Shown here piece by piece: positions 1-44,824 of a DNA stretch of 44,824 nt. The stretch's first letter is position 1. Every line of letters starts with the position of its first letter. The stretch covers positions 1 to 44,824 of IMG/VR virus record IMGVR_UViG_3300001749_000002. One strand, written 5' to 3'. The DNA comes from a virus. Below the pieces are notes generated by a model that did no database searches, was not told the DNA's origin, and worked only from the letters and a program-made list of their open reading frames with translations. A program made the position numbers and the translations under genes.

Positions 1-253
1 ATACACCTTACAAGAGGGGATGTCAAGTACTTTATGAAGCTATGCGAAATCTATAAATTTTACCGAGAAAATCTTAAGGTTTGTTTCTATGTAAGAAGGA
101 TACCCCCAAACCCCCTGCTCCCCCCTCCATAAACTAGAGGGTATACATACTATGAGCTAACATATATTTAGCCAAGACTGATTATTAGTTGGCTAACAAT
201 ACACATGCGAACTATATGTAGGCTTATTATTAGATAGCTAACTATATATATAT
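1..253. repeat. left direct terminal repeat
   Basis: Bases 1-253 recur without a mismatch at 44572-44824 in the same orientation. T7-supergroup podoviruses package concatemers by cutting at such terminal repeats, so this fits a genome end. The repeat contains a C-rich run (about 102-128) and the first part of a 15-bp periodic array. An overlap left by assembling a circular genome would look identical, so the physical ends are inferred. Confidence 0.85.
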
Positions 254-332
254 GAATTATTAGTGTAATCAATATTAGCTCACTCACTATTAGCTAACGC
301 ATTGTATCTATGCACACTATCAGTATCCCGCC
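183..332. repeat. degenerate 15-bp tandem array across the repeat boundary
   Basis: TATTAG occurs at 183, 228, 258, 273 and 288, so the spacings are 45, 30, 15 and 15, all multiples of 15. Intervening 15-mers start with TATATG, TATATA or TATCAG (213, 243, 318). Many units end in CTAAC, CGAAC or CTCAC. The rough consensus is TATTAGnnnnCTAAC, with about ten units. The array crosses the inner edge of the left terminal repeat at 253. T7 has short repeats beside its terminal repeat, so roles in concatemer processing, packaging or replication initiation are possible but inferred. Confidence 0.7.
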
Positions 333-1197
333 CCTGGTCCGTTTTGAAACATTACATAGCAGAACGAAACACGAATACCGCCATACAGACCCGTATAGGC
401 CCCTTAGAACGCCATCAGTGCTTTTAAGCACCCTACCCCTATCGGCAACCTGTCTTCACTATTTGTTCGCTCTCTGTGCCTCTCTCGTTCACTATCTGTT
501 CTCTTTAGCCCCCTATTTGTTTTCCTCTTGTTCTTCTATGGCCTATCACAATCACGTTACCTTCTATCATTTACGCTTTACATCATACCCTAACTCAGCC
601 TATGCGCGCCCGCCTTCCTCTTTAATCCACGGGTATCATATTCACATTTTAGAATATGAATGAACCTAATAATCATTATGAATTTCTTTCATTCGACTTT
701 CCCCCAGCCCACTGCCATAAACGTCTCACCGGCTTTCGCTGGTAACGCTTTTTGACATATGCCCTAGGGCGCGCAGTTGGGAACTCCTCAACATTCACAT
801 GCGCTTCCCTAGGGTCTGACCATCCGCAATGCTGTAGCCCTATTTGGTGGCTTGCGGGTTAGGTTGCCTCGAATACCGAAAGGGGGCAGAATGAAAAAAC
901 ATAGGGTATACTTTGTCAATGCTAGGATCAAATCCAAGCAACCGCATACACACACAACGAAGGGATAGCACCTACTCAATAGGGCTGGGACGTTATGGCG
1001 GCGAATGCTAAGGGAAGGCCAAATAAACGCTAACAAGGTATAGATACAATCCGCCAAGTGGAATTTGACAAATAAAACTTAGGCGGTCGGTCCCCTGAAA
1101 ATTAGAGATAGGTAAAAAGTCAGATACAATATCACGTATAGCAAAGGCGCTAAGTCTTAGAGCGAGGATTAGGCACAATATAAAACCAACTAACAGT

Positions 1198-1232
1198 AAC
1201 CCGCCCCTAACTTAAAAGGGGGTAGGGTTTTT
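1198..1232 (+). terminator. probable rho-independent terminator upstream of first gene
   Basis: AACCC (1198-1202) pairs with GGGTT (1225-1229), and CCCC (1204-1207) pairs with GGGG (1219-1222), separated by a small internal loop. Five T residues follow (1228-1232). It precedes the first gene, so it may end a short RNA transcribed from the left end or act as an attenuator. Confidence 0.5.
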
Positions 1233-1329
1233 GTGTTGAAAGAGGCTATTACGCAAACGGCGTGCTGTATAGCATGAAGTATTGCGTTTTGAACGGATAG
1301 AGTATCTGCAATCTAAGAGAATAGATAGG

Positions 1330-1395
1330 CTAGGTGCGACTTGATAACGAGATACTAGCGCGCCTAGCTATACCTGTTTTCTTGAGATAACAGGT
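1330..1395 (+). other. two hairpins in the 5' leader of the first gene
   Basis: CTAGGTGCG (1330-1338) can pair with CGCGCCTAG (1359-1367) with one G-U pair. ACCTGTT (1372-1378) pairs perfectly with AACAGGT (1389-1395). Both lie just upstream of the ATG at 1428, in the presumed untranslated leader. They could protect the mRNA end or be RNase III processing sites, as between T7 early genes. The pairing is seen; the role is a guess. Confidence 0.4.
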
Positions 1396-1427
1396 TAAAT
1401 GCAATCCAAAACTGAAGGGAATAAGCT

Positions 1428-1922
1428 ATGACCAATACAAATAATATCATGAAAATCGAGAGCGAGTTTTATAGGTCTCTGGGCAACGGCGTTAAAAGCC
1501 TTGGCTACATCAAGGATATGATCCTGTCTGTGGTGGACTCACGGGACACGACTGTTCTTTCCCGTGCTATCCTTCGCGCCGGGAACAAAGGAGACAATCA
1601 CGCCGATAGGGCGCTTCGCCTGGCAATCTCTCAAGTATTTGAGGGGGCGAAGATGGTAAAGAAGCCCACTGGCGGCGGTATTTCCATCAAAATCAGTGGC
1701 ACCACCGTGTCCGAAGCCGGTATCAAACGTCTTAAAGACGCGGCTACGTCTGGCCTTTCCATCCGTAGTTCTGCATATGCCAAGATTTTGAAAGGGACCA
1801 AGGATGAGGACGAAAAATCGGAATTTGACGTGAAGGCATGGGCCGTCCGTATGAAGAAAGCCCACAAGGATGACCTGGGCAAGATGATTGCAGCACTGCA
1901 GGCTGTCTCCAAAGAAGCCTAA
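1428..1922 (+). CDS. hypothetical protein, first rightward gene
   Basis: A 164-residue soluble protein with no signal peptide or membrane segment. The ATG is preceded by GAAGGGA at about 7 bases. The middle is Gly- and Ser-rich around residues 80-96 and the C-terminal half is helical and lysine-rich (KMKKAHKDDLGKMIAAL-like). I do not recognise a family. Its position as the first gene after the left end is where T7-like phages place early host-takeover or anti-defence proteins, so an early role is possible but rests on position only. Codon use is more GC-rich than in most of the small genes that follow. Confidence 0.75.
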   Translation: MTNTNNIMKIESEFYRSLGNGVKSLGYIKDMILSVVDSRDTTVLSRAILRAGNKGDNHADRALRLAISQVFEGAKMVKKPTGGGISIKISGTTVSEAGIKRLKDAATSGLSIRSSAYAKILKGTKDEDEKSEFDVKAWAVRMKKAHKDDLGKMIAALQAVSKEA

Positions 1923-2043
1923 TCTGGTTAACCAACTATATACCGACGAACTATAGAATGTGGGGTGGGCGTCTTTCCCGCCCCATTGTCATGCAATCAA
2001 GCATGTTTTCATAAGGCAACCGATACTAGAAAGGACTTCTATC

Positions 2044-2178
2044 ATGCAAAATAACGTAATCAAACTGACAGCCAAAGGCACATCCATTAATGGGGTGGAA
2101 GCACGTAAAGTGTTGACGAATAAGGACATTGCCCTTGCAATCAAGCAAGTCCTCTTTGGCGGTGACAACAACAAGTGA
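2044..2178 (+). CDS. small hypothetical protein (44 aa)
   Basis: The reading frame opens at 1960, but the ATG at 2044 follows an AAGGAC Shine-Dalgarno at about 2030, while nothing precedes the upstream start. The product is 44 residues (MQNNVIKLTAKG...), basic and soluble. No family is recognised. It lies between the first gene and the GTG-started gene at 2202, in the early small-gene block. Confidence 0.55.
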   Translation: MQNNVIKLTAKGTSINGVEARKVLTNKDIALAIKQVLFGGDNNK

Positions 2179-2201
2179 TTGAACAGAAAGAGGGTTAGCC
2201 C

Positions 2202-2411
2202 GTGGGTATAACCATAAACTATGGATCATTTTTCTTGGTGTTTGAAGGAGACCACGACTCCTTGGCTTCAAGCTTCTGCTGGAACGAGACAAGAGAGGGC
2301 CAATCTTATTGGTCAAGACAGTGTGACGGTATGATTCCCGTTGCATATGTAAGGCTTTCTAAAATGCTGGCAGAGTCTATACCGGCTCCACTCGAATTCA
2401 TATCTGTATAG
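2202..2411 (+). CDS. small protein with P-x-E-F tail (69 aa)
   Basis: This starts at GTG after an AGAGGG-type ribosome binding site. The product has an N-terminal stretch that looks like beta strand (ITINYGSFFLVFEG) and ends in IPAPLEFISV. The Pro-x-Glu-Phe end matches the C-terminal tails of a dozen other small proteins in this window (8658, 8855, 10074, 10286, 11991, 12184 and 12377, for example), so I place it as a divergent member of that set. Function unknown. Confidence 0.6.
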   Translation: MGITINYGSFFLVFEGDHDSLASSFCWNETREGQSYWSRQCDGMIPVAYVRLSKMLAESIPAPLEFISV

Positions 2412-2429
2412 GAAAGGAGAACTACTATC

Positions 2430-2543
2430 ATGTTTAAGTATGCCGCAATCACTCTCTTCTTGTCTCTAACTTCATTAACTATGCTTCATGTGGCTATGAG
2501 GAATATTGAAGAGCATATTATCCTGAACTGCGGCATCTGCTAG
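2430..2543 (+). CDS. 37-aa membrane or exported peptide
   Basis: The ATG at 2430 follows AAAGGAGA (2413-2420). The product is 37 residues, starts MFKYAAITLFLSLTSLTML, and has one hydrophobic N-terminal helix that could be a membrane anchor or signal peptide. It ends in NCGIC with two cysteines. No family is recognised. The strong ribosome binding site is the main argument for it being real. Confidence 0.5.
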   Translation: MFKYAAITLFLSLTSLTMLHVAMRNIEEHIILNCGIC

Positions 2544-2614
2544 GAGTCCGCAGACAATAGTTTGGGCACAGGAGTGTCCACCTCATCCTGATAAAACAGT
2601 AAAGGAATACAAAC

Positions 2615-3265
2615 ATGGCGCAATACACACAAAAACAACTGAAAACCATTTTGTCAGAACACAAGCTTTGGCTGCAAGGAGAGGGTGGGCGTCGTGCCGA
2701 TCTTCGCAAGGCCAATATTCGCTATGCCGATATTCGCGGTGCCGATCTGCGCTATGCCGATCTGAGTAGTGCCAATCTTATCAATGCCGATCTTCACTAT
2801 GCCGATCTGAGCGGTGCCGATCTTCGCTATGCCGATCTGAGTAGTGCCAATCTTCACTATGCAAATCTGCGCGAAGCCGATCTTCACGGTGCCCATCTGA
2901 GCGGTGCCAATCTTCGCTATGTCGATCTGCGCTATGCCGATCTGAGTAGTGCCAATCTGAGTGGTGCCGATCTTCGCTATGCCGATCTGAGTAGTGCCAA
3001 TCTTCTTTGCGCCGGAAACATGCGTGAAATCAAAACACTGCAAATAGAAAAATGGGCCATCGGCTATACAGCGGACACGCTGCAAATAGGGTGTCAGCGC
3101 CACCCAATCAGCAAATGGTGCAAGTGGAACACGCTAGCAGGTCAAAAGTGGATCACGACAATGGATAGGGACGCACTCGACTGGGCGCAAAGGCTGTTGC
3201 CTCTCGTTTTGCAGATCATCGACGCAAGCCCCGCAACGCCAACAGGACATGAGGAGACAACGTAG
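2615..3265 (+). CDS. pentapeptide-repeat protein
   Basis: A 216-residue protein; the ATG follows AAAGGAA at about 7 bases. Residues 28-132 are 21 uninterrupted pentapeptides of the A[DN]LXX type, which fold as a right-handed quadrilateral beta helix. Some family members (Qnr, MfpA) mimic B-DNA and bind gyrase. The C-terminal domain (about 133-216), with IGCQRHPISKW and a later ALDW, resembles the tail of pentapeptide proteins common in phages and prophages. The repeat is almost perfect at DNA level: the same 29-mer starts at 2750, 2825, 2930 and 2975. Roles as a gyrase-directed factor or DNA mimic are possible but not shown by sequence. Confidence 0.9.
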   Translation: MAQYTQKQLKTILSEHKLWLQGEGGRRADLRKANIRYADIRGADLRYADLSSANLINADLHYADLSGADLRYADLSSANLHYANLREADLHGAHLSGANLRYVDLRYADLSSANLSGADLRYADLSSANLLCAGNMREIKTLQIEKWAIGYTADTLQIGCQRHPISKWCKWNTLAGQKWITTMDRDALDWAQRLLPLVLQIIDASPATPTGHEETT

Positions 3266-3312
3266 TGACCAATACAAAAATCATTGTCGATGTGCTTCGG
3301 TAAGTAATTATT

Positions 3313-3388
3313 GGCCCGTTAGCTCAGTGGATAGAGCAAGTGCCTTCTAAGCACTAGGTCCTAGGTTCAAATCCTAGACGGGTCGCCA
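3313..3388 (+). tRNA. tRNA-Arg (anticodon TCT)
   Basis: A 76-base cloverleaf. The acceptor stem GGCCCGT pairs with ACGGGTC with one G-U pair. The anticodon stem AGTGC/GCACT encloses loop CTTCTAA, giving anticodon TCT. The T arm is CCTAG-GTTCAAAT-CTAGG-like, and CCA is encoded. It reads AGA codons, which are frequent in this AT-leaning phage and usually rare in GC-rich alphaproteobacteria. Confidence 0.93.
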
Positions 3389-3420
3389 TTTACTACCTTA
3401 TTAGAGTAAGCCTTTAAAAG

Positions 3421-3506
3421 TGGGGTGTGGTGTAACGGTAGGCACAGGAGACTTAAAACCTCTAGGCTGAAAAGCTGTGCTGGTTCAAGTACAGTTACCC
3501 CTACCA
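3421..3506 (+). tRNA. tRNA-Leu (anticodon TAA)
   Basis: An 86-base class II tRNA with a long variable arm (AGGCTGAAAAGCT) that aligns with bacterial tRNA-Leu(TAA). The anticodon loop CTTAAAA gives anticodon TAA. CCA is encoded (3504-3506). Several pairs are imperfect: a first-pair mismatch in the acceptor stem, an A-C at the bottom of the anticodon stem and a G-A in the T stem. It may therefore be slightly degenerate or need host modification. It would read UUA codons. Confidence 0.8.
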
Positions 3507-3536
3507 TTAAAGACTTAGTAGAAAGAAATTAAGTAA

Positions 3537-3764
3537 ATGCCTCAAGTGTATATACGTAGATCGAACTATTGGTTGAGTGCTAAAGAAGGGGAGAGAGTTT
3601 ATGCTTTAGACTCAGAAAACATACTGACATTTTTAATCCTTTGGCTAAAGGGGTTGAATGACCATGGTTTAGATTACTACTTAGAAGATATGAATAAAGG
3701 AGCTAGCAAGCATGAGTTTGTAGCGCCGTTAGACCTATTCTATAACAAGGAGTTGTCAGAATGA
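3537..3764 (+). CDS. small protein with P-L-D-L-F tail (75 aa)
   Basis: A 75-residue protein beginning MPQVYIRRSNYWL. It aligns with the next gene over most of its length (YALxxE, a hydrophobic helix around residues 28-40, then a C-terminal APLDLFYNKE against IPLQFFYERNKE), so the two are tandem paralogues. The tail belongs to the Pro-x-[EDQ]-F set seen through this arm. AAGGAG inside its last codons (NKE, about 3748) precedes the next ATG at 3761, which overlaps its stop. Function unknown. Confidence 0.7.
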   Translation: MPQVYIRRSNYWLSAKEGERVYALDSENILTFLILWLKGLNDHGLDYYLEDMNKGASKHEFVAPLDLFYNKELSE

Positions 3765-4003
3765 GTAAAGAATTCTTTATCATATCTAAGGAGTGGCATC
3801 AGGTAACTGATTTTAAAACCAATGAAAGCTACGCCTTAGGCCCAAGCTATTCACTAGAGAATAGTGTTTTATTTTTCCTATACATGTACGAGAAAGGAAA
3901 AAGGGATAAAAGAAATTATCTTGCCTCTTGGTTAGAGAAAGAAGCCGACAAAGTAGAAGTATCAATACCTCTTCAATTCTTTTATGAAAGGAACAAAGAA
4001 TGA
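3761..4003 (+). CDS. paralogue of preceding small protein (80 aa)
   Basis: Overlaps the stop of the preceding gene by four bases (ATGA) and is its tandem paralogue. It is an 80-residue protein with an aromatic N-terminal strand region, a hydrophobic helix near residues 33-46 and the tail SIPLQFFYERNKE. Its own stop overlaps the next ATG (4000) in the same way. No known family is recognised; membership of the P-x-[EQD]-F-tailed group is inferred from the end of the protein. Confidence 0.7.
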   Translation: MSKEFFIISKEWHQVTDFKTNESYALGPSYSLENSVLFFLYMYEKGKRDKRNYLASWLEKEADKVEVSIPLQFFYERNKE

Positions 4004-4188
4004 GAGCCCAAGCCATAGAAAATCTCATCATTATGATGATTAATGAAGAAGACCCAGTTATCTTGAGGAACCTTAAGACAATGGGAAATATTCTTTTAGA
4101 CAGAGGGGATAATACTAATAAAAGTGCTTCTGTAATAAGAGCGCTTATCAATTCAAATGTGAAACTAAAGGAGACTAAAGATGTTTAA
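4000..4188 (+). CDS. hypothetical protein (62 aa)
   Basis: A small, mainly helical protein starting MRAQAIENLIIMMINEED. The ATG overlaps the previous stop (ATGA). Its 3' end carries AAAGGAG (about 4167), which serves the next start at 4181. It lacks the P-x-E-F tail. Function unknown. Confidence 0.65.
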   Translation: MRAQAIENLIIMMINEEDPVILRNLKTMGNILLDRGDNTNKSASVIRALINSNVKLKETKDV

Positions 4189-4540
4189 CGAAATGAAAGC
4201 CAACGCATGCACCAACGCCTTTGAAGCCCGTATGCTTCGTAGTTGGATTAACCAGTATTCCCGTAAACATGTGAAAGCTACGAAAGCTGGGCGTAACTCC
4301 CCTTTCTGGCTTGAGTCCATGTCCGATGTGCAACGTCAACAAAACCTTCTGAGACAAGAGCAAAGGTATCTGTATCTTGCTCGTGCCTTCGTGAGCTACA
4401 AGGAATACGGGCAGGTTGAAAACTCTTGTCGTGAAGGCAATGAACCTGCCTTCGATATTCTCGTGGATACTCTTGACTACTTCGGGTTTATCCCTGACGT
4501 AGACATTCTTAAAAACTGGCTTGAACGCAAAGAGGTTTAA
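4181..4540 (+). CDS. hypothetical helical protein (119 aa)
   Basis: A 119-residue charged protein, largely alpha-helical, with an R/Q/E-rich middle (RQQNLLRQEQRYLYLARAF). The start follows AAAGGAG and overlaps the preceding frame by eight bases. Codon use is more GC-rich (many CGT and GCC codons), like the AAA+ gene downstream and unlike its neighbours, so it may be a core gene rather than a recent cassette. No family is recognised. Confidence 0.7.
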   Translation: MFNEMKANACTNAFEARMLRSWINQYSRKHVKATKAGRNSPFWLESMSDVQRQQNLLRQEQRYLYLARAFVSYKEYGQVENSCREGNEPAFDILVDTLDYFGFIPDVDILKNWLERKEV

Positions 4541-4541
4541 A

Positions 4542-4808
4542 ATGCCAATCAGCTTTAGAAAGAACTTCCTGCCTAAATGTAATATTCGTAGGTTACAGAA
4601 TGGCAAATACGTCGCTACAAAAGGGAGCACTAAAGACCTTTACGGTCTTATGGTTTTTAATGGAGTAAACTTTTCATCCTTAAGGCATACAATGAAAAAA
4701 TACGATAGCCTAGATGAATGCTTAAAGGCATTATACTTATACGCCGTCCAAGAGCATCTAAAGCATATCGAAAGCCCAGAAGATGGTGGAACCATAATGA
4801 ATGTTTAA
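4542..4808 (+). CDS. hypothetical protein (88 aa)
   Basis: The frame opens at 4521, but the ATG at 4542 sits directly after the previous stop (4540) and 6-7 bases from AGAGG, so I use 4542. The product is an 88-residue basic protein (MPISFRKNFLPKCNIRR...). Its C-terminal helix (about residues 55-75) resembles small phage proteins of unknown role. It overlaps the next gene by eight bases. Confidence 0.65.
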   Translation: MPISFRKNFLPKCNIRRLQNGKYVATKGSTKDLYGLMVFNGVNFSSLRHTMKKYDSLDECLKALYLYAVQEHLKHIESPEDGGTIMNV

Positions 4809-4980
4809 CTTTTGGTATTGGTTTTGCATGGTAGGATCACTTCTATCATGCTTTGCTATCTGGTCGCTAGGTAGCGTAGTAGCGATGATCAGCTTTCTCT
4901 TCTTTACAGGTGCGGCCTATGTAGAGTTTGGTAAGAAAAATTCTGACGACAACGACAACGATGAAAACAAAAAGGACTAA
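4801..4980 (+). CDS. small two-span membrane protein (59 aa)
   Basis: The ATG at 4801 lies inside the end of the preceding frame. The product is 59 residues. Residues 3-20 and 22-42 are hydrophobic and separated by a short turn, so two membrane segments are likely. The tail is very acidic (DDNDNDENKKD). AAGGA in its last codons serves the AAA+ gene. Topology would allow a holin-like or superinfection-exclusion role, but it lies far from the lysis genes, so I name no function. Confidence 0.6.
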   Translation: MFNFWYWFCMVGSLLSCFAIWSLGSVVAMISFLFFTGAAYVEFGKKNSDDNDNDENKKD

Positions 4981-4984
4981 CAAC

Positions 4985-6613
4985 ATGAAAATCCAACTGG
5001 TAAACGAACTGTGTGCACACTTCCAATGGAACCCCGACGAGAAGGACGAAAAAGGTGAAATTAATCTTGAACCAACTGTCAAAATTAATCGTCCTAAGAT
5101 CAACCATGTCTTCAAGCGGCACTTCAAGGGCACTGGCCATGAGAAAGAATTCGAGAACGCCAGCGGCGATACCCTTTACAACACAATTAAATTCATCCCG
5201 TACAACAATCTGATGCTTTACGTAGGTGACCACGCTACTGTTGAAGAGCTTATTGCCCTTGTGAAAGAAGGCAAGAACGAGCTTAAGCAGTATGGCTTCC
5301 TGCACCCTGACGACTTCATGGCTTACACTGAAAAAGCTATTGACGTTCAACGTGCCCTCTATAAGGCATTCAGCTCTGGCGCTCACAAGTACGACATGTC
5401 TGAAGTTGAATGGGTTATCCCTGATTCCGATATTGTTGAGGCCGTTAACAAACTCTTCGACAGTAAGACTAAGCTTCCCCCTCTTGAGGTTATCATTGAC
5501 TTCGCAGGCAACCATGGTCAGAAAGTTCGTGAGGCTGCCCTTGAGGCTCGTGATGCATGTAATAAGGCTGAAGGTCTTGAGATTGACATTGAACATCTTC
5601 AGAACGAGCTTCGTCGAATGACAGCTAAAAGCATGGCCACTTCGGCTATTACTATTGAGCTTGATGCTGATGAGGCAACAGAAGTGCCTGCTGGTAAGAC
5701 TGTGACCAAGAAAGCCTCCGAGGTCTTTGACTGCGACCTGAAGGTGGACTTCGATGTAACCTGTATGGAGTGGGAGGGCACCCATCCTTTTGTGCCTAAG
5801 ATTGATGAGAACTATATCTTCCGCCCTGAGCTTGTTGCCCGTATCCTCTACGCTATCGTCACTAACCAACGTGCCTACCTGCAAGGGCACACTGGTTCGG
5901 GTAAGACTACCCTGATTGAGCAAGTTGCTGCTCGTCTGGGTTTCCCTTTCTTCCGTGTGAACTTTGACTCTGAGGTCACTCGTATGGACCTTATTGGCCG
6001 TGATACACTCACTACCGATGGTGAAGGCAACACCGTGTCCAAATTCATTGATGGTGTCTTGCCTATGGCTATGTCTTCCCCTTGCTTCTTCTGCTGCGAT
6101 GAGATTGACTTTGTTCGTCCTGATGTAGCCTACGTGATGCAGGCTGCACTTGAGGGTAACGGTCTTCGTATCTCTGAGGATGGTGGACGAATCGTTAAGC
6201 CTCACCCCTTGTTCCGTATGTTTGCTACTGGCAACACTGTGGGTCAAGGCGACGAGATGGGCATGTACCAAGGCGCACGTCCTCAATCCCTTGCCTTCCT
6301 TGACCGCTTCACTATCTGGATGCGTGTCGAGTATATGGATCGTGAGCAACGTGAGAACCTTGTTAAGCATCACTTCCCGACTCTTGTTGCGGCAGACAGA
6401 AAGGTTCTGTCCTCCTACATGGAAGAGCACCTTGAAGCCTTCACGACTGGTAAGGTTCTGCAACCTATCAGCCCTCGTGGTATGTTGGCCGTAGCTAAAG
6501 CTACTGTTATGTTTGGTGATATCCGTGAAGCATTCAACATGACTATCCTTGATCGTGCATCCTCTGATGATCGGTCTACTCTTGCTGGTCTTGTTGACCG
6601 TGTTTGCCGTTAA
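4985..6613 (+). CDS. CobS-like MoxR-type AAA+ ATPase
   Basis: A 542-residue protein. I chose ATG 4985 over the upstream 4928 because AAGGA lies eight bases before it. Walker A GHTGSGKT is at residues 301-308 and Walker B CFFCCDEID at about 367-375. Later comes FATGNTVGQGDEMGMY, with the GLGDTTGLYHG-like signature of CobS, the AAA+ subunit of aerobic cobaltochelatase. The first 270 residues are a phage-specific extension with a coiled coil around 200-215. CobS-type ATPases are carried by many marine phages. Its partner is the adjacent VWA protein. It may assist metal insertion into corrin, or act as a MoxR-type chaperone; the sequence does not decide. Confidence 0.9.
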   Translation: MKIQLVNELCAHFQWNPDEKDEKGEINLEPTVKINRPKINHVFKRHFKGTGHEKEFENASGDTLYNTIKFIPYNNLMLYVGDHATVEELIALVKEGKNELKQYGFLHPDDFMAYTEKAIDVQRALYKAFSSGAHKYDMSEVEWVIPDSDIVEAVNKLFDSKTKLPPLEVIIDFAGNHGQKVREAALEARDACNKAEGLEIDIEHLQNELRRMTAKSMATSAITIELDADEATEVPAGKTVTKKASEVFDCDLKVDFDVTCMEWEGTHPFVPKIDENYIFRPELVARILYAIVTNQRAYLQGHTGSGKTTLIEQVAARLGFPFFRVNFDSEVTRMDLIGRDTLTTDGEGNTVSKFIDGVLPMAMSSPCFFCCDEIDFVRPDVAYVMQAALEGNGLRISEDGGRIVKPHPLFRMFATGNTVGQGDEMGMYQGARPQSLAFLDRFTIWMRVEYMDREQRENLVKHHFPTLVAADRKVLSSYMEEHLEAFTTGKVLQPISPRGMLAVAKATVMFGDIREAFNMTILDRASSDDRSTLAGLVDRVCR

Positions 6614-6638
6614 TTGAAATAAAGTAAGGAGAATAGGT

Positions 6639-6842
6639 ATGGGTAAGGCATTTCCAGATGGAGCATATAAGAGTTATGGAAAAGGTAGAGTAACTCCTGC
6701 TCTTATTTTAGTGAAGGGTGGGTTGGCTTTTACCAACAAAACAGGTCACGATGGCCGCAGACTTTTTAGCATGGCTACTCTTGCTCTTATATATGAACCC
6801 TTGGCCATACCTCAATTCTTCTTTACAGACCAAAAGGAGTAG
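6639..6842 (+). CDS. small protein with I-P-Q-F-F tail (67 aa)
   Basis: A small gene inserted between the AAA+ and VWA partner genes. The ATG follows TAAGGAGA. The product is 67 residues and ends LAIPQFFFTDQKE, a variant of the P-x-[EQ]-F tail shared by the small proteins of this arm. AAAAGGAG (6832-6839), in and just after its last codons, is the ribosome binding site for the VWA gene at 6848. Function unknown. Confidence 0.65.
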   Translation: MGKAFPDGAYKSYGKGRVTPALILVKGGLAFTNKTGHDGRRLFSMATLALIYEPLAIPQFFFTDQKE

Positions 6843-6847
6843 TTCTA

Positions 6848-8656
6848 ATGAGAACTAGCGACTTCATTCACGAAATGACCCAGACTGCTGCGATTCTTGG
6901 CAGGTCTTCAGGTACTAACGTAATCTTCGAAGGCGACGAAGCTAAGACAGATGGTAAGACTATCTACCTTCCAGCCTTGTCTACCACGGGTGAGCTGACT
7001 GACCACCAAGTTAAGATCATGCGTGGCTACGTAGACCATGAGGCTGGGCACCATAGGCATTCTGACCTTGAGCGTATCTTGGACTTCTACGCTCGTAACG
7101 GCAACAATGGGCGTAAAGAACTTTCAACAATCCATAATTTCCTTGAGGATGCGTGGATGGAAGAAAGGGTAATCAAAGACTACCCCGGCTCTTACAAGAA
7201 TCTCAAGGAACTTGGGGAAACAGTTAAGGCACAGGAGTACAGCAAGATTAAGGACACCCCCGATGATGTTCTTGGTAAGCTGAATACTCTTACAGCAACA
7301 ATAGCTATCTCCAGTCAACAGCCTAACTATCATGCTGAAGGTAATAAGCATGATAAATGTCTAGGGTTAGTCAAAGACGATAAGATTAAAGAATATGGTA
7401 AGCTGTGGGTTAAACAAGCTGTAGAGGCTAAGGACTCTGAAGAGCTTATCGCTTTGGCTAAAAGTATCTATAAACTTATCCAAGAGGACCCTGAGATGGA
7501 GTCTTCTAACCCTGAGGACTTTGACCCTAAGTCTGGTGAAGGCATGGACGAAGGGGAGAAAGCTGAGAACAGTGAAGAAGGAGAAGGTAAAGAAGGTAAA
7601 GTGGATGGAAAGTCTAAAAGCATCCGTAAGTATCTTCCAGATGATTACATCCCTGATGCAGCCAAGGCTGTCAACAGTGAGGAAACTGGCGATGGTATTG
7701 GCGGTGGTATCGGTGGTCAGAACGGCCCACTTAACGGAGCCTACCGTGTTCTCTCAACTAAAGATGACATAGAGTACCGTAGGGGTGAGGCACGTAAGCC
7801 TCATGGCTCCCCTCATGTTTACGATGTAGTCAACTCCACCGACTTTGAGGCTTACCAAAAAGTTATGAATAGTATTGGCTCAGACGTTCGTATCATGCGT
7901 AGTAAACTCAAACGTAGCCTTATGGCTAAACAGCAGCGTGACTGGGACTTCGGCAAGGAGTCTGGCCGACTAGATAATAAGCGTCTAGTATCGGCTTACA
8001 AGGGCGTAGGGACGGTCTATAAGACACGTACAGACCGTGAGGAGATGGATACTGTAATCACTATCTTAGTGGACTTGTCAGGCTCTATGGGTGGCCGTAA
8101 GGCTATTGTAGCCCGTGACTGTGCCGTGGCACTAGCTGAGTGTATGGATGCTTCAGGTGTTGCCACAAAGGTAGTCGGGTTCTCTAACAACTCTAGTATT
8201 AGTTCTGTGCCCAGAGGAAAAGATAAGTTTCATAGGGTAGAACGTCTTGACACGTCTGTCTTTAAAGACTACAATACTCCTCTTAGGACAGCTAGAGCAG
8301 CTATTGCTGAACTTCACCATGCTATTGGTGGTAATAACACTGACTACGACTTCATTGTCAATGAGCTTGCTTACCTTAAACGCCGTCCTGAGTCTCGTAA
8401 AATCCTTTTCGTACTGTCCGATGGTAGCCCCTCTCACGCTGGATGCTCTTGGGGTGCGTCAGGTGGAGACATCAAGCACTGTAAAGATGCTGTAACCGAG
8501 GCTACTCGTAAGGACGGTATCGAGTGTATCGGTATTGGCATCCTAGACAAAAGCGTTGAGCGTATCTACCCGAATGCCGTTGCTGTTAACGACATTAAAG
8601 AACTGTCTGGCACTGTTTTCACTAAGCTGACCAGCCTCCTTTTGAAAGGGCAATAG
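6848..8656 (+). CDS. CobT-like protein with HExxH motif and VWA domain
   Basis: A 602-residue partner of the AAA+ gene. Residues 63-73 contain HEAGH followed by HRHSD, a zinc-metallopeptidase-like HExxH. Residues about 214-260 are a strongly acidic, Gly-rich linker. A C-terminal VWA domain begins near residue 400 with the MIDAS motif DLSGS at 409-413, and a later LSDGSP. The order of helical N-terminus, acidic linker and VWA is that of CobT, the cobaltochelatase subunit that binds CobS, and of generic MoxR/VWA pairs. Here HExxH could bind a metal or mark a peptidase. It contains a promoter-like sequence at 8247-8275. Confidence 0.88.
   Translation: MRTSDFIHEMTQTAAILGRSSGTNVIFEGDEAKTDGKTIYLPALSTTGELTDHQVKIMRGYVDHEAGHHRHSDLERILDFYARNGNNGRKELSTIHNFLEDAWMEERVIKDYPGSYKNLKELGETVKAQEYSKIKDTPDDVLGKLNTLTATIAISSQQPNYHAEGNKHDKCLGLVKDDKIKEYGKLWVKQAVEAKDSEELIALAKSIYKLIQEDPEMESSNPEDFDPKSGEGMDEGEKAENSEEGEGKEGKVDGKSKSIRKYLPDDYIPDAAKAVNSEETGDGIGGGIGGQNGPLNGAYRVLSTKDDIEYRRGEARKPHGSPHVYDVVNSTDFEAYQKVMNSIGSDVRIMRSKLKRSLMAKQQRDWDFGKESGRLDNKRLVSAYKGVGTVYKTRTDREEMDTVITILVDLSGSMGGRKAIVARDCAVALAECMDASGVATKVVGFSNNSSISSVPRGKDKFHRVERLDTSVFKDYNTPLRTARAAIAELHHAIGGNNTDYDFIVNELAYLKRRPESRKILFVLSDGSPSHAGCSWGASGGDIKHCKDAVTEATRKDGIECIGIGILDKSVERIYPNAVAVNDIKELSGTVFTKLTSLLLKGQ
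8247..8275 (+). promoter_or_regulatory. sigma-70-type promoter inside the VWA gene
   Basis: TTGACA (8247-8252), a 17-base spacer and TACAAT (8270-8275), so 11 of 12 consensus positions match. The spacer contains the perfect palindrome GTCTTTAAAGAC (8258-8269), related to the CTTTAAG motif at the other two promoters of this genome. It points toward the replication genes that start at 8658. Being inside a coding region, it could be fortuitous. Confidence 0.6.
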
Positions 8657-8657
8657 T

Positions 8658-8861
8658 ATGAAGAATGATACCACCTTAGTGTATGGAAATTTACATACGC
8701 CTACTGTGTACATAGGAGAGGTAGGCGGTTCATGGAAACCAGTCACTCTGCATGGGAATATTCGCCGCTCTTCGTCAACCAATTGTAGAGAATTAAAGAA
8801 AAACCTAGACCTTGGAGGCTATTCATATTTTGCATTTCCTAAGGAGTTCTTGAGATGCTAA
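8658..8861 (+). CDS. PKEF-tailed small protein (67 aa)
   Basis: The ATG follows GAAAGGG (8644-8650), within the end of the VWA gene. The 67-residue product looks beta-rich (TPTVYIGEVGGSW) with an IRRSS segment and ends FAFPKEFLRC. The Pro-Lys-Glu-Phe codons CCT AAG GAG TTC provide AAGGAG (8841-8846), eight bases before the next ATG at 8855. It is one of the clearest members of the PKEF-tailed set. Function unknown. Confidence 0.7.
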   Translation: MKNDTTLVYGNLHTPTVYIGEVGGSWKPVTLHGNIRRSSSTNCRELKKNLDLGGYSYFAFPKEFLRC

Positions 8862-9049
8862 ACTTTGTATACGATACACTAGGACGAACAGAATTTGTGG
8901 GGAGGTGTTTTAATGATGCCGATGTACGAAGGATAGGTAGTCTAAGGTTGTTCTTCAAGGACGACCCTGAAAATTTCAGAAGGACACTAGAGGCCAGGGA
9001 TTTTAGTTACGCCGCCTATCCTAAGGAGTTTATGTTTAATGAGATGTAA
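8855..9049 (+). CDS. PKEF-tailed small protein (64 aa)
   Basis: Overlaps the preceding gene's stop. A 64-residue protein with DADVRRIGSLRLFF in the middle, resembling VDHVRRIYNP of the 10286 protein, and ending YAAYPKEFMFNEM. AAGGAG in the PKE codons (9023-9028) lies ten bases before the next start at 9039. Function unknown; it is a member of the small PKEF set. Confidence 0.7.
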   Translation: MLNFVYDTLGRTEFVGRCFNDADVRRIGSLRLFFKDDPENFRRTLEARDFSYAAYPKEFMFNEM

Positions 9050-9203
9050 GTGCTGCAACAACCCTAATACTAAATTTATCTTAGATGACTTTTACTGCAC
9101 TAAATGTTCGGGGGTTATCTGGACTACTATCAGAGAGGACAAGGAAGACTACTATGAAAAGTCTATCAGGGAGTTATCCTATGTCACGCCCAAGGAGGAA
9201 TAG
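9039..9203 (+). CDS. small zinc-ribbon protein ending PKEE (54 aa)
   Basis: The ATG at 9039 overlaps the end of the 8855 gene. The product is 54 residues with CKCC at residues 3-6 and CTKC at 20-23, an apparent four-cysteine zinc ribbon. The rest is acidic and ends SYVTPKEE. The tail has PKE followed by Glu rather than Phe, but still encodes AAGGAGG (9192-9198). It lies immediately upstream of the polymerase exonuclease half. It could bind nucleic acid or protein; the role is unknown. Confidence 0.6.
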   Translation: MRCKCCNNPNTKFILDDFYCTKCSGVIWTTIREDKEDYYEKSIRELSYVTPKEE

Positions 9204-9213
9204 AGGAGTTTTA

Positions 9214-10077
9214 ATGTTACTACTAGGAGATGTGGAAGCTAATGGATTAGAGCCTACTAAAATTCACTGTATCGCTACTCAAGAATACCCTAAAGGGAGT
9301 AAAAACCTATTCACTTCAACTAAACTCTTCGAAGAGTACTACTTAGACACTAAACCCAAGAAGTCTTTCTGGCACAATGGGTTAGGGTACGATGTTAAAG
9401 TAATTAATAGACTTATTAAACCTAACTTAATTGACCCTAAGACTGTAGTTGATACAATGGTTGTGAGTAAGACTACTAATTACTCTAAATTTTCTACTCA
9501 CTCCCTAAAGGAATTAGGTGAATACCTTAAGGTATACAAAGGGGATTACGATGGAGGCTGGGACGAATACACACCTAAGATGGGTCTCTATTGTGAGCAA
9601 GACGTAGAGGTATTAAAGGCTATTGTGGATCACTACTGGAAGTACATCATTGATCCTGACTGGTCTGATGCTTTTCGACTAGAACACGATATAGCTATTC
9701 TCTGTGACGAAATGCACTTCAATGGTTTCTTGTTCAATAGGTCTAAAGCTAAGAGTCTATTAAAAGATGTTAAAGACAAGATGGGTAGGCTTGAGAAAGC
9801 ATTCAAAGCTGAGTTCGACTCTAAACTAGAAGAGGTTAAAAGACTTAAGCTTAGGTATAAAGCCGATGGGACGTTGTTCTCAACTGTACAGGCAGCTATT
9901 GATACGTATCCTAAGGTTGTCTTCGACACTGACACCCATGAGGCTATAGTGTACGACTACATTGAGTTTGATCCAGCTAGCCCTAAGAAGAGAATTGATG
10001 TCCTATGGGATGCAGGCTGGAAACCATTTGAAAAGACTAAAGGACACATTCAAGCTGAAAGAAGTAACAGAAGATGA
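9214..10077 (+). CDS. DNA polymerase A, N-terminal 3'-5' exonuclease half (split gene)
   Basis: A 287-residue protein homologous to the N-terminal half of T7 gp5. I place the start at ATG 9214, five bases after AGAGGAG; the longer frame from 9085 overlaps the zinc-ribbon gene. Exo I is GDVEANG (Asp6, Glu8), Exo II is HNGLGYD and Exo III is YCEQDVEV. It then follows T7 polymerase into the thumb (LWDAGWKPFEKTKGH, matching T7 LQEAGWVPTKYTDKG) and stops. The polymerase domain is encoded separately at 12585-13613. Both halves keep their catalytic motifs, so a two-chain enzyme is likely. The stop overlaps the next gene (ATGA). Confidence 0.9.
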   Translation: MLLLGDVEANGLEPTKIHCIATQEYPKGSKNLFTSTKLFEEYYLDTKPKKSFWHNGLGYDVKVINRLIKPNLIDPKTVVDTMVVSKTTNYSKFSTHSLKELGEYLKVYKGDYDGGWDEYTPKMGLYCEQDVEVLKAIVDHYWKYIIDPDWSDAFRLEHDIAILCDEMHFNGFLFNRSKAKSLLKDVKDKMGRLEKAFKAEFDSKLEEVKRLKLRYKADGTLFSTVQAAIDTYPKVVFDTDTHEAIVYDYIEFDPASPKKRIDVLWDAGWKPFEKTKGHIQAERSNRR

Positions 10078-10280
10078 GTAAAGGATATATTTTATTCGAA
10101 CAAAACAGTAAGTGGTGCTTAGTTAAAGATAAATCACACTTCTTTGTCTTTAATGGTGGTAAGACTTCCCCTGCTAACTGCCATACCTTAGTAGGCAACA
10201 AGAGGATAGTCCAACGTCTAAGACAAAAACACGGCGAAGACTATAAGGTTATCGCAACGCCTAGAGAATTTATGGAGTAG
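10074..10280 (+). CDS. PREF-tailed small protein (68 aa)
   Basis: Starts within the stop of the exonuclease half (ATGA). A 68-residue protein with an aromatic beta-like N-terminus (GYILFEQNSKWCLVKD), a basic helix (KRIVQRLRQKHGED) and the tail VIATPREFME. ATGGAG in its last codons is eight bases before the ATG at 10286. It is the first of the small genes inside the split polymerase. Function unknown. Confidence 0.7.
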   Translation: MSKGYILFEQNSKWCLVKDKSHFFVFNGGKTSPANCHTLVGNKRIVQRLRQKHGEDYKVIATPREFME

Positions 10281-10285
10281 TTTAA

Positions 10286-10462
10286 ATGAAATTGAGTTTC
10301 TATTGGGGTAGGATAGAGACTCCTACAGTACGCTTCAACGCGGGAGTTGACCATGTCCGAAGGATTTATAATCCCACTATACCAGAAAAAAATTACAGGC
10401 ACGTTATTAGTATAAAATGTAAAGTAATCTTATTCCCCGAGGAGTTCCTAGTATGCAATTAA
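10286..10462 (+). CDS. PEEF-tailed small protein (58 aa)
   Basis: Translated by hand: ATG 10286 to TAA 10460-10462, 58 residues, starting MKLSFYWGRIETPTVRF and ending VILFPEEFLVCN. The internal VDHVRRIYNP resembles ADVRRIGSLR of the 8855 protein and GNIRRSSS of the 8658 protein, which suggests real kinship beyond the tail. GAGGAG in the PEE codons precedes a tiny reading frame at 10453. Function unknown. Confidence 0.65.
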   Translation: MKLSFYWGRIETPTVRFNAGVDHVRRIYNPTIPEKNYRHVISIKCKVILFPEEFLVCN

Positions 10463-10494
10463 ACATCTTGTTTAAGTTTAGAGCAAATGAGTAA
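10453..10494 (+). CDS. possible 13-codon coupling minigene before primase-helicase
   Basis: ATG 10453 opens a 13-residue frame (MQLNILFKFRANE). It sits about nine bases after GAGGAG in the preceding gene, and its TAA overlaps the primase-helicase start as ATGAGTAA. The primase-helicase ATG has only a weak ribosome binding site of its own, so ribosomes ending here may restart there. This is an inference from layout; the peptide itself probably has no function. Confidence 0.35.
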   Translation: MQLNILFKFRANE

Positions 10495-12001
10495 GCAGAC
10501 TATTCAACATGGAAAGTGTCCTGAGTGTAACCACAACGACTGCTATAGTGAATGGGATAATGGTGGTTACCATTGCCATTCATGTGGCATCAAAGGGACG
10601 CATAAAAAAGAAAGAAAAGAAATAGTGGATGAAGGACTTACTAGTCAAGTAAAGACTTATAGAAACTTAACTGAGAAAGCGGTTAAGAAGTATAAGACGG
10701 AAACATTAGTAGATAGGGATGGAAAAGATGTATCAAGAATTTACCACTATCCTCACAAGAACAAATGTAGAATTCTTCCAAAAGACTTTAGCCAGAACAA
10801 AGGCTTCACAAACGATTATCTATTCGGAATGGATTTATTCAATGCTGGCTCCAGCCGCTCTATCACTATTGTAGAGGGTGAGGATGATGCCCCTGCTGCT
10901 TGGCAAATGCTTGGAGGTACTAAACCTGTAGTAGCTATTCCGGGTTCAGAAATAAAAGAAGCTCTTATCAAGAACTGCTTCGACTATTTAGACTCCTTTA
11001 AAGAGGTTATTGTAGCTACTGATTCAGATGCAGCTGGAGACAAGGCTTGGAACCGTATCGCCTCTCTCTTTCCCAATAAGTCCTACAGGGTGTCTCTGAC
11101 TAAACACAACGACCCTATGGAGTTCCTAGCTGCTGGTGACTCATCAGACTTTAAGTTTGCATGGGAGAATAAGACTAAGTATACACCTGAGTTTGATACA
11201 AGTACTCCAAAGGATTACCTTAAGGTATTAGACGAAGGCGAAGATGATGCCTTTATCTCATCCGGTATCGAAGCCTATGACAAGAATAACATGGGACTAT
11301 TTCAAGGCCATGTCACACTCTTCCAAGCCCCTGAGGGCACAGGTAAGACCGAGCTATTCCACTTCTTTGAGCATCAGCTTATCACTAACTACCCTGACAT
11401 TCCCTTCGCTTCTTGTCACCTTGAAGAGGCTAAACGTAGAACCACACTCGCTTGGGCCTCCTACGACTTAGGTAAGAACGTAACACGTAAAGACCTTATT
11501 AAGGATATGGGAGAGGTTAAGGACTCTATCTCTCGTATGACTAAAAGTGAGAATGCCCACCTATTCAGTATAGGGACTGAAGAAGACCCCATGGTTCTTA
11601 TTGACAGAATTAGGTATTACCATAAAGTATTCCAGTGCCGGTATTTCTTTATTGAACCTATCCAAGACTTAGCTCAGCAGTACGATGGTCCTGAGAGTAC
11701 CGAAAGGTTCCTCAGCAAGATTGCAGTGCGGTTAGCCCGTATCGCTTCAGAGCTTAACGTAGGTATCTTACTTATCGCCCACGAGAATGACGAGGGTAAG
11801 GTTAGTGACTGCCGTAAACTGGCTAAACAAGCAAGCGTAGGTGTTAGGTTGGAGAGAGATATGGATAGCACAGACGATGTTGTCCGTAACCTTACAACAC
11901 TGCGAGTACTTAAGAATAGGCCAGCATCTTTTGTTGGGTTCTCAGGTCAGGTCAGTTTCGATCCAGAGACTTTCGTATTGTCTGAATACTATGGGGATTA
12001 A
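10487..12001 (+). CDS. T7 gp4-like primase-helicase
   Basis: 504 residues, slightly shorter than T7 gp4 (566). The primase zinc-binding domain has CPEC at 11-14 and CHSC at 30-33. The TOPRIM domain has VEGEDD at about 129-134 and ATDSDAAGD at 177-185. The RecA-like helicase has Walker A APEGTGKT at 281-288, a Walker B-type region RYFFIEPIQD near 385-393, and a later LIAHEN. It synthesises primers and unwinds DNA at the fork with the split polymerase. It is unusual in lying between the two polymerase fragments. Its last 11 bases overlap the next small gene. Confidence 0.95.
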   Translation: MSKQTIQHGKCPECNHNDCYSEWDNGGYHCHSCGIKGTHKKERKEIVDEGLTSQVKTYRNLTEKAVKKYKTETLVDRDGKDVSRIYHYPHKNKCRILPKDFSQNKGFTNDYLFGMDLFNAGSSRSITIVEGEDDAPAAWQMLGGTKPVVAIPGSEIKEALIKNCFDYLDSFKEVIVATDSDAAGDKAWNRIASLFPNKSYRVSLTKHNDPMEFLAAGDSSDFKFAWENKTKYTPEFDTSTPKDYLKVLDEGEDDAFISSGIEAYDKNNMGLFQGHVTLFQAPEGTGKTELFHFFEHQLITNYPDIPFASCHLEEAKRRTTLAWASYDLGKNVTRKDLIKDMGEVKDSISRMTKSENAHLFSIGTEEDPMVLIDRIRYYHKVFQCRYFFIEPIQDLAQQYDGPESTERFLSKIAVRLARIASELNVGILLIAHENDEGKVSDCRKLAKQASVGVRLERDMDSTDDVVRNLTTLRVLKNRPASFVGFSGQVSFDPETFVLSEYYGD

Positions 12002-12209
12002 AATAAGAACAACTAACTTAGCGTACGAGTACGCCATATACTACAAAGAAACAGAGGAGACGTATATTCAGTTAGACGATAAATACCTATCTATAGACGA
12101 CAAAGTGTTGTACACAGGTCGTCTAACTTTGAATGTGTCCGAAAAAGGCGTTAGCGCACTAAGAGCGCCAAAGGAGTTTTTCTATGCGAACAGCCGACTT
12201 AAGATTTGA
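11991..12209 (+). CDS. PKEF-tailed small protein (72 aa)
   Basis: ATG 11991 lies inside the last codons of the primase-helicase; longer openings of this frame (from 11841) run antisense to nothing useful and have no ribosome binding site. The 72-residue product has Tyr-rich beta-like segments (LAYEYAIYYKETEETYIQL) and contains ALRAPKEFFYANSRLKI at its end. AAAGGAG from the PKE codons (12171-12177) is six bases before the next ATG at 12184. Function unknown. Confidence 0.65.
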   Translation: MGIKIRTTNLAYEYAIYYKETEETYIQLDDKYLSIDDKVLYTGRLTLNVSEKGVSALRAPKEFFYANSRLKI

Positions 12210-12384
12210 ATTCGTATGTCAAAACATCGAAGAACCTAAGTACTCGTATATTTTCAACGGTAAAAGGCAAAGAGTGTCTTTAAACGTGGAAAAGATTATG
12301 TTTCGGTATGATGCCTCAAGTAGTCTTTCCATTACCGGCTATAAGGTAATAGGAATGCCTAAGGAATTTCATTTCAATGACTGA
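12184..12384 (+). CDS. PKEF-tailed small protein (66 aa)
   Basis: A 66-residue protein, beta-rich, with YSYIFNGKRQRVSL in the middle and the tail VIGMPKEFHFND. The Lys-Glu codons AAG GAA give AAGGAA (12361-12366), ten bases before the next ATG at 12377. It overlaps both neighbours by a few bases. Function unknown; PKEF set. Confidence 0.7.
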   Translation: MRTADLRFEFVCQNIEEPKYSYIFNGKRQRVSLNVEKIMFRYDASSSLSITGYKVIGMPKEFHFND

Positions 12385-12592
12385 ATTCAAAAGGGCTTTA
12401 ATCTACGCTACAAGCAAAGATAAGAAAAGAACTTTTGTAAAGTACGAGGACCGTAAACATGTTGTGGTCTCAGCTAACGGACTAGTACACGAAAGTATAT
12501 CCTCTGTTTCTCTTGAGGAGAGACCGACCTTTATGGGGCGCTGGACTTCCTCGTCTTATATAACTACACCGAAGGAGTTTGTTATTGCATAA
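12377..12592 (+). CDS. PKEF-tailed small protein (71 aa)
   Basis: A 71-residue basic protein (MTEFKRALIYATSKDKKRTFVKY...) ending YITTPKEFVIA. The PKE codons CCG AAG GAG provide AAGGAG at 12572-12577, the ribosome binding site for the TTG start of the polymerase half at 12585. This ties the motif directly to expression of an essential gene. Function unknown. Confidence 0.7.
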   Translation: MTEFKRALIYATSKDKKRTFVKYEDRKHVVVSANGLVHESISSVSLEERPTFMGRWTSSSYITTPKEFVIA

Positions 12593-13613
12593 AGAAAAAG
12601 ATAGACTAGAAAAGTTTAAGAGGTACGGATGGAAATGTAACGAAGCTAACCTAGATACCCTGCCCACTACAGCCCCTCAAGCCGCTAGGGACCTTGCTCA
12701 GTGGCTTACACTAGAAGGTAGGCGTAGCTCCCTTGAGGAATGGGTTAATTGTGTGTCAGACAAAGACAGCAAGGTGCATGGCAAGTTCTGGCATATAGGA
12801 GCATGGACTCAACGCATGTCACACTCAAGCCCTAACCAAGCTAATATTCCATCTGTCTTCACAGGGAAGGCTGAGACAGCCGTACAGCTCATCAAAGAAG
12901 AGTATGATGGACAGCTTAGGGAATTATTTATGGTCCCTGAAGGGTCTTATTTAGTAGGTTGTGACGCTGAAGGCATCCAACTCCGTATTCTAGCTCACTA
13001 CATGAAGTCAGCTGAGTACAGAGACGCTATTGTGGAGGGGAAAAAGGAGGATGAATCAGATATCCATAACGTGAACAAGAAAGCTTTAGGCTCTATCTGT
13101 AAGACCAGAGACGGTGCTAAGACTTTTATCTATGCCTGGGTTCTTGGAGCTGGGTTGCCGAAGATCGCTTCCATCTTGTCAACTAATGTTCCTCAAGCTA
13201 AGAAAGCGGTTGACAACTTTCTTAAGGCCCTACCTGAACTTAAAAGACTCAAACAAGTTAAGATTAAGAGGGATGCTATGAAAGGGTACTTTACAGCCTT
13301 AGATGGTCGTAAGGTATTGTGTAACTCAGAGCACTTAATGCTTGCTGGTTACCTACAGAGTGGTGAGGCTATCATTATGAAGAGAGCTACACGTCTATGG
13401 TACGCCAAGGCTAAGCATGAAGGTATTAAGTTTAAACTAGTGAACCTTGTCCACGACGAGTGGCAGGTTGAGGTTAACGATACTAAAGAGAAGGCTGAAC
13501 GTCTAGGTGTCTTAATGTGCGAGGCACTAGAGCAAGTAGGTAAAGACCTAGACCTATTCTGCCCTTTGGCAGGTAATTATGTAATTGGAACTAACTGGAA
13601 GGAAACACACTAA
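12585..13613 (+). CDS. DNA polymerase A, C-terminal polymerase half (split gene)
   Basis: 342 residues from TTG 12585, seven bases after AAGGAG; a TTG at 12579 is closer than usual. The protein begins in the thumb (DRLEKFKRYGWKC) and contains motif A CDAEGIQLRILAHYM, motif B RDGAKTFIYAWVLGAG, GYLQSGEAIIMKRA, and motif C LVHDEWQVEV, all collinear with T7 gp5. Catalytic Asp residues are present in motifs A and C. It would join the 287-residue exonuclease half in trans, possibly with host thioredoxin as in T7, though the thioredoxin-binding loop of T7 is not obvious. Its stop overlaps the next start. Confidence 0.93.
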   Translation: MHKEKDRLEKFKRYGWKCNEANLDTLPTTAPQAARDLAQWLTLEGRRSSLEEWVNCVSDKDSKVHGKFWHIGAWTQRMSHSSPNQANIPSVFTGKAETAVQLIKEEYDGQLRELFMVPEGSYLVGCDAEGIQLRILAHYMKSAEYRDAIVEGKKEDESDIHNVNKKALGSICKTRDGAKTFIYAWVLGAGLPKIASILSTNVPQAKKAVDNFLKALPELKRLKQVKIKRDAMKGYFTALDGRKVLCNSEHLMLAGYLQSGEAIIMKRATRLWYAKAKHEGIKFKLVNLVHDEWQVEVNDTKEKAERLGVLMCEALEQVGKDLDLFCPLAGNYVIGTNWKETH

Positions 13614-13927
13614 TGTCTCAAGAAACAGCAGTTATGAAACGATTTAAAGGTTCCATGGTTCACTATGAAGAACGCAAAAGACCTGATAGACTACAGATGA
13701 TATCAGTAAAGGATGGAGCGGTAGGCCGCTGTATACTGCAAGTAGGTCTTCGTACTAATACTGAAGCTGGATTGGTAGATACCACCAAGGACAACTATGT
13801 GATGCTTGGCCTTAACCTTTTGGTTCGCAGAACCTATAAGGCAAGCAAAGGTACCTCGGGCCACTTCAAGGCGGAAGCGAAAAAGAGAGACTTTAATCTT
13901 CTAGGCCCTGCTGATTTTTTCACTTGA
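13613..13927 (+). CDS. hypothetical protein with GPADFF tail (104 aa)
   Basis: Starts at the last base of the polymerase gene (TAATG). The 104-residue product is basic, lacks a signal or membrane segment, and ends NLLGPADFFT, a divergent form of the P-x-[ED]-F tail. It is longer than other members and may be only distantly related. The promoter at 13924 begins over its last codons. Function unknown. Confidence 0.6.
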   Translation: MSQETAVMKRFKGSMVHYEERKRPDRLQMISVKDGAVGRCILQVGLRTNTEAGLVDTTKDNYVMLGLNLLVRRTYKASKGTSGHFKAEAKKRDFNLLGPADFFT

Positions 13928-13952
13928 CTTTAAGCTACTCTTATAGTATAAA
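13924..13952 (+). promoter_or_regulatory. sigma-70-type promoter before ssb
   Basis: TTGACT (13924-13929), a 17-base spacer and TATAAA (13947-13952), which match ten of twelve consensus positions. CTTTAAG spans the -35 box and the start of the spacer, the same heptamer found in the array at the right end. It lies in one of the few gaps of this arm, so it can serve the small gene at 13961, ssb and the genes beyond. Confidence 0.75.
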
Positions 13953-13960
13953 GGTATTAT

Positions 13961-14083
13961 ATGATATATAAGTACGAAGAGAAGGAAAAGCTAAGGTACT
14001 TTTGGTACAAGGATACTTGGGTCCCTGAGTATCTTATGGACTTCTTAGTAACTTTCTACTACGATACTAAAACATACACTTAA
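13961..14083 (+). CDS. 40-aa hypothetical protein
   Basis: ATG 13961 lies nine bases from the -10 box and has AAAGG upstream. The product is 40 residues, Tyr-, Lys- and Phe-rich (MIYKYEEKEKLRYFWYKD...). Its stop TAA begins the TAAGGAGAAC used by ssb. No family is recognised. It could be a leader that sets translation of ssb. Confidence 0.45.
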   Translation: MIYKYEEKEKLRYFWYKDTWVPEYLMDFLVTFYYDTKTYT

Positions 14084-14095
14084 GGAGAACTATGT

Positions 14096-14596
14096 ATGGC
14101 TAAATCTGAAACTGTAACCGTAAAAGGTATCGCTAACTGGGCTAAGGTCTTCGAGGACAATCGAGAGATGTTTGAGTTCAACGAAGAGACAGGAGCCTTC
14201 GACAAGCCTTCTGAGACCAAAGGTAAGTACACTATCAACGTAACTCTTGAGCCTGATGAGTTCAAGAAACTTAAACGTACAGGCTCTCTCGCTTGCCGTT
14301 TTGCCAAGGAGGATGAAGCAGGTCTTGATGTTGTTAAGTTCTCTCGTCCTCAAGAGAAGAAAGGTCAAGGAGGTAAGGTCCTTGACTTCGCGTCTGGTTC
14401 CCCTAACATTTTTACCGCTACTGGGTCTAAGTGGAGCTTCGAAAATGATGGCCCTATCCTTAACGGGTCTGAGGTAGAGGTTACCGTAGTTGTCTACCAG
14501 ACTAAATTCTCTCCCGGCACCCGTCTTGAGACCGTCACTGTACTACGTCCCGCTGAACCAGTTGAACGTGAAAAAGAAGATGAAATCCCCTTTTAA
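14096..14596 (+). CDS. single-stranded DNA-binding protein (T7 gp2.5-like)
   Basis: 166 residues; the ATG follows AAGGAGAAC by about six bases. The beta-rich core with INVTLEPDEFKKLKRTG and EVEVTVVVYQTKF fits the OB fold of T7 gp2.5. The acidic C-terminus EREKEDEIPF ends in Phe, as in gp2.5 and bacterial SSB (DDIPF), where it docks polymerase and helicase. It coats single strands at the fork and probably aids annealing. It is preceded by its own promoter and followed by the nuclease genes. Confidence 0.85.
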   Translation: MAKSETVTVKGIANWAKVFEDNREMFEFNEETGAFDKPSETKGKYTINVTLEPDEFKKLKRTGSLACRFAKEDEAGLDVVKFSRPQEKKGQGGKVLDFASGSPNIFTATGSKWSFENDGPILNGSEVEVTVVVYQTKFSPGTRLETVTVLRPAEPVEREKEDEIPF

Positions 14597-14608
14597 GGAG
14601 TAAATACT

Positions 14609-15484
14609 TTGACCAAGAAAACTATTGATACTTTAGTTAAAGATATTTATGATGTCATTGAAGGCAAAGGGGGTTGGGACTCTGTAGTTAACGAGTACTT
14701 TAAGTTTACAATCGGTGGAACCATGATGACTCGTCTAGCTGAACGAGGAGAGGAGGGGCCAAGGGGGACATTACGTATGTCCTCCATCGGCCAACCATGT
14801 GAGAGGAAGCTATGGTATTCAGTTAACACTAAAGATGATGGTGAAACTCTACGTCCTGAGGTTAGGCTTAAGTTCCTTTTCGGTGATATCCTAGAAGACT
14901 TACTACTATCATTAGCTGTAGCTGCTGGGCATACTGTTGAGGGGCACCAAGACACCATGTCTATCAAAGGGATCAAAGGCCACAGAGATGCTGTAATTGA
15001 TGGTGTCACTGTAGACGTTAAGTCAGCCTCCTCCTACTCTTTCCAGAAGTTTAAAGAGCATAGGCTAGAGTATGAAGACCCTTTTGGCTATATGACTCAA
15101 CTAGGATCGTATGTCTTCGCTGGAAAAGACGATACTATTGTTAAAGATAAGAAAGGTGGTGCCTTCCTAGTCATTGACAAACAACACGGGTACCTCTGTC
15201 TAGACTACTATAACTTTCAGAAGCTAGGCATCTTAGACGACATTGAGAACCTCTATGAAGAGAGGATTGCTTCGTCTAAAAACCCTTTAGAACCACCAAG
15301 AGGCTTCCCAACAGAACCAGAAGGAAAAAGCGGAAACCGTAAACTATGTCTTAACTGCTCCTACTGTGACTTCAAGTTTAAGTGTCACGATGAACTGAGA
15401 GTGTTCAGATACGGTAAGTTTCCTATCTTCTTAACTAAAGTTGTAAGAGAGCCTAGAGTACCGGAAATTACACCTAGTGGGTAA
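14609..15484 (+). CDS. Cas4/RecB-type PD-(D/E)XK exonuclease
   Basis: 291 residues from a TTG start preceded by AAGGAG. GHRDAVIDGVTVDVKSAS (about residues 125-143) has the PD-(D/E)XK spacing with Asp and DVK, and TQLGSYVFA supplies the QxxxY motif. One Cys near residue 60 (QPCERKLWY) plus CLNCSYCDFKFKC near the end form the four-cysteine set that binds an Fe-S cluster in Cas4/AddB-type nucleases. It occupies the position and probable role of T7 gp6 exonuclease (host DNA degradation, primer removal), but from another family. It precedes endonuclease I. Confidence 0.85.
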   Translation: MTKKTIDTLVKDIYDVIEGKGGWDSVVNEYFKFTIGGTMMTRLAERGEEGPRGTLRMSSIGQPCERKLWYSVNTKDDGETLRPEVRLKFLFGDILEDLLLSLAVAAGHTVEGHQDTMSIKGIKGHRDAVIDGVTVDVKSASSYSFQKFKEHRLEYEDPFGYMTQLGSYVFAGKDDTIVKDKKGGAFLVIDKQHGYLCLDYYNFQKLGILDDIENLYEERIASSKNPLEPPRGFPTEPEGKSGNRKLCLNCSYCDFKFKCHDELRVFRYGKFPIFLTKVVREPRVPEITPSG

Positions 15485-15534
15485 ACTTTTTCAAGCCGAA
15501 GTACATACGGACCTACAGGCTTTTGGAGAATTCT

Positions 15535-15948
15535 TTGGGAAATAAAAAGGATCGTTTTAGACACGCACGAGCAATGGGATACCGCTCAGGGCTAGAGGTT
15601 TCAGTAGCTAAAGATTTAGAAGCTAAAGGCGTCCCATTTGAATATGAGAAGAAAAAGATCAAGTGGGCCGATTTCAAAGTCAGGACATATACACCAGACA
15701 TAGTATTGTCTAATGGTGTCATCATTGAAACTAAGGGAAGGTTCGTTGCAGCTGATAGACGTAAGCATTTAGAGATTAAAAAACAGTACCCTGATCTAGA
15801 CATCAGATTTGTCTTCTCTAATCCTAACGCTAAGCTAAATAAAGGTAGTTCTACGACGTATGGCCAATGGTGTAAAAGATATGGCTTCAAGTACCACTAC
15901 CTAACAATTCCAGACGAATGGATTGAAGAGGAAACTAAAGATGAGTAA
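15535..15948 (+). CDS. endonuclease I (T7 gp3-like Holliday-junction resolvase)
   Basis: 137 residues from TTG 15535, six bases after GGAG; an alternative TTG at 15523 lacks a ribosome binding site. The sequence is collinear with T7 gp3: YRSGLE, VPFEYEKKKI, TYTPDIVL, IIETKGRF (catalytic E-T-K), KHLEIKKQYPDLDIRFVF and KGSSTTYGQWCKRYG. It resolves branched DNA before packaging and helps degrade host DNA for nucleotide recycling. It overlaps the phosphoesterase start by eight bases. Confidence 0.93.
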   Translation: MGNKKDRFRHARAMGYRSGLEVSVAKDLEAKGVPFEYEKKKIKWADFKVRTYTPDIVLSNGVIIETKGRFVAADRRKHLEIKKQYPDLDIRFVFSNPNAKLNKGSSTTYGQWCKRYGFKYHYLTIPDEWIEEETKDE

Positions 15949-16717
15949 TAAAACAGCTGTGGTGTTTACATGCGCCCATGCTGATCCTAGAGTTAACAAC
16001 GATAGGGCTGAGTGGCTAGGCAATCTGCTCTACGACCTTCGACCAGACTACGTTGTTGACTTAGGGGATACAGCTGATCTAACGTCTCTATCGTCACATG
16101 ATACTCGATACCCTCAGAAGATGGTCTCAGCCAACTACGAGAAAGACATAGAGTCTTACCATGACTTTCAGAATAAGTTACGTTGGAAGTTCTCTAAGAT
16201 GAAACGTAAACGTCCAGCATTCTTTGGGTTTGAAGGTAATCATGAAAATAGAATTAAAAAGGCTATTGCAAACGATCCGAGAGAAGAAGGTACGAAGTAC
16301 GGTATTTCGTTTTCACACTTGGAGACAGACCGATACTACGACGAATACCACGAATACGTATGTAGAGGCCCCTCCATCGCTGATTATGACGGTGTCTCAT
16401 ATGCTCATTACTTTTCTTCTGGGAATTTTGGCTCTGCTATGTCTGGTGAGCATCATGCTTATAACCTCATTAAAAAGCGGCACAATAGCAGTACTTGTGG
16501 TCATTCTCATAAACGTTCTATTTATTTTAAGGATGATGCGCACCCTAACACTTCTGTCGGCTTGGTTGCTGGATGCTTCAAAGGCAAAGAAGAGGATTGG
16601 GCTGGACAAGCAAATAAAGAATGGTGGAAAGGAGTTGTCATTAAACGAAATATCGACAATGGCCTCTACGAACCAGAGTTTGTAAGCTTGGCTAGATTGG
16701 AGAAGGAGTATGGGTGA
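15941..16717 (+). CDS. calcineurin-like metallophosphoesterase
   Basis: 258 residues; ATG 15941, inside the end of endonuclease I, is preferred over 15923. Metallophosphoesterase motifs appear in order: CAHADP near the N-terminus (the place of the usual DxH), DLGDTAD at about residue 42, FEGNHENR at about 103 and CGHSH near 191. It could act as a nuclease, nucleotidase or protein phosphatase; related proteins are frequent in phages and rarely characterised. Lying between nucleases and MazG, a role in nucleic acid or nucleotide turnover is the simplest inference. Confidence 0.85.
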   Translation: MSNKTAVVFTCAHADPRVNNDRAEWLGNLLYDLRPDYVVDLGDTADLTSLSSHDTRYPQKMVSANYEKDIESYHDFQNKLRWKFSKMKRKRPAFFGFEGNHENRIKKAIANDPREEGTKYGISFSHLETDRYYDEYHEYVCRGPSIADYDGVSYAHYFSSGNFGSAMSGEHHAYNLIKKRHNSSTCGHSHKRSIYFKDDAHPNTSVGLVAGCFKGKEEDWAGQANKEWWKGVVIKRNIDNGLYEPEFVSLARLEKEYG

Positions 16718-16881
16718 TGGAGACACAGATTGAACTTCTCCTCTTATCCTACTCTTTGGTGGATATCCTAGAGCTTAACGACCTAACGCCTGAGTATGTC
16801 CTAAAGCTCCTGATTAGAGAAGGCAAACTAGAACTAACGGAGTACTTTGAAGACTATGATAACGATGAGGGATATTCTTGA
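16717..16881 (+). CDS. small acidic hypothetical protein (54 aa)
   Basis: Start overlaps the phosphoesterase stop (TGATG). The 54 residues are helical and acidic (METQIELLLLSYSLVDILELNDLTPEY...) and end in a DYDNDEGYS tail. The pattern suggests a small acidic inhibitor- or adaptor-type protein, but no family is recognised. The stop is followed by the MazG start after one base. Confidence 0.6.
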   Translation: METQIELLLLSYSLVDILELNDLTPEYVLKLLIREGKLELTEYFEDYDNDEGYS

Positions 16882-16882
16882 T

Positions 16883-17302
16883 ATGTCAGATAACGACCAG
16901 ACCAGTATGTTCAACTACTGGGAACCCGAAGAAGACCCTAGACTTAAGTCACCATTGGATATGGTTAAAGAGTTCAGGACTAAAATGTCTCAACCTATGG
17001 GCATAGACTTTGACTCCTCTGAGTCTGAACGTCTACTAGCTAATGCTCTAATCAGAGAAGAGTTCTTTGAGGTAATTACAGCCACTACAAAAGAAGACCT
17101 TCTGAAAGAGCTAGCTGATCTAGTCTATGTCTGTTACCAAGGAGCTGCATCCTTCGGATGGGACCTAGATGAAGCTGTGCGTAGGGTTCATGAGTCTAAT
17201 CTGTCTAAACTAGACGACAACGGTAAACCTATTAAACGTGAAGATGGCAAAGTAATCAAAGGACCTAACTATAAGAAGCCTAACTTAAAGGATTTAGTAT
17301 GA
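16883..17302 (+). CDS. MazG-like NTP pyrophosphohydrolase
   Basis: 139 residues. ATG 16883 lies directly after the previous stop and about ten bases from GAGGGA; earlier ATGs (16847, 16865) lie within that gene. LIREEFFEVITA followed by LLKELADLVYVCYQGA gives the EExxE...ExxD arrangement of the all-alpha NTP pyrophosphatase fold. It hydrolyses (d)NTPs to monophosphates; phage forms may clean the pool or lower ppGpp. It overlaps RNR by four bases (ATGA), so the two are translated together. Confidence 0.88.
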   Translation: MSDNDQTSMFNYWEPEEDPRLKSPLDMVKEFRTKMSQPMGIDFDSSESERLLANALIREEFFEVITATTKEDLLKELADLVYVCYQGAASFGWDLDEAVRRVHESNLSKLDDNGKPIKREDGKVIKGPNYKKPNLKDLV

Positions 17303-19023
17303 CAACTAAACACTACGGGCCTACACTTCCAATTAGCGAGGAAATCCACGCTATGAAGTATAGAGGCGAAGGGGAGTCCTTCACAGGCGCTATGGCCCGA
17401 GTAGCACAGGCAATCAGTGATGATGAAGACCACTTTAAACAACTGAAAGACATCCTGTACAACCAACGGTTCCTACCAGCTGGACGAGTACAAGCAGCTA
17501 TGGGTTCCCCTAAGATTGTAACCCCCTACAATTGTTTTGTCTCAGGGACTATCTCAGACTCCTTTGATGATATCATGGATAAGGCTAAGGAAGCTGGGAT
17601 CACTATGCGACTAGGTGGTGGCATAGGTTATGACTTCTCTACACTACGTCCACGTGGAGCTAATATCAGCACCCTTAACTCCCGTTCCTCAGGCCCTATC
17701 ACTTTTATGGGTATCTACGATGCACTGTGTAAGACTATCGCGTCAGCAGGTCATAGGAGAGGGGCACAGATGGGTGTCTTACGTGTTGACCACCCAGACA
17801 TCGAGGAGTTCATCAACGCTAAGAATAACCTCAATAAGCTCACTGAGTTTAACATTTCAGTTGGTGTGACTGATGAGTTTATGGAGGCTGTCAAAGAAGG
17901 TAAGAAGTTCTCCCTGCACTTTGAAGGACGAACCTATAAGGTTGTAGATGCTCGAAATCTGTGGGACTCTATCCTACGATCTACATGGGATTGGGCTGAG
18001 CCTGGTGTTCTCTTTATTGACCGTATCAATAAGAAGAATAACCTTCACTACTGCGAGACCATTGCAGCTACAAATCCGTGCGGCGAACAACCATTGCCGC
18101 CCTATGGTGCATGTCTACTAGGTTCCCTTAACTTAGTTAAGTATGTATTTAAAGCTTTTGGTGAGACTTACTTCGACTATGAAGCCTTTAAACATGACAT
18201 CCCGGTTGTTGTACGGGGTATGGATAACGTAGTAGAACGAGCTACCTACCCTCTTGAACAGCACAAGGAAGAAGCCCAGTCTAAGCGTCGTATGGGCTTA
18301 GGGGTCACTGGCCTAGCTAATGCTGTCGAAGCTCTAGGGTATACATACGGCTCAGAAGAGTCCCTAGCTGAGACAGCTAAGATCATGAGCACACTTCGAG
18401 ATACAGCCTATAAGTCTTCTGTGTCCCTAGCTATCGAGAAAGGTCCCTTCCCTCTCTTCGATACTAAGCTTCTAGACTCTGAGTTTGCTGAGACGTTACC
18501 AGATGACATTAGAGAGCTTATACGTACCCATGGACTACGTAACTCTCACCTACTCTCGATAGCCCCTACGGGTACCATTAGCCTCTCCGCTGACAACATT
18601 TCTTCGGGTATCGAACCTGTCTTCAGGTATAAGTACTCTCGTATCATTCAAACCTACGATGGACCACGAGAGGATGTAGTTACAGACTACGGGTATCGTG
18701 TGTTTGGCACTAAGGGTATGACAGCTAATGAGCTTAGTGTGTTTGACCATGTGAACGTACTCAACCTTTGCTCTTACTACGTAGACTCTGCTTGCTCTAA
18801 GACGTGTAACGTAGGCTCTACGGTGACGTGGAGTGAGTTCAAGGATGTCTATATGCGAGCATATGATGGAGGAGCGTCTGGGTGTACTACCTACCGAGAC
18901 TCAGGCAAACGAGCAGGTATCTTTAAAACTGAAGACAAGAAAGAGCAGGAGGATGAGGATTGGATTGAAGAAGGTGGGGCTTGCTATATTGATCCTAATA
19001 CTGGTCTACGCTCTTGTGAGTAA
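17299..19023 (+). CDS. nrdJ: class II (adenosylcobalamin-dependent) ribonucleotide reductase
   Basis: 574 residues. PYNCFVSG (first active-site Cys), MRLGGGIGYDFS, NPCGEQPLPPYGAC (radical Cys near residue 261 and Glu), SIAPTGTISL and a C-terminal RSCE are hallmarks of RNR large subunits of the monomeric NrdJ type. No nrdB or activase gene is present, which supports class II. It reduces ribonucleotides to deoxyribonucleotides with vitamin B12 coenzyme and a disulfide donor. Together with the CobS/CobT-like pair and ThyX it makes the phage partly self-sufficient in DNA precursors. Confidence 0.93.
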   Translation: MTTKHYGPTLPISEEIHAMKYRGEGESFTGAMARVAQAISDDEDHFKQLKDILYNQRFLPAGRVQAAMGSPKIVTPYNCFVSGTISDSFDDIMDKAKEAGITMRLGGGIGYDFSTLRPRGANISTLNSRSSGPITFMGIYDALCKTIASAGHRRGAQMGVLRVDHPDIEEFINAKNNLNKLTEFNISVGVTDEFMEAVKEGKKFSLHFEGRTYKVVDARNLWDSILRSTWDWAEPGVLFIDRINKKNNLHYCETIAATNPCGEQPLPPYGACLLGSLNLVKYVFKAFGETYFDYEAFKHDIPVVVRGMDNVVERATYPLEQHKEEAQSKRRMGLGVTGLANAVEALGYTYGSEESLAETAKIMSTLRDTAYKSSVSLAIEKGPFPLFDTKLLDSEFAETLPDDIRELIRTHGLRNSHLLSIAPTGTISLSADNISSGIEPVFRYKYSRIIQTYDGPREDVVTDYGYRVFGTKGMTANELSVFDHVNVLNLCSYYVDSACSKTCNVGSTVTWSEFKDVYMRAYDGGASGCTTYRDSGKRAGIFKTEDKKEQEDEDWIEEGGACYIDPNTGLRSCE

Positions 19024-19038
19024 TAGAGGAGTTACTAA

Positions 19039-19692
19039 ATGAGCCGAATCGAAGCTACCTTACTAGAGCATATGGGCAATGATCTTACAGTAGTTAATGC
19101 TGCCCGTGTATCCTTCGGTAAAAGAAAGGAGGTATTCGAGCCGAAGGATGCCCAACTTATTCGCTATTTAGCTGAGCATGAACACACTAGTCCATTTGGT
19201 CATTGCTTTGCATCCTTCCACGTTAAAGCTCCTATCTTCGTCGCTCGGCAACTAGTCAAACACAAGTTTCTTCGTTGGAACGAGATTAGTCGACGTTACG
19301 TTGATGATGCCCCCAGCTTTTACCTACCTAAAGATTGGCGTGGTAAAAGTAAAGATAAAAAACAAGGGTCTTCTTCTGAGACTATCGACGTAGTTTACTA
19401 CGATAGGGATGATGGGTATGCTTCATGGCCAGAAGATGCAATTCTAGTAGCTACAGAAGCATACAACAAAATGCTTGAGTTGGGAGTAGCCCCTGAACAT
19501 GCTCGTATGGTCCTGCCTCAGAATACTATGACTGAATGGTATTGGTCAGGCTCCTTAGATGCCTTCTCGGATATGTGTGTCTTACGTCTTAAGGATGATT
19601 CACAGTATGAGACAAGACTAGTAGCTCAACAGGTATCTAAAGAGATGGAGAAGGTATTCCCAGTATCTTGGAAGGAACTTACATTTGAGTAA
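19039..19692 (+). CDS. thyX: flavin-dependent thymidylate synthase
   Basis: 217 residues. HTSPFGHCFASFHVKAPIFVARQ at about 49-72 and the signature KHKFLRWNEISRRY match ThyX. The usual RHRxxSxNExSxRY has Lys for both Arg residues and Arg for the first Ser. QNTMTEWYWSGSLDAF and LRLKDDSQYETR near the C-terminus are typical. It makes dTMP from dUMP with FAD and methylene-tetrahydrofolate, downstream of RNR. AGAGGAG precedes the ATG. The motif changes are conservative, so activity is expected. Confidence 0.92.
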   Translation: MSRIEATLLEHMGNDLTVVNAARVSFGKRKEVFEPKDAQLIRYLAEHEHTSPFGHCFASFHVKAPIFVARQLVKHKFLRWNEISRRYVDDAPSFYLPKDWRGKSKDKKQGSSSETIDVVYYDRDDGYASWPEDAILVATEAYNKMLELGVAPEHARMVLPQNTMTEWYWSGSLDAFSDMCVLRLKDDSQYETRLVAQQVSKEMEKVFPVSWKELTFE

Positions 19693-19900
19693 ACCATCCT
19701 TAGACGTACAGGTAGGAGGTAGTCACTACAAGACTATGAAGATCACACCTAGGGAGTTTATTAAGGCCAACAACATTGGGTGGGATGAAGGTAACGCCAT
19801 TAAGTACATTTGTAGATGGAAGACTAAGAACGGCATAGAAGACTTAGACAAAGCTATCCACTACTTGAATTTATTGAGGGAAGAACAAACTAATGATTGA
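19685..19900 (+). CDS. DUF3310 protein (T7 gp1.7 nucleotide-kinase-like)
   Basis: 71 residues from TTG 19685, overlapping the ThyX stop by eight bases. VGGSHYKTMKITPREFI, EGNAIKYICRWKTKNGIEDLDKAIHYL is the DUF3310 signature shared with T7 gp1.7, which phosphorylates dTMP and dGMP. T7 gp1.7 is much longer, so this is the minimal domain. Position right after thyX fits dTMP phosphorylation. The internal TPREF is part of the DUF3310 motif and not a C-terminal tail. Confidence 0.85.
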   Translation: MSKPSLDVQVGGSHYKTMKITPREFIKANNIGWDEGNAIKYICRWKTKNGIEDLDKAIHYLNLLREEQTND

Positions 19901-20060
19901 AGAAACATTTAAACTTACAGCTCTTGGTCTAGCCATAGACAACTCTGAGAAGGGCCGAAGCGTAGACGACATCATTGCTGATGCTGATAAGATGTACGTA
20001 TGGCTTAACACCTCCTCAGGCCCCAAGGAAAACAACGTTACACCGTTGAGGACTATATGA
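19893..20060 (+). CDS. hypothetical protein (55 aa)
   Basis: Found by hand: ATG 19893 overlaps the previous stop and the TGA at 20058 overlaps the next ATG. The 55-residue acidic product (MIEETFKLTALGLAIDN...) is mostly helical. Similar small proteins occur beside DUF3310 genes in phages, but I cannot assign a function. Confidence 0.6.
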   Translation: MIEETFKLTALGLAIDNSEKGRSVDDIIADADKMYVWLNTSSGPKENNVTPLRTI

Positions 20061-20257
20061 TGTTTACAGGAATTATTTTAGCATGTTTTATACGACTAAA
20101 CGAAGAGCGATGCGTGGTGCTAGGTGGACAAGCCTTCGAAACGAAAGAGGAGTGTATCTACGACCTGAAGGTAAGCGGGGTTCCTTCCGTTGAGGAGCGA
20201 CGTTTAACTATTAAAGGACTAGACTGTTATGAGTGGGCCTTAGGAGAACAATCCTAA
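20057..20257 (+). CDS. small exported or membrane-anchored cysteine protein (66 aa)
   Basis: Last gene of the rightward arm; its ATGATG start overlaps the previous stop. The N-terminus (MMFTGIILACFIRLN) is a short hydrophobic segment, possibly a signal anchor. Four Cys residues (at about 10, 19, 34 and 57) and the FETKEECIYDL pattern resemble small secreted or periplasmic phage proteins in which Cys residues pair. The terminator at 20274 follows. Confidence 0.6.
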   Translation: MMFTGIILACFIRLNEERCVVLGGQAFETKEECIYDLKVSGVPSVEERRLTIKGLDCYEWALGEQS

Positions 20258-20273
20258 CTTAAGACAAAAGAAA

Positions 20274-20306
20274 ACCCCCTAAGGAGAAATCCCTAGGGGG
20301 TCTTTT
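20274..20306. terminator. bidirectional terminator between convergent arms
   Basis: ACCCCCTA (20274-20281) pairs with TAGGGGGT (20294-20301); CTTTTT follows on the plus strand, and the complement of GAAAA before the stem gives a T-run on the minus strand. It lies between the last rightward gene (ends 20257) and the last leftward gene (ends 20316), so it can stop both transcripts. Confidence 0.9.
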
Positions 20307-20315
20307 TATGCCTAC

Positions 20316-20591
20316 TTAAGACTTAGGATTCTTTTTCCTAGCTGTCTTAGTACGTGGGTAGGACCTATTCTGCTTCTTTGTTTGAACAGTTAGGTTAGAG
20401 CTTTTATTAGACCTAGGATTACCATTCCTATGAGCTACATCCTTGCTATCACCTATAGAAGCTTTACCAGCTTTAATCATCTTAGCTCTAGCCGAGTTTC
20501 TTGATGCCCTGTTCTTCTTTTGCTCAGGACTTGCGTGGTAATTATTATACTCTTTCTTATAGTTTCTTTTACTATTTTTACTGTTAGGCAT
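20316..20591 (-). CDS. HNH-like phage protein
   Basis: I take ATG 20591, which follows GAAGG; the frame runs open upstream to 20750 because it is fused to a vsr remnant. The product is 91 residues, very basic. NYKKEYNNYHASPEQKKNRASRNSAR and GDSKDVAHRNGNPRSNKSSNL match a small protein common in marine phages, whose GDGKDVDHxDGNPxNN core resembles an HNH nuclease. Here the residue before the His is Ala instead of Asp. It is the last gene of the leftward arm. Nuclease activity is uncertain. Confidence 0.75.
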   Translation of the reverse strand: MPNSKNSKRNYKKEYNNYHASPEQKKNRASRNSARAKMIKAGKASIGDSKDVAHRNGNPRSNKSSNLTVQTKKQNRSYPRTKTARKKNPKS

Positions 20592-20672
20592 ACTACCTTC
20601 TTTCTTAGTGTCTTTACCCTTGATTGCAGCCATGTTGCGGCTGCGAGTCTGCCTGTCATGGACGTCAGCCAA
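20592..20672 (-). pseudogene. vsr endonuclease remnant, fused in frame to the HNH-like gene
   Basis: From TTG 20672, overlapping the methyltransferase stop, 27 codons read [20 protein letters not shown] and on to DTKKEGS. This is the conserved N-terminus of very-short-patch repair endonucleases (ADVHDxxxRSxNMxAI). All catalytic parts are missing: the frame runs straight into the phage HNH-like protein at 20591. The GC-rich composition also stops about here. It marks the edge of an insert that carried dcm-vsr from a bacterium. Confidence 0.82.
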
Positions 20673-21753
20673 CTTGCCGGACCGTCTCCTTGTCGGATGG
20701 CCTGAGCAATTGCTCAACATGAGGCTGCATGAGTCGGGCAACTTCGGCAAAAACCGGAACGGCGACTGAGTTGCCGAACTGCTTATAGGCTTGGGTGTCG
20801 GAGACCGGGATCCGGAAATCTTCGCTGTATCCCATAAGACGTGCGCATTCGCGAGGCGTCAGGCGGCGTGGGTTTTTCATAGCTCCCCGGCTGACGAGGA
20901 TTTCAGATCCGTCCTTGTAGTATCTGGCCGACAGGGTCCGCGCGATACTGTCACCTTCGACGAGACCGAAGCCGAACCCGTTACCCTTTGCTTTATGCTT
21001 GGCGGCATAGCCTTGCAGATAGTTCCAGAGCTTGTCCGAAAGCGTGTACTTGTCGTTCACCTTTGCTTTCGCTCCGACTGTGAAGTGTCCTTCCGTAGCC
21101 TCAGAACCATCCTCAGGGTGGAGAATGTCCTTCATGCGGCGGTGGCCACGAACCGGGAGCTGAAGATCGTCCCATGAGAAGCCTGTGTGCTCCCGGAAGC
21201 CGACCATAACGATGCGCTCACGGTGCTGGGGTACGAAGTGCGCGGCATCGATAATCATGGTGTGCAGCGTATAGCCGAGCTCTGATGTCAGCTTGCGCTG
21301 AATGACATCGAACGTCTTGCCTTTATCGTGGCTCTTCAGGTTCTTCACATTTTCAAGAAGAAACGCCGCAGGACGGCGGTCTTTTAGTATGCGCAGGACG
21401 TCAAAGAACAACGTTCCCTGTGTCTCATCCTGAAACCCATGCAACCTGCCCAGCGCATTTTTCTTGGACACACCGGCAATCGAAAACGGCTGGCAAGGGA
21501 ACCCTGCCACCAGAACGTCGTGATCCGGTATGTCGGCTGCTTCCACCTCCCGGATATCACCGGCGATTGGACGGTTGTCCGGGAAATTGGCAAGGTAAGT
21601 CTGTTGCGCAAACCGGTCCCATTCCGAAGTGAACACACATCGACCACCGGCAGACTCCATTGCCTTCCTGAGCCCGCCTATCCCGGCGAAGAGGTCAATG
21701 AAGGTGAACGACGGTGGGTCAGTTTCGTCGGTCGTGCGTGCCGCAATCTTCAT
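20665..21753 (-). CDS. dcm: DNA (cytosine-5) methyltransferase
   Basis: 362 residues. I prefer ATG 21753, whose ATGA overlaps the tail-fibre stop, over 21783. Motif I is [13 protein letters not shown], motif [13 protein letters not shown] (catalytic Cys), motif [12 protein letters not shown], motif [14 protein letters not shown], and motifs IX-X [14 protein letters not shown] and [12 protein letters not shown]. It methylates cytosine at C5; the target site is unknown. The region is GC-rich (34 of 60 bases in 21241-21300), unlike phage genes around it (21 of 60 in 23581-23640). With the vsr remnant it is a recent bacterial acquisition, probably for protection from restriction. Confidence 0.93.
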
Positions 21754-22931
21754 GCGGTAGTGCCAGGTGCAGGTACGGACCATGATGTCATGGCCTCCAA
21801 TTGTGCTTGGGATGCAATACCCTCATAAAGTATAACTGAATGCATGTGTGTATTTAGCCAATTAGCAGGACCAACTCCATTACCTAGACGTAAAAGAGTA
21901 GGTGGAGTATAGCCAGCAACGGTATCTAGGGACCCTGCGACTCCTCCAATTGCAGCCTGTGCATAATTTTCTTTGAAAGTCCATGCAACTCTTTGCCTAA
22001 CACCATAGCCAAGAGGGATATTGTAGGACGTGACCCCGGCATCCCCTCCCGACACCAACTCGATACCCATAACGCCATCGGCATTATAAACCATGAGTTG
22101 TTGGCGGCTGTCCCCACTCCCATCATCTAGTTGTATAACTCTACCAAAATTTCCACCAGCGTCTTGTGAAATAGCTGTAAAATCAACAACAACTGTAATA
22201 CCATCAACTAATTTTGTGGGATCAAGGGAGACAGCAGCTAAATCCGCCCCACGCGCAACTGTCGAACCTGCGGTGTCGATGTAAGATGATCCAGCTGCGC
22301 CCGCCTCCATTTGTGCGTTCGTCACGGTTCCTGAAACGGTGAGCGTTAATGTTCCGTCACTTGGCGTGAATGTCAGGCTAACACGGTTGTCATAGCCTGT
22401 GCCTGCGCCCGCCAAGGTGCCCGAATGCGCGCCGGAAAGGGTGACTGTGCCAGTGCCTTCAAAATGAAGTGTATATTCTTGTGCAGAAACAGTGACAGAC
22501 TGCGTGGAAAGTGTGTTGCTATTCAGTAGCAAGTTCGTCGCACTTGCCTCAAATAGCCCAGCCCGCGCACCACTTGAATAGTCAGCAACCCGCGACACTC
22601 CAGCCGCAGCCATGGCCAGATCACCAGCAGCGTCGATATAAGACCGCGAACCAAGGGAGGCGTTGTTGATAGTTAAGTTAGGAAACTTAAACGACGTATC
22701 CCCTAAAGAGAACCTACCATTAGCGAAGTCTAACGCAACGGCAACAGGCAATCCAGTATCAAATGGATCGACAAATCCGTTTTTCCAATTAACAAAATTA
22801 TCTGACAGAGACCCTGTAAAGAGCATGTCAGACAAGAGTGCCTGACGTTTATCCTGAATAGCACCTTCGAACCCTTCAGACTCTAGTATTTGGTCTTCGT
22901 AGTCTACAGTCTCATTAGGCCATAGTCTCAT
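21750..22931 (-). CDS. mosaic tail fibre or tail-associated protein with laminin-G-like end
   Basis: 393 residues. The phage-like N-terminus ([20 protein letters not shown]...) is followed at about residues 100-225 by a GC-richer module ([25 protein letters not shown]..., [28 protein letters not shown]) typical of Rhodobacteraceae prophage tail proteins. A C-terminal beta-sandwich of the concanavalin/laminin-G kind (about 240-380) follows. The last residues ([10 protein letters not shown]) are encoded in GC-rich DNA joined to the methyltransferase, so the native end may be replaced. Likely host-receptor or surface-glycan binding. Confidence 0.75.
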
Positions 22932-23341
22932 TATTTATTTCCTTTCCTCACGAGTGAGGTTAACTTTCTACCAATCTCACTAGGACTGGGGAATAACCAA
23001 CCAAGGATTAAAAGAAGTATAACCCACGCTGGTACCTCATTGACAACTACAGTTTGAACCTCATCGGCTGCTACCTTAGTAGTCGTTTGTTCTTGCCTAA
23101 TCGTTCTAGCTTTAGGTCTTACTAACTTCTGCTCAGCATTGTTAGTTGTACCTATAGTCTGAGTGTTAGTCCTACCTATTTGAGTATTCGCAGCTACGTT
23201 AGGCCCACTACCCCCTAAAAGACTAGGAAGTACTTTTGAGCAACTTGTTATCAAGCTTAGACTTCCAATCAAGACCAAAGGCAAGACCACCGAACGTAAA
23301 CGTAGGCCACGCAAGAATTTCAACAATATCTGTCTCCCCAA
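22931..23341 (-). CDS. putative unimolecular spanin (lipoprotein with C-terminal membrane segment)
   Basis: 136 residues. A basic N-terminus and hydrophobic stretch end in a lipobox-like LITSC (Cys near residue 34). A periplasmic linker rich in Thr, Asn and Gln follows. Near the C-terminus is a membrane segment VPAWVILLLILGWLF (about 103-118). Outer-membrane lipid anchor plus inner-membrane span in one chain is the layout of u-spanins such as phage T1 gp11, which fuse the two membranes at lysis. It lies with holin-like genes and the endolysin, which supports this. Confidence 0.65.
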   Translation of the reverse strand: MGRQILLKFLRGLRLRSVVLPLVLIGSLSLITSCSKVLPSLLGGSGPNVAANTQIGRTNTQTIGTTNNAEQKLVRPKARTIRQEQTTTKVAADEVQTVVVNEVPAWVILLLILGWLFPSPSEIGRKLTSLVRKGNK

Positions 23342-23411
23342 CGTAGGCTAAATACCCTAAGAACATAAATAGGATTAAAGCTACCTCTCTTTTATAAGTC
23401 TTATTTTTCAT
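23223..23411 (-). CDS. holin-like small membrane protein
   Basis: 62 residues with two likely membrane segments (VALILFMFLGYLAYVG and ILAWPTFTFGGLAFGL) and a basic C-terminus. The 3' part overlaps the spanin gene in another frame and its start overlaps the gene at 23401. Two-span topology next to an endolysin gene suggests a class II-type holin, but no specific family is recognised. Confidence 0.55.
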   Translation of the reverse strand: MKNKTYKREVALILFMFLGYLAYVGETDIVEILAWPTFTFGGLAFGLDWKSKLDNKLLKSTS

Positions 23412-23727
23412 TTGATGTAGCCCTAAAGTCTCTCTCTAAGAGTCTCATACGTTCACTAAGGTTTTGCGCCCAAGTTTCTAGAGTCTGAATTCTGTTATCA
23501 ACTAGAATGTTGGCAGCCCTAGCATCAGACTCAGTATATAGTGTTTCTTTAAGTGTGACAATAGCTGAAGACATAACAGCCATATTAATACTCAATGTTT
23601 GAGTAGTCATTACATTCCAACCTAAGAGAGCAACGATAGCTGCCGTCATAGCTTTACTAATAGCACCGTCATCTTTAAACACTATAGTAACTCCAAGAAA
23701 GATGAAAACTACTGCATGTATGTGCAA
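23401..23727 (-). CDS. membrane protein with coiled coil, lysis-associated
   Basis: 108 residues. Two hydrophobic segments occupy the first 45 residues (HAVVFIFLGVTIVF and AMTAAIVALLGWNVM). The rest is a helix that could form a coiled coil (LVDNRIQTLETWAQNLSERMRLLERDF). It starts immediately after the endolysin gene. It may be a holin partner or an inner-membrane spanin component. Position is the main evidence. Confidence 0.6.
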   Translation of the reverse strand: MHIHAVVFIFLGVTIVFKDDGAISKAMTAAIVALLGWNVMTTQTLSINMAVMSSAIVTLKETLYTESDARAANILVDNRIQTLETWAQNLSERMRLLERDFRATSNEK

Positions 23728-24141
23728 TCATTTATGTAGCATAGGTCCTTTAGCCCAATCTGAGGGGTATGTCTCCCAGCTTAGTTGGAAGTGTGGACCG
23801 TCTTTAAAAGACTTCCAGTCTCCACCCCACTCAAGGTATACTTTAAGCTCCTTAGCTGCCTGCTTCATAGCATCAGACATATTATAGTAGTATTTCCAAT
23901 CCCAAGACACACCATCATTAATCCAAGGAGCAATGTCAACTGCATGTCCAGTCAGATGTCTAGAGTTCATCGTCTTAGAGGCACCCTTGCGTACTAGCTG
24001 TCTTTGCCTAGCTTTAGAGCGTATACCCTCTAGCACTGTGAAGTCTACCTCAGTTATTTCGATAGCTCTCTCGACTACTTTAATCAGGTCGGGGTGGACA
24101 CCTTCAAGCCTACCTAGGCTTCGAGTACCTAGCCTATACAT
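23728..24141 (-). CDS. endolysin, M15 family peptidase (VanY/L-Ala-D-Glu type)
   Basis: 137 residues. SRHLTGHAVDIAP (about 60-72) is the zinc-binding SxHxxGxAxD motif, and DGPHFQLSW near the C-terminus supplies the third zinc ligand, as in M15 peptidases such as phage T5 endolysin and VanY. It cleaves peptide stems of peptidoglycan. There is no signal peptide, so release depends on a holin. Neighbouring membrane proteins complete a lysis cassette between the internal virion proteins and the tail fibre. Confidence 0.9.
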   Translation of the reverse strand: MYRLGTRSLGRLEGVHPDLIKVVERAIEITEVDFTVLEGIRSKARQRQLVRKGASKTMNSRHLTGHAVDIAPWINDGVSWDWKYYYNMSDAMKQAAKELKVYLEWGGDWKSFKDGPHFQLSWETYPSDWAKGPMLHK

Positions 24142-24145
24142 TTTA

Positions 24146-26728
24146 TTATCCTTCCAGTGAGTTTAAGTAAGCTATTATTTCGTCCTTGCTTACATCCTGC
24201 AAGAGAGTTCTTATTTGGCTCTCCTTAGCTTGTACAGCACTCACAGATGCTCTACGACTCTCCTCAGACCCGGTAGATGCCTCTGAGACAGCCTGAGAGC
24301 CTCCCTGAGAGCCTCCAGAGGTACTCCGGGTACCCTTACCACCTAGAGCCTCTTTATTGGCCTCTACGGCGATATCCTGAAGGGTCTCAGTTTGACCTCT
24401 AGCCTTAGGACGTACAGTAGCTTCAGATGGTGCAGTCTGCATAGCACCTTTCTGCAAGGTGACCATGTCGGGTGCCTCAGAACCTTCGAAGACAGCGATA
24501 GCTGTATCTAGTTCAGGATCAGATACCTTCTTAAAACCTTCCCACTCTTTACGAAGATACATACGCTTCTCTTCGGCATTTTTGCCTTTAGAGATAGCCT
24601 TAGTAGCTAAGTGGTGGAAGATAGCATCCTGTACTTCAGAGGTAAATTTAATGTTGCCGGGAAGACCCATCTCTTTCTGAGACTGTCTCAGAGTATCCCC
24701 TACGATTTGATACCTACCCATAGGGGTAGCGACGTAGCCTAGCCTAGACTTCATATAAGAAGCATAAGGTCCTTTGCTAAATTGACTAAGCTCGTCAATA
24801 GTCATCTCAGATACTTTAAGACCAGCAAACTGTTCACCTTCTCTCTGGGATGAATCAAAGAGAGTATTGTAATCACCCTTACCCTCTCTCTTATCAATTA
24901 GACTGATAAGGGGTTTAGCAGATGCACTGAGAGTGTCGTTACCCGCCGAGCCTTTAACCTGAGTATCCTCTTCTCCGCCTTGAATATAGAAGCTGTCCAG
25001 TTTATCCTTAAACCCATTACGCACAGCCTCTAGGCGTTTAACAAGTTTACTTTGCTTATCTAGGCGAGAGACATCAGCTCTAATATTAGCATTAACTCCA
25101 TTGTGGAAGTTACCAAAATGGTAGGACCACTCACCTTTAGGTATTCTACGGCCTTTGTCAGCGTACATCTCAAGAAGGTTTCCACCGTAGTAGGAACCTG
25201 CAAGCCCTTCAAAGAACCTTGCAGAGTCCTCAGGAACGCCTCGATCAGTAAGATACTTACGTTCAAAAGACATAACCCCTTTCTCGTCTAGGTCGAAACC
25301 AGACTCAGTGACCATGAGCTTACGGGCCGTGAAAGAGACAGCGTAGAGGGCGTCAGTAGCCTCATACCCATTAGCAGCTAGTGTACGAGCCTTAGTAGGT
25401 TCAACAGATGCAATCTGGTCAATAGCTGCCATGTGAGAGCCATTAAAGACTTCATTCACACTCTTGATAGACATGAAGTCCTTACCGTCAGCAATGCCTT
25501 TAATAGCCGCCATAGACTTACTAAACATGTCTATGTACATAGCTCGGTTAGCGTCATCAGTCTTAAGATTAAGACGATCAGGATCGTTAATTACTTTAGT
25601 AATCTTTTTAGACGTATCCAACTTAGAAGGATTATCTAAGTCCTTAACACTCTCAGAAGCCTCAGGAGGAAGAGTAGTCTCAAGACCTTGATCGTCTTCA
25701 GACAGCATACCGTACACAGAGATGTTCTGGTTAGTGCCTAAGGTAGCTTTAACCATATCAGCAAACTCAGTTGTCTCCATGATGCCTAAGTCACGGATAG
25801 CTGCTGGGTCTTTAATCAAGATATTAAGTACTGCTGCCTTCTGAATGTCAGTGACACCAGACTTAGCGATACCAGTTGCAGCGTTAGACAAGATTTGAGC
25901 ATTAACGCCATCGACACCTGAGAGCTTCTCAAGGTAATCGAAGGTTTGATCCATGACATCAATCTGATCTTGGATAGGCTTCCATTGCTCCTGAGTAAGG
26001 TTACGAACAGATGCCTTAGCACCTACAAGGTTACCTTTCTCCATAAGCCAAGTAGCCTTAGCTTGCTTAATAGCTTCTAAGGGGATAATACCGCCATTTT
26101 CAGCAATAAACTTAAGAGATCCTAGATTTTTATCTCTAAAGTTCTGAACGTAACCAGAGAATGCAACCTTACGGCCACCTTCCCAATCCATAGCCGAGTT
26201 TTTAATGTCGGCCTTAAAGGCTTGGTCCTTAGCGATATTAGTGAAGGCGTACTGCTCCCTCTGTTCCATAGTGGCATCAGATGGAAGAACAGCGTAGGAA
26301 GCTTGAAGGCCCCCTATGTACTCAGGAGACTCTCTCAACTTGTTAGCCATAATCTCTTCTTGAGAGAGACCGGCATGAGCTGGGTCTTTTCCTGTGACTA
26401 GCTTAATAGTCTCTTGAACACCTCTGTCGCCTAGGTCACCGCCATCACGAGAGAAGTTAAGCATAACCCCTCGCTCAACCTTATCAGCTTCAGTGTTTTT
26501 ACCTTGTGCCCTAAGTTGATTAGCCTTGACCAAACCATTCTGTAGTCCAACTAAGCTTGCCTGTTCTCTAGCGTCTTTCTCACGAGAGTAGCTAGACGTT
26601 GAGTCTCCCTTAGGTTTAACACCAATCAGAGCATCAACGAAGTTTACAGCTGTACCTAGTCCAGACTGTTCAACTACTGGCGATTGACCAGAGATAGTTG
26701 AACCGAGAGATGGATTTAAAGTACCCAT
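24146..26728 (-). CDS. internal virion protein with peptidoglycan-hydrolase-like domain
   Basis: 860 residues in the place of T7 gp15/gp16. Most of it is helical and unrecognised. Residues about 600-710 (LISLIDKREGKGDYNTLF, then TPMGRYQIVGDTLRQSQKE and SEVQDAIFHHLA) have the E...GxYQi...Q pattern of phage lysozyme or lytic transglycosylases of the GH104 kind, with Glu near residue 615. Such enzymes are ejected to locally open the wall during DNA entry. The C-terminus is Ser/Gly/Glu-rich. It lies beside the 1434-residue internal protein. Confidence 0.78.
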   Translation of the reverse strand: MGTLNPSLGSTISGQSPVVEQSGLGTAVNFVDALIGVKPKGDSTSSYSREKDAREQASLVGLQNGLVKANQLRAQGKNTEADKVERGVMLNFSRDGGDLGDRGVQETIKLVTGKDPAHAGLSQEEIMANKLRESPEYIGGLQASYAVLPSDATMEQREQYAFTNIAKDQAFKADIKNSAMDWEGGRKVAFSGYVQNFRDKNLGSLKFIAENGGIIPLEAIKQAKATWLMEKGNLVGAKASVRNLTQEQWKPIQDQIDVMDQTFDYLEKLSGVDGVNAQILSNAATGIAKSGVTDIQKAAVLNILIKDPAAIRDLGIMETTEFADMVKATLGTNQNISVYGMLSEDDQGLETTLPPEASESVKDLDNPSKLDTSKKITKVINDPDRLNLKTDDANRAMYIDMFSKSMAAIKGIADGKDFMSIKSVNEVFNGSHMAAIDQIASVEPTKARTLAANGYEATDALYAVSFTARKLMVTESGFDLDEKGVMSFERKYLTDRGVPEDSARFFEGLAGSYYGGNLLEMYADKGRRIPKGEWSYHFGNFHNGVNANIRADVSRLDKQSKLVKRLEAVRNGFKDKLDSFYIQGGEEDTQVKGSAGNDTLSASAKPLISLIDKREGKGDYNTLFDSSQREGEQFAGLKVSEMTIDELSQFSKGPYASYMKSRLGYVATPMGRYQIVGDTLRQSQKEMGLPGNIKFTSEVQDAIFHHLATKAISKGKNAEEKRMYLRKEWEGFKKVSDPELDTAIAVFEGSEAPDMVTLQKGAMQTAPSEATVRPKARGQTETLQDIAVEANKEALGGKGTRSTSGGSQGGSQAVSEASTGSEESRRASVSAVQAKESQIRTLLQDVSKDEIIAYLNSLEG

Positions 26729-26730
26729 AT

Positions 26731-29700
26731 TTATTCCTTAATCTTATAGCTCTCAACGACCTCAGCACCGTATCGGTTCTGTTTTCGCATGTACTCAATA
26801 GCCATCAGTACGCTATCCAAGTCAGAGTCTTGTTTCAATGCCCTACGTAGTCTAATCTGGTCAGATGGGCTAAAGCCTGATACTTCAATTTGAGCGCTAA
26901 GCTCTTTAATGAGTTGAGTACCACCATCTACGTCACCACTGTTGACCATACTAATAGCTACTTGATAACGTTTCGTAATGTCCTTAGCAAAGTCACCTAC
27001 TTCTTTAGACTCTCTAAACAACCTACGTTTACGTTCGTAGAAGTCAGCAACCTTAAAGTTAGTAACACCTAAACCTACTAAGATAGCTTCAGTGTCTGAG
27101 AAGTCAGCGTCAAGAGTAGTTCCAGTCTTAGACCGATAGACGCCGTTGTTCATAATGCCAATAGCCTTTACTACATTATCAACACCTGAGGGAGTACGTA
27201 AGGCTCTTTTTACATCTTCCATACTGGACTGTTCGTAGCCGTTTAGAAGGTTACCTACAGCACTGAATAGTGCTGCCCCTCCTCCTCCTATAATCTCAGC
27301 AGAAGGACCACCGATAACTTTAAGGGCATTGTCATCTTGGAACTTACGGGCTAAGTCTAAGATACCAGCGAGAGGGGAGATGCGAGTACCGATAGCTGTA
27401 CGAACGTCACTATCTGTAATGTCTGAGAAGGCCCAAGACAGAGCACCGTCTAGCACGCCGTACTTAAGAGTTACATTGCCGATACCAGTAGGATCAACGC
27501 CGAGCTGTTCAGACAGAGAGTCTACCGCAGCAGCCAAACCGAACCCCGCGAAGCCGCCAGACACCGTAAAGTACAAACCCAGTCTAATGCGTTCAGCTTT
27601 AGTCATGCCCCTACCTACGAACAGAGTCTCCATAGACCTAAGCATGTAGGACATCCACTGAGAAGGTACCCGTAAGAGACCTTGCTGCCAAGCTGCACGT
27701 CCGTTAGTGGTCATGTTAAAAGAAAGGTTCTGGTCTCTTGTCGTAATCCATGTACGTGCATCATCAGATAGCACAGACGAGTTAGGGAACTTTCTCCTGT
27801 ATTCAAGAATAGCTGTAGTCATCGAGGTGACACGAGAAAGTCTTTCACCAGCCGTGAACGGAACCTTCCCAATCTCATCAGCCTTAGCTGCAACCTTAGA
27901 TGTTTGGTACAGAGTCTTACGGAGAGTGGAGGGCATGAAGGAAGTACCTTCGTAACCGGAGTTACCCCACGCAGCGCCCGTGCCACTCTGAATTGCATCA
28001 TTCTCAACAATGTCTCTGCCTGAGGTTCTGATGTATGTGAGCATATCTTTTACAAAAGACTCGTCCTCATTCATCACTTTAGCCAATCTACGTACAGCTT
28101 CATCCCCGCCATCGTACAAGACAGCTCTAATTGGGATAGCAGACATAGCGGCTTTAAGGCCAGCCTTAGGGCTAATTGCTATAACAGCGAAAGCGTGGGA
28201 AGCCTGCAAGAAGAACTGGAAAGTATTCATAAACCCAAAAGCTGAGGTAAAACCAAGTTTAAGAAGAGCGTTAGATGGATCACCTAAAGAAGTCTTCTTA
28301 CCTGTCTTATCCATAACCCATTCAGAAAGGTCTTCACCGAAGTTTTGCATAGCCTTAGAGGACGGAGAACTGTAAGCACCTCTACGTTCAATAATGGCCT
28401 TAAGTTCAGCCATACGCTTAGCGTCAGCCCCTTTAGCCGTAGTATCCCTAAAGAGTTGGTCTAACCCAGCACCAGAAGGAAGCTCGTCGGTTCTAAGGGC
28501 TTTCTTAAGCCAAGACACCTTAGCATTATAGGTGTAGTTGTGGAAGGAGTACTCAGAGGCTGCACTAGACATTTGGTCGATAACAGCTTTAACTGGATTG
28601 TAGTTAAAGGTCTCGTTACCTCCATACTCCATGAGCACTTGGTCACTACGTTTATTAGAAGCTTGGATATACTCATCCATCTTCATACCGTTAAACAGGT
28701 CTTCTCTAGACTCAACAATGTCGTCTCTCTTTTTGTAGGAGACATCAAAGTCATCAAACTTCCAACCCTTCTTAGCTGATAGAGCTACAAGGTCCGCAGT
28801 GTTCTCAAGAGAAGGATTCCAATCATTGTTACGTTTAATGACATCATCGAGTTCATCCGTAAGCTCCTCTACCTTCTTACCTGAAGCCTTAATAGCTCTA
28901 CGAATTTCTTCAATCTGCTTAGACGCTCTAATAGCTTGATTACGGCTGAACGTAGTAAGCATAGCCCTAGGTGCCTCAGGATCACCTAAAGTAACAAAGT
29001 AGTTAGCATCAGGGTTGGTTCTACGGCCACCAGCATTGTACCCTAAGACATCATGGTACTCGATATTACGTACATTAGAAGGTTGAGCTACATACTCAAT
29101 ACCGTTGTCTAATGGACGATCAAGTTTCCAAATGGCTACGTCATCAGCTAGATCAGACTTAGTAATAGCACTGCCAGTGGCAATGTTAAACAAAGCTTCC
29201 TTAGGGTTGATAGGCCCTTTGAAGACTTTAGCAGGAGTCGCTACACCACCACCTACATCAATAGTCTTGTATCCTTTAGTGACATAGTTTCTAGCTGCTT
29301 TATGAGCACTGAGGATATACGCAGCATCATTCAAGGTTTGAAGGGCGTAGTACCCATCAATGTCCTTTTGGGAAGGTTTACTACCCTTAGGATGATATTG
29401 TCTAAACTTCTCGATAAATTCAGACTCAGAGTAGAATGGACGCAGGTAAGCATCCCCACCGTCTCTGAGGTCTTTAACAACTGCACCGATAGCTAGTTTA
29501 GAGTCAAACGAAAGAGATCGTACTTGCTTAAGGTATGGAGCAACTGCTGTGCGAATAGCACCTACACCTGCTTCACCCATGTACGCAAGAGAGTTAAGTT
29601 TCTCTACGTCATTAGTGGCTGCTGAAGCTAAGTACTTAGATAGGGTACGTCCTATAAAGCCTAATGGGTTCTCAGAGGTAATACGTTCAGCGGAACGGGT

Positions 29701-31035
29701 AAGGTCAATAGTTTCTCTCACCTCGATGTAGTAGCCTTTAGCTACATCATCAGGGTCAACTTGAACAACCTTAGACGCTAAACCTCTATCCATAAGACTA
29801 GTTTGAAACTTTTTGGCAGCCGCTTCACTCTTGAATGGAGCGGAAGAATGCATCTTACCAAGTTTAATGACAATCTGTTTACGGCCTAATCCAACATCAA
29901 CGATGTCTTCATCAGCAATAGGACGTGCTTCTATCTTACGAAGGTTTGAAACAATCTCTTTAGCTTTTTTGTCTACCTCTTCTTTCGTGGCCATACGGCC
30001 AAAGGTACCAACATCAGTCAGATACTGAACCTTTTTGATAATCTCGTTCTCTTCGGCAATCTTAGCTACGTCATTATAGGTAGGTTTAACAGAAGAAGGG
30101 TTAGAAGAAGGGTCTAGTTGTCTAGGGCCAGATTCAACTTGGATAACAGGCTCATTACGGAGAACAGTACCTTCGAGAGACTCAACAGCCTTAGCAGCTT
30201 GTTTAGGTCCTGTAGCGTTGCCAGCTCTTGTAATAGCTGAGGTGCTCTTAAGACCAAGCCTACTGGCGCCACGAACAACAGGGGCTATCTCAGCGACAGC
30301 TAGAACTTGGTTAAGGAAAGCATGAGGGTCAAACCCAGCGTTCTCAGCCTCAAACAAGGCGTCTTGAAGAGCGTAGAAGTTTTCACCAGTAAAAAATCCT
30401 TCAGACGCTAGCTCATCAGCATAAACCTGAAACCATTCTTTGAACTCAGTGCTGTTCATGCTTGCAGCAGCAGTTGCAATCTCTCTACCTTTACGTTCAG
30501 AACGTTTAGTAAGGTCTTCAAAGATACCGATAGTCATTCCGCGCAGAACGTATCTGTCGGTCCAATCCCAAATCTTACCAGCGCTAGACGTGGAAGTATT
30601 TTTAAATTTTTCCTCTAGTATCTCTGAGGCTAATTGCTGGTTAGCGACTAGGCGAACCATAGCAGGGCTATAAGAGCCATCAGAAATAGTAAGAGCACTT
30701 TCAAGGATAAAATCGTCACTTTGTTTAAACTCCCCTTCTTTCTCAAGAGACTCCCTAATCTTATTGGCTGCATCCACAGGGTCTTCTTGAGTGTTGACTG
30801 TACTTTGGATAAGCTGAGTAGTAGGACTCCCTATGGCTTCCTTAGACTTAAGGATGGAGGTTTCAGCGTCATCAACAGTTTGCTCAGGATCAGTGCCCGC
30901 TGCAATACGTTGGTCAATGGCCCTAGTCTTAATGCGAAATGGAGAATCAGAACGAATGTCTTCAGTTACCCCATCGAGAGGAGTAGTGATTAGAACATCG
31001 TCTAACGCCATATTTGTTTTAGGTGTATATTCCAT
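26731..31035 (-). CDS. large internal virion (DNA-ejection) protein, T7 gp16-like position
   Basis: 1434 residues, the largest gene, and helical throughout. Hydrophobic stretches near residues 925-950 (FGFMNTFQFFLQASHAFAVIAI) and 1155-1175 (YFTVSGGFAGFGLAAAVDSL) could insert into the host membrane. Long size, position after the gp14-like protein and before a murein hydrolase indicate a core protein that is ejected to form the trans-envelope channel. No peptidase or glycosidase motif was recognised in it. Confidence 0.75.
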   Translation of the reverse strand: MEYTPKTNMALDDVLITTPLDGVTEDIRSDSPFRIKTRAIDQRIAAGTDPEQTVDDAETSILKSKEAIGSPTTQLIQSTVNTQEDPVDAANKIRESLEKEGEFKQSDDFILESALTISDGSYSPAMVRLVANQQLASEILEEKFKNTSTSSAGKIWDWTDRYVLRGMTIGIFEDLTKRSERKGREIATAAASMNSTEFKEWFQVYADELASEGFFTGENFYALQDALFEAENAGFDPHAFLNQVLAVAEIAPVVRGASRLGLKSTSAITRAGNATGPKQAAKAVESLEGTVLRNEPVIQVESGPRQLDPSSNPSSVKPTYNDVAKIAEENEIIKKVQYLTDVGTFGRMATKEEVDKKAKEIVSNLRKIEARPIADEDIVDVGLGRKQIVIKLGKMHSSAPFKSEAAAKKFQTSLMDRGLASKVVQVDPDDVAKGYYIEVRETIDLTRSAERITSENPLGFIGRTLSKYLASAATNDVEKLNSLAYMGEAGVGAIRTAVAPYLKQVRSLSFDSKLAIGAVVKDLRDGGDAYLRPFYSESEFIEKFRQYHPKGSKPSQKDIDGYYALQTLNDAAYILSAHKAARNYVTKGYKTIDVGGGVATPAKVFKGPINPKEALFNIATGSAITKSDLADDVAIWKLDRPLDNGIEYVAQPSNVRNIEYHDVLGYNAGGRRTNPDANYFVTLGDPEAPRAMLTTFSRNQAIRASKQIEEIRRAIKASGKKVEELTDELDDVIKRNNDWNPSLENTADLVALSAKKGWKFDDFDVSYKKRDDIVESREDLFNGMKMDEYIQASNKRSDQVLMEYGGNETFNYNPVKAVIDQMSSAASEYSFHNYTYNAKVSWLKKALRTDELPSGAGLDQLFRDTTAKGADAKRMAELKAIIERRGAYSSPSSKAMQNFGEDLSEWVMDKTGKKTSLGDPSNALLKLGFTSAFGFMNTFQFFLQASHAFAVIAISPKAGLKAAMSAIPIRAVLYDGGDEAVRRLAKVMNEDESFVKDMLTYIRTSGRDIVENDAIQSGTGAAWGNSGYEGTSFMPSTLRKTLYQTSKVAAKADEIGKVPFTAGERLSRVTSMTTAILEYRRKFPNSSVLSDDARTWITTRDQNLSFNMTTNGRAAWQQGLLRVPSQWMSYMLRSMETLFVGRGMTKAERIRLGLYFTVSGGFAGFGLAAAVDSLSEQLGVDPTGIGNVTLKYGVLDGALSWAFSDITDSDVRTAIGTRISPLAGILDLARKFQDDNALKVIGGPSAEIIGGGGAALFSAVGNLLNGYEQSSMEDVKRALRTPSGVDNVVKAIGIMNNGVYRSKTGTTLDADFSDTEAILVGLGVTNFKVADFYERKRRLFRESKEVGDFAKDITKRYQVAISMVNSGDVDGGTQLIKELSAQIEVSGFSPSDQIRLRRALKQDSDLDSVLMAIEYMRKQNRYGAEVVESYKIKE

Positions 31036-31535
31036 TAATTAGGCATATATTTAGGGGTTCTAGTAGAACCGCTACCGCCAGAGCCGAAGGCACTAAAGCC
31101 ACCAGCTTGACCGAACAATGTTCCACCTAGACCAGCAACAGCATTCCAAGTATTAGCACTTTGAGTAGCACTAGAGATAACACCACTAAGACCTGTCATC
31201 TGAGATGCAAAGCCTTGTGCCCCACCTAGTTGTGACTGCAAGGAAGAGACACCACCTGAGAACCCGCTAGACTCCAGAGAGCCAGCAGACTGGGCTGTAG
31301 CGGACATCTGAGCACGTCTGATCTGCATCTCACGGATAGCTGACCTACGTTGTCTACGGTCGTCTAAGAGCTGCTGCTGACGTTGAGTCTTAGCTGCTTT
31401 CTTTTGAGCTTGCTGAGACTTAATGGTGCCTAGCCCAGCAAGGCCAAGACCGATACCAGCGGCAACACCAGTGCCTGTGGCTGCAACTCCTGTAGCCGCA
31501 GTTAGACCAGCAGCAAGTGCTGTAAAGACTGCCAT
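31035..31535 (-). CDS. internal virion protein, T7 gp14-like
   Basis: 166 residues. The N-terminal third is Ala/Gly-rich and hydrophobic (AVFTALAAGLTAATGVAATG). A Gln/Arg/Lys-rich helix follows (SQQAQKKAAKTQRQQQLLDDRRQRRSA) and the C-terminus is Gly/Ser/Phe-rich. This is the pattern of T7 gp14-type proteins that form the outer-membrane part of the ejection channel. It abuts the 1434-residue gene and is next to a GNAT gene. Confidence 0.7.
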   Translation of the reverse strand: MAVFTALAAGLTAATGVAATGTGVAAGIGLGLAGLGTIKSQQAQKKAAKTQRQQQLLDDRRQRRSAIREMQIRRAQMSATAQSAGSLESSGFSGGVSSLQSQLGGAQGFASQMTGLSGVISSATQSANTWNAVAGLGGTLFGQAGGFSAFGSGGSGSTRTPKYMPN

Positions 31536-31979
31536 TTACTTAAGCTCCTTAATGAAGGTTTTCTCTACCAGAGAATATCCTTGTCTCTCGTAGAGACGTT
31601 GAAGATTATTCAGTTGGTCTAAGTCCATCATAGATGTATACTTACAACCATTCCCCTTGGCCCATTTCTCGTACTCTTTGATAAGTCTCAGAGACATGGA
31701 AGAACCTCTATGTTCTTTGTCGATAAACCAAGCCAGTTCAGTAGCAACCTTATCGTCTGAGAACATAGGACTAGTAATACCAGCTGCAAGCATACCTACT
31801 ACTTCACCATTTTCCTCAGCTAAAAGGATTAGGAAGTCATCGTGGTTTATGGCTAGTAAGTAGTTTTCTAAGAGTTTACTCTGATTAAAGGAGAAGATAT
31901 ACTTAGACTCTTTCAAAAACTTCTTAGCTAAGATAAGGAAGTCTAGTTGATCTTCTTCAGTTGCTTTTCTAATAGGCAT
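31536..31979 (-). CDS. GNAT acetyltransferase
   Basis: 147 residues. VVGMLAAGITSP (beta4), AWFIDKEHRGSSMSLRLIKEYEKWAKGNG (motif A, acetyl-CoA loop) and LYERQGYSLVEKTFIKEL (motif B) make it a GCN5-related acetyltransferase. Such genes are recurrent in structural modules of T7-supergroup phages; substrates are unknown. It may modify a virion or host protein. It fits exactly between tail-tube protein B and the gp14-like gene, with one-base spacing. Confidence 0.85.
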   Translation of the reverse strand: MPIRKATEEDQLDFLILAKKFLKESKYIFSFNQSKLLENYLLAINHDDFLILLAEENGEVVGMLAAGITSPMFSDDKVATELAWFIDKEHRGSSMSLRLIKEYEKWAKGNGCKYTSMMDLDQLNNLQRLYERQGYSLVEKTFIKELK

Positions 31980-34087
31980 TAAAGTCTACTGTTTCTCGCT
32001 ACTATAACTTCGTAACCTAAAAGGTGGAAGTCTTTTCCTGTTTCACCCTCAAACTTAAGACGCATATTCCGCCCTCTTCCTCTAGTCTTTAAGCGTCTAA
32101 CAGACACAGAGTGTTCAGCTCCACAGCAATACGCCTGTTGAGGTTTAGATGAAGACGTATCTTTAAAGTCCCAGAAAGAAGAAAGGTAGAGTGAAGACTC
32201 TAAGCTGGTCTCTTTACAGTATACAGTTATGTACGGCGCATTCTTCTTAAGAGTAAGATCACCCATAAAGTCGTATTCAGCTTCAGCGTATGAACTGTAG
32301 TCTTCAGAACCCCAGTCTAGGAAAGAGTCATTAGTAAACTCAGCATAAGTAAGTTTGTTTGTAGTCCCGTCCTTAACTAGAAACTTAAGTCTCGACGATG
32401 TAGAGTTTCTAGCTGGCCTATCCACTGTTACTGTATTGCCTAAAGAATCTACAACCTCGTTGCCAAGGCTATCGACTACCGTGAAAGACACATCGCTTGA
32501 GCCTTCACCATCGTAAAAAGAAGCACCCATAATATACGGAGTACCCACATCCTTATCCGAGATTTCCCAAGGAAAGAAAGCCTTAAGAACTTCGTCTAAG
32601 ATTAAGACTCTATTGTATTTGTAGTCTACAGTCGCATCGTTAGTCCCATATAGCCACATAACTCTATTAGAAATAGCATCGTAAAGGCCAAATGCTTTGT
32701 CTCTAATGGTGGAGTCAATAGCCTCCCAGAAGCTCTGAATAGTGCCGAGAGACAAGTTAGTCTCTTTAATACTTCCGTCTTCACCCGATACTAAGGTATG
32801 GATACCTACAGTAGACCACCAGTACGGACGACCGTCAGCACTAATGAAAGAGTTAGGGTGCGCTAATCCAATATCTGTGAGTTTAGTGATGTAGTAATCG
32901 GTAGCTCTGAAAACATCTTTCTCGACACCGCTTACAGTCCATACTCCGTTCTCAGCAAAGATGTATAAGGCTGGGCCAAAGACATGCAACTTTTGGATGT
33001 TGTATGCATCTGAGATTTCAATATACCCGCCGTCTGTATCGAACAGATCGGACAGCCATTCAGAAGTAGGGTCACTCTGTTGGTAACATTTACCGATATC
33101 ATCTAACCCACCCACTAAGAGCTGAGAGAAGAATACTCTGGAAGAGTTACCAGAAGTACTCCCATTTAGACCAGAATAAAATACACGTCCAGCGTACGTA
33201 GCGACTGAAGAGAACCTAGCTTCCTCGGTAGAGGTTGTAAGCCCTGTGACACCTGAAGCACCTTCTCTATCCTTATTGAATAGGTTAAGGATAAAGTGAC
33301 CATTAGAGGTTCTAGAGGTACCAGCGTACACCTTTTCAAACTCAGCGACTGAAAAGGTACCTACAGTAGTCTTACCTGAGAACCAAGGGTGGGTAAGGGG
33401 AGGATAGGCTGTACGAGCTGTTGTGTACGTGTTTAAAGCAGCCTCGGTCCAACCAGCATTGTAGGTATCATAAATACGTTCAGGAGACGCAGTAAGGTCT
33501 ACAGAAGGCTCAGTATACTCAGCAGCAGCGTCTAACCATTCAAAATCTCTTACGAAGAAGTCGATAGTGTTTACACTAAAAGAACCTGTAATAGCATCTC
33601 TGACTACCTTGATGGTCTCCATCTCAGAGGATGCTACAATTAGAGCACCACGGATAGAGGTTAGAGATACAATCTTAGTACCAGCCCCTGTACCGCCGAT
33701 ACGGCTATACGTAGAAAGGTTTATAAAGTAAGGAGTAGAGTCTGTCTTACTCGTAGGGACTCGATTAGTGCTGAGAGTAGGACCATTCTTTTGGAAGAAG
33801 ATTAGTTTATTATCAATCTGTACAACTGAGAATTCAGTGCCAGCTTCTTCCCCCACGTTTTCCCAAACACCTGAGTAGACAACACTACTAGAGGTTACAG
33901 CCTCAGTAGTTAATTCGTAGTTAGTTTCGTATTCGATACCAAAACGTCTAGTCCTAGCGCCAGTACGTTTCAAGTCACAGTTAAGTTCATCAATAGAGGC
34001 ATCCTTAGGGAAGGTAAGTTCCCCAGCCTCAGTGACCAAACCTTTAATAAAGGTATTAGTTGTTTTTTGTTGAACTTGCTGAGCCAT
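31979..34087 (-). CDS. tail tubular protein B (nozzle, T7 gp12-like)
   Basis: 702 residues. The N-terminus TNTFIKGLVTEAGELTFPKDAS and DELNCDLKRTGARTRRFGIEYE is the typical beginning of podovirus nozzle proteins. A later HVFGPALYIFAENGVWTVSG and the NSFISADGRPYWWSTVGIHTL propeller-like repeats are also characteristic. It forms the distal tail tube below the gp11-like adaptor. It overlaps the small gene at 34056 by 32 bases. Confidence 0.87.
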   Translation of the reverse strand: MAQQVQQKTTNTFIKGLVTEAGELTFPKDASIDELNCDLKRTGARTRRFGIEYETNYELTTEAVTSSSVVYSGVWENVGEEAGTEFSVVQIDNKLIFFQKNGPTLSTNRVPTSKTDSTPYFINLSTYSRIGGTGAGTKIVSLTSIRGALIVASSEMETIKVVRDAITGSFSVNTIDFFVRDFEWLDAAAEYTEPSVDLTASPERIYDTYNAGWTEAALNTYTTARTAYPPLTHPWFSGKTTVGTFSVAEFEKVYAGTSRTSNGHFILNLFNKDREGASGVTGLTTSTEEARFSSVATYAGRVFYSGLNGSTSGNSSRVFFSQLLVGGLDDIGKCYQQSDPTSEWLSDLFDTDGGYIEISDAYNIQKLHVFGPALYIFAENGVWTVSGVEKDVFRATDYYITKLTDIGLAHPNSFISADGRPYWWSTVGIHTLVSGEDGSIKETNLSLGTIQSFWEAIDSTIRDKAFGLYDAISNRVMWLYGTNDATVDYKYNRVLILDEVLKAFFPWEISDKDVGTPYIMGASFYDGEGSSDVSFTVVDSLGNEVVDSLGNTVTVDRPARNSTSSRLKFLVKDGTTNKLTYAEFTNDSFLDWGSEDYSSYAEAEYDFMGDLTLKKNAPYITVYCKETSLESSLYLSSFWDFKDTSSSKPQQAYCCGAEHSVSVRRLKTRGRGRNMRLKFEGETGKDFHLLGYEVIVARNSRL

Positions 34088-34358
34088 GGTTCTTTTCGTA
34101 CTTCTTATCTCTTACAACTGATTTGGTAGGTTTAGAATTCTTAATATACTTTAGAACATCTTCTTTAGCTAAGCCTAGTTTAGTGTAGGAGCCTGAGAGT
34201 GCTTTAGGAAGAACACCCTCTTCTGTAGCTACTTTAAATAGGGCGAAGCCATCGTTACGTTTACTTACAATAAACTTAGTCTTAAACTTTTCTGAGGTGA
34301 TTGTCAGTATTACTCGATTGTCTTCAGACAACCTTTCACTGATATTAACTTCTTCCAT
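34056..34358 (-). CDS. hypothetical protein between tail tubular genes (100 aa)
   Basis: 100 residues, basic (C-terminal KSVVRDKKYEKNHG). It overlaps the 3' end of the gp11-like gene and the 5' end of the gp12-like gene. Hydrophilic with a beta-rich N-terminal half (RVILTITSEKFKTKFIVSK). No family is recognised; position suggests a virion or assembly role. Confidence 0.65.
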   Translation of the reverse strand: MEEVNISERLSEDNRVILTITSEKFKTKFIVSKRNDGFALFKVATEEGVLPKALSGSYTKLGLAKEDVLKYIKNSKPTKSVVRDKKYEKNHGSASSTKNN

Positions 34359-35088
34359 ACATCGGCCTTTGATTAGGTGTCAGGATACGATCCATATCAT
34401 TCTGTACATATGACTTCTGCCTCTTAGCTGCTTGCTCAATCTTCTGGTCTACACCGCCTTTAAGAACTGAGAAAGCTACGCTTTTAGCCTCAGCAATAAG
34501 GTAAGGGAACATAGAAGCATCAAGGTCAGGTACATAAGTATCTAAGGTCTTATTGAAGATAGGATAGACATAGCCATAAGCTCTTACTTTACTCTCCTGC
34601 AGCGAGGAATCTTTAGTATTGTCGTAAGAGTTCATAACAATATTATTGTCATCAAAAGTAGTGTAGTACTCAGGGTCTTTATTAGTACCTACTCGAATAG
34701 TCGTACCAGCGTTCTTATCTATTACAGCTACGTAATCTGAGCGGTAAGCATCTGATCGACTGATAAAGTCTAATGGGTCACACCAGCGTACTTCTTTATA
34801 CTCTTTAGACGCATCGGAACTAGCGTCGTACCACAACTTCTCAATACGTTTAACATTATCGTCTAGAGTAAAGTGAGTAGGGTACTCAGAGTCAGAGTCA
34901 GCAGTTAGTTTAATTAATTCTTTATGTTCTGGGATGTCTCTAGTCGAGATAATATTGTAGAAGGTAGTCTCTACAATTTGAGCTACTTGCATAGCCTCAA
35001 GTGTATCTTGGATAGACCCTACATCTTCAGAGTCAAGGTCAGACAGGATTTCCTGAACGATAGACAGTAAGTTCTTTTTAAGGGCCAT
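34345..35088 (-). CDS. tail tubular protein A (adaptor, T7 gp11-like)
   Basis: 247 residues. The helical N-terminus (LSIVQEILSDLDSEDVGSIQDTLEAMQVAQIVETTFYNI) is characteristic of gp11-type adaptors, followed by HFTLDDNVKRIEKLWYD and a C-terminal helix with QKIEQAAKRQKSYVQND. It links the portal to the nozzle. The gene order portal-scaffold-capsid-A-B is as in T7. Confidence 0.87.
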   Translation of the reverse strand: MALKKNLLSIVQEILSDLDSEDVGSIQDTLEAMQVAQIVETTFYNIISTRDIPEHKELIKLTADSDSEYPTHFTLDDNVKRIEKLWYDASSDASKEYKEVRWCDPLDFISRSDAYRSDYVAVIDKNAGTTIRVGTNKDPEYYTTFDDNNIVMNSYDNTKDSSLQESKVRAYGYVYPIFNKTLDTYVPDLDASMFPYLIAEAKSVAFSVLKGGVDQKIEQAAKRQKSYVQNDMDRILTPNQRPMYGRS

Positions 35089-35091
35089 GTA

Positions 35092-35706
35092 TTATCCTAA
35101 CACTGGGATACGAGGCGTCACTCTAGCGTATAGTCCATTAAAAACAACTGAGTCACCAGCAGCATCAGATGCCATGATGATCTTAGCTGGGTTGTTAAGA
35201 GTAGCTAAGTTACCCATATAGATACCGATCCAGTTGATAGAGCCATGAGTTCCAGCTGCTTTATAGGTATTAGTGTTGAAGATTAGACGGTACTCAGTGG
35301 CGTCTCCATGGGCTAGGTCAAGTCCGTAGCTGATATCATTGGAGGCACTAGTAGTTGTAATATTGAAGTCAAGTCGAATGTCTACTGTATCTCCTAAATT
35401 AAGAGAGCTAAAGTCAAACTGATTGTTAGCCGTATCCCAGATAGCGGTACGACCGGGTAGACGGTAGGCTGTACTTGTATAGGTATTTAGGCCATCATTG
35501 CTTAGATCAGTGTAGGTTGGAACGGTAGAAAGTGGTTGGGAGGACCCTGAATCGTTATAATCCTCCCAACCTTGCAAATAAAGAGTAGACCATGCCCCTG
35601 AACCTGAACCATTAGCAGCATAGACTTGGTTAGCACTAGCCCCTGCTACACCCTTTGGTTCATGCAGGTCACCGCCAGACAATACGTTATGTTCAATAGT
35701 AGGCAT
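35092..35706 (-). CDS. hypothetical virion protein (204 aa), possible head fibre
   Basis: 204 residues. The N-terminus (IEHNVLSGGDLHEPKGVAGASANQVYAANGSGSGAW) is Gly/Ala/Asn-rich and like the attachment ends of phage head fibres. The rest is beta-rich (VDIRLDFNITTTSASNDISYGL). It lies between the capsid-side protein at 35720 and the adaptor. Function as head decoration or fibre is inferred from composition and place. Confidence 0.65.
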   Translation of the reverse strand: MPTIEHNVLSGGDLHEPKGVAGASANQVYAANGSGSGAWSTLYLQGWEDYNDSGSSQPLSTVPTYTDLSNDGLNTYTSTAYRLPGRTAIWDTANNQFDFSSLNLGDTVDIRLDFNITTTSASNDISYGLDLAHGDATEYRLIFNTNTYKAAGTHGSINWIGIYMGNLATLNNPAKIIMASDAAGDSVVFNGLYARVTPRIPVLG

Positions 35707-35719
35707 GATCTTTTATTCC

Positions 35720-36187
35720 TTACTCAGTCTTAAAGTACTCGATGAACAGGGTGGCAGTACCTGCCGAAACAGCGCCTGCAACAGCACCGTAGACCCATGC
35801 GTCAGCAGCACCGATAGTCGCAGTACCGTCAACGAGAGCACCGTCACAGGTCACAACGTCACCAGCGGCTGCAAGAACCACGTCAACGTCGATAGCTGCA
35901 TCAATGCCATCAGCATCAATTGCGGTACCAGTCGAGTTAGCCAAACCGAGGGTAAGAGTACCAGTACCTGTGAATGCGCTATCAGCCTTAACGTAGGCAG
36001 CAGTGACAATAGCATTAGCAGGAAGATGCGGTCGGTCAGCGTTAATATCAGCAGTACCAATCAGGTCCTGCGAGTCAAGGTCAACTTTCAGTACTTGCTT
36101 ATCGTACTGGGAGGTGCCATCACCGGCAACAACCCCACGTTCAGCATTAAAGCGCACCAGAAGACCGTCATAGTTAGTCCAAGCCAT
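35720..36187 (-). CDS. hypothetical head protein (155 aa), possible decoration protein
   Basis: 155 residues, acidic, Ala/Val/Thr/Gly-rich and beta-like throughout (AWTNYDGLLVRFNAERG..., LTLGLANSTGTAIDADGID). Immediately downstream of the capsid gene, with a good AAGGAG-type ribosome binding site, and rich in GC-type codons like the capsid gene. This is where many podoviruses encode a capsid-stabilising protein. No homology was recognised. Confidence 0.65.
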   Translation of the reverse strand: MAWTNYDGLLVRFNAERGVVAGDGTSQYDKQVLKVDLDSQDLIGTADINADRPHLPANAIVTAAYVKADSAFTGTGTLTLGLANSTGTAIDADGIDAAIDVDVVLAAAGDVVTCDGALVDGTATIGAADAWVYGAVAGAVSAGTATLFIEYFKTE

Positions 36188-36206
36188 TTTAGATTTCTCC
36201 TTCTAA

Positions 36207-37172
36207 TTACACGGCGGTATTAGTAGCGATAGTCACCATGTTCTCGGGACGGTACAGCTTGGTACCATAACGAGCAGTAGTAACAAATTCGGTACGTTGT
36301 TTGTCTTTGTTCCATTCCATATCGACGGAAGGCTCTTGACGCCATGCGGCTTTCCACGGCAGGATATCACCGGCGGCAGAGAAAAAGTAGTTACCACGAG
36401 CAGTCACACCGGACAAGTCATTGGTGGTCGTACCGTCTTTTTCAGGCAGTGCGCCATCAAGGACTTGAGGCAGGAAGTTCGAAGTATAGACATCAAAACC
36501 ATAGATGTTTTTAACAAAGGTCATACCGCTTGCCATACCTTTTTCAACGATACCTTCCCAACGGGGGTTGTTCGATACGTCTACAAGGTTAGTCAAGGTA
36601 TTAATGGTGTATTCAACCGAAGGGTCCACGATAGCAACAAGGTTACTTTGAGGGACGTTAGCTTTCTTCAGCGAATGCAAAGCATAGGCAAAGTCAGCTA
36701 CTTCGATACGTCCAGAGTTTCCACCGGACATACGGTGATAGGCACCGTTGATTGCACCTTGAGTATTGACCGAGTAGATAGCCTCGGGCTTCTCGAACAT
36801 GGTCTTTTCAAAGTGCTCCATGATCGCACGGCGTTGCTTCGGAACGAACGAAGAGACAAGCTGGTTCATATAGAACCCGTCTTGTTCGGCTTTCTTCGTA
36901 ATGTAGGTACCCGAAGACAGGTACTCGTCAATCTCGAAGGTCCACTCACCAGTGTCCATCGGACGGTAAGTAACCGAAGTATCTTCGGCATAGTCGTCTA
37001 CTTGCGAGTCACCGACGGAAGGGATATGGAAAGTATCACCATCCGGGAAGTCAGTGATAATATCCACATACTTCATTCCCATCAGGTCTTCTTGAAGGAC
37101 CTCCTTCAGTTCACGAGACCAGAGGTCAGCGCGAGTCAGCAAAGAGGTATTGCCAGTCGTCATACCAGACAT
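36207..37172 (-). CDS. major capsid protein
   Basis: 321 residues. ATG preceded by TAGGAGAAA. N-terminus MSGMTTGNTSLLTRADLWSRELKEVLQEDLMGMKYVDIITDFPDGDTF and later motifs (ALHSLKKANVPQSNLVAIVDPSVEYTIN, KNIYGFDVYTSNFLP) fit HK97-fold capsid proteins of T7-supergroup podoviruses. It follows the scaffold gene. Codons are unusually uniform and GC-ending for this phage, which fits high expression. Confidence 0.88.
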   Translation of the reverse strand: MSGMTTGNTSLLTRADLWSRELKEVLQEDLMGMKYVDIITDFPDGDTFHIPSVGDSQVDDYAEDTSVTYRPMDTGEWTFEIDEYLSSGTYITKKAEQDGFYMNQLVSSFVPKQRRAIMEHFEKTMFEKPEAIYSVNTQGAINGAYHRMSGGNSGRIEVADFAYALHSLKKANVPQSNLVAIVDPSVEYTINTLTNLVDVSNNPRWEGIVEKGMASGMTFVKNIYGFDVYTSNFLPQVLDGALPEKDGTTTNDLSGVTARGNYFFSAAGDILPWKAAWRQEPSVDMEWNKDKQRTEFVTTARYGTKLYRPENMVTIATNTAV

Positions 37173-37193
37173 TTAGATTTCTCCTAGAGTGTA

Positions 37194-37988
37194 TTAAAAT
37201 TTATCACCCAGTCGCACACGATCTTCAAACATTTGTTTTTGTACTGCGGCTGAGTAGTAGCGGTTAGGATTTTCTCTGCGTAGCTTTTGGTAGAAACCAA
37301 AGTCACGGTCAGAGGATTGATTAAAAGACACAGTCGAAGTATTGATCGTTCCACTTACGGAAGGATTAGACTTCTCTTTAATGTCCTCAACACCCAAGAG
37401 TTTGAAGAAAGCCGTAGGCGACTCAGATGCAATTTCAGCTAGGCGTTCTTTAGACATCCCTAGCCCATCTGAGCGTTTAGTTACCTCATCTTCTACTTCA
37501 GTCCCAAATACTTCAGTCAACTTAGCGTTAGCTGTGGTAAGGTTCTGTTCACGGGTCTTGTTAAGTTCATTAGTTGATAGTGTCTGAGAAATCAGGCTCT
37601 TTACGTCATCCTCGCTTAACCCTAGGTTGGTGTTACCTTTGTCTGTAGCGCCACTGTTATTGTCTGTTTTGTGTAATCCAGCAGGTTCCCCAGTGGAGGG
37701 CTTTGCCTGTCCTGCTTGTATCTGCTTCAAAAGTTCTTCAGTGTAATCCTTTTTACCCAAGTCTTCTCGAAGTTCTTGGGCCTGTTTCTCAAGGTTAGCA
37801 ATATAGTCTTGTGCTGACTTATATCCTTTAGCAAGAGTCTCAGGGTCTTTCCACTGTTCACCTTTTTCAGCTACAACCTTATCTAGCCATCCTTCATCAT
37901 TTGGTTTTGTTTCAGAAGGGTTTTGGTTGACACCGTTGTTGGACTGATCCCCTTGGTTAGAAGTACCGTCCGTATTGAAAAAACTCAT
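37194..37988 (-). CDS. scaffolding protein
   Basis: 264 residues, charged and helical with a Asn/Gln/Gly-rich start (NTDGTSNQGDQSNNGVNQNPSET). A coiled-coil-like segment follows (KSAQDYIANLEKQAQELREDLGKKDYTEELLKQIQ) and the C-terminus is basic-aromatic. It sits directly upstream of the capsid gene in transcription order, the normal place of the scaffold. It would guide procapsid assembly and leave before DNA packaging. Confidence 0.82.
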   Translation of the reverse strand: MSFFNTDGTSNQGDQSNNGVNQNPSETKPNDEGWLDKVVAEKGEQWKDPETLAKGYKSAQDYIANLEKQAQELREDLGKKDYTEELLKQIQAGQAKPSTGEPAGLHKTDNNSGATDKGNTNLGLSEDDVKSLISQTLSTNELNKTREQNLTTANAKLTEVFGTEVEDEVTKRSDGLGMSKERLAEIASESPTAFFKLLGVEDIKEKSNPSVSGTINTSTVSFNQSSDRDFGFYQKLRRENPNRYYSAAVQKQMFEDRVRLGDKF

Positions 37989-38221
37989 TCTTCGTCCTTA
38001 ATGGTTATAAGGTTTTTAATCCTTTTGAGCATTCTATTTGCTCCGTTAACATCCGCCTGCCTATGAGACCAAGATGGATCATCGTAGTTAGGGGAAGACT
38101 CCTCGTAGTATTCGTCGAGTACTTCATTCAAAGCTTCGAATGCTCTACGGTACGAGAGAATTTCTTTGATTCGTTGTTCCTTTTGTTCTTCAGGAAGACC
38201 CCGGAACCAGTTGTTGTTCAT
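37985..38221 (-). CDS. hypothetical protein (78 aa) before scaffold
   Basis: 78 residues, helical and acidic (RGLPEEQKEQRIKEILSYRRAFEALNEVLDEYYEE). It overlaps both neighbours by four bases (ATGA type), so it is translated with the scaffold and the basic protein upstream. Homologues with this size and place are found in T7-like head modules, but the function is unknown. Confidence 0.65.
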   Translation of the reverse strand: MNNNWFRGLPEEQKEQRIKEILSYRRAFEALNEVLDEYYEESSPNYDDPSWSHRQADVNGANRMLKRIKNLITIKDEE

Positions 38222-38652
38222 TTACGACCACCACGCCCACGGTTTAGGCCACGTTTTTCTTTACGTGGTTTAAGAGGAGTAGAGCCAGCCTTGTAGCCTT
38301 CAATCATTTTCTTGGCAGCCTTGTTAGGGCCTGACCGGCTCTTATTCTTTAGAGCTACTGTGGCTCCTCGTCCGGCCTTAGTCCGATCAACCATACTCTG
38401 AGCGGCTTTATTAGGGCCTGTACGTGCCCCTTGGACCTTTTTAGGTGTGGGGGCAACCCGAGGCTTAGTACGTGCCTTAACGGGCTTCTTAGGAGCTGTA
38501 CGAGCCTTAGGACGTTTAGGGTCGTTGACTACTTTACCTCCAATCCAAATCCTCGCGGCTTTGATTGGTTCATCACGACCAGACGAACTGGCTACTTTAG
38601 TACCAGCCTTACCGATCTTGGCTGCTTTTACTTTATTCCTAGGGTCTGGCAT
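38218..38652 (-). CDS. very basic Lys/Arg/Pro-rich protein with internal repeat
   Basis: 144 residues with an extremely high proportion of Lys, Arg, Ala and Pro. It contains the repeated RTGPNKAAQSMVDRTKAG and RSGPNKAAKKMIEGYKAG, and KARTKPRVAPTPKKVQGART. It probably binds DNA or neutralises charge and could be packaged in or on the head, or act in assembly. Gene lies between portal and scaffold. No family is recognised. Confidence 0.7.
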   Translation of the reverse strand: MPDPRNKVKAAKIGKAGTKVASSSGRDEPIKAARIWIGGKVVNDPKRPKARTAPKKPVKARTKPRVAPTPKKVQGARTGPNKAAQSMVDRTKAGRGATVALKNKSRSGPNKAAKKMIEGYKAGSTPLKPRKEKRGLNRGRGGRK

Positions 38653-40391
38653 TAGAGTCCTTGCTCCATTTTCATTTGTTGGTTTTCCATTACATCGGCT
38701 TCAGCATCACTTGCAGCTTCCTGAGTTTCCATCTGCTCAGTTACTCCGATGTTCTCACCGAATGCATCAGGCTCTCCAACTTCTTCAGTAAGTCTCTTAG
38801 CCAATGCCTTACCGCTGATGTGTACAGCAATACTTGGGTCAGAGGCTCTAATTTGGAGAAGACTATTAAGGTCTTGTACCTTTTGTGCTCTTTCAGCAAA
38901 ATGACGAGCGCCAATAGGTACGATCTTGCCCTTGGAGACAATATCTTCTCTAGTAATCTCTTGGAACAAGAAAGCACCTGTAGGATCATCAAAAATCCTA
39001 ATCTCTTCCCTGCTAGTCATACTCCTACGGGCAGCTTCCAACATGGTGTTGAGGATTGGTTCAATGAACTCGGCCTCAAGTTTAGCTGCTTTGTGTTGGA
39101 AGATACGTCCAGCTGAGTTTTGAAGAGTCTGAACTTCAAAGGCTGTCTTCTCGCCCGGAGTGCGAATACCCATAGCTTGCTTAGGGGCACCTGCAAGTTC
39201 TTCCATCTTACTTTCTAAGACGTTGATCTGCATGTCCGCTTGAAGGGCTGTAGCGTCAGGACGTAGGTGTTCTACCCTACCTTCTTCTCCTACGTAAATC
39301 TTAGAGCCGGGTTCGTACTTGTAGTCTTCTACATCCCCGTAGATTACTTGAATGGGGTAGGCGATAAGATCGAAGACATCAGCCTTAAGGTTCTCAAGGT
39401 GGTCGATACGGTACTGCATACCTACTAGGTTATCCAGAGGACCCATAGCGTAGAGGTTATCTTGACGATTACGCCAGCCGGCATGGTGGATAGGAGCCTC
39501 ACCAAGCCAAGAATCAATCTCTTCGTCATAGATGACATAAGCTCTATCGACTACAATAACCTTACGGTTCTTTTTAAGTGTGCCGGAGGTAGGATCATAG
39601 ATATCTCCAAAGTATGTAAGGAGTTCTATGTAACCTGAATTGTAGTAATTCTGGAGGGAGCTGAAACCATCTGCGATAAAACCTTCAGACTTCTCAGTAG
39701 AAGTTTGACCTGAGACTTCCCTACGGTTAGTTAGGATGCGATCAAAGACAGCACTGAAGTAGGTGTCTCCTTCAGCAATCTCTGATTTAAGTTCACCGAG
39801 AGATTTGAGAGACCGAATGATCTTTGGTGTCTCAGTGAAGTCAGATGCGATAGGGTTAAACACGATATCATACGGAGAGACACGTACAAGCTTAGGACCT
39901 AAGTACTTAGTTGTGGTCAGGCCAGTATCCGTGTCTACTACATAATCTCGCTCAAATTCAACAGAAGCAAAGCAATTACCATAAAGAATAAAATCGTCAA
40001 TGAGCTTATCCATTGTAAGGGTGAATTTAGACTGCCTAAGCTTGTTCTCCATGTACGCTTGGATAACATTAGCTTTTTCTCTATCTAACCCGTCAGATGA
40101 GTCGGCTTCCCACTTCATCCATTTATTCTTAGGAAATAGAGCTGCCGTGTAGTTAGCCTTTAGGTTATCGTAGATTTGAGTAAGCTTAGGAGTAGTCGTG
40201 GAGTTAGACCAAGGAAGTTTACTGTTAGTCGTAGTACGAGTGTCAGTTGCATAGATATAATTACGCAGCTCTACTTTCTCATCCTTCCAACCTGAGCGGT
40301 AGTTATCCCACTCATGCCACTTATTAGCAATGTCAGACGCTAAGATGTCTGGGCTAATAAGGCTTTGTACGTCTAATGTAGGACCACTCAT
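38652..40391 (-). CDS. portal protein (head-tail connector)
   Basis: 579 residues, near T7 gp8 size (536). N-terminus DILASDIANKWHEWDNYRSGWKDEKVELRNYIYATDTR and motifs such as LPWSNSTTTPKLTQIYDNLKANYTAALFP, HHAGWRNRQDNLYAMGPLDNLVGMQYRIDHLENLKAD are typical of podovirus portals. It forms the dodecameric channel for DNA entry and exit. Directly downstream of large terminase, with a one-base gap. Confidence 0.9.
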   Translation of the reverse strand: MSGPTLDVQSLISPDILASDIANKWHEWDNYRSGWKDEKVELRNYIYATDTRTTTNSKLPWSNSTTTPKLTQIYDNLKANYTAALFPKNKWMKWEADSSDGLDREKANVIQAYMENKLRQSKFTLTMDKLIDDFILYGNCFASVEFERDYVVDTDTGLTTTKYLGPKLVRVSPYDIVFNPIASDFTETPKIIRSLKSLGELKSEIAEGDTYFSAVFDRILTNRREVSGQTSTEKSEGFIADGFSSLQNYYNSGYIELLTYFGDIYDPTSGTLKKNRKVIVVDRAYVIYDEEIDSWLGEAPIHHAGWRNRQDNLYAMGPLDNLVGMQYRIDHLENLKADVFDLIAYPIQVIYGDVEDYKYEPGSKIYVGEEGRVEHLRPDATALQADMQINVLESKMEELAGAPKQAMGIRTPGEKTAFEVQTLQNSAGRIFQHKAAKLEAEFIEPILNTMLEAARRSMTSREEIRIFDDPTGAFLFQEITREDIVSKGKIVPIGARHFAERAQKVQDLNSLLQIRASDPSIAVHISGKALAKRLTEEVGEPDAFGENIGVTEQMETQEAASDAEADVMENQQMKMEQGL

Positions 40392-41936
40392 TTAGAAACT
40401 TCTTCCGCCAAATCTTGAATGCCAGACAACATTGTCTTCATGCTCCATTGACCCTCTCATCCGTTGTGCTGGCTTAACGGCTCCTTCAATGCAAGTAGCT
40501 AAGGCATCCTTAACATCATCGTGTGGAGGGTTTTTAGTTACTAATTCATCCTCTAGGACCTGAGTATTACCACCTCTATAATGGAAGACCTGAAGGTTAT
40601 CATATCGAGGAATAAGGATAGCTTCCATACGTTCCTCTTTAGAGCCTTGGTGCCTAGTCGGTCTCACCTCTTCAATCTTAATGGAAAGACCATGAGGGGC
40701 GAAGTAGTCTTGCTTAAGGCTCTTAACGATTGCAGCCTGAGCTGCTGTAACCTCAGCCATAAGCTTTTTAAAGGACCACTTGTTATAAAGAGCTAAGATA
40801 CTTTTAAAGTACTCAGAAATCTTATCTGTCCTAAACCTATCAATGTCTAAGACATAGACATTATTGTCAGCGTCTACTCCTACGACTACAATGGCTGTGT
40901 AGTCAGCTGTTTGTCTTAGGGAGTAGGCGAAGTCGATAGAGGCTACTAGGTTAAGACGAGCACCTTTGTAGTACCAGTGACCACTCTCTTGCTTAAGAAA
41001 CTTACGGTCAAAGTACTGGAACTTATCGTAGTCGATAGGACGAGAGTCAGGGTCAGAGGGATCATTGTAGTACTGTGCTCTGAACTGCATTCTATCTAAG
41101 TACTGACCACGTTTCTTAGCGAGTACTTGAATGTTAAAGCCGAACCATTTACCATCTCTACGTTGCTTACGAGGCCAAAGGAATTGACCTGTACCATCTC
41201 CTCTATCTTCTACAGGTCTTTCGTAGATTTCATAGATTTGATCTTCACTGATCTTCTCGCCACTCACATCGTAGATATCCTCATGCATCTCTAGCATATC
41301 GTTGTAGAGGTCACGGGGGTGGTAACGAGTACCTACAACCCACTCTTTAGCTCCAGCTGTTTCGATGGATGACAACAGAGAGTACTGGCTTCTTACTTTA
41401 TTTCTACCTTCTTCATTGTAGGCGTTCTCTTGTACAACCACATCATCTAGTACTGCGATGTCACAATGGAGACCTGTTATGGAGGTTGTAAGACCAGCTG
41501 TAAAGATAGATGGGTCTCGTACGTTCTCAGACTTACGCTGAGGGTGGTCTAATGCAATTTCTGAGTTAGTCCACTTAGCTCTCTTACCCTCTTCTTTATT
41601 AATGTGGAGAGGCCAGTAGTTCCTGTAGATTTCAGAGGTTAGAATACCTTTAATAAAGGTTAGCTGTTTCTCAGCAAGATTAGAGGTAGCTGAGATGTAC
41701 AAGATACGAAGAGTAGGGTCCTTAGTGAGTTCCCAAGCCACCCTATAGGCTACATGTCTAGACTTTCCGTGGTCACGTGGAAAGAGAAGGAGTTGGTGTG
41801 TCCTACCCTCTTCTCTTGTCCACCATTGGATAACCTCTTTATGGCAGTTCCCTAGGACTTCAGTAGGTGCAACTAGACTGATGAAAACCTCTAGGCTTTG
41901 TTCAGCCGCTAGTCTAATTTCATCTTTAGTCGACAA
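40392..41936 (-). CDS. terminase large subunit
   Basis: 514 residues from TTG 41936 with AAGGAC upstream. ATPase: Walker A-like FPRDHGKSR at 52-60, Walker B IAVLDDVV at about 160-167. Nuclease: SIDFAYSLRQTADYTAIVVVG near residue 331 with the RNase H-like Asp, and a late HDDVKDALA. It drives packaging and cuts concatemers at the terminal repeat. T7 gp19 is of similar size (586). It is separated from the small subunit by an esterase spike gene. Confidence 0.92.
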   Translation of the reverse strand: MSTKDEIRLAAEQSLEVFISLVAPTEVLGNCHKEVIQWWTREEGRTHQLLLFPRDHGKSRHVAYRVAWELTKDPTLRILYISATSNLAEKQLTFIKGILTSEIYRNYWPLHINKEEGKRAKWTNSEIALDHPQRKSENVRDPSIFTAGLTTSITGLHCDIAVLDDVVVQENAYNEEGRNKVRSQYSLLSSIETAGAKEWVVGTRYHPRDLYNDMLEMHEDIYDVSGEKISEDQIYEIYERPVEDRGDGTGQFLWPRKQRRDGKWFGFNIQVLAKKRGQYLDRMQFRAQYYNDPSDPDSRPIDYDKFQYFDRKFLKQESGHWYYKGARLNLVASIDFAYSLRQTADYTAIVVVGVDADNNVYVLDIDRFRTDKISEYFKSILALYNKWSFKKLMAEVTAAQAAIVKSLKQDYFAPHGLSIKIEEVRPTRHQGSKEERMEAILIPRYDNLQVFHYRGGNTQVLEDELVTKNPPHDDVKDALATCIEGAVKPAQRMRGSMEHEDNVVWHSRFGGRSF

Positions 41937-41949
41937 GAATCAAGAGTCC

Positions 41950-43854
41950 TTAATGAAGATAAAGCCAGTCAGTACCGTTAAAGGCAAACCTGCTTGAGGT
42001 AGTATTAGCTACGTTACGGAGTAATGTAGTATCGTGGTTACGAACAACTAAGTCGAAAGCGCCTGCACCCACGTTAGATATTGTGACAATCTCACCGTCG
42101 TAGCGATCAGTATCGAATAGGGTTACAGTGCGATCAACTGTGAGTGTGCCGTTATGGTAGAGGACAGTGGTACCTGAATAGATGTTGACGCCCGAGTCTG
42201 TGGAGATTGTTTGGACTGAGACAACAGAAGCAATTGAGCCTAGCCCCGATACGCGAAGTTGGAGAGGACTATACTTCTGCCTAACAGTGTGTGTACCGTT
42301 AGCCAGGATTACATCGTTATGTGCAATCTGAGGTTCCCAATGAACCATGTAGCGGTTGTTACGGATTTCTACCCAACCTTGGCCTGCCCCTGTGATCGTC
42401 ATGGATGGGACAACAGTGCCGTCATTCATCATAACAATATCTCGCCCATTGCCGTTTAGGGTAACAGTATCAGAGTTGACAATCTGGAAGAAGGAGAAAT
42501 GTCGTCCATTATCGTTCAGCAAGGTGTTGATTTTACCGTCTAGCTCAAGTGTGGTAGCACCAGCTAATTTGTAAATTTCACCTCGTGCATGTTGTCCATC
42601 ACGGATGACAAGAGTATATGACTCTGTATCGGCTAATGACTTAGCTAAGTACCCACGGTAGCCGAGACGTTCCCCAATGAATGAAGTACCAAGGATATCT
42701 TCAGGAGCTGGAATAGCTAGGTCTTCGATACGCTTATCAATCAAGACGCCTGAGGCACCAAAGATTAGGGCCTTAGTAGTACGAGCACCACGTTCACCTG
42801 CTTCCTTAAGGGAGGCCGAGTTTAGGTGGTTAATGATAACACCACCAGTGACACCCGCTAGGTCATGAGTAGGGACGTTCATGTAGGTATGAGGATTCTC
42901 TCTGATAGCTTTCTCAATGGAGGAGGAGCGGAGAGACTGCTGCGTAGCTGCTAGACCTGTATACAGTCCATACAGGGAGAAGGGCATGACACGGGAAGCT
43001 ACGGGAGACAGACCAGCCCCTTTGATCTCAGAGTAGAGGTAGTTGAGTTCAGAGATGTAGATGTCTTCAGGAGTATCAGCATCCGACTCACCTTGGAACC
43101 AAGCACCTGCGTGGAACTGGGTAATGGTGGGGTTAGTAGCAGTAGAGACAGCATCAGTGATCTTCTTGAACTGTACTCTGTTGGAGTCACTAATAGTTCT
43201 GTCTGTAGTAATAGGAACACCAGATGCATAGCCACCACCAGTCCATTCACTAATCTCGGTACCACCAGCAACTGTAAGTACCATGTAGACTGTGACATCT
43301 AATTCAACTGCTAGCTTATATGCGTGGTGTACACCCGCGCAGTTAGAGCCGTTGACGTTGAAGGGGTCAGAGCCTTGGAGACCTAAGGCATCTGCCCAGA
43401 GACCTGAATCTGGGATGTAGACATAGACTTTACCTGCTTCTGTAATCCAGTCAGTGCCTGAACCACCATCAGAGCCTTTAGCATTGGATTGACCACCCCA
43501 GAGGAGGAAGTAAGGGTCGGGATAAGCAAACCAAGCGGCGGCTTCTTCAGTAGCTGCTTGGGCTTCTTCAGTAGCTGCTTGGGCTTCTTGGGCAGATACG
43601 GCTGCTGATTGAGCTACATCAACTAAGTCATTAACTGAGTTACCTTGGATGTCAATATCTTGGGCATAGACTACATTAGTATTCAAAATATTATTTGAAT
43701 TAAGGTCTACATCAGCATTCATTGCGTTAGGTGTACTCCCGTCTATAGACAGGGTATTATCTAACTTATCATTAATAGCGTTAAGATTATTATTAATCTC
43801 ATTGGCATTGTTAACGGTGTTGGTGACAGGTGTGAGAGAAGCTTTTTTAGCCAT
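41950..43854 (-). CDS. tail spike with SGNH/sialate-O-acetylesterase-like domain
   Basis: 634 residues. The N-terminus is Asn-rich and coiled (NEINNNLNAINDKLDNT), then a QAATEEA repeat at about 90-106. Residues 110-370 are an SGNH-type carbohydrate esterase: GQSNAKG at 121 (nucleophile Ser) and WFQGESDADTPEDIYISELNYL near 252, as in SASA/DUF303 acetylesterases. The C-terminal 200 residues look beta-rich, consistent with a spike. It probably removes acetyl groups from host surface polysaccharide during adsorption. Confidence 0.85.
   Translation of the reverse strand: MAKKASLTPVTNTVNNANEINNNLNAINDKLDNTLSIDGSTPNAMNADVDLNSNNILNTNVVYAQDIDIQGNSVNDLVDVAQSAAVSAQEAQAATEEAQAATEEAAAWFAYPDPYFLLWGGQSNAKGSDGGSGTDWITEAGKVYVYIPDSGLWADALGLQGSDPFNVNGSNCAGVHHAYKLAVELDVTVYMVLTVAGGTEISEWTGGGYASGVPITTDRTISDSNRVQFKKITDAVSTATNPTITQFHAGAWFQGESDADTPEDIYISELNYLYSEIKGAGLSPVASRVMPFSLYGLYTGLAATQQSLRSSSIEKAIRENPHTYMNVPTHDLAGVTGGVIINHLNSASLKEAGERGARTTKALIFGASGVLIDKRIEDLAIPAPEDILGTSFIGERLGYRGYLAKSLADTESYTLVIRDGQHARGEIYKLAGATTLELDGKINTLLNDNGRHFSFFQIVNSDTVTLNGNGRDIVMMNDGTVVPSMTITGAGQGWVEIRNNRYMVHWEPQIAHNDVILANGTHTVRQKYSPLQLRVSGLGSIASVVSVQTISTDSGVNIYSGTTVLYHNGTLTVDRTVTLFDTDRYDGEIVTISNVGAGAFDLVVRNHDTTLLRNVANTTSSRFAFNGTDWLYLH
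43541..43582 (-). repeat. two perfect 21-bp tandem units in the spike gene
   Basis: 43541-43561 and 43562-43582 are identical 21-mers, followed by a partial third copy. They encode the repeated QAATEEA segment just before the esterase domain. Copy number could vary by slippage and change linker length. Confidence 0.85.
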
Positions 43855-43859
43855 GATGT

Positions 43860-44363
43860 TTACTGAAGGTGTCCCTGAGATTTAAGTCGTTCAAAGTCTG
43901 ATTTATAAGAGTTAGCTGCTACCTCAGATGTTTCCTTAGAGGCTGCCCTCTTTTTAGGTGTAGTCTTATCTTTCCAAGGCTCTTGAATTAGGTACCTAGA
44001 GGCTGCGAAGGCATTCTTCCCGTCATCTTCTACTTCTTTAACGATAGACTTAAAGGCTTTACGCTTACGGTGTACTTCAGCTAGTTGTCTCCACTTAGCT
44101 ACAGCCTCTCGAATCTGACTATTAGCTTTAGACAGAAACTCCCAGTATACGTAGTCTCCAAAGACTTCTTCAGCAAAGGTAAGCTCTGTAGCGTCATCTA
44201 CGCAGTACTGGACATAAAGGTCTTGTAGGCGGATGTAGTCGTCTCTGTGGGATGACAAGGTGAAGATAGGTTTGTCACCAGTCCTAGAGGTTTCAATGAA
44301 AAGGCTTGAGGTCTTCCTGATGCCTTGAGAGGTAAGGTAGTCCTCTTTCTTCAGAAGTGGCAT
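43860..44363 (-). CDS. terminase small subunit (putative)
   Basis: 167 residues, helical and charged, with LYVQYCVDDATELTFAEEVFGDYVYWEFLSKANSQIREAV and a basic C-terminus. First gene of the leftward arm, directly next to the right terminal repeat, and two genes from large terminase. Size is twice T7 gp18, but similar proteins are annotated as small terminase in marine podoviruses. Identification rests on position and general character. Confidence 0.65.
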   Translation of the reverse strand: MPLLKKEDYLTSQGIRKTSSLFIETSRTGDKPIFTLSSHRDDYIRLQDLYVQYCVDDATELTFAEEVFGDYVYWEFLSKANSQIREAVAKWRQLAEVHRKRKAFKSIVKEVEDDGKNAFAASRYLIQEPWKDKTTPKKRAASKETSEVAANSYKSDFERLKSQGHLQ

Positions 44364-44400
44364 GAGGGGGCGGCCTTTCTTTTTAAAGGGGAGACAGGTA

Positions 44401-44416
44401 TATAGTATATACTATA
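44401..44416. promoter_or_regulatory. 16-bp perfect palindrome upstream of small terminase
   Basis: TATAGTATATACTATA is its own reverse complement. It lies about 40 bases before the first leftward gene, downstream of the promoter at 44569. It could be an operator for a dimeric regulator or a weak hairpin; TATAGTATA also forms the -10 region of the 13924 promoter. Confidence 0.5.
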
Positions 44417-44420
44417 GTGT

Positions 44421-44545
44421 TTAAAGTTACTTAAAGTATTTATTTTTAACTTTAAGTCTATTTTAATTACATAAGTTAATTTTAGTTCTTTAAGTCTATT
44501 CTAGAATCTTAAGAACTTTAAGTTCTGAATGTTAACTTAAGTTAA
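44421..44545. repeat. CTTTAAG-type repeat array beside the right terminal repeat
   Basis: TTAAAGT occurs at 44421 and 44431. The 13-mer CTTTAAGTCTATT occurs at 44450 and 44488, CTTTAAGT at 44516 and CTTAAGT at 44536. Bases 44532-44545 (TTAACTTAAGTTAA) form a perfect palindrome. The stretch is AT-rich, lies in the presumed leader of the structural transcript, and is next to the packaging cut. T7 has arrays of a similar heptamer next to its terminal repeats. Confidence 0.7.
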
Positions 44546-44568
44546 ACTTTATATACCCTATAAGTATA

Positions 44569-44597
44569 ATTATACACCTTACAAGAGGGGATGTCAA
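44569..44597 (-). promoter_or_regulatory. consensus sigma-70 promoter for the structural arm
   Basis: On the minus strand TTGACA (44592-44597), a 17-base spacer and TATAAT (44569-44574), an exact match to the consensus. Transcription would start near 44562 and read leftward into the small terminase and all structural genes. The -35 box and spacer are inside the terminal repeat; only three bases of the -10 box are outside. Confidence 0.8.
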
Positions 44598-44824
44598 GTA
44601 CTTTATGAAGCTATGCGAAATCTATAAATTTTACCGAGAAAATCTTAAGGTTTGTTTCTATGTAAGAAGGATACCCCCAAACCCCCTGCTCCCCCCTCCA
44701 TAAACTAGAGGGTATACATACTATGAGCTAACATATATTTAGCCAAGACTGATTATTAGTTGGCTAACAATACACATGCGAACTATATGTAGGCTTATTA
44801 TTAGATAGCTAACTATATATATAT
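44572..44824. repeat. right direct terminal repeat
   Basis: This is an exact copy of bases 1-253. Its inner edge carries the -35 box, the spacer and half of the -10 box of a leftward consensus promoter. The other half of the -10 box lies in unique sequence at 44569-44571, so the promoter is complete only at this end or at a concatemer junction. Confidence 0.85.

Follow-up and report, generated by a model that had tools for sequence, protein, structure and literature searches.

A worn 15-bp repeat array at the predicted terminal-repeat boundary of a marine Cobavirinae-type podovirus resembles the T7 short-repeat region in position and layout

In the viral DNA analysed here, a run of about ten worn 15-bp units lies across the position predicted for the right boundary of the terminal repeat, at the place where phage T7 has its CCTAAAG array. 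We read them tentatively, with a probability of about 40%, as a short-repeat region like the SRL of T7, situated at the terminal-repeat boundary and probably serving the processing of concatemer ends. In broader terms, the array probably takes part in, or was left behind by, the copying and cutting of DNA ends in these phages. The DNA, called the window below, is the whole of the viral contig record IMGVR_UViG_3300001749_000002 of IMG/VR (positions 1 to 44,824; 44,824 bases). Coordinates of its features are reported in Table 1.

Table 1. Features near the termini of the window, and a leader block found in relatives (last row, with the coordinates of each locus)
Feature	Position	Strand	Remarks
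phrog_8035 protein	43860-44363	-	167 aa, family-wide, beside the terminus
Box cluster left of the left terminus	44421-44543		ACTTAAAG/CTTTAAGT at 44429, 44450, 44488, 44516
Sigma-70 consensus promoter	44569-44597	-	TTGACA-N17-TATAAT, 12/12 match
Left-terminus block, conserved in Cobavirinae relatives	54-125	+	AAAATCTTnAG-n4-|-n14-AGGnnACCCCC...CCCCC; profile E 7e-13
Duplicate of the left-terminus block	44625-44696	+	Same profile; predicted start of the right terminal repeat ~44654
Predicted physical direct terminal repeat	83-255		159-172 bp if as in ICBM1/ICBM2; predicted right end 241-255
Degenerate 15-bp periodic array, ~10 units	176-325	+	Register 183+15n; from lag test, unit scores and masking
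Repeat copy of the opening units of the array (183-253)	44747-44824	+	At the right end of the contig, within the 100% overlap
TCATCGGCAAGCAAACACCG...GAGCAAGCCCTAGCAAGCAAG block	L106 4560-4660; L095 340-440; L097 475-560; L102 6310-6400		

Judging from its genes, the phage is a marine podovirus of the Cobavirinae type (Zobellviridae). Its TerL is 67-71% identical, over the full length, to those of the Roseobacter-group phages CRP-4, CRP-5, P12053L, ICBM1, ICBM2 and SIO1. The genes form two opposed arms and include CobS-/CobT-like genes, DNA polymerase, primase/helicase, ribonucleotide reductase, ThyX, portal and major head protein, a plan like that of the Cobavirinae ICBM phages (TerL, portal, two opposed arms). 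The arms are separated by about 1.4 kb of gene-free DNA, which includes positions 1-1427. When the first 20 kb of the window were compared at the DNA level with a phage collection, only a tRNA fragment was matched, and a 634-aa ORF used as a protein query against viral contigs gave no confirmed relatives. The plus strand carries tRNA genes for Arg(TCT) and Leu(TAA) at 3313-3506, whereas ICBM1 and ICBM2 are reported to have no tRNAs (PMC6775973).

An earlier note on this DNA had described five TATTAG boxes separated by multiples of 15 bp. Their positions, 183, 228, 258, 273 and 288, are exact and fall in a single 15-bp phase. Five TATTAG copies per 183 bp were obtained in 1 of 20,000 shuffles, and five in-phase copies of any hexamer, at periods of 8 to 30, in none of 3,000. 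The note had also proposed an autocorrelation at lag 15 against shuffles, and this was significant: identity at lag 15 was 0.504 over 183-332, compared to a mean of 0.280 in dinucleotide shuffles (z 5.56; 5.6-5.9 across tests). Lag 15 was the strongest of lags 2 to 40, followed by lag 30, with p <0.0005 when corrected for the lags tried. The gaps between the boxes are indeed occupied by degenerate units, as had been claimed, because period 15 persisted when the TATTAG boxes were masked (0.46 versus 0.27, z 4.3). The units are TATTAGNNNGCTAAC-like, with the consensus TATtAGtwtGCtmAC, and contain inverted TTAG and CTAA half-sites (TTAG-N4-CTAA).

Leave-one-out unit scores were positive in nine units (183-317), about zero at 318-332 and strongly negative outside, which sets sharp limits to the array, from 176/183 to 317/325. 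The extent first proposed, 183-332, was therefore about right, except that its last 15 bases score close to zero and that the start may lie near 176. Hidden, as the array had been called, was an apt word, since Tandem Repeats Finder does not call it over 176-325. No ORF of at least 60 aa runs across 176-309, so the array is not coding. Single-strand DNA folding of the array was not unusual (z −0.45 and −1.6), which leaves a hairpin role unsupported, and an Rfam search gave no significant match. The 15-bp spacing represents 1.43 helical turns; as this is not a whole number, successive sites would face different sides of the double helix. The motif TATTAG-N9-TATTAG-N9-TATTAG proved unusable as a family marker, with more than 100 matches across viral contigs.

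The position of this array relative to the ends of the genome depends on where these ends are. The earlier note had taken bases 1-253 as the terminal repeat. These bases are indeed identical (100%) to 44572-44824, but this is a 253-bp overlap of the contig ends and not the predicted physical repeat. A terminus profile was built from the blocks of relatives, taken from viral contigs and isolates with the window excluded, and was anchored on the ends of ICBM1 and ICBM2 mapped by PacBio. Searched with nhmmer, the window matched this profile only at the conserved block and at its duplicate (Table 1). From these two matches, the left physical end is predicted near base 83 (±1), not at base 1, and bases 1-82 are then probably contig overlap rather than terminal repeat. 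The terminal repeats of the ICBM phages begin at TTGTACATACAGCAGGCYACCCCC, and the spacing from AAAATCTT to AGG is 29 bases in both ICBM2 and the window. Cobavirinae terminal repeats and that of the window thus have in common a conserved left-end block and a GC-rich start, spaced as in ICBM2.

ICBM1 and ICBM2 do not share a conserved right end, and homology therefore cannot place it. The terminal repeats of ICBM1, ICBM2 and ICBM3 measure 159-173 bp by PacBio mapping (PMC6775973). A left end near 83 and a repeat of 159-172 bp would put the right end at 241-255, within the array; repeats of 74-138 bp or 711 bp reported for other Zobellviridae (PMC9960094) widen the uncertainty on this end. The overlap's own end, 253, falls inside the predicted interval. 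A cut near 253 within the array, as the earlier note had it, is therefore plausible, on the understanding that 253 itself is where a contig overlap stops. Likewise, the notion of an ordered array lying over a repeat boundary fits the predicted interval and the T7 array, although the boundary originally named was that of the contig overlap. Overlaps in relatives measured 99 and 127 bp, which we infer to be as expected from k-mers; the overlap of the window, of 253 bp and so of no obvious k-mer size, may or may not have this origin.

Left of the predicted terminus, a consensus promoter is directed leftward into the structural genes at a distance of 57 bp. The left overlap copy of this region starts at the edge of the −10 box, without most of it, and this truncation also counts against base 1 as the genome end. 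The promoter is found with a 12/12 match in ICBM1, SIO1, L020 and L056 as well, 48-104 bp from the terminus. Further left, the box cluster contains four exact copies of ACTTAAAG/CTTTAAGT, compared to 0.06 expected, together with TTAAGT/CTTAAG variants. It shows a weak 19-bp period (lag 19, p 0.003; Tandem Repeats Finder, 44450-44500, period 19). In the left flanks of relatives, ACTTAAAGG was seen in CRP-4 and GTACTTA repeats in L003.

The same periodicity test was applied to 14 lineages, the window included, on 240-bp segments placed by the terminus anchor. A z of at least 3.5 was reached in 7, 6 and 5 of the 14 for segments starting at −40, +20 and +80 from the anchor, and in 0 of 11-13 lineages for those starting at +320 or beyond. 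With a stricter segment, +25 to +265, which omits the first C-rich block, p was below 0.005 in 6 of 14 lineages, among them the window; the corresponding counts were 0 of 13 for the leader and 2 of 14 for the left flank. Arrays therefore recur at this position in related phages, a comparison that the earlier note had called for, but the unit sequence does not: no relative showed the 15-bp TATTAG unit. Periods were 15 bp in the window, 10 in ICBM2, 11 in CRP-5, 13 in L027, 8/12 in L056 and 24 in L060. The arrays of CRP-5/L112 (11 bp), L027, L056 and L060 are like that of the window in their position from the anchor, and unrelated to it in unit sequence and length. ICBM2 is the only one of the mapped Cobavirinae with a significant periodic array (10 bp) inside its repeat; ICBM1 has none. 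No significant array was found at the terminus in 8 of the 14 lineages, which include L003/L004, the closest ones with a readable terminus (TerL 82%). Among the arrays of relatives no 6- or 7-mer rose above the shuffle limit; the 7-mer TGTTACA fell just below it. A palindrome, TGTTAYANTRTAACA, occurs near the terminus in ICBM1, ICBM2, SIO1, CRP-4, L020, G001 and L115, at a varying distance from the repeat end.

Relatives thus offer a natural comparison, in which the left-end block is strongly conserved while right-boundary arrays recur with differing units. It sets a likely recognition signal apart from a zone where processing or turnover is likely, and predicts the positions of physical ends in uncultivated cobavirus genomes. 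Contig overlaps should not be taken as physical terminal repeats.

In T7-type phages, the cutting of concatemers duplicates the terminal repeat, and arrays of short repeats flank it. To our knowledge, the role of the T7 SRL has never been pinned down, and how terminal repeats are duplicated and cut in such phages, and what the adjoining arrays do, is still unsettled. Submitted to the same test as a control, T7 gave its CCTAAAG array on the right of the 160-bp terminal repeat, with a period of 12-13 and a z of 12. The T7 SRL and the window array share a short A/T-rich box at a fixed short spacing (12-13 versus 15 bp). Both stand in DNA without genes, ahead of the early genes, where the left terminal repeat has its right edge. 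Both genomes also have a cluster of boxes left of the terminal repeat (CCTAAAG versus CTTTAAGT). They differ in that the CCTAAAG box is missing from the window within 4 kb of either end, that the window array lies partly inside the predicted repeat whereas that of T7 is mostly just outside, and that T7 uses one box in its left and right arrays while the window has ACTTAAAG/CTTTAAGT on the left and TATTAG on the right. The window array is like the T7 SRL in position and layout, and is not a member by sequence; no homology is claimed. Replication and packaging of the T7 kind have been proposed for cultivated cobaviruses by their authors (PMC6775973).

In the SRL-like reading, a DNA-binding protein of the phage or the host would bind the repeated boxes and aid concatemer-end processing; the boxes might, for instance, mark the site of terminal-repeat duplication and of the right-end cut. 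What would be maintained is a repeated landmark, with letters that change along with the partner protein. The sequence-specific signal of the terminase would reside in the left-end block rather than in the array. The earlier note had named the small terminase as a candidate to bind the array. The conserved terminus sequence is however the left-end block (~54-125), which counts against the array as the main terminase recognition site and makes the block the better candidate, so that the small-terminase reading, in its present form, is not one we adopt. No small terminase could be recognised. The phrog_8035 protein beside the terminus was considered for this role and found no structural support: its AF2 model is helical (pLDDT 83), and nothing significant was found in the PDB, the best matches including Sf6 TerS with an E of 5 or worse. 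It is possibly a packaging protein. Most of the relatives compared have a homologue, situated upstream of the terminase gene; as a query against viral contigs, the protein gave no further confirmed relatives.

The main rival to the SRL-like reading is neutral repeat turnover, which we judge somewhat less likely: tandem duplications would be frequent in the terminal repeat and then decay, leaving the array as a functionless scar. The terminal-repeat region is duplicated, displaced and recombined in each replication cycle, and a position that recurs while sequence and period do not is accounted for nearly as well by turnover as by the SRL-like reading. The lack of an array in the nearest relatives, L003/L004, goes in the same direction. 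Duplication is moreover visible, both in the strongest pairwise repeat of the window array (45 bp, 175-219 and 220-264, 73% identity) and in the array of L060, which is fresh, with 4.5 copies at 98%. Turnover agrees less well with the fact that identity between units does not drop with their distance and resides mainly in a few columns (TAT at 1-3, G6, C11, A14). Uniform decay of the units was mildly disfavoured (p about 0.03), but this unevenness of columns is weak evidence, as the 45-bp duplication could produce it. The sharp limits of the array, and the clean box-plus-spacer array of T7 at the same location, also speak against a scar.

It is also conceivable, though we consider it improbable, that terminal repeats of Cobavirinae-type phages carry a fast-changing array specific to each lineage, that its repetitiveness and not its sequence is needed for end duplication or cutting, and that a co-evolving phage protein reads it, the TATTAG array of the window straddling the cut.

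Iterons and operators are less likely than the SRL-like reading and neutral turnover. The former, on which we would place a low probability, supposes that the units are replication-origin iterons which bind an initiator or a host protein and open AT-rich DNA for terminal or internal initiation. Plasmid and phage iterons are, like the window array, tandem, AT-rich direct repeats, and here the boxes stand in the 1.4-kb gene-free region, with a TATATATATA stretch inside. Iterons differ from them in unit spacing (usually ~21-22 bp, or two turns, against 15 bp), in degeneracy and in having an initiator gene. The window gave no helically phased ~21-22-bp repeats and no initiator among the proteins searched, and no conserved origin element was found in the arrays of relatives.

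Ranked just after iterons, and again of low probability, is an operator array, its TTAG/CTAA half-sites recognised by a repressor or activator of the divergent early and late arms. The inverted arrangement of these half-sites and the perfect leftward promoter near the predicted terminus would suit it. That promoter is however separated from the array by about 150 bp and by the left terminus, from which it points away. Promoter-like sites in 1-1500 were no commoner than in shuffles; one site with a 9/12 match lies inside the array (269-241, minus strand). Ten operator sites over 150 bp would also be unusual. Chance in low-complexity AT-rich DNA, or a mis-assembled repeat, is very improbable: the region is AT-rich, the contig end falls within a TATATATATAT run and overlap and physical repeat disagree on the left side, but dinucleotide-preserving shuffles reject chance, the units are too divergent for a collapse of reads, and the phase continues through 254-332, outside the overlap.

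Two other observations were made in the course of this analysis. A block TCATCGGCAAGCAAACACCG...GAGCAAGCCCTAGCAAGCAAG (Table 1) is conserved in gene-free DNA of the early leader in SIO1, ICBM1, ICBM2 and CRP-4, with no match in Rfam. A second and stronger 15-bp array, unrelated to the terminal one, is present at 2661-3035 of the window; it is coding, being contained in the ORF 2615-3265 (plus strand), where it corresponds to about 20 units of five-residue repeats resembling pentapeptide repeats.
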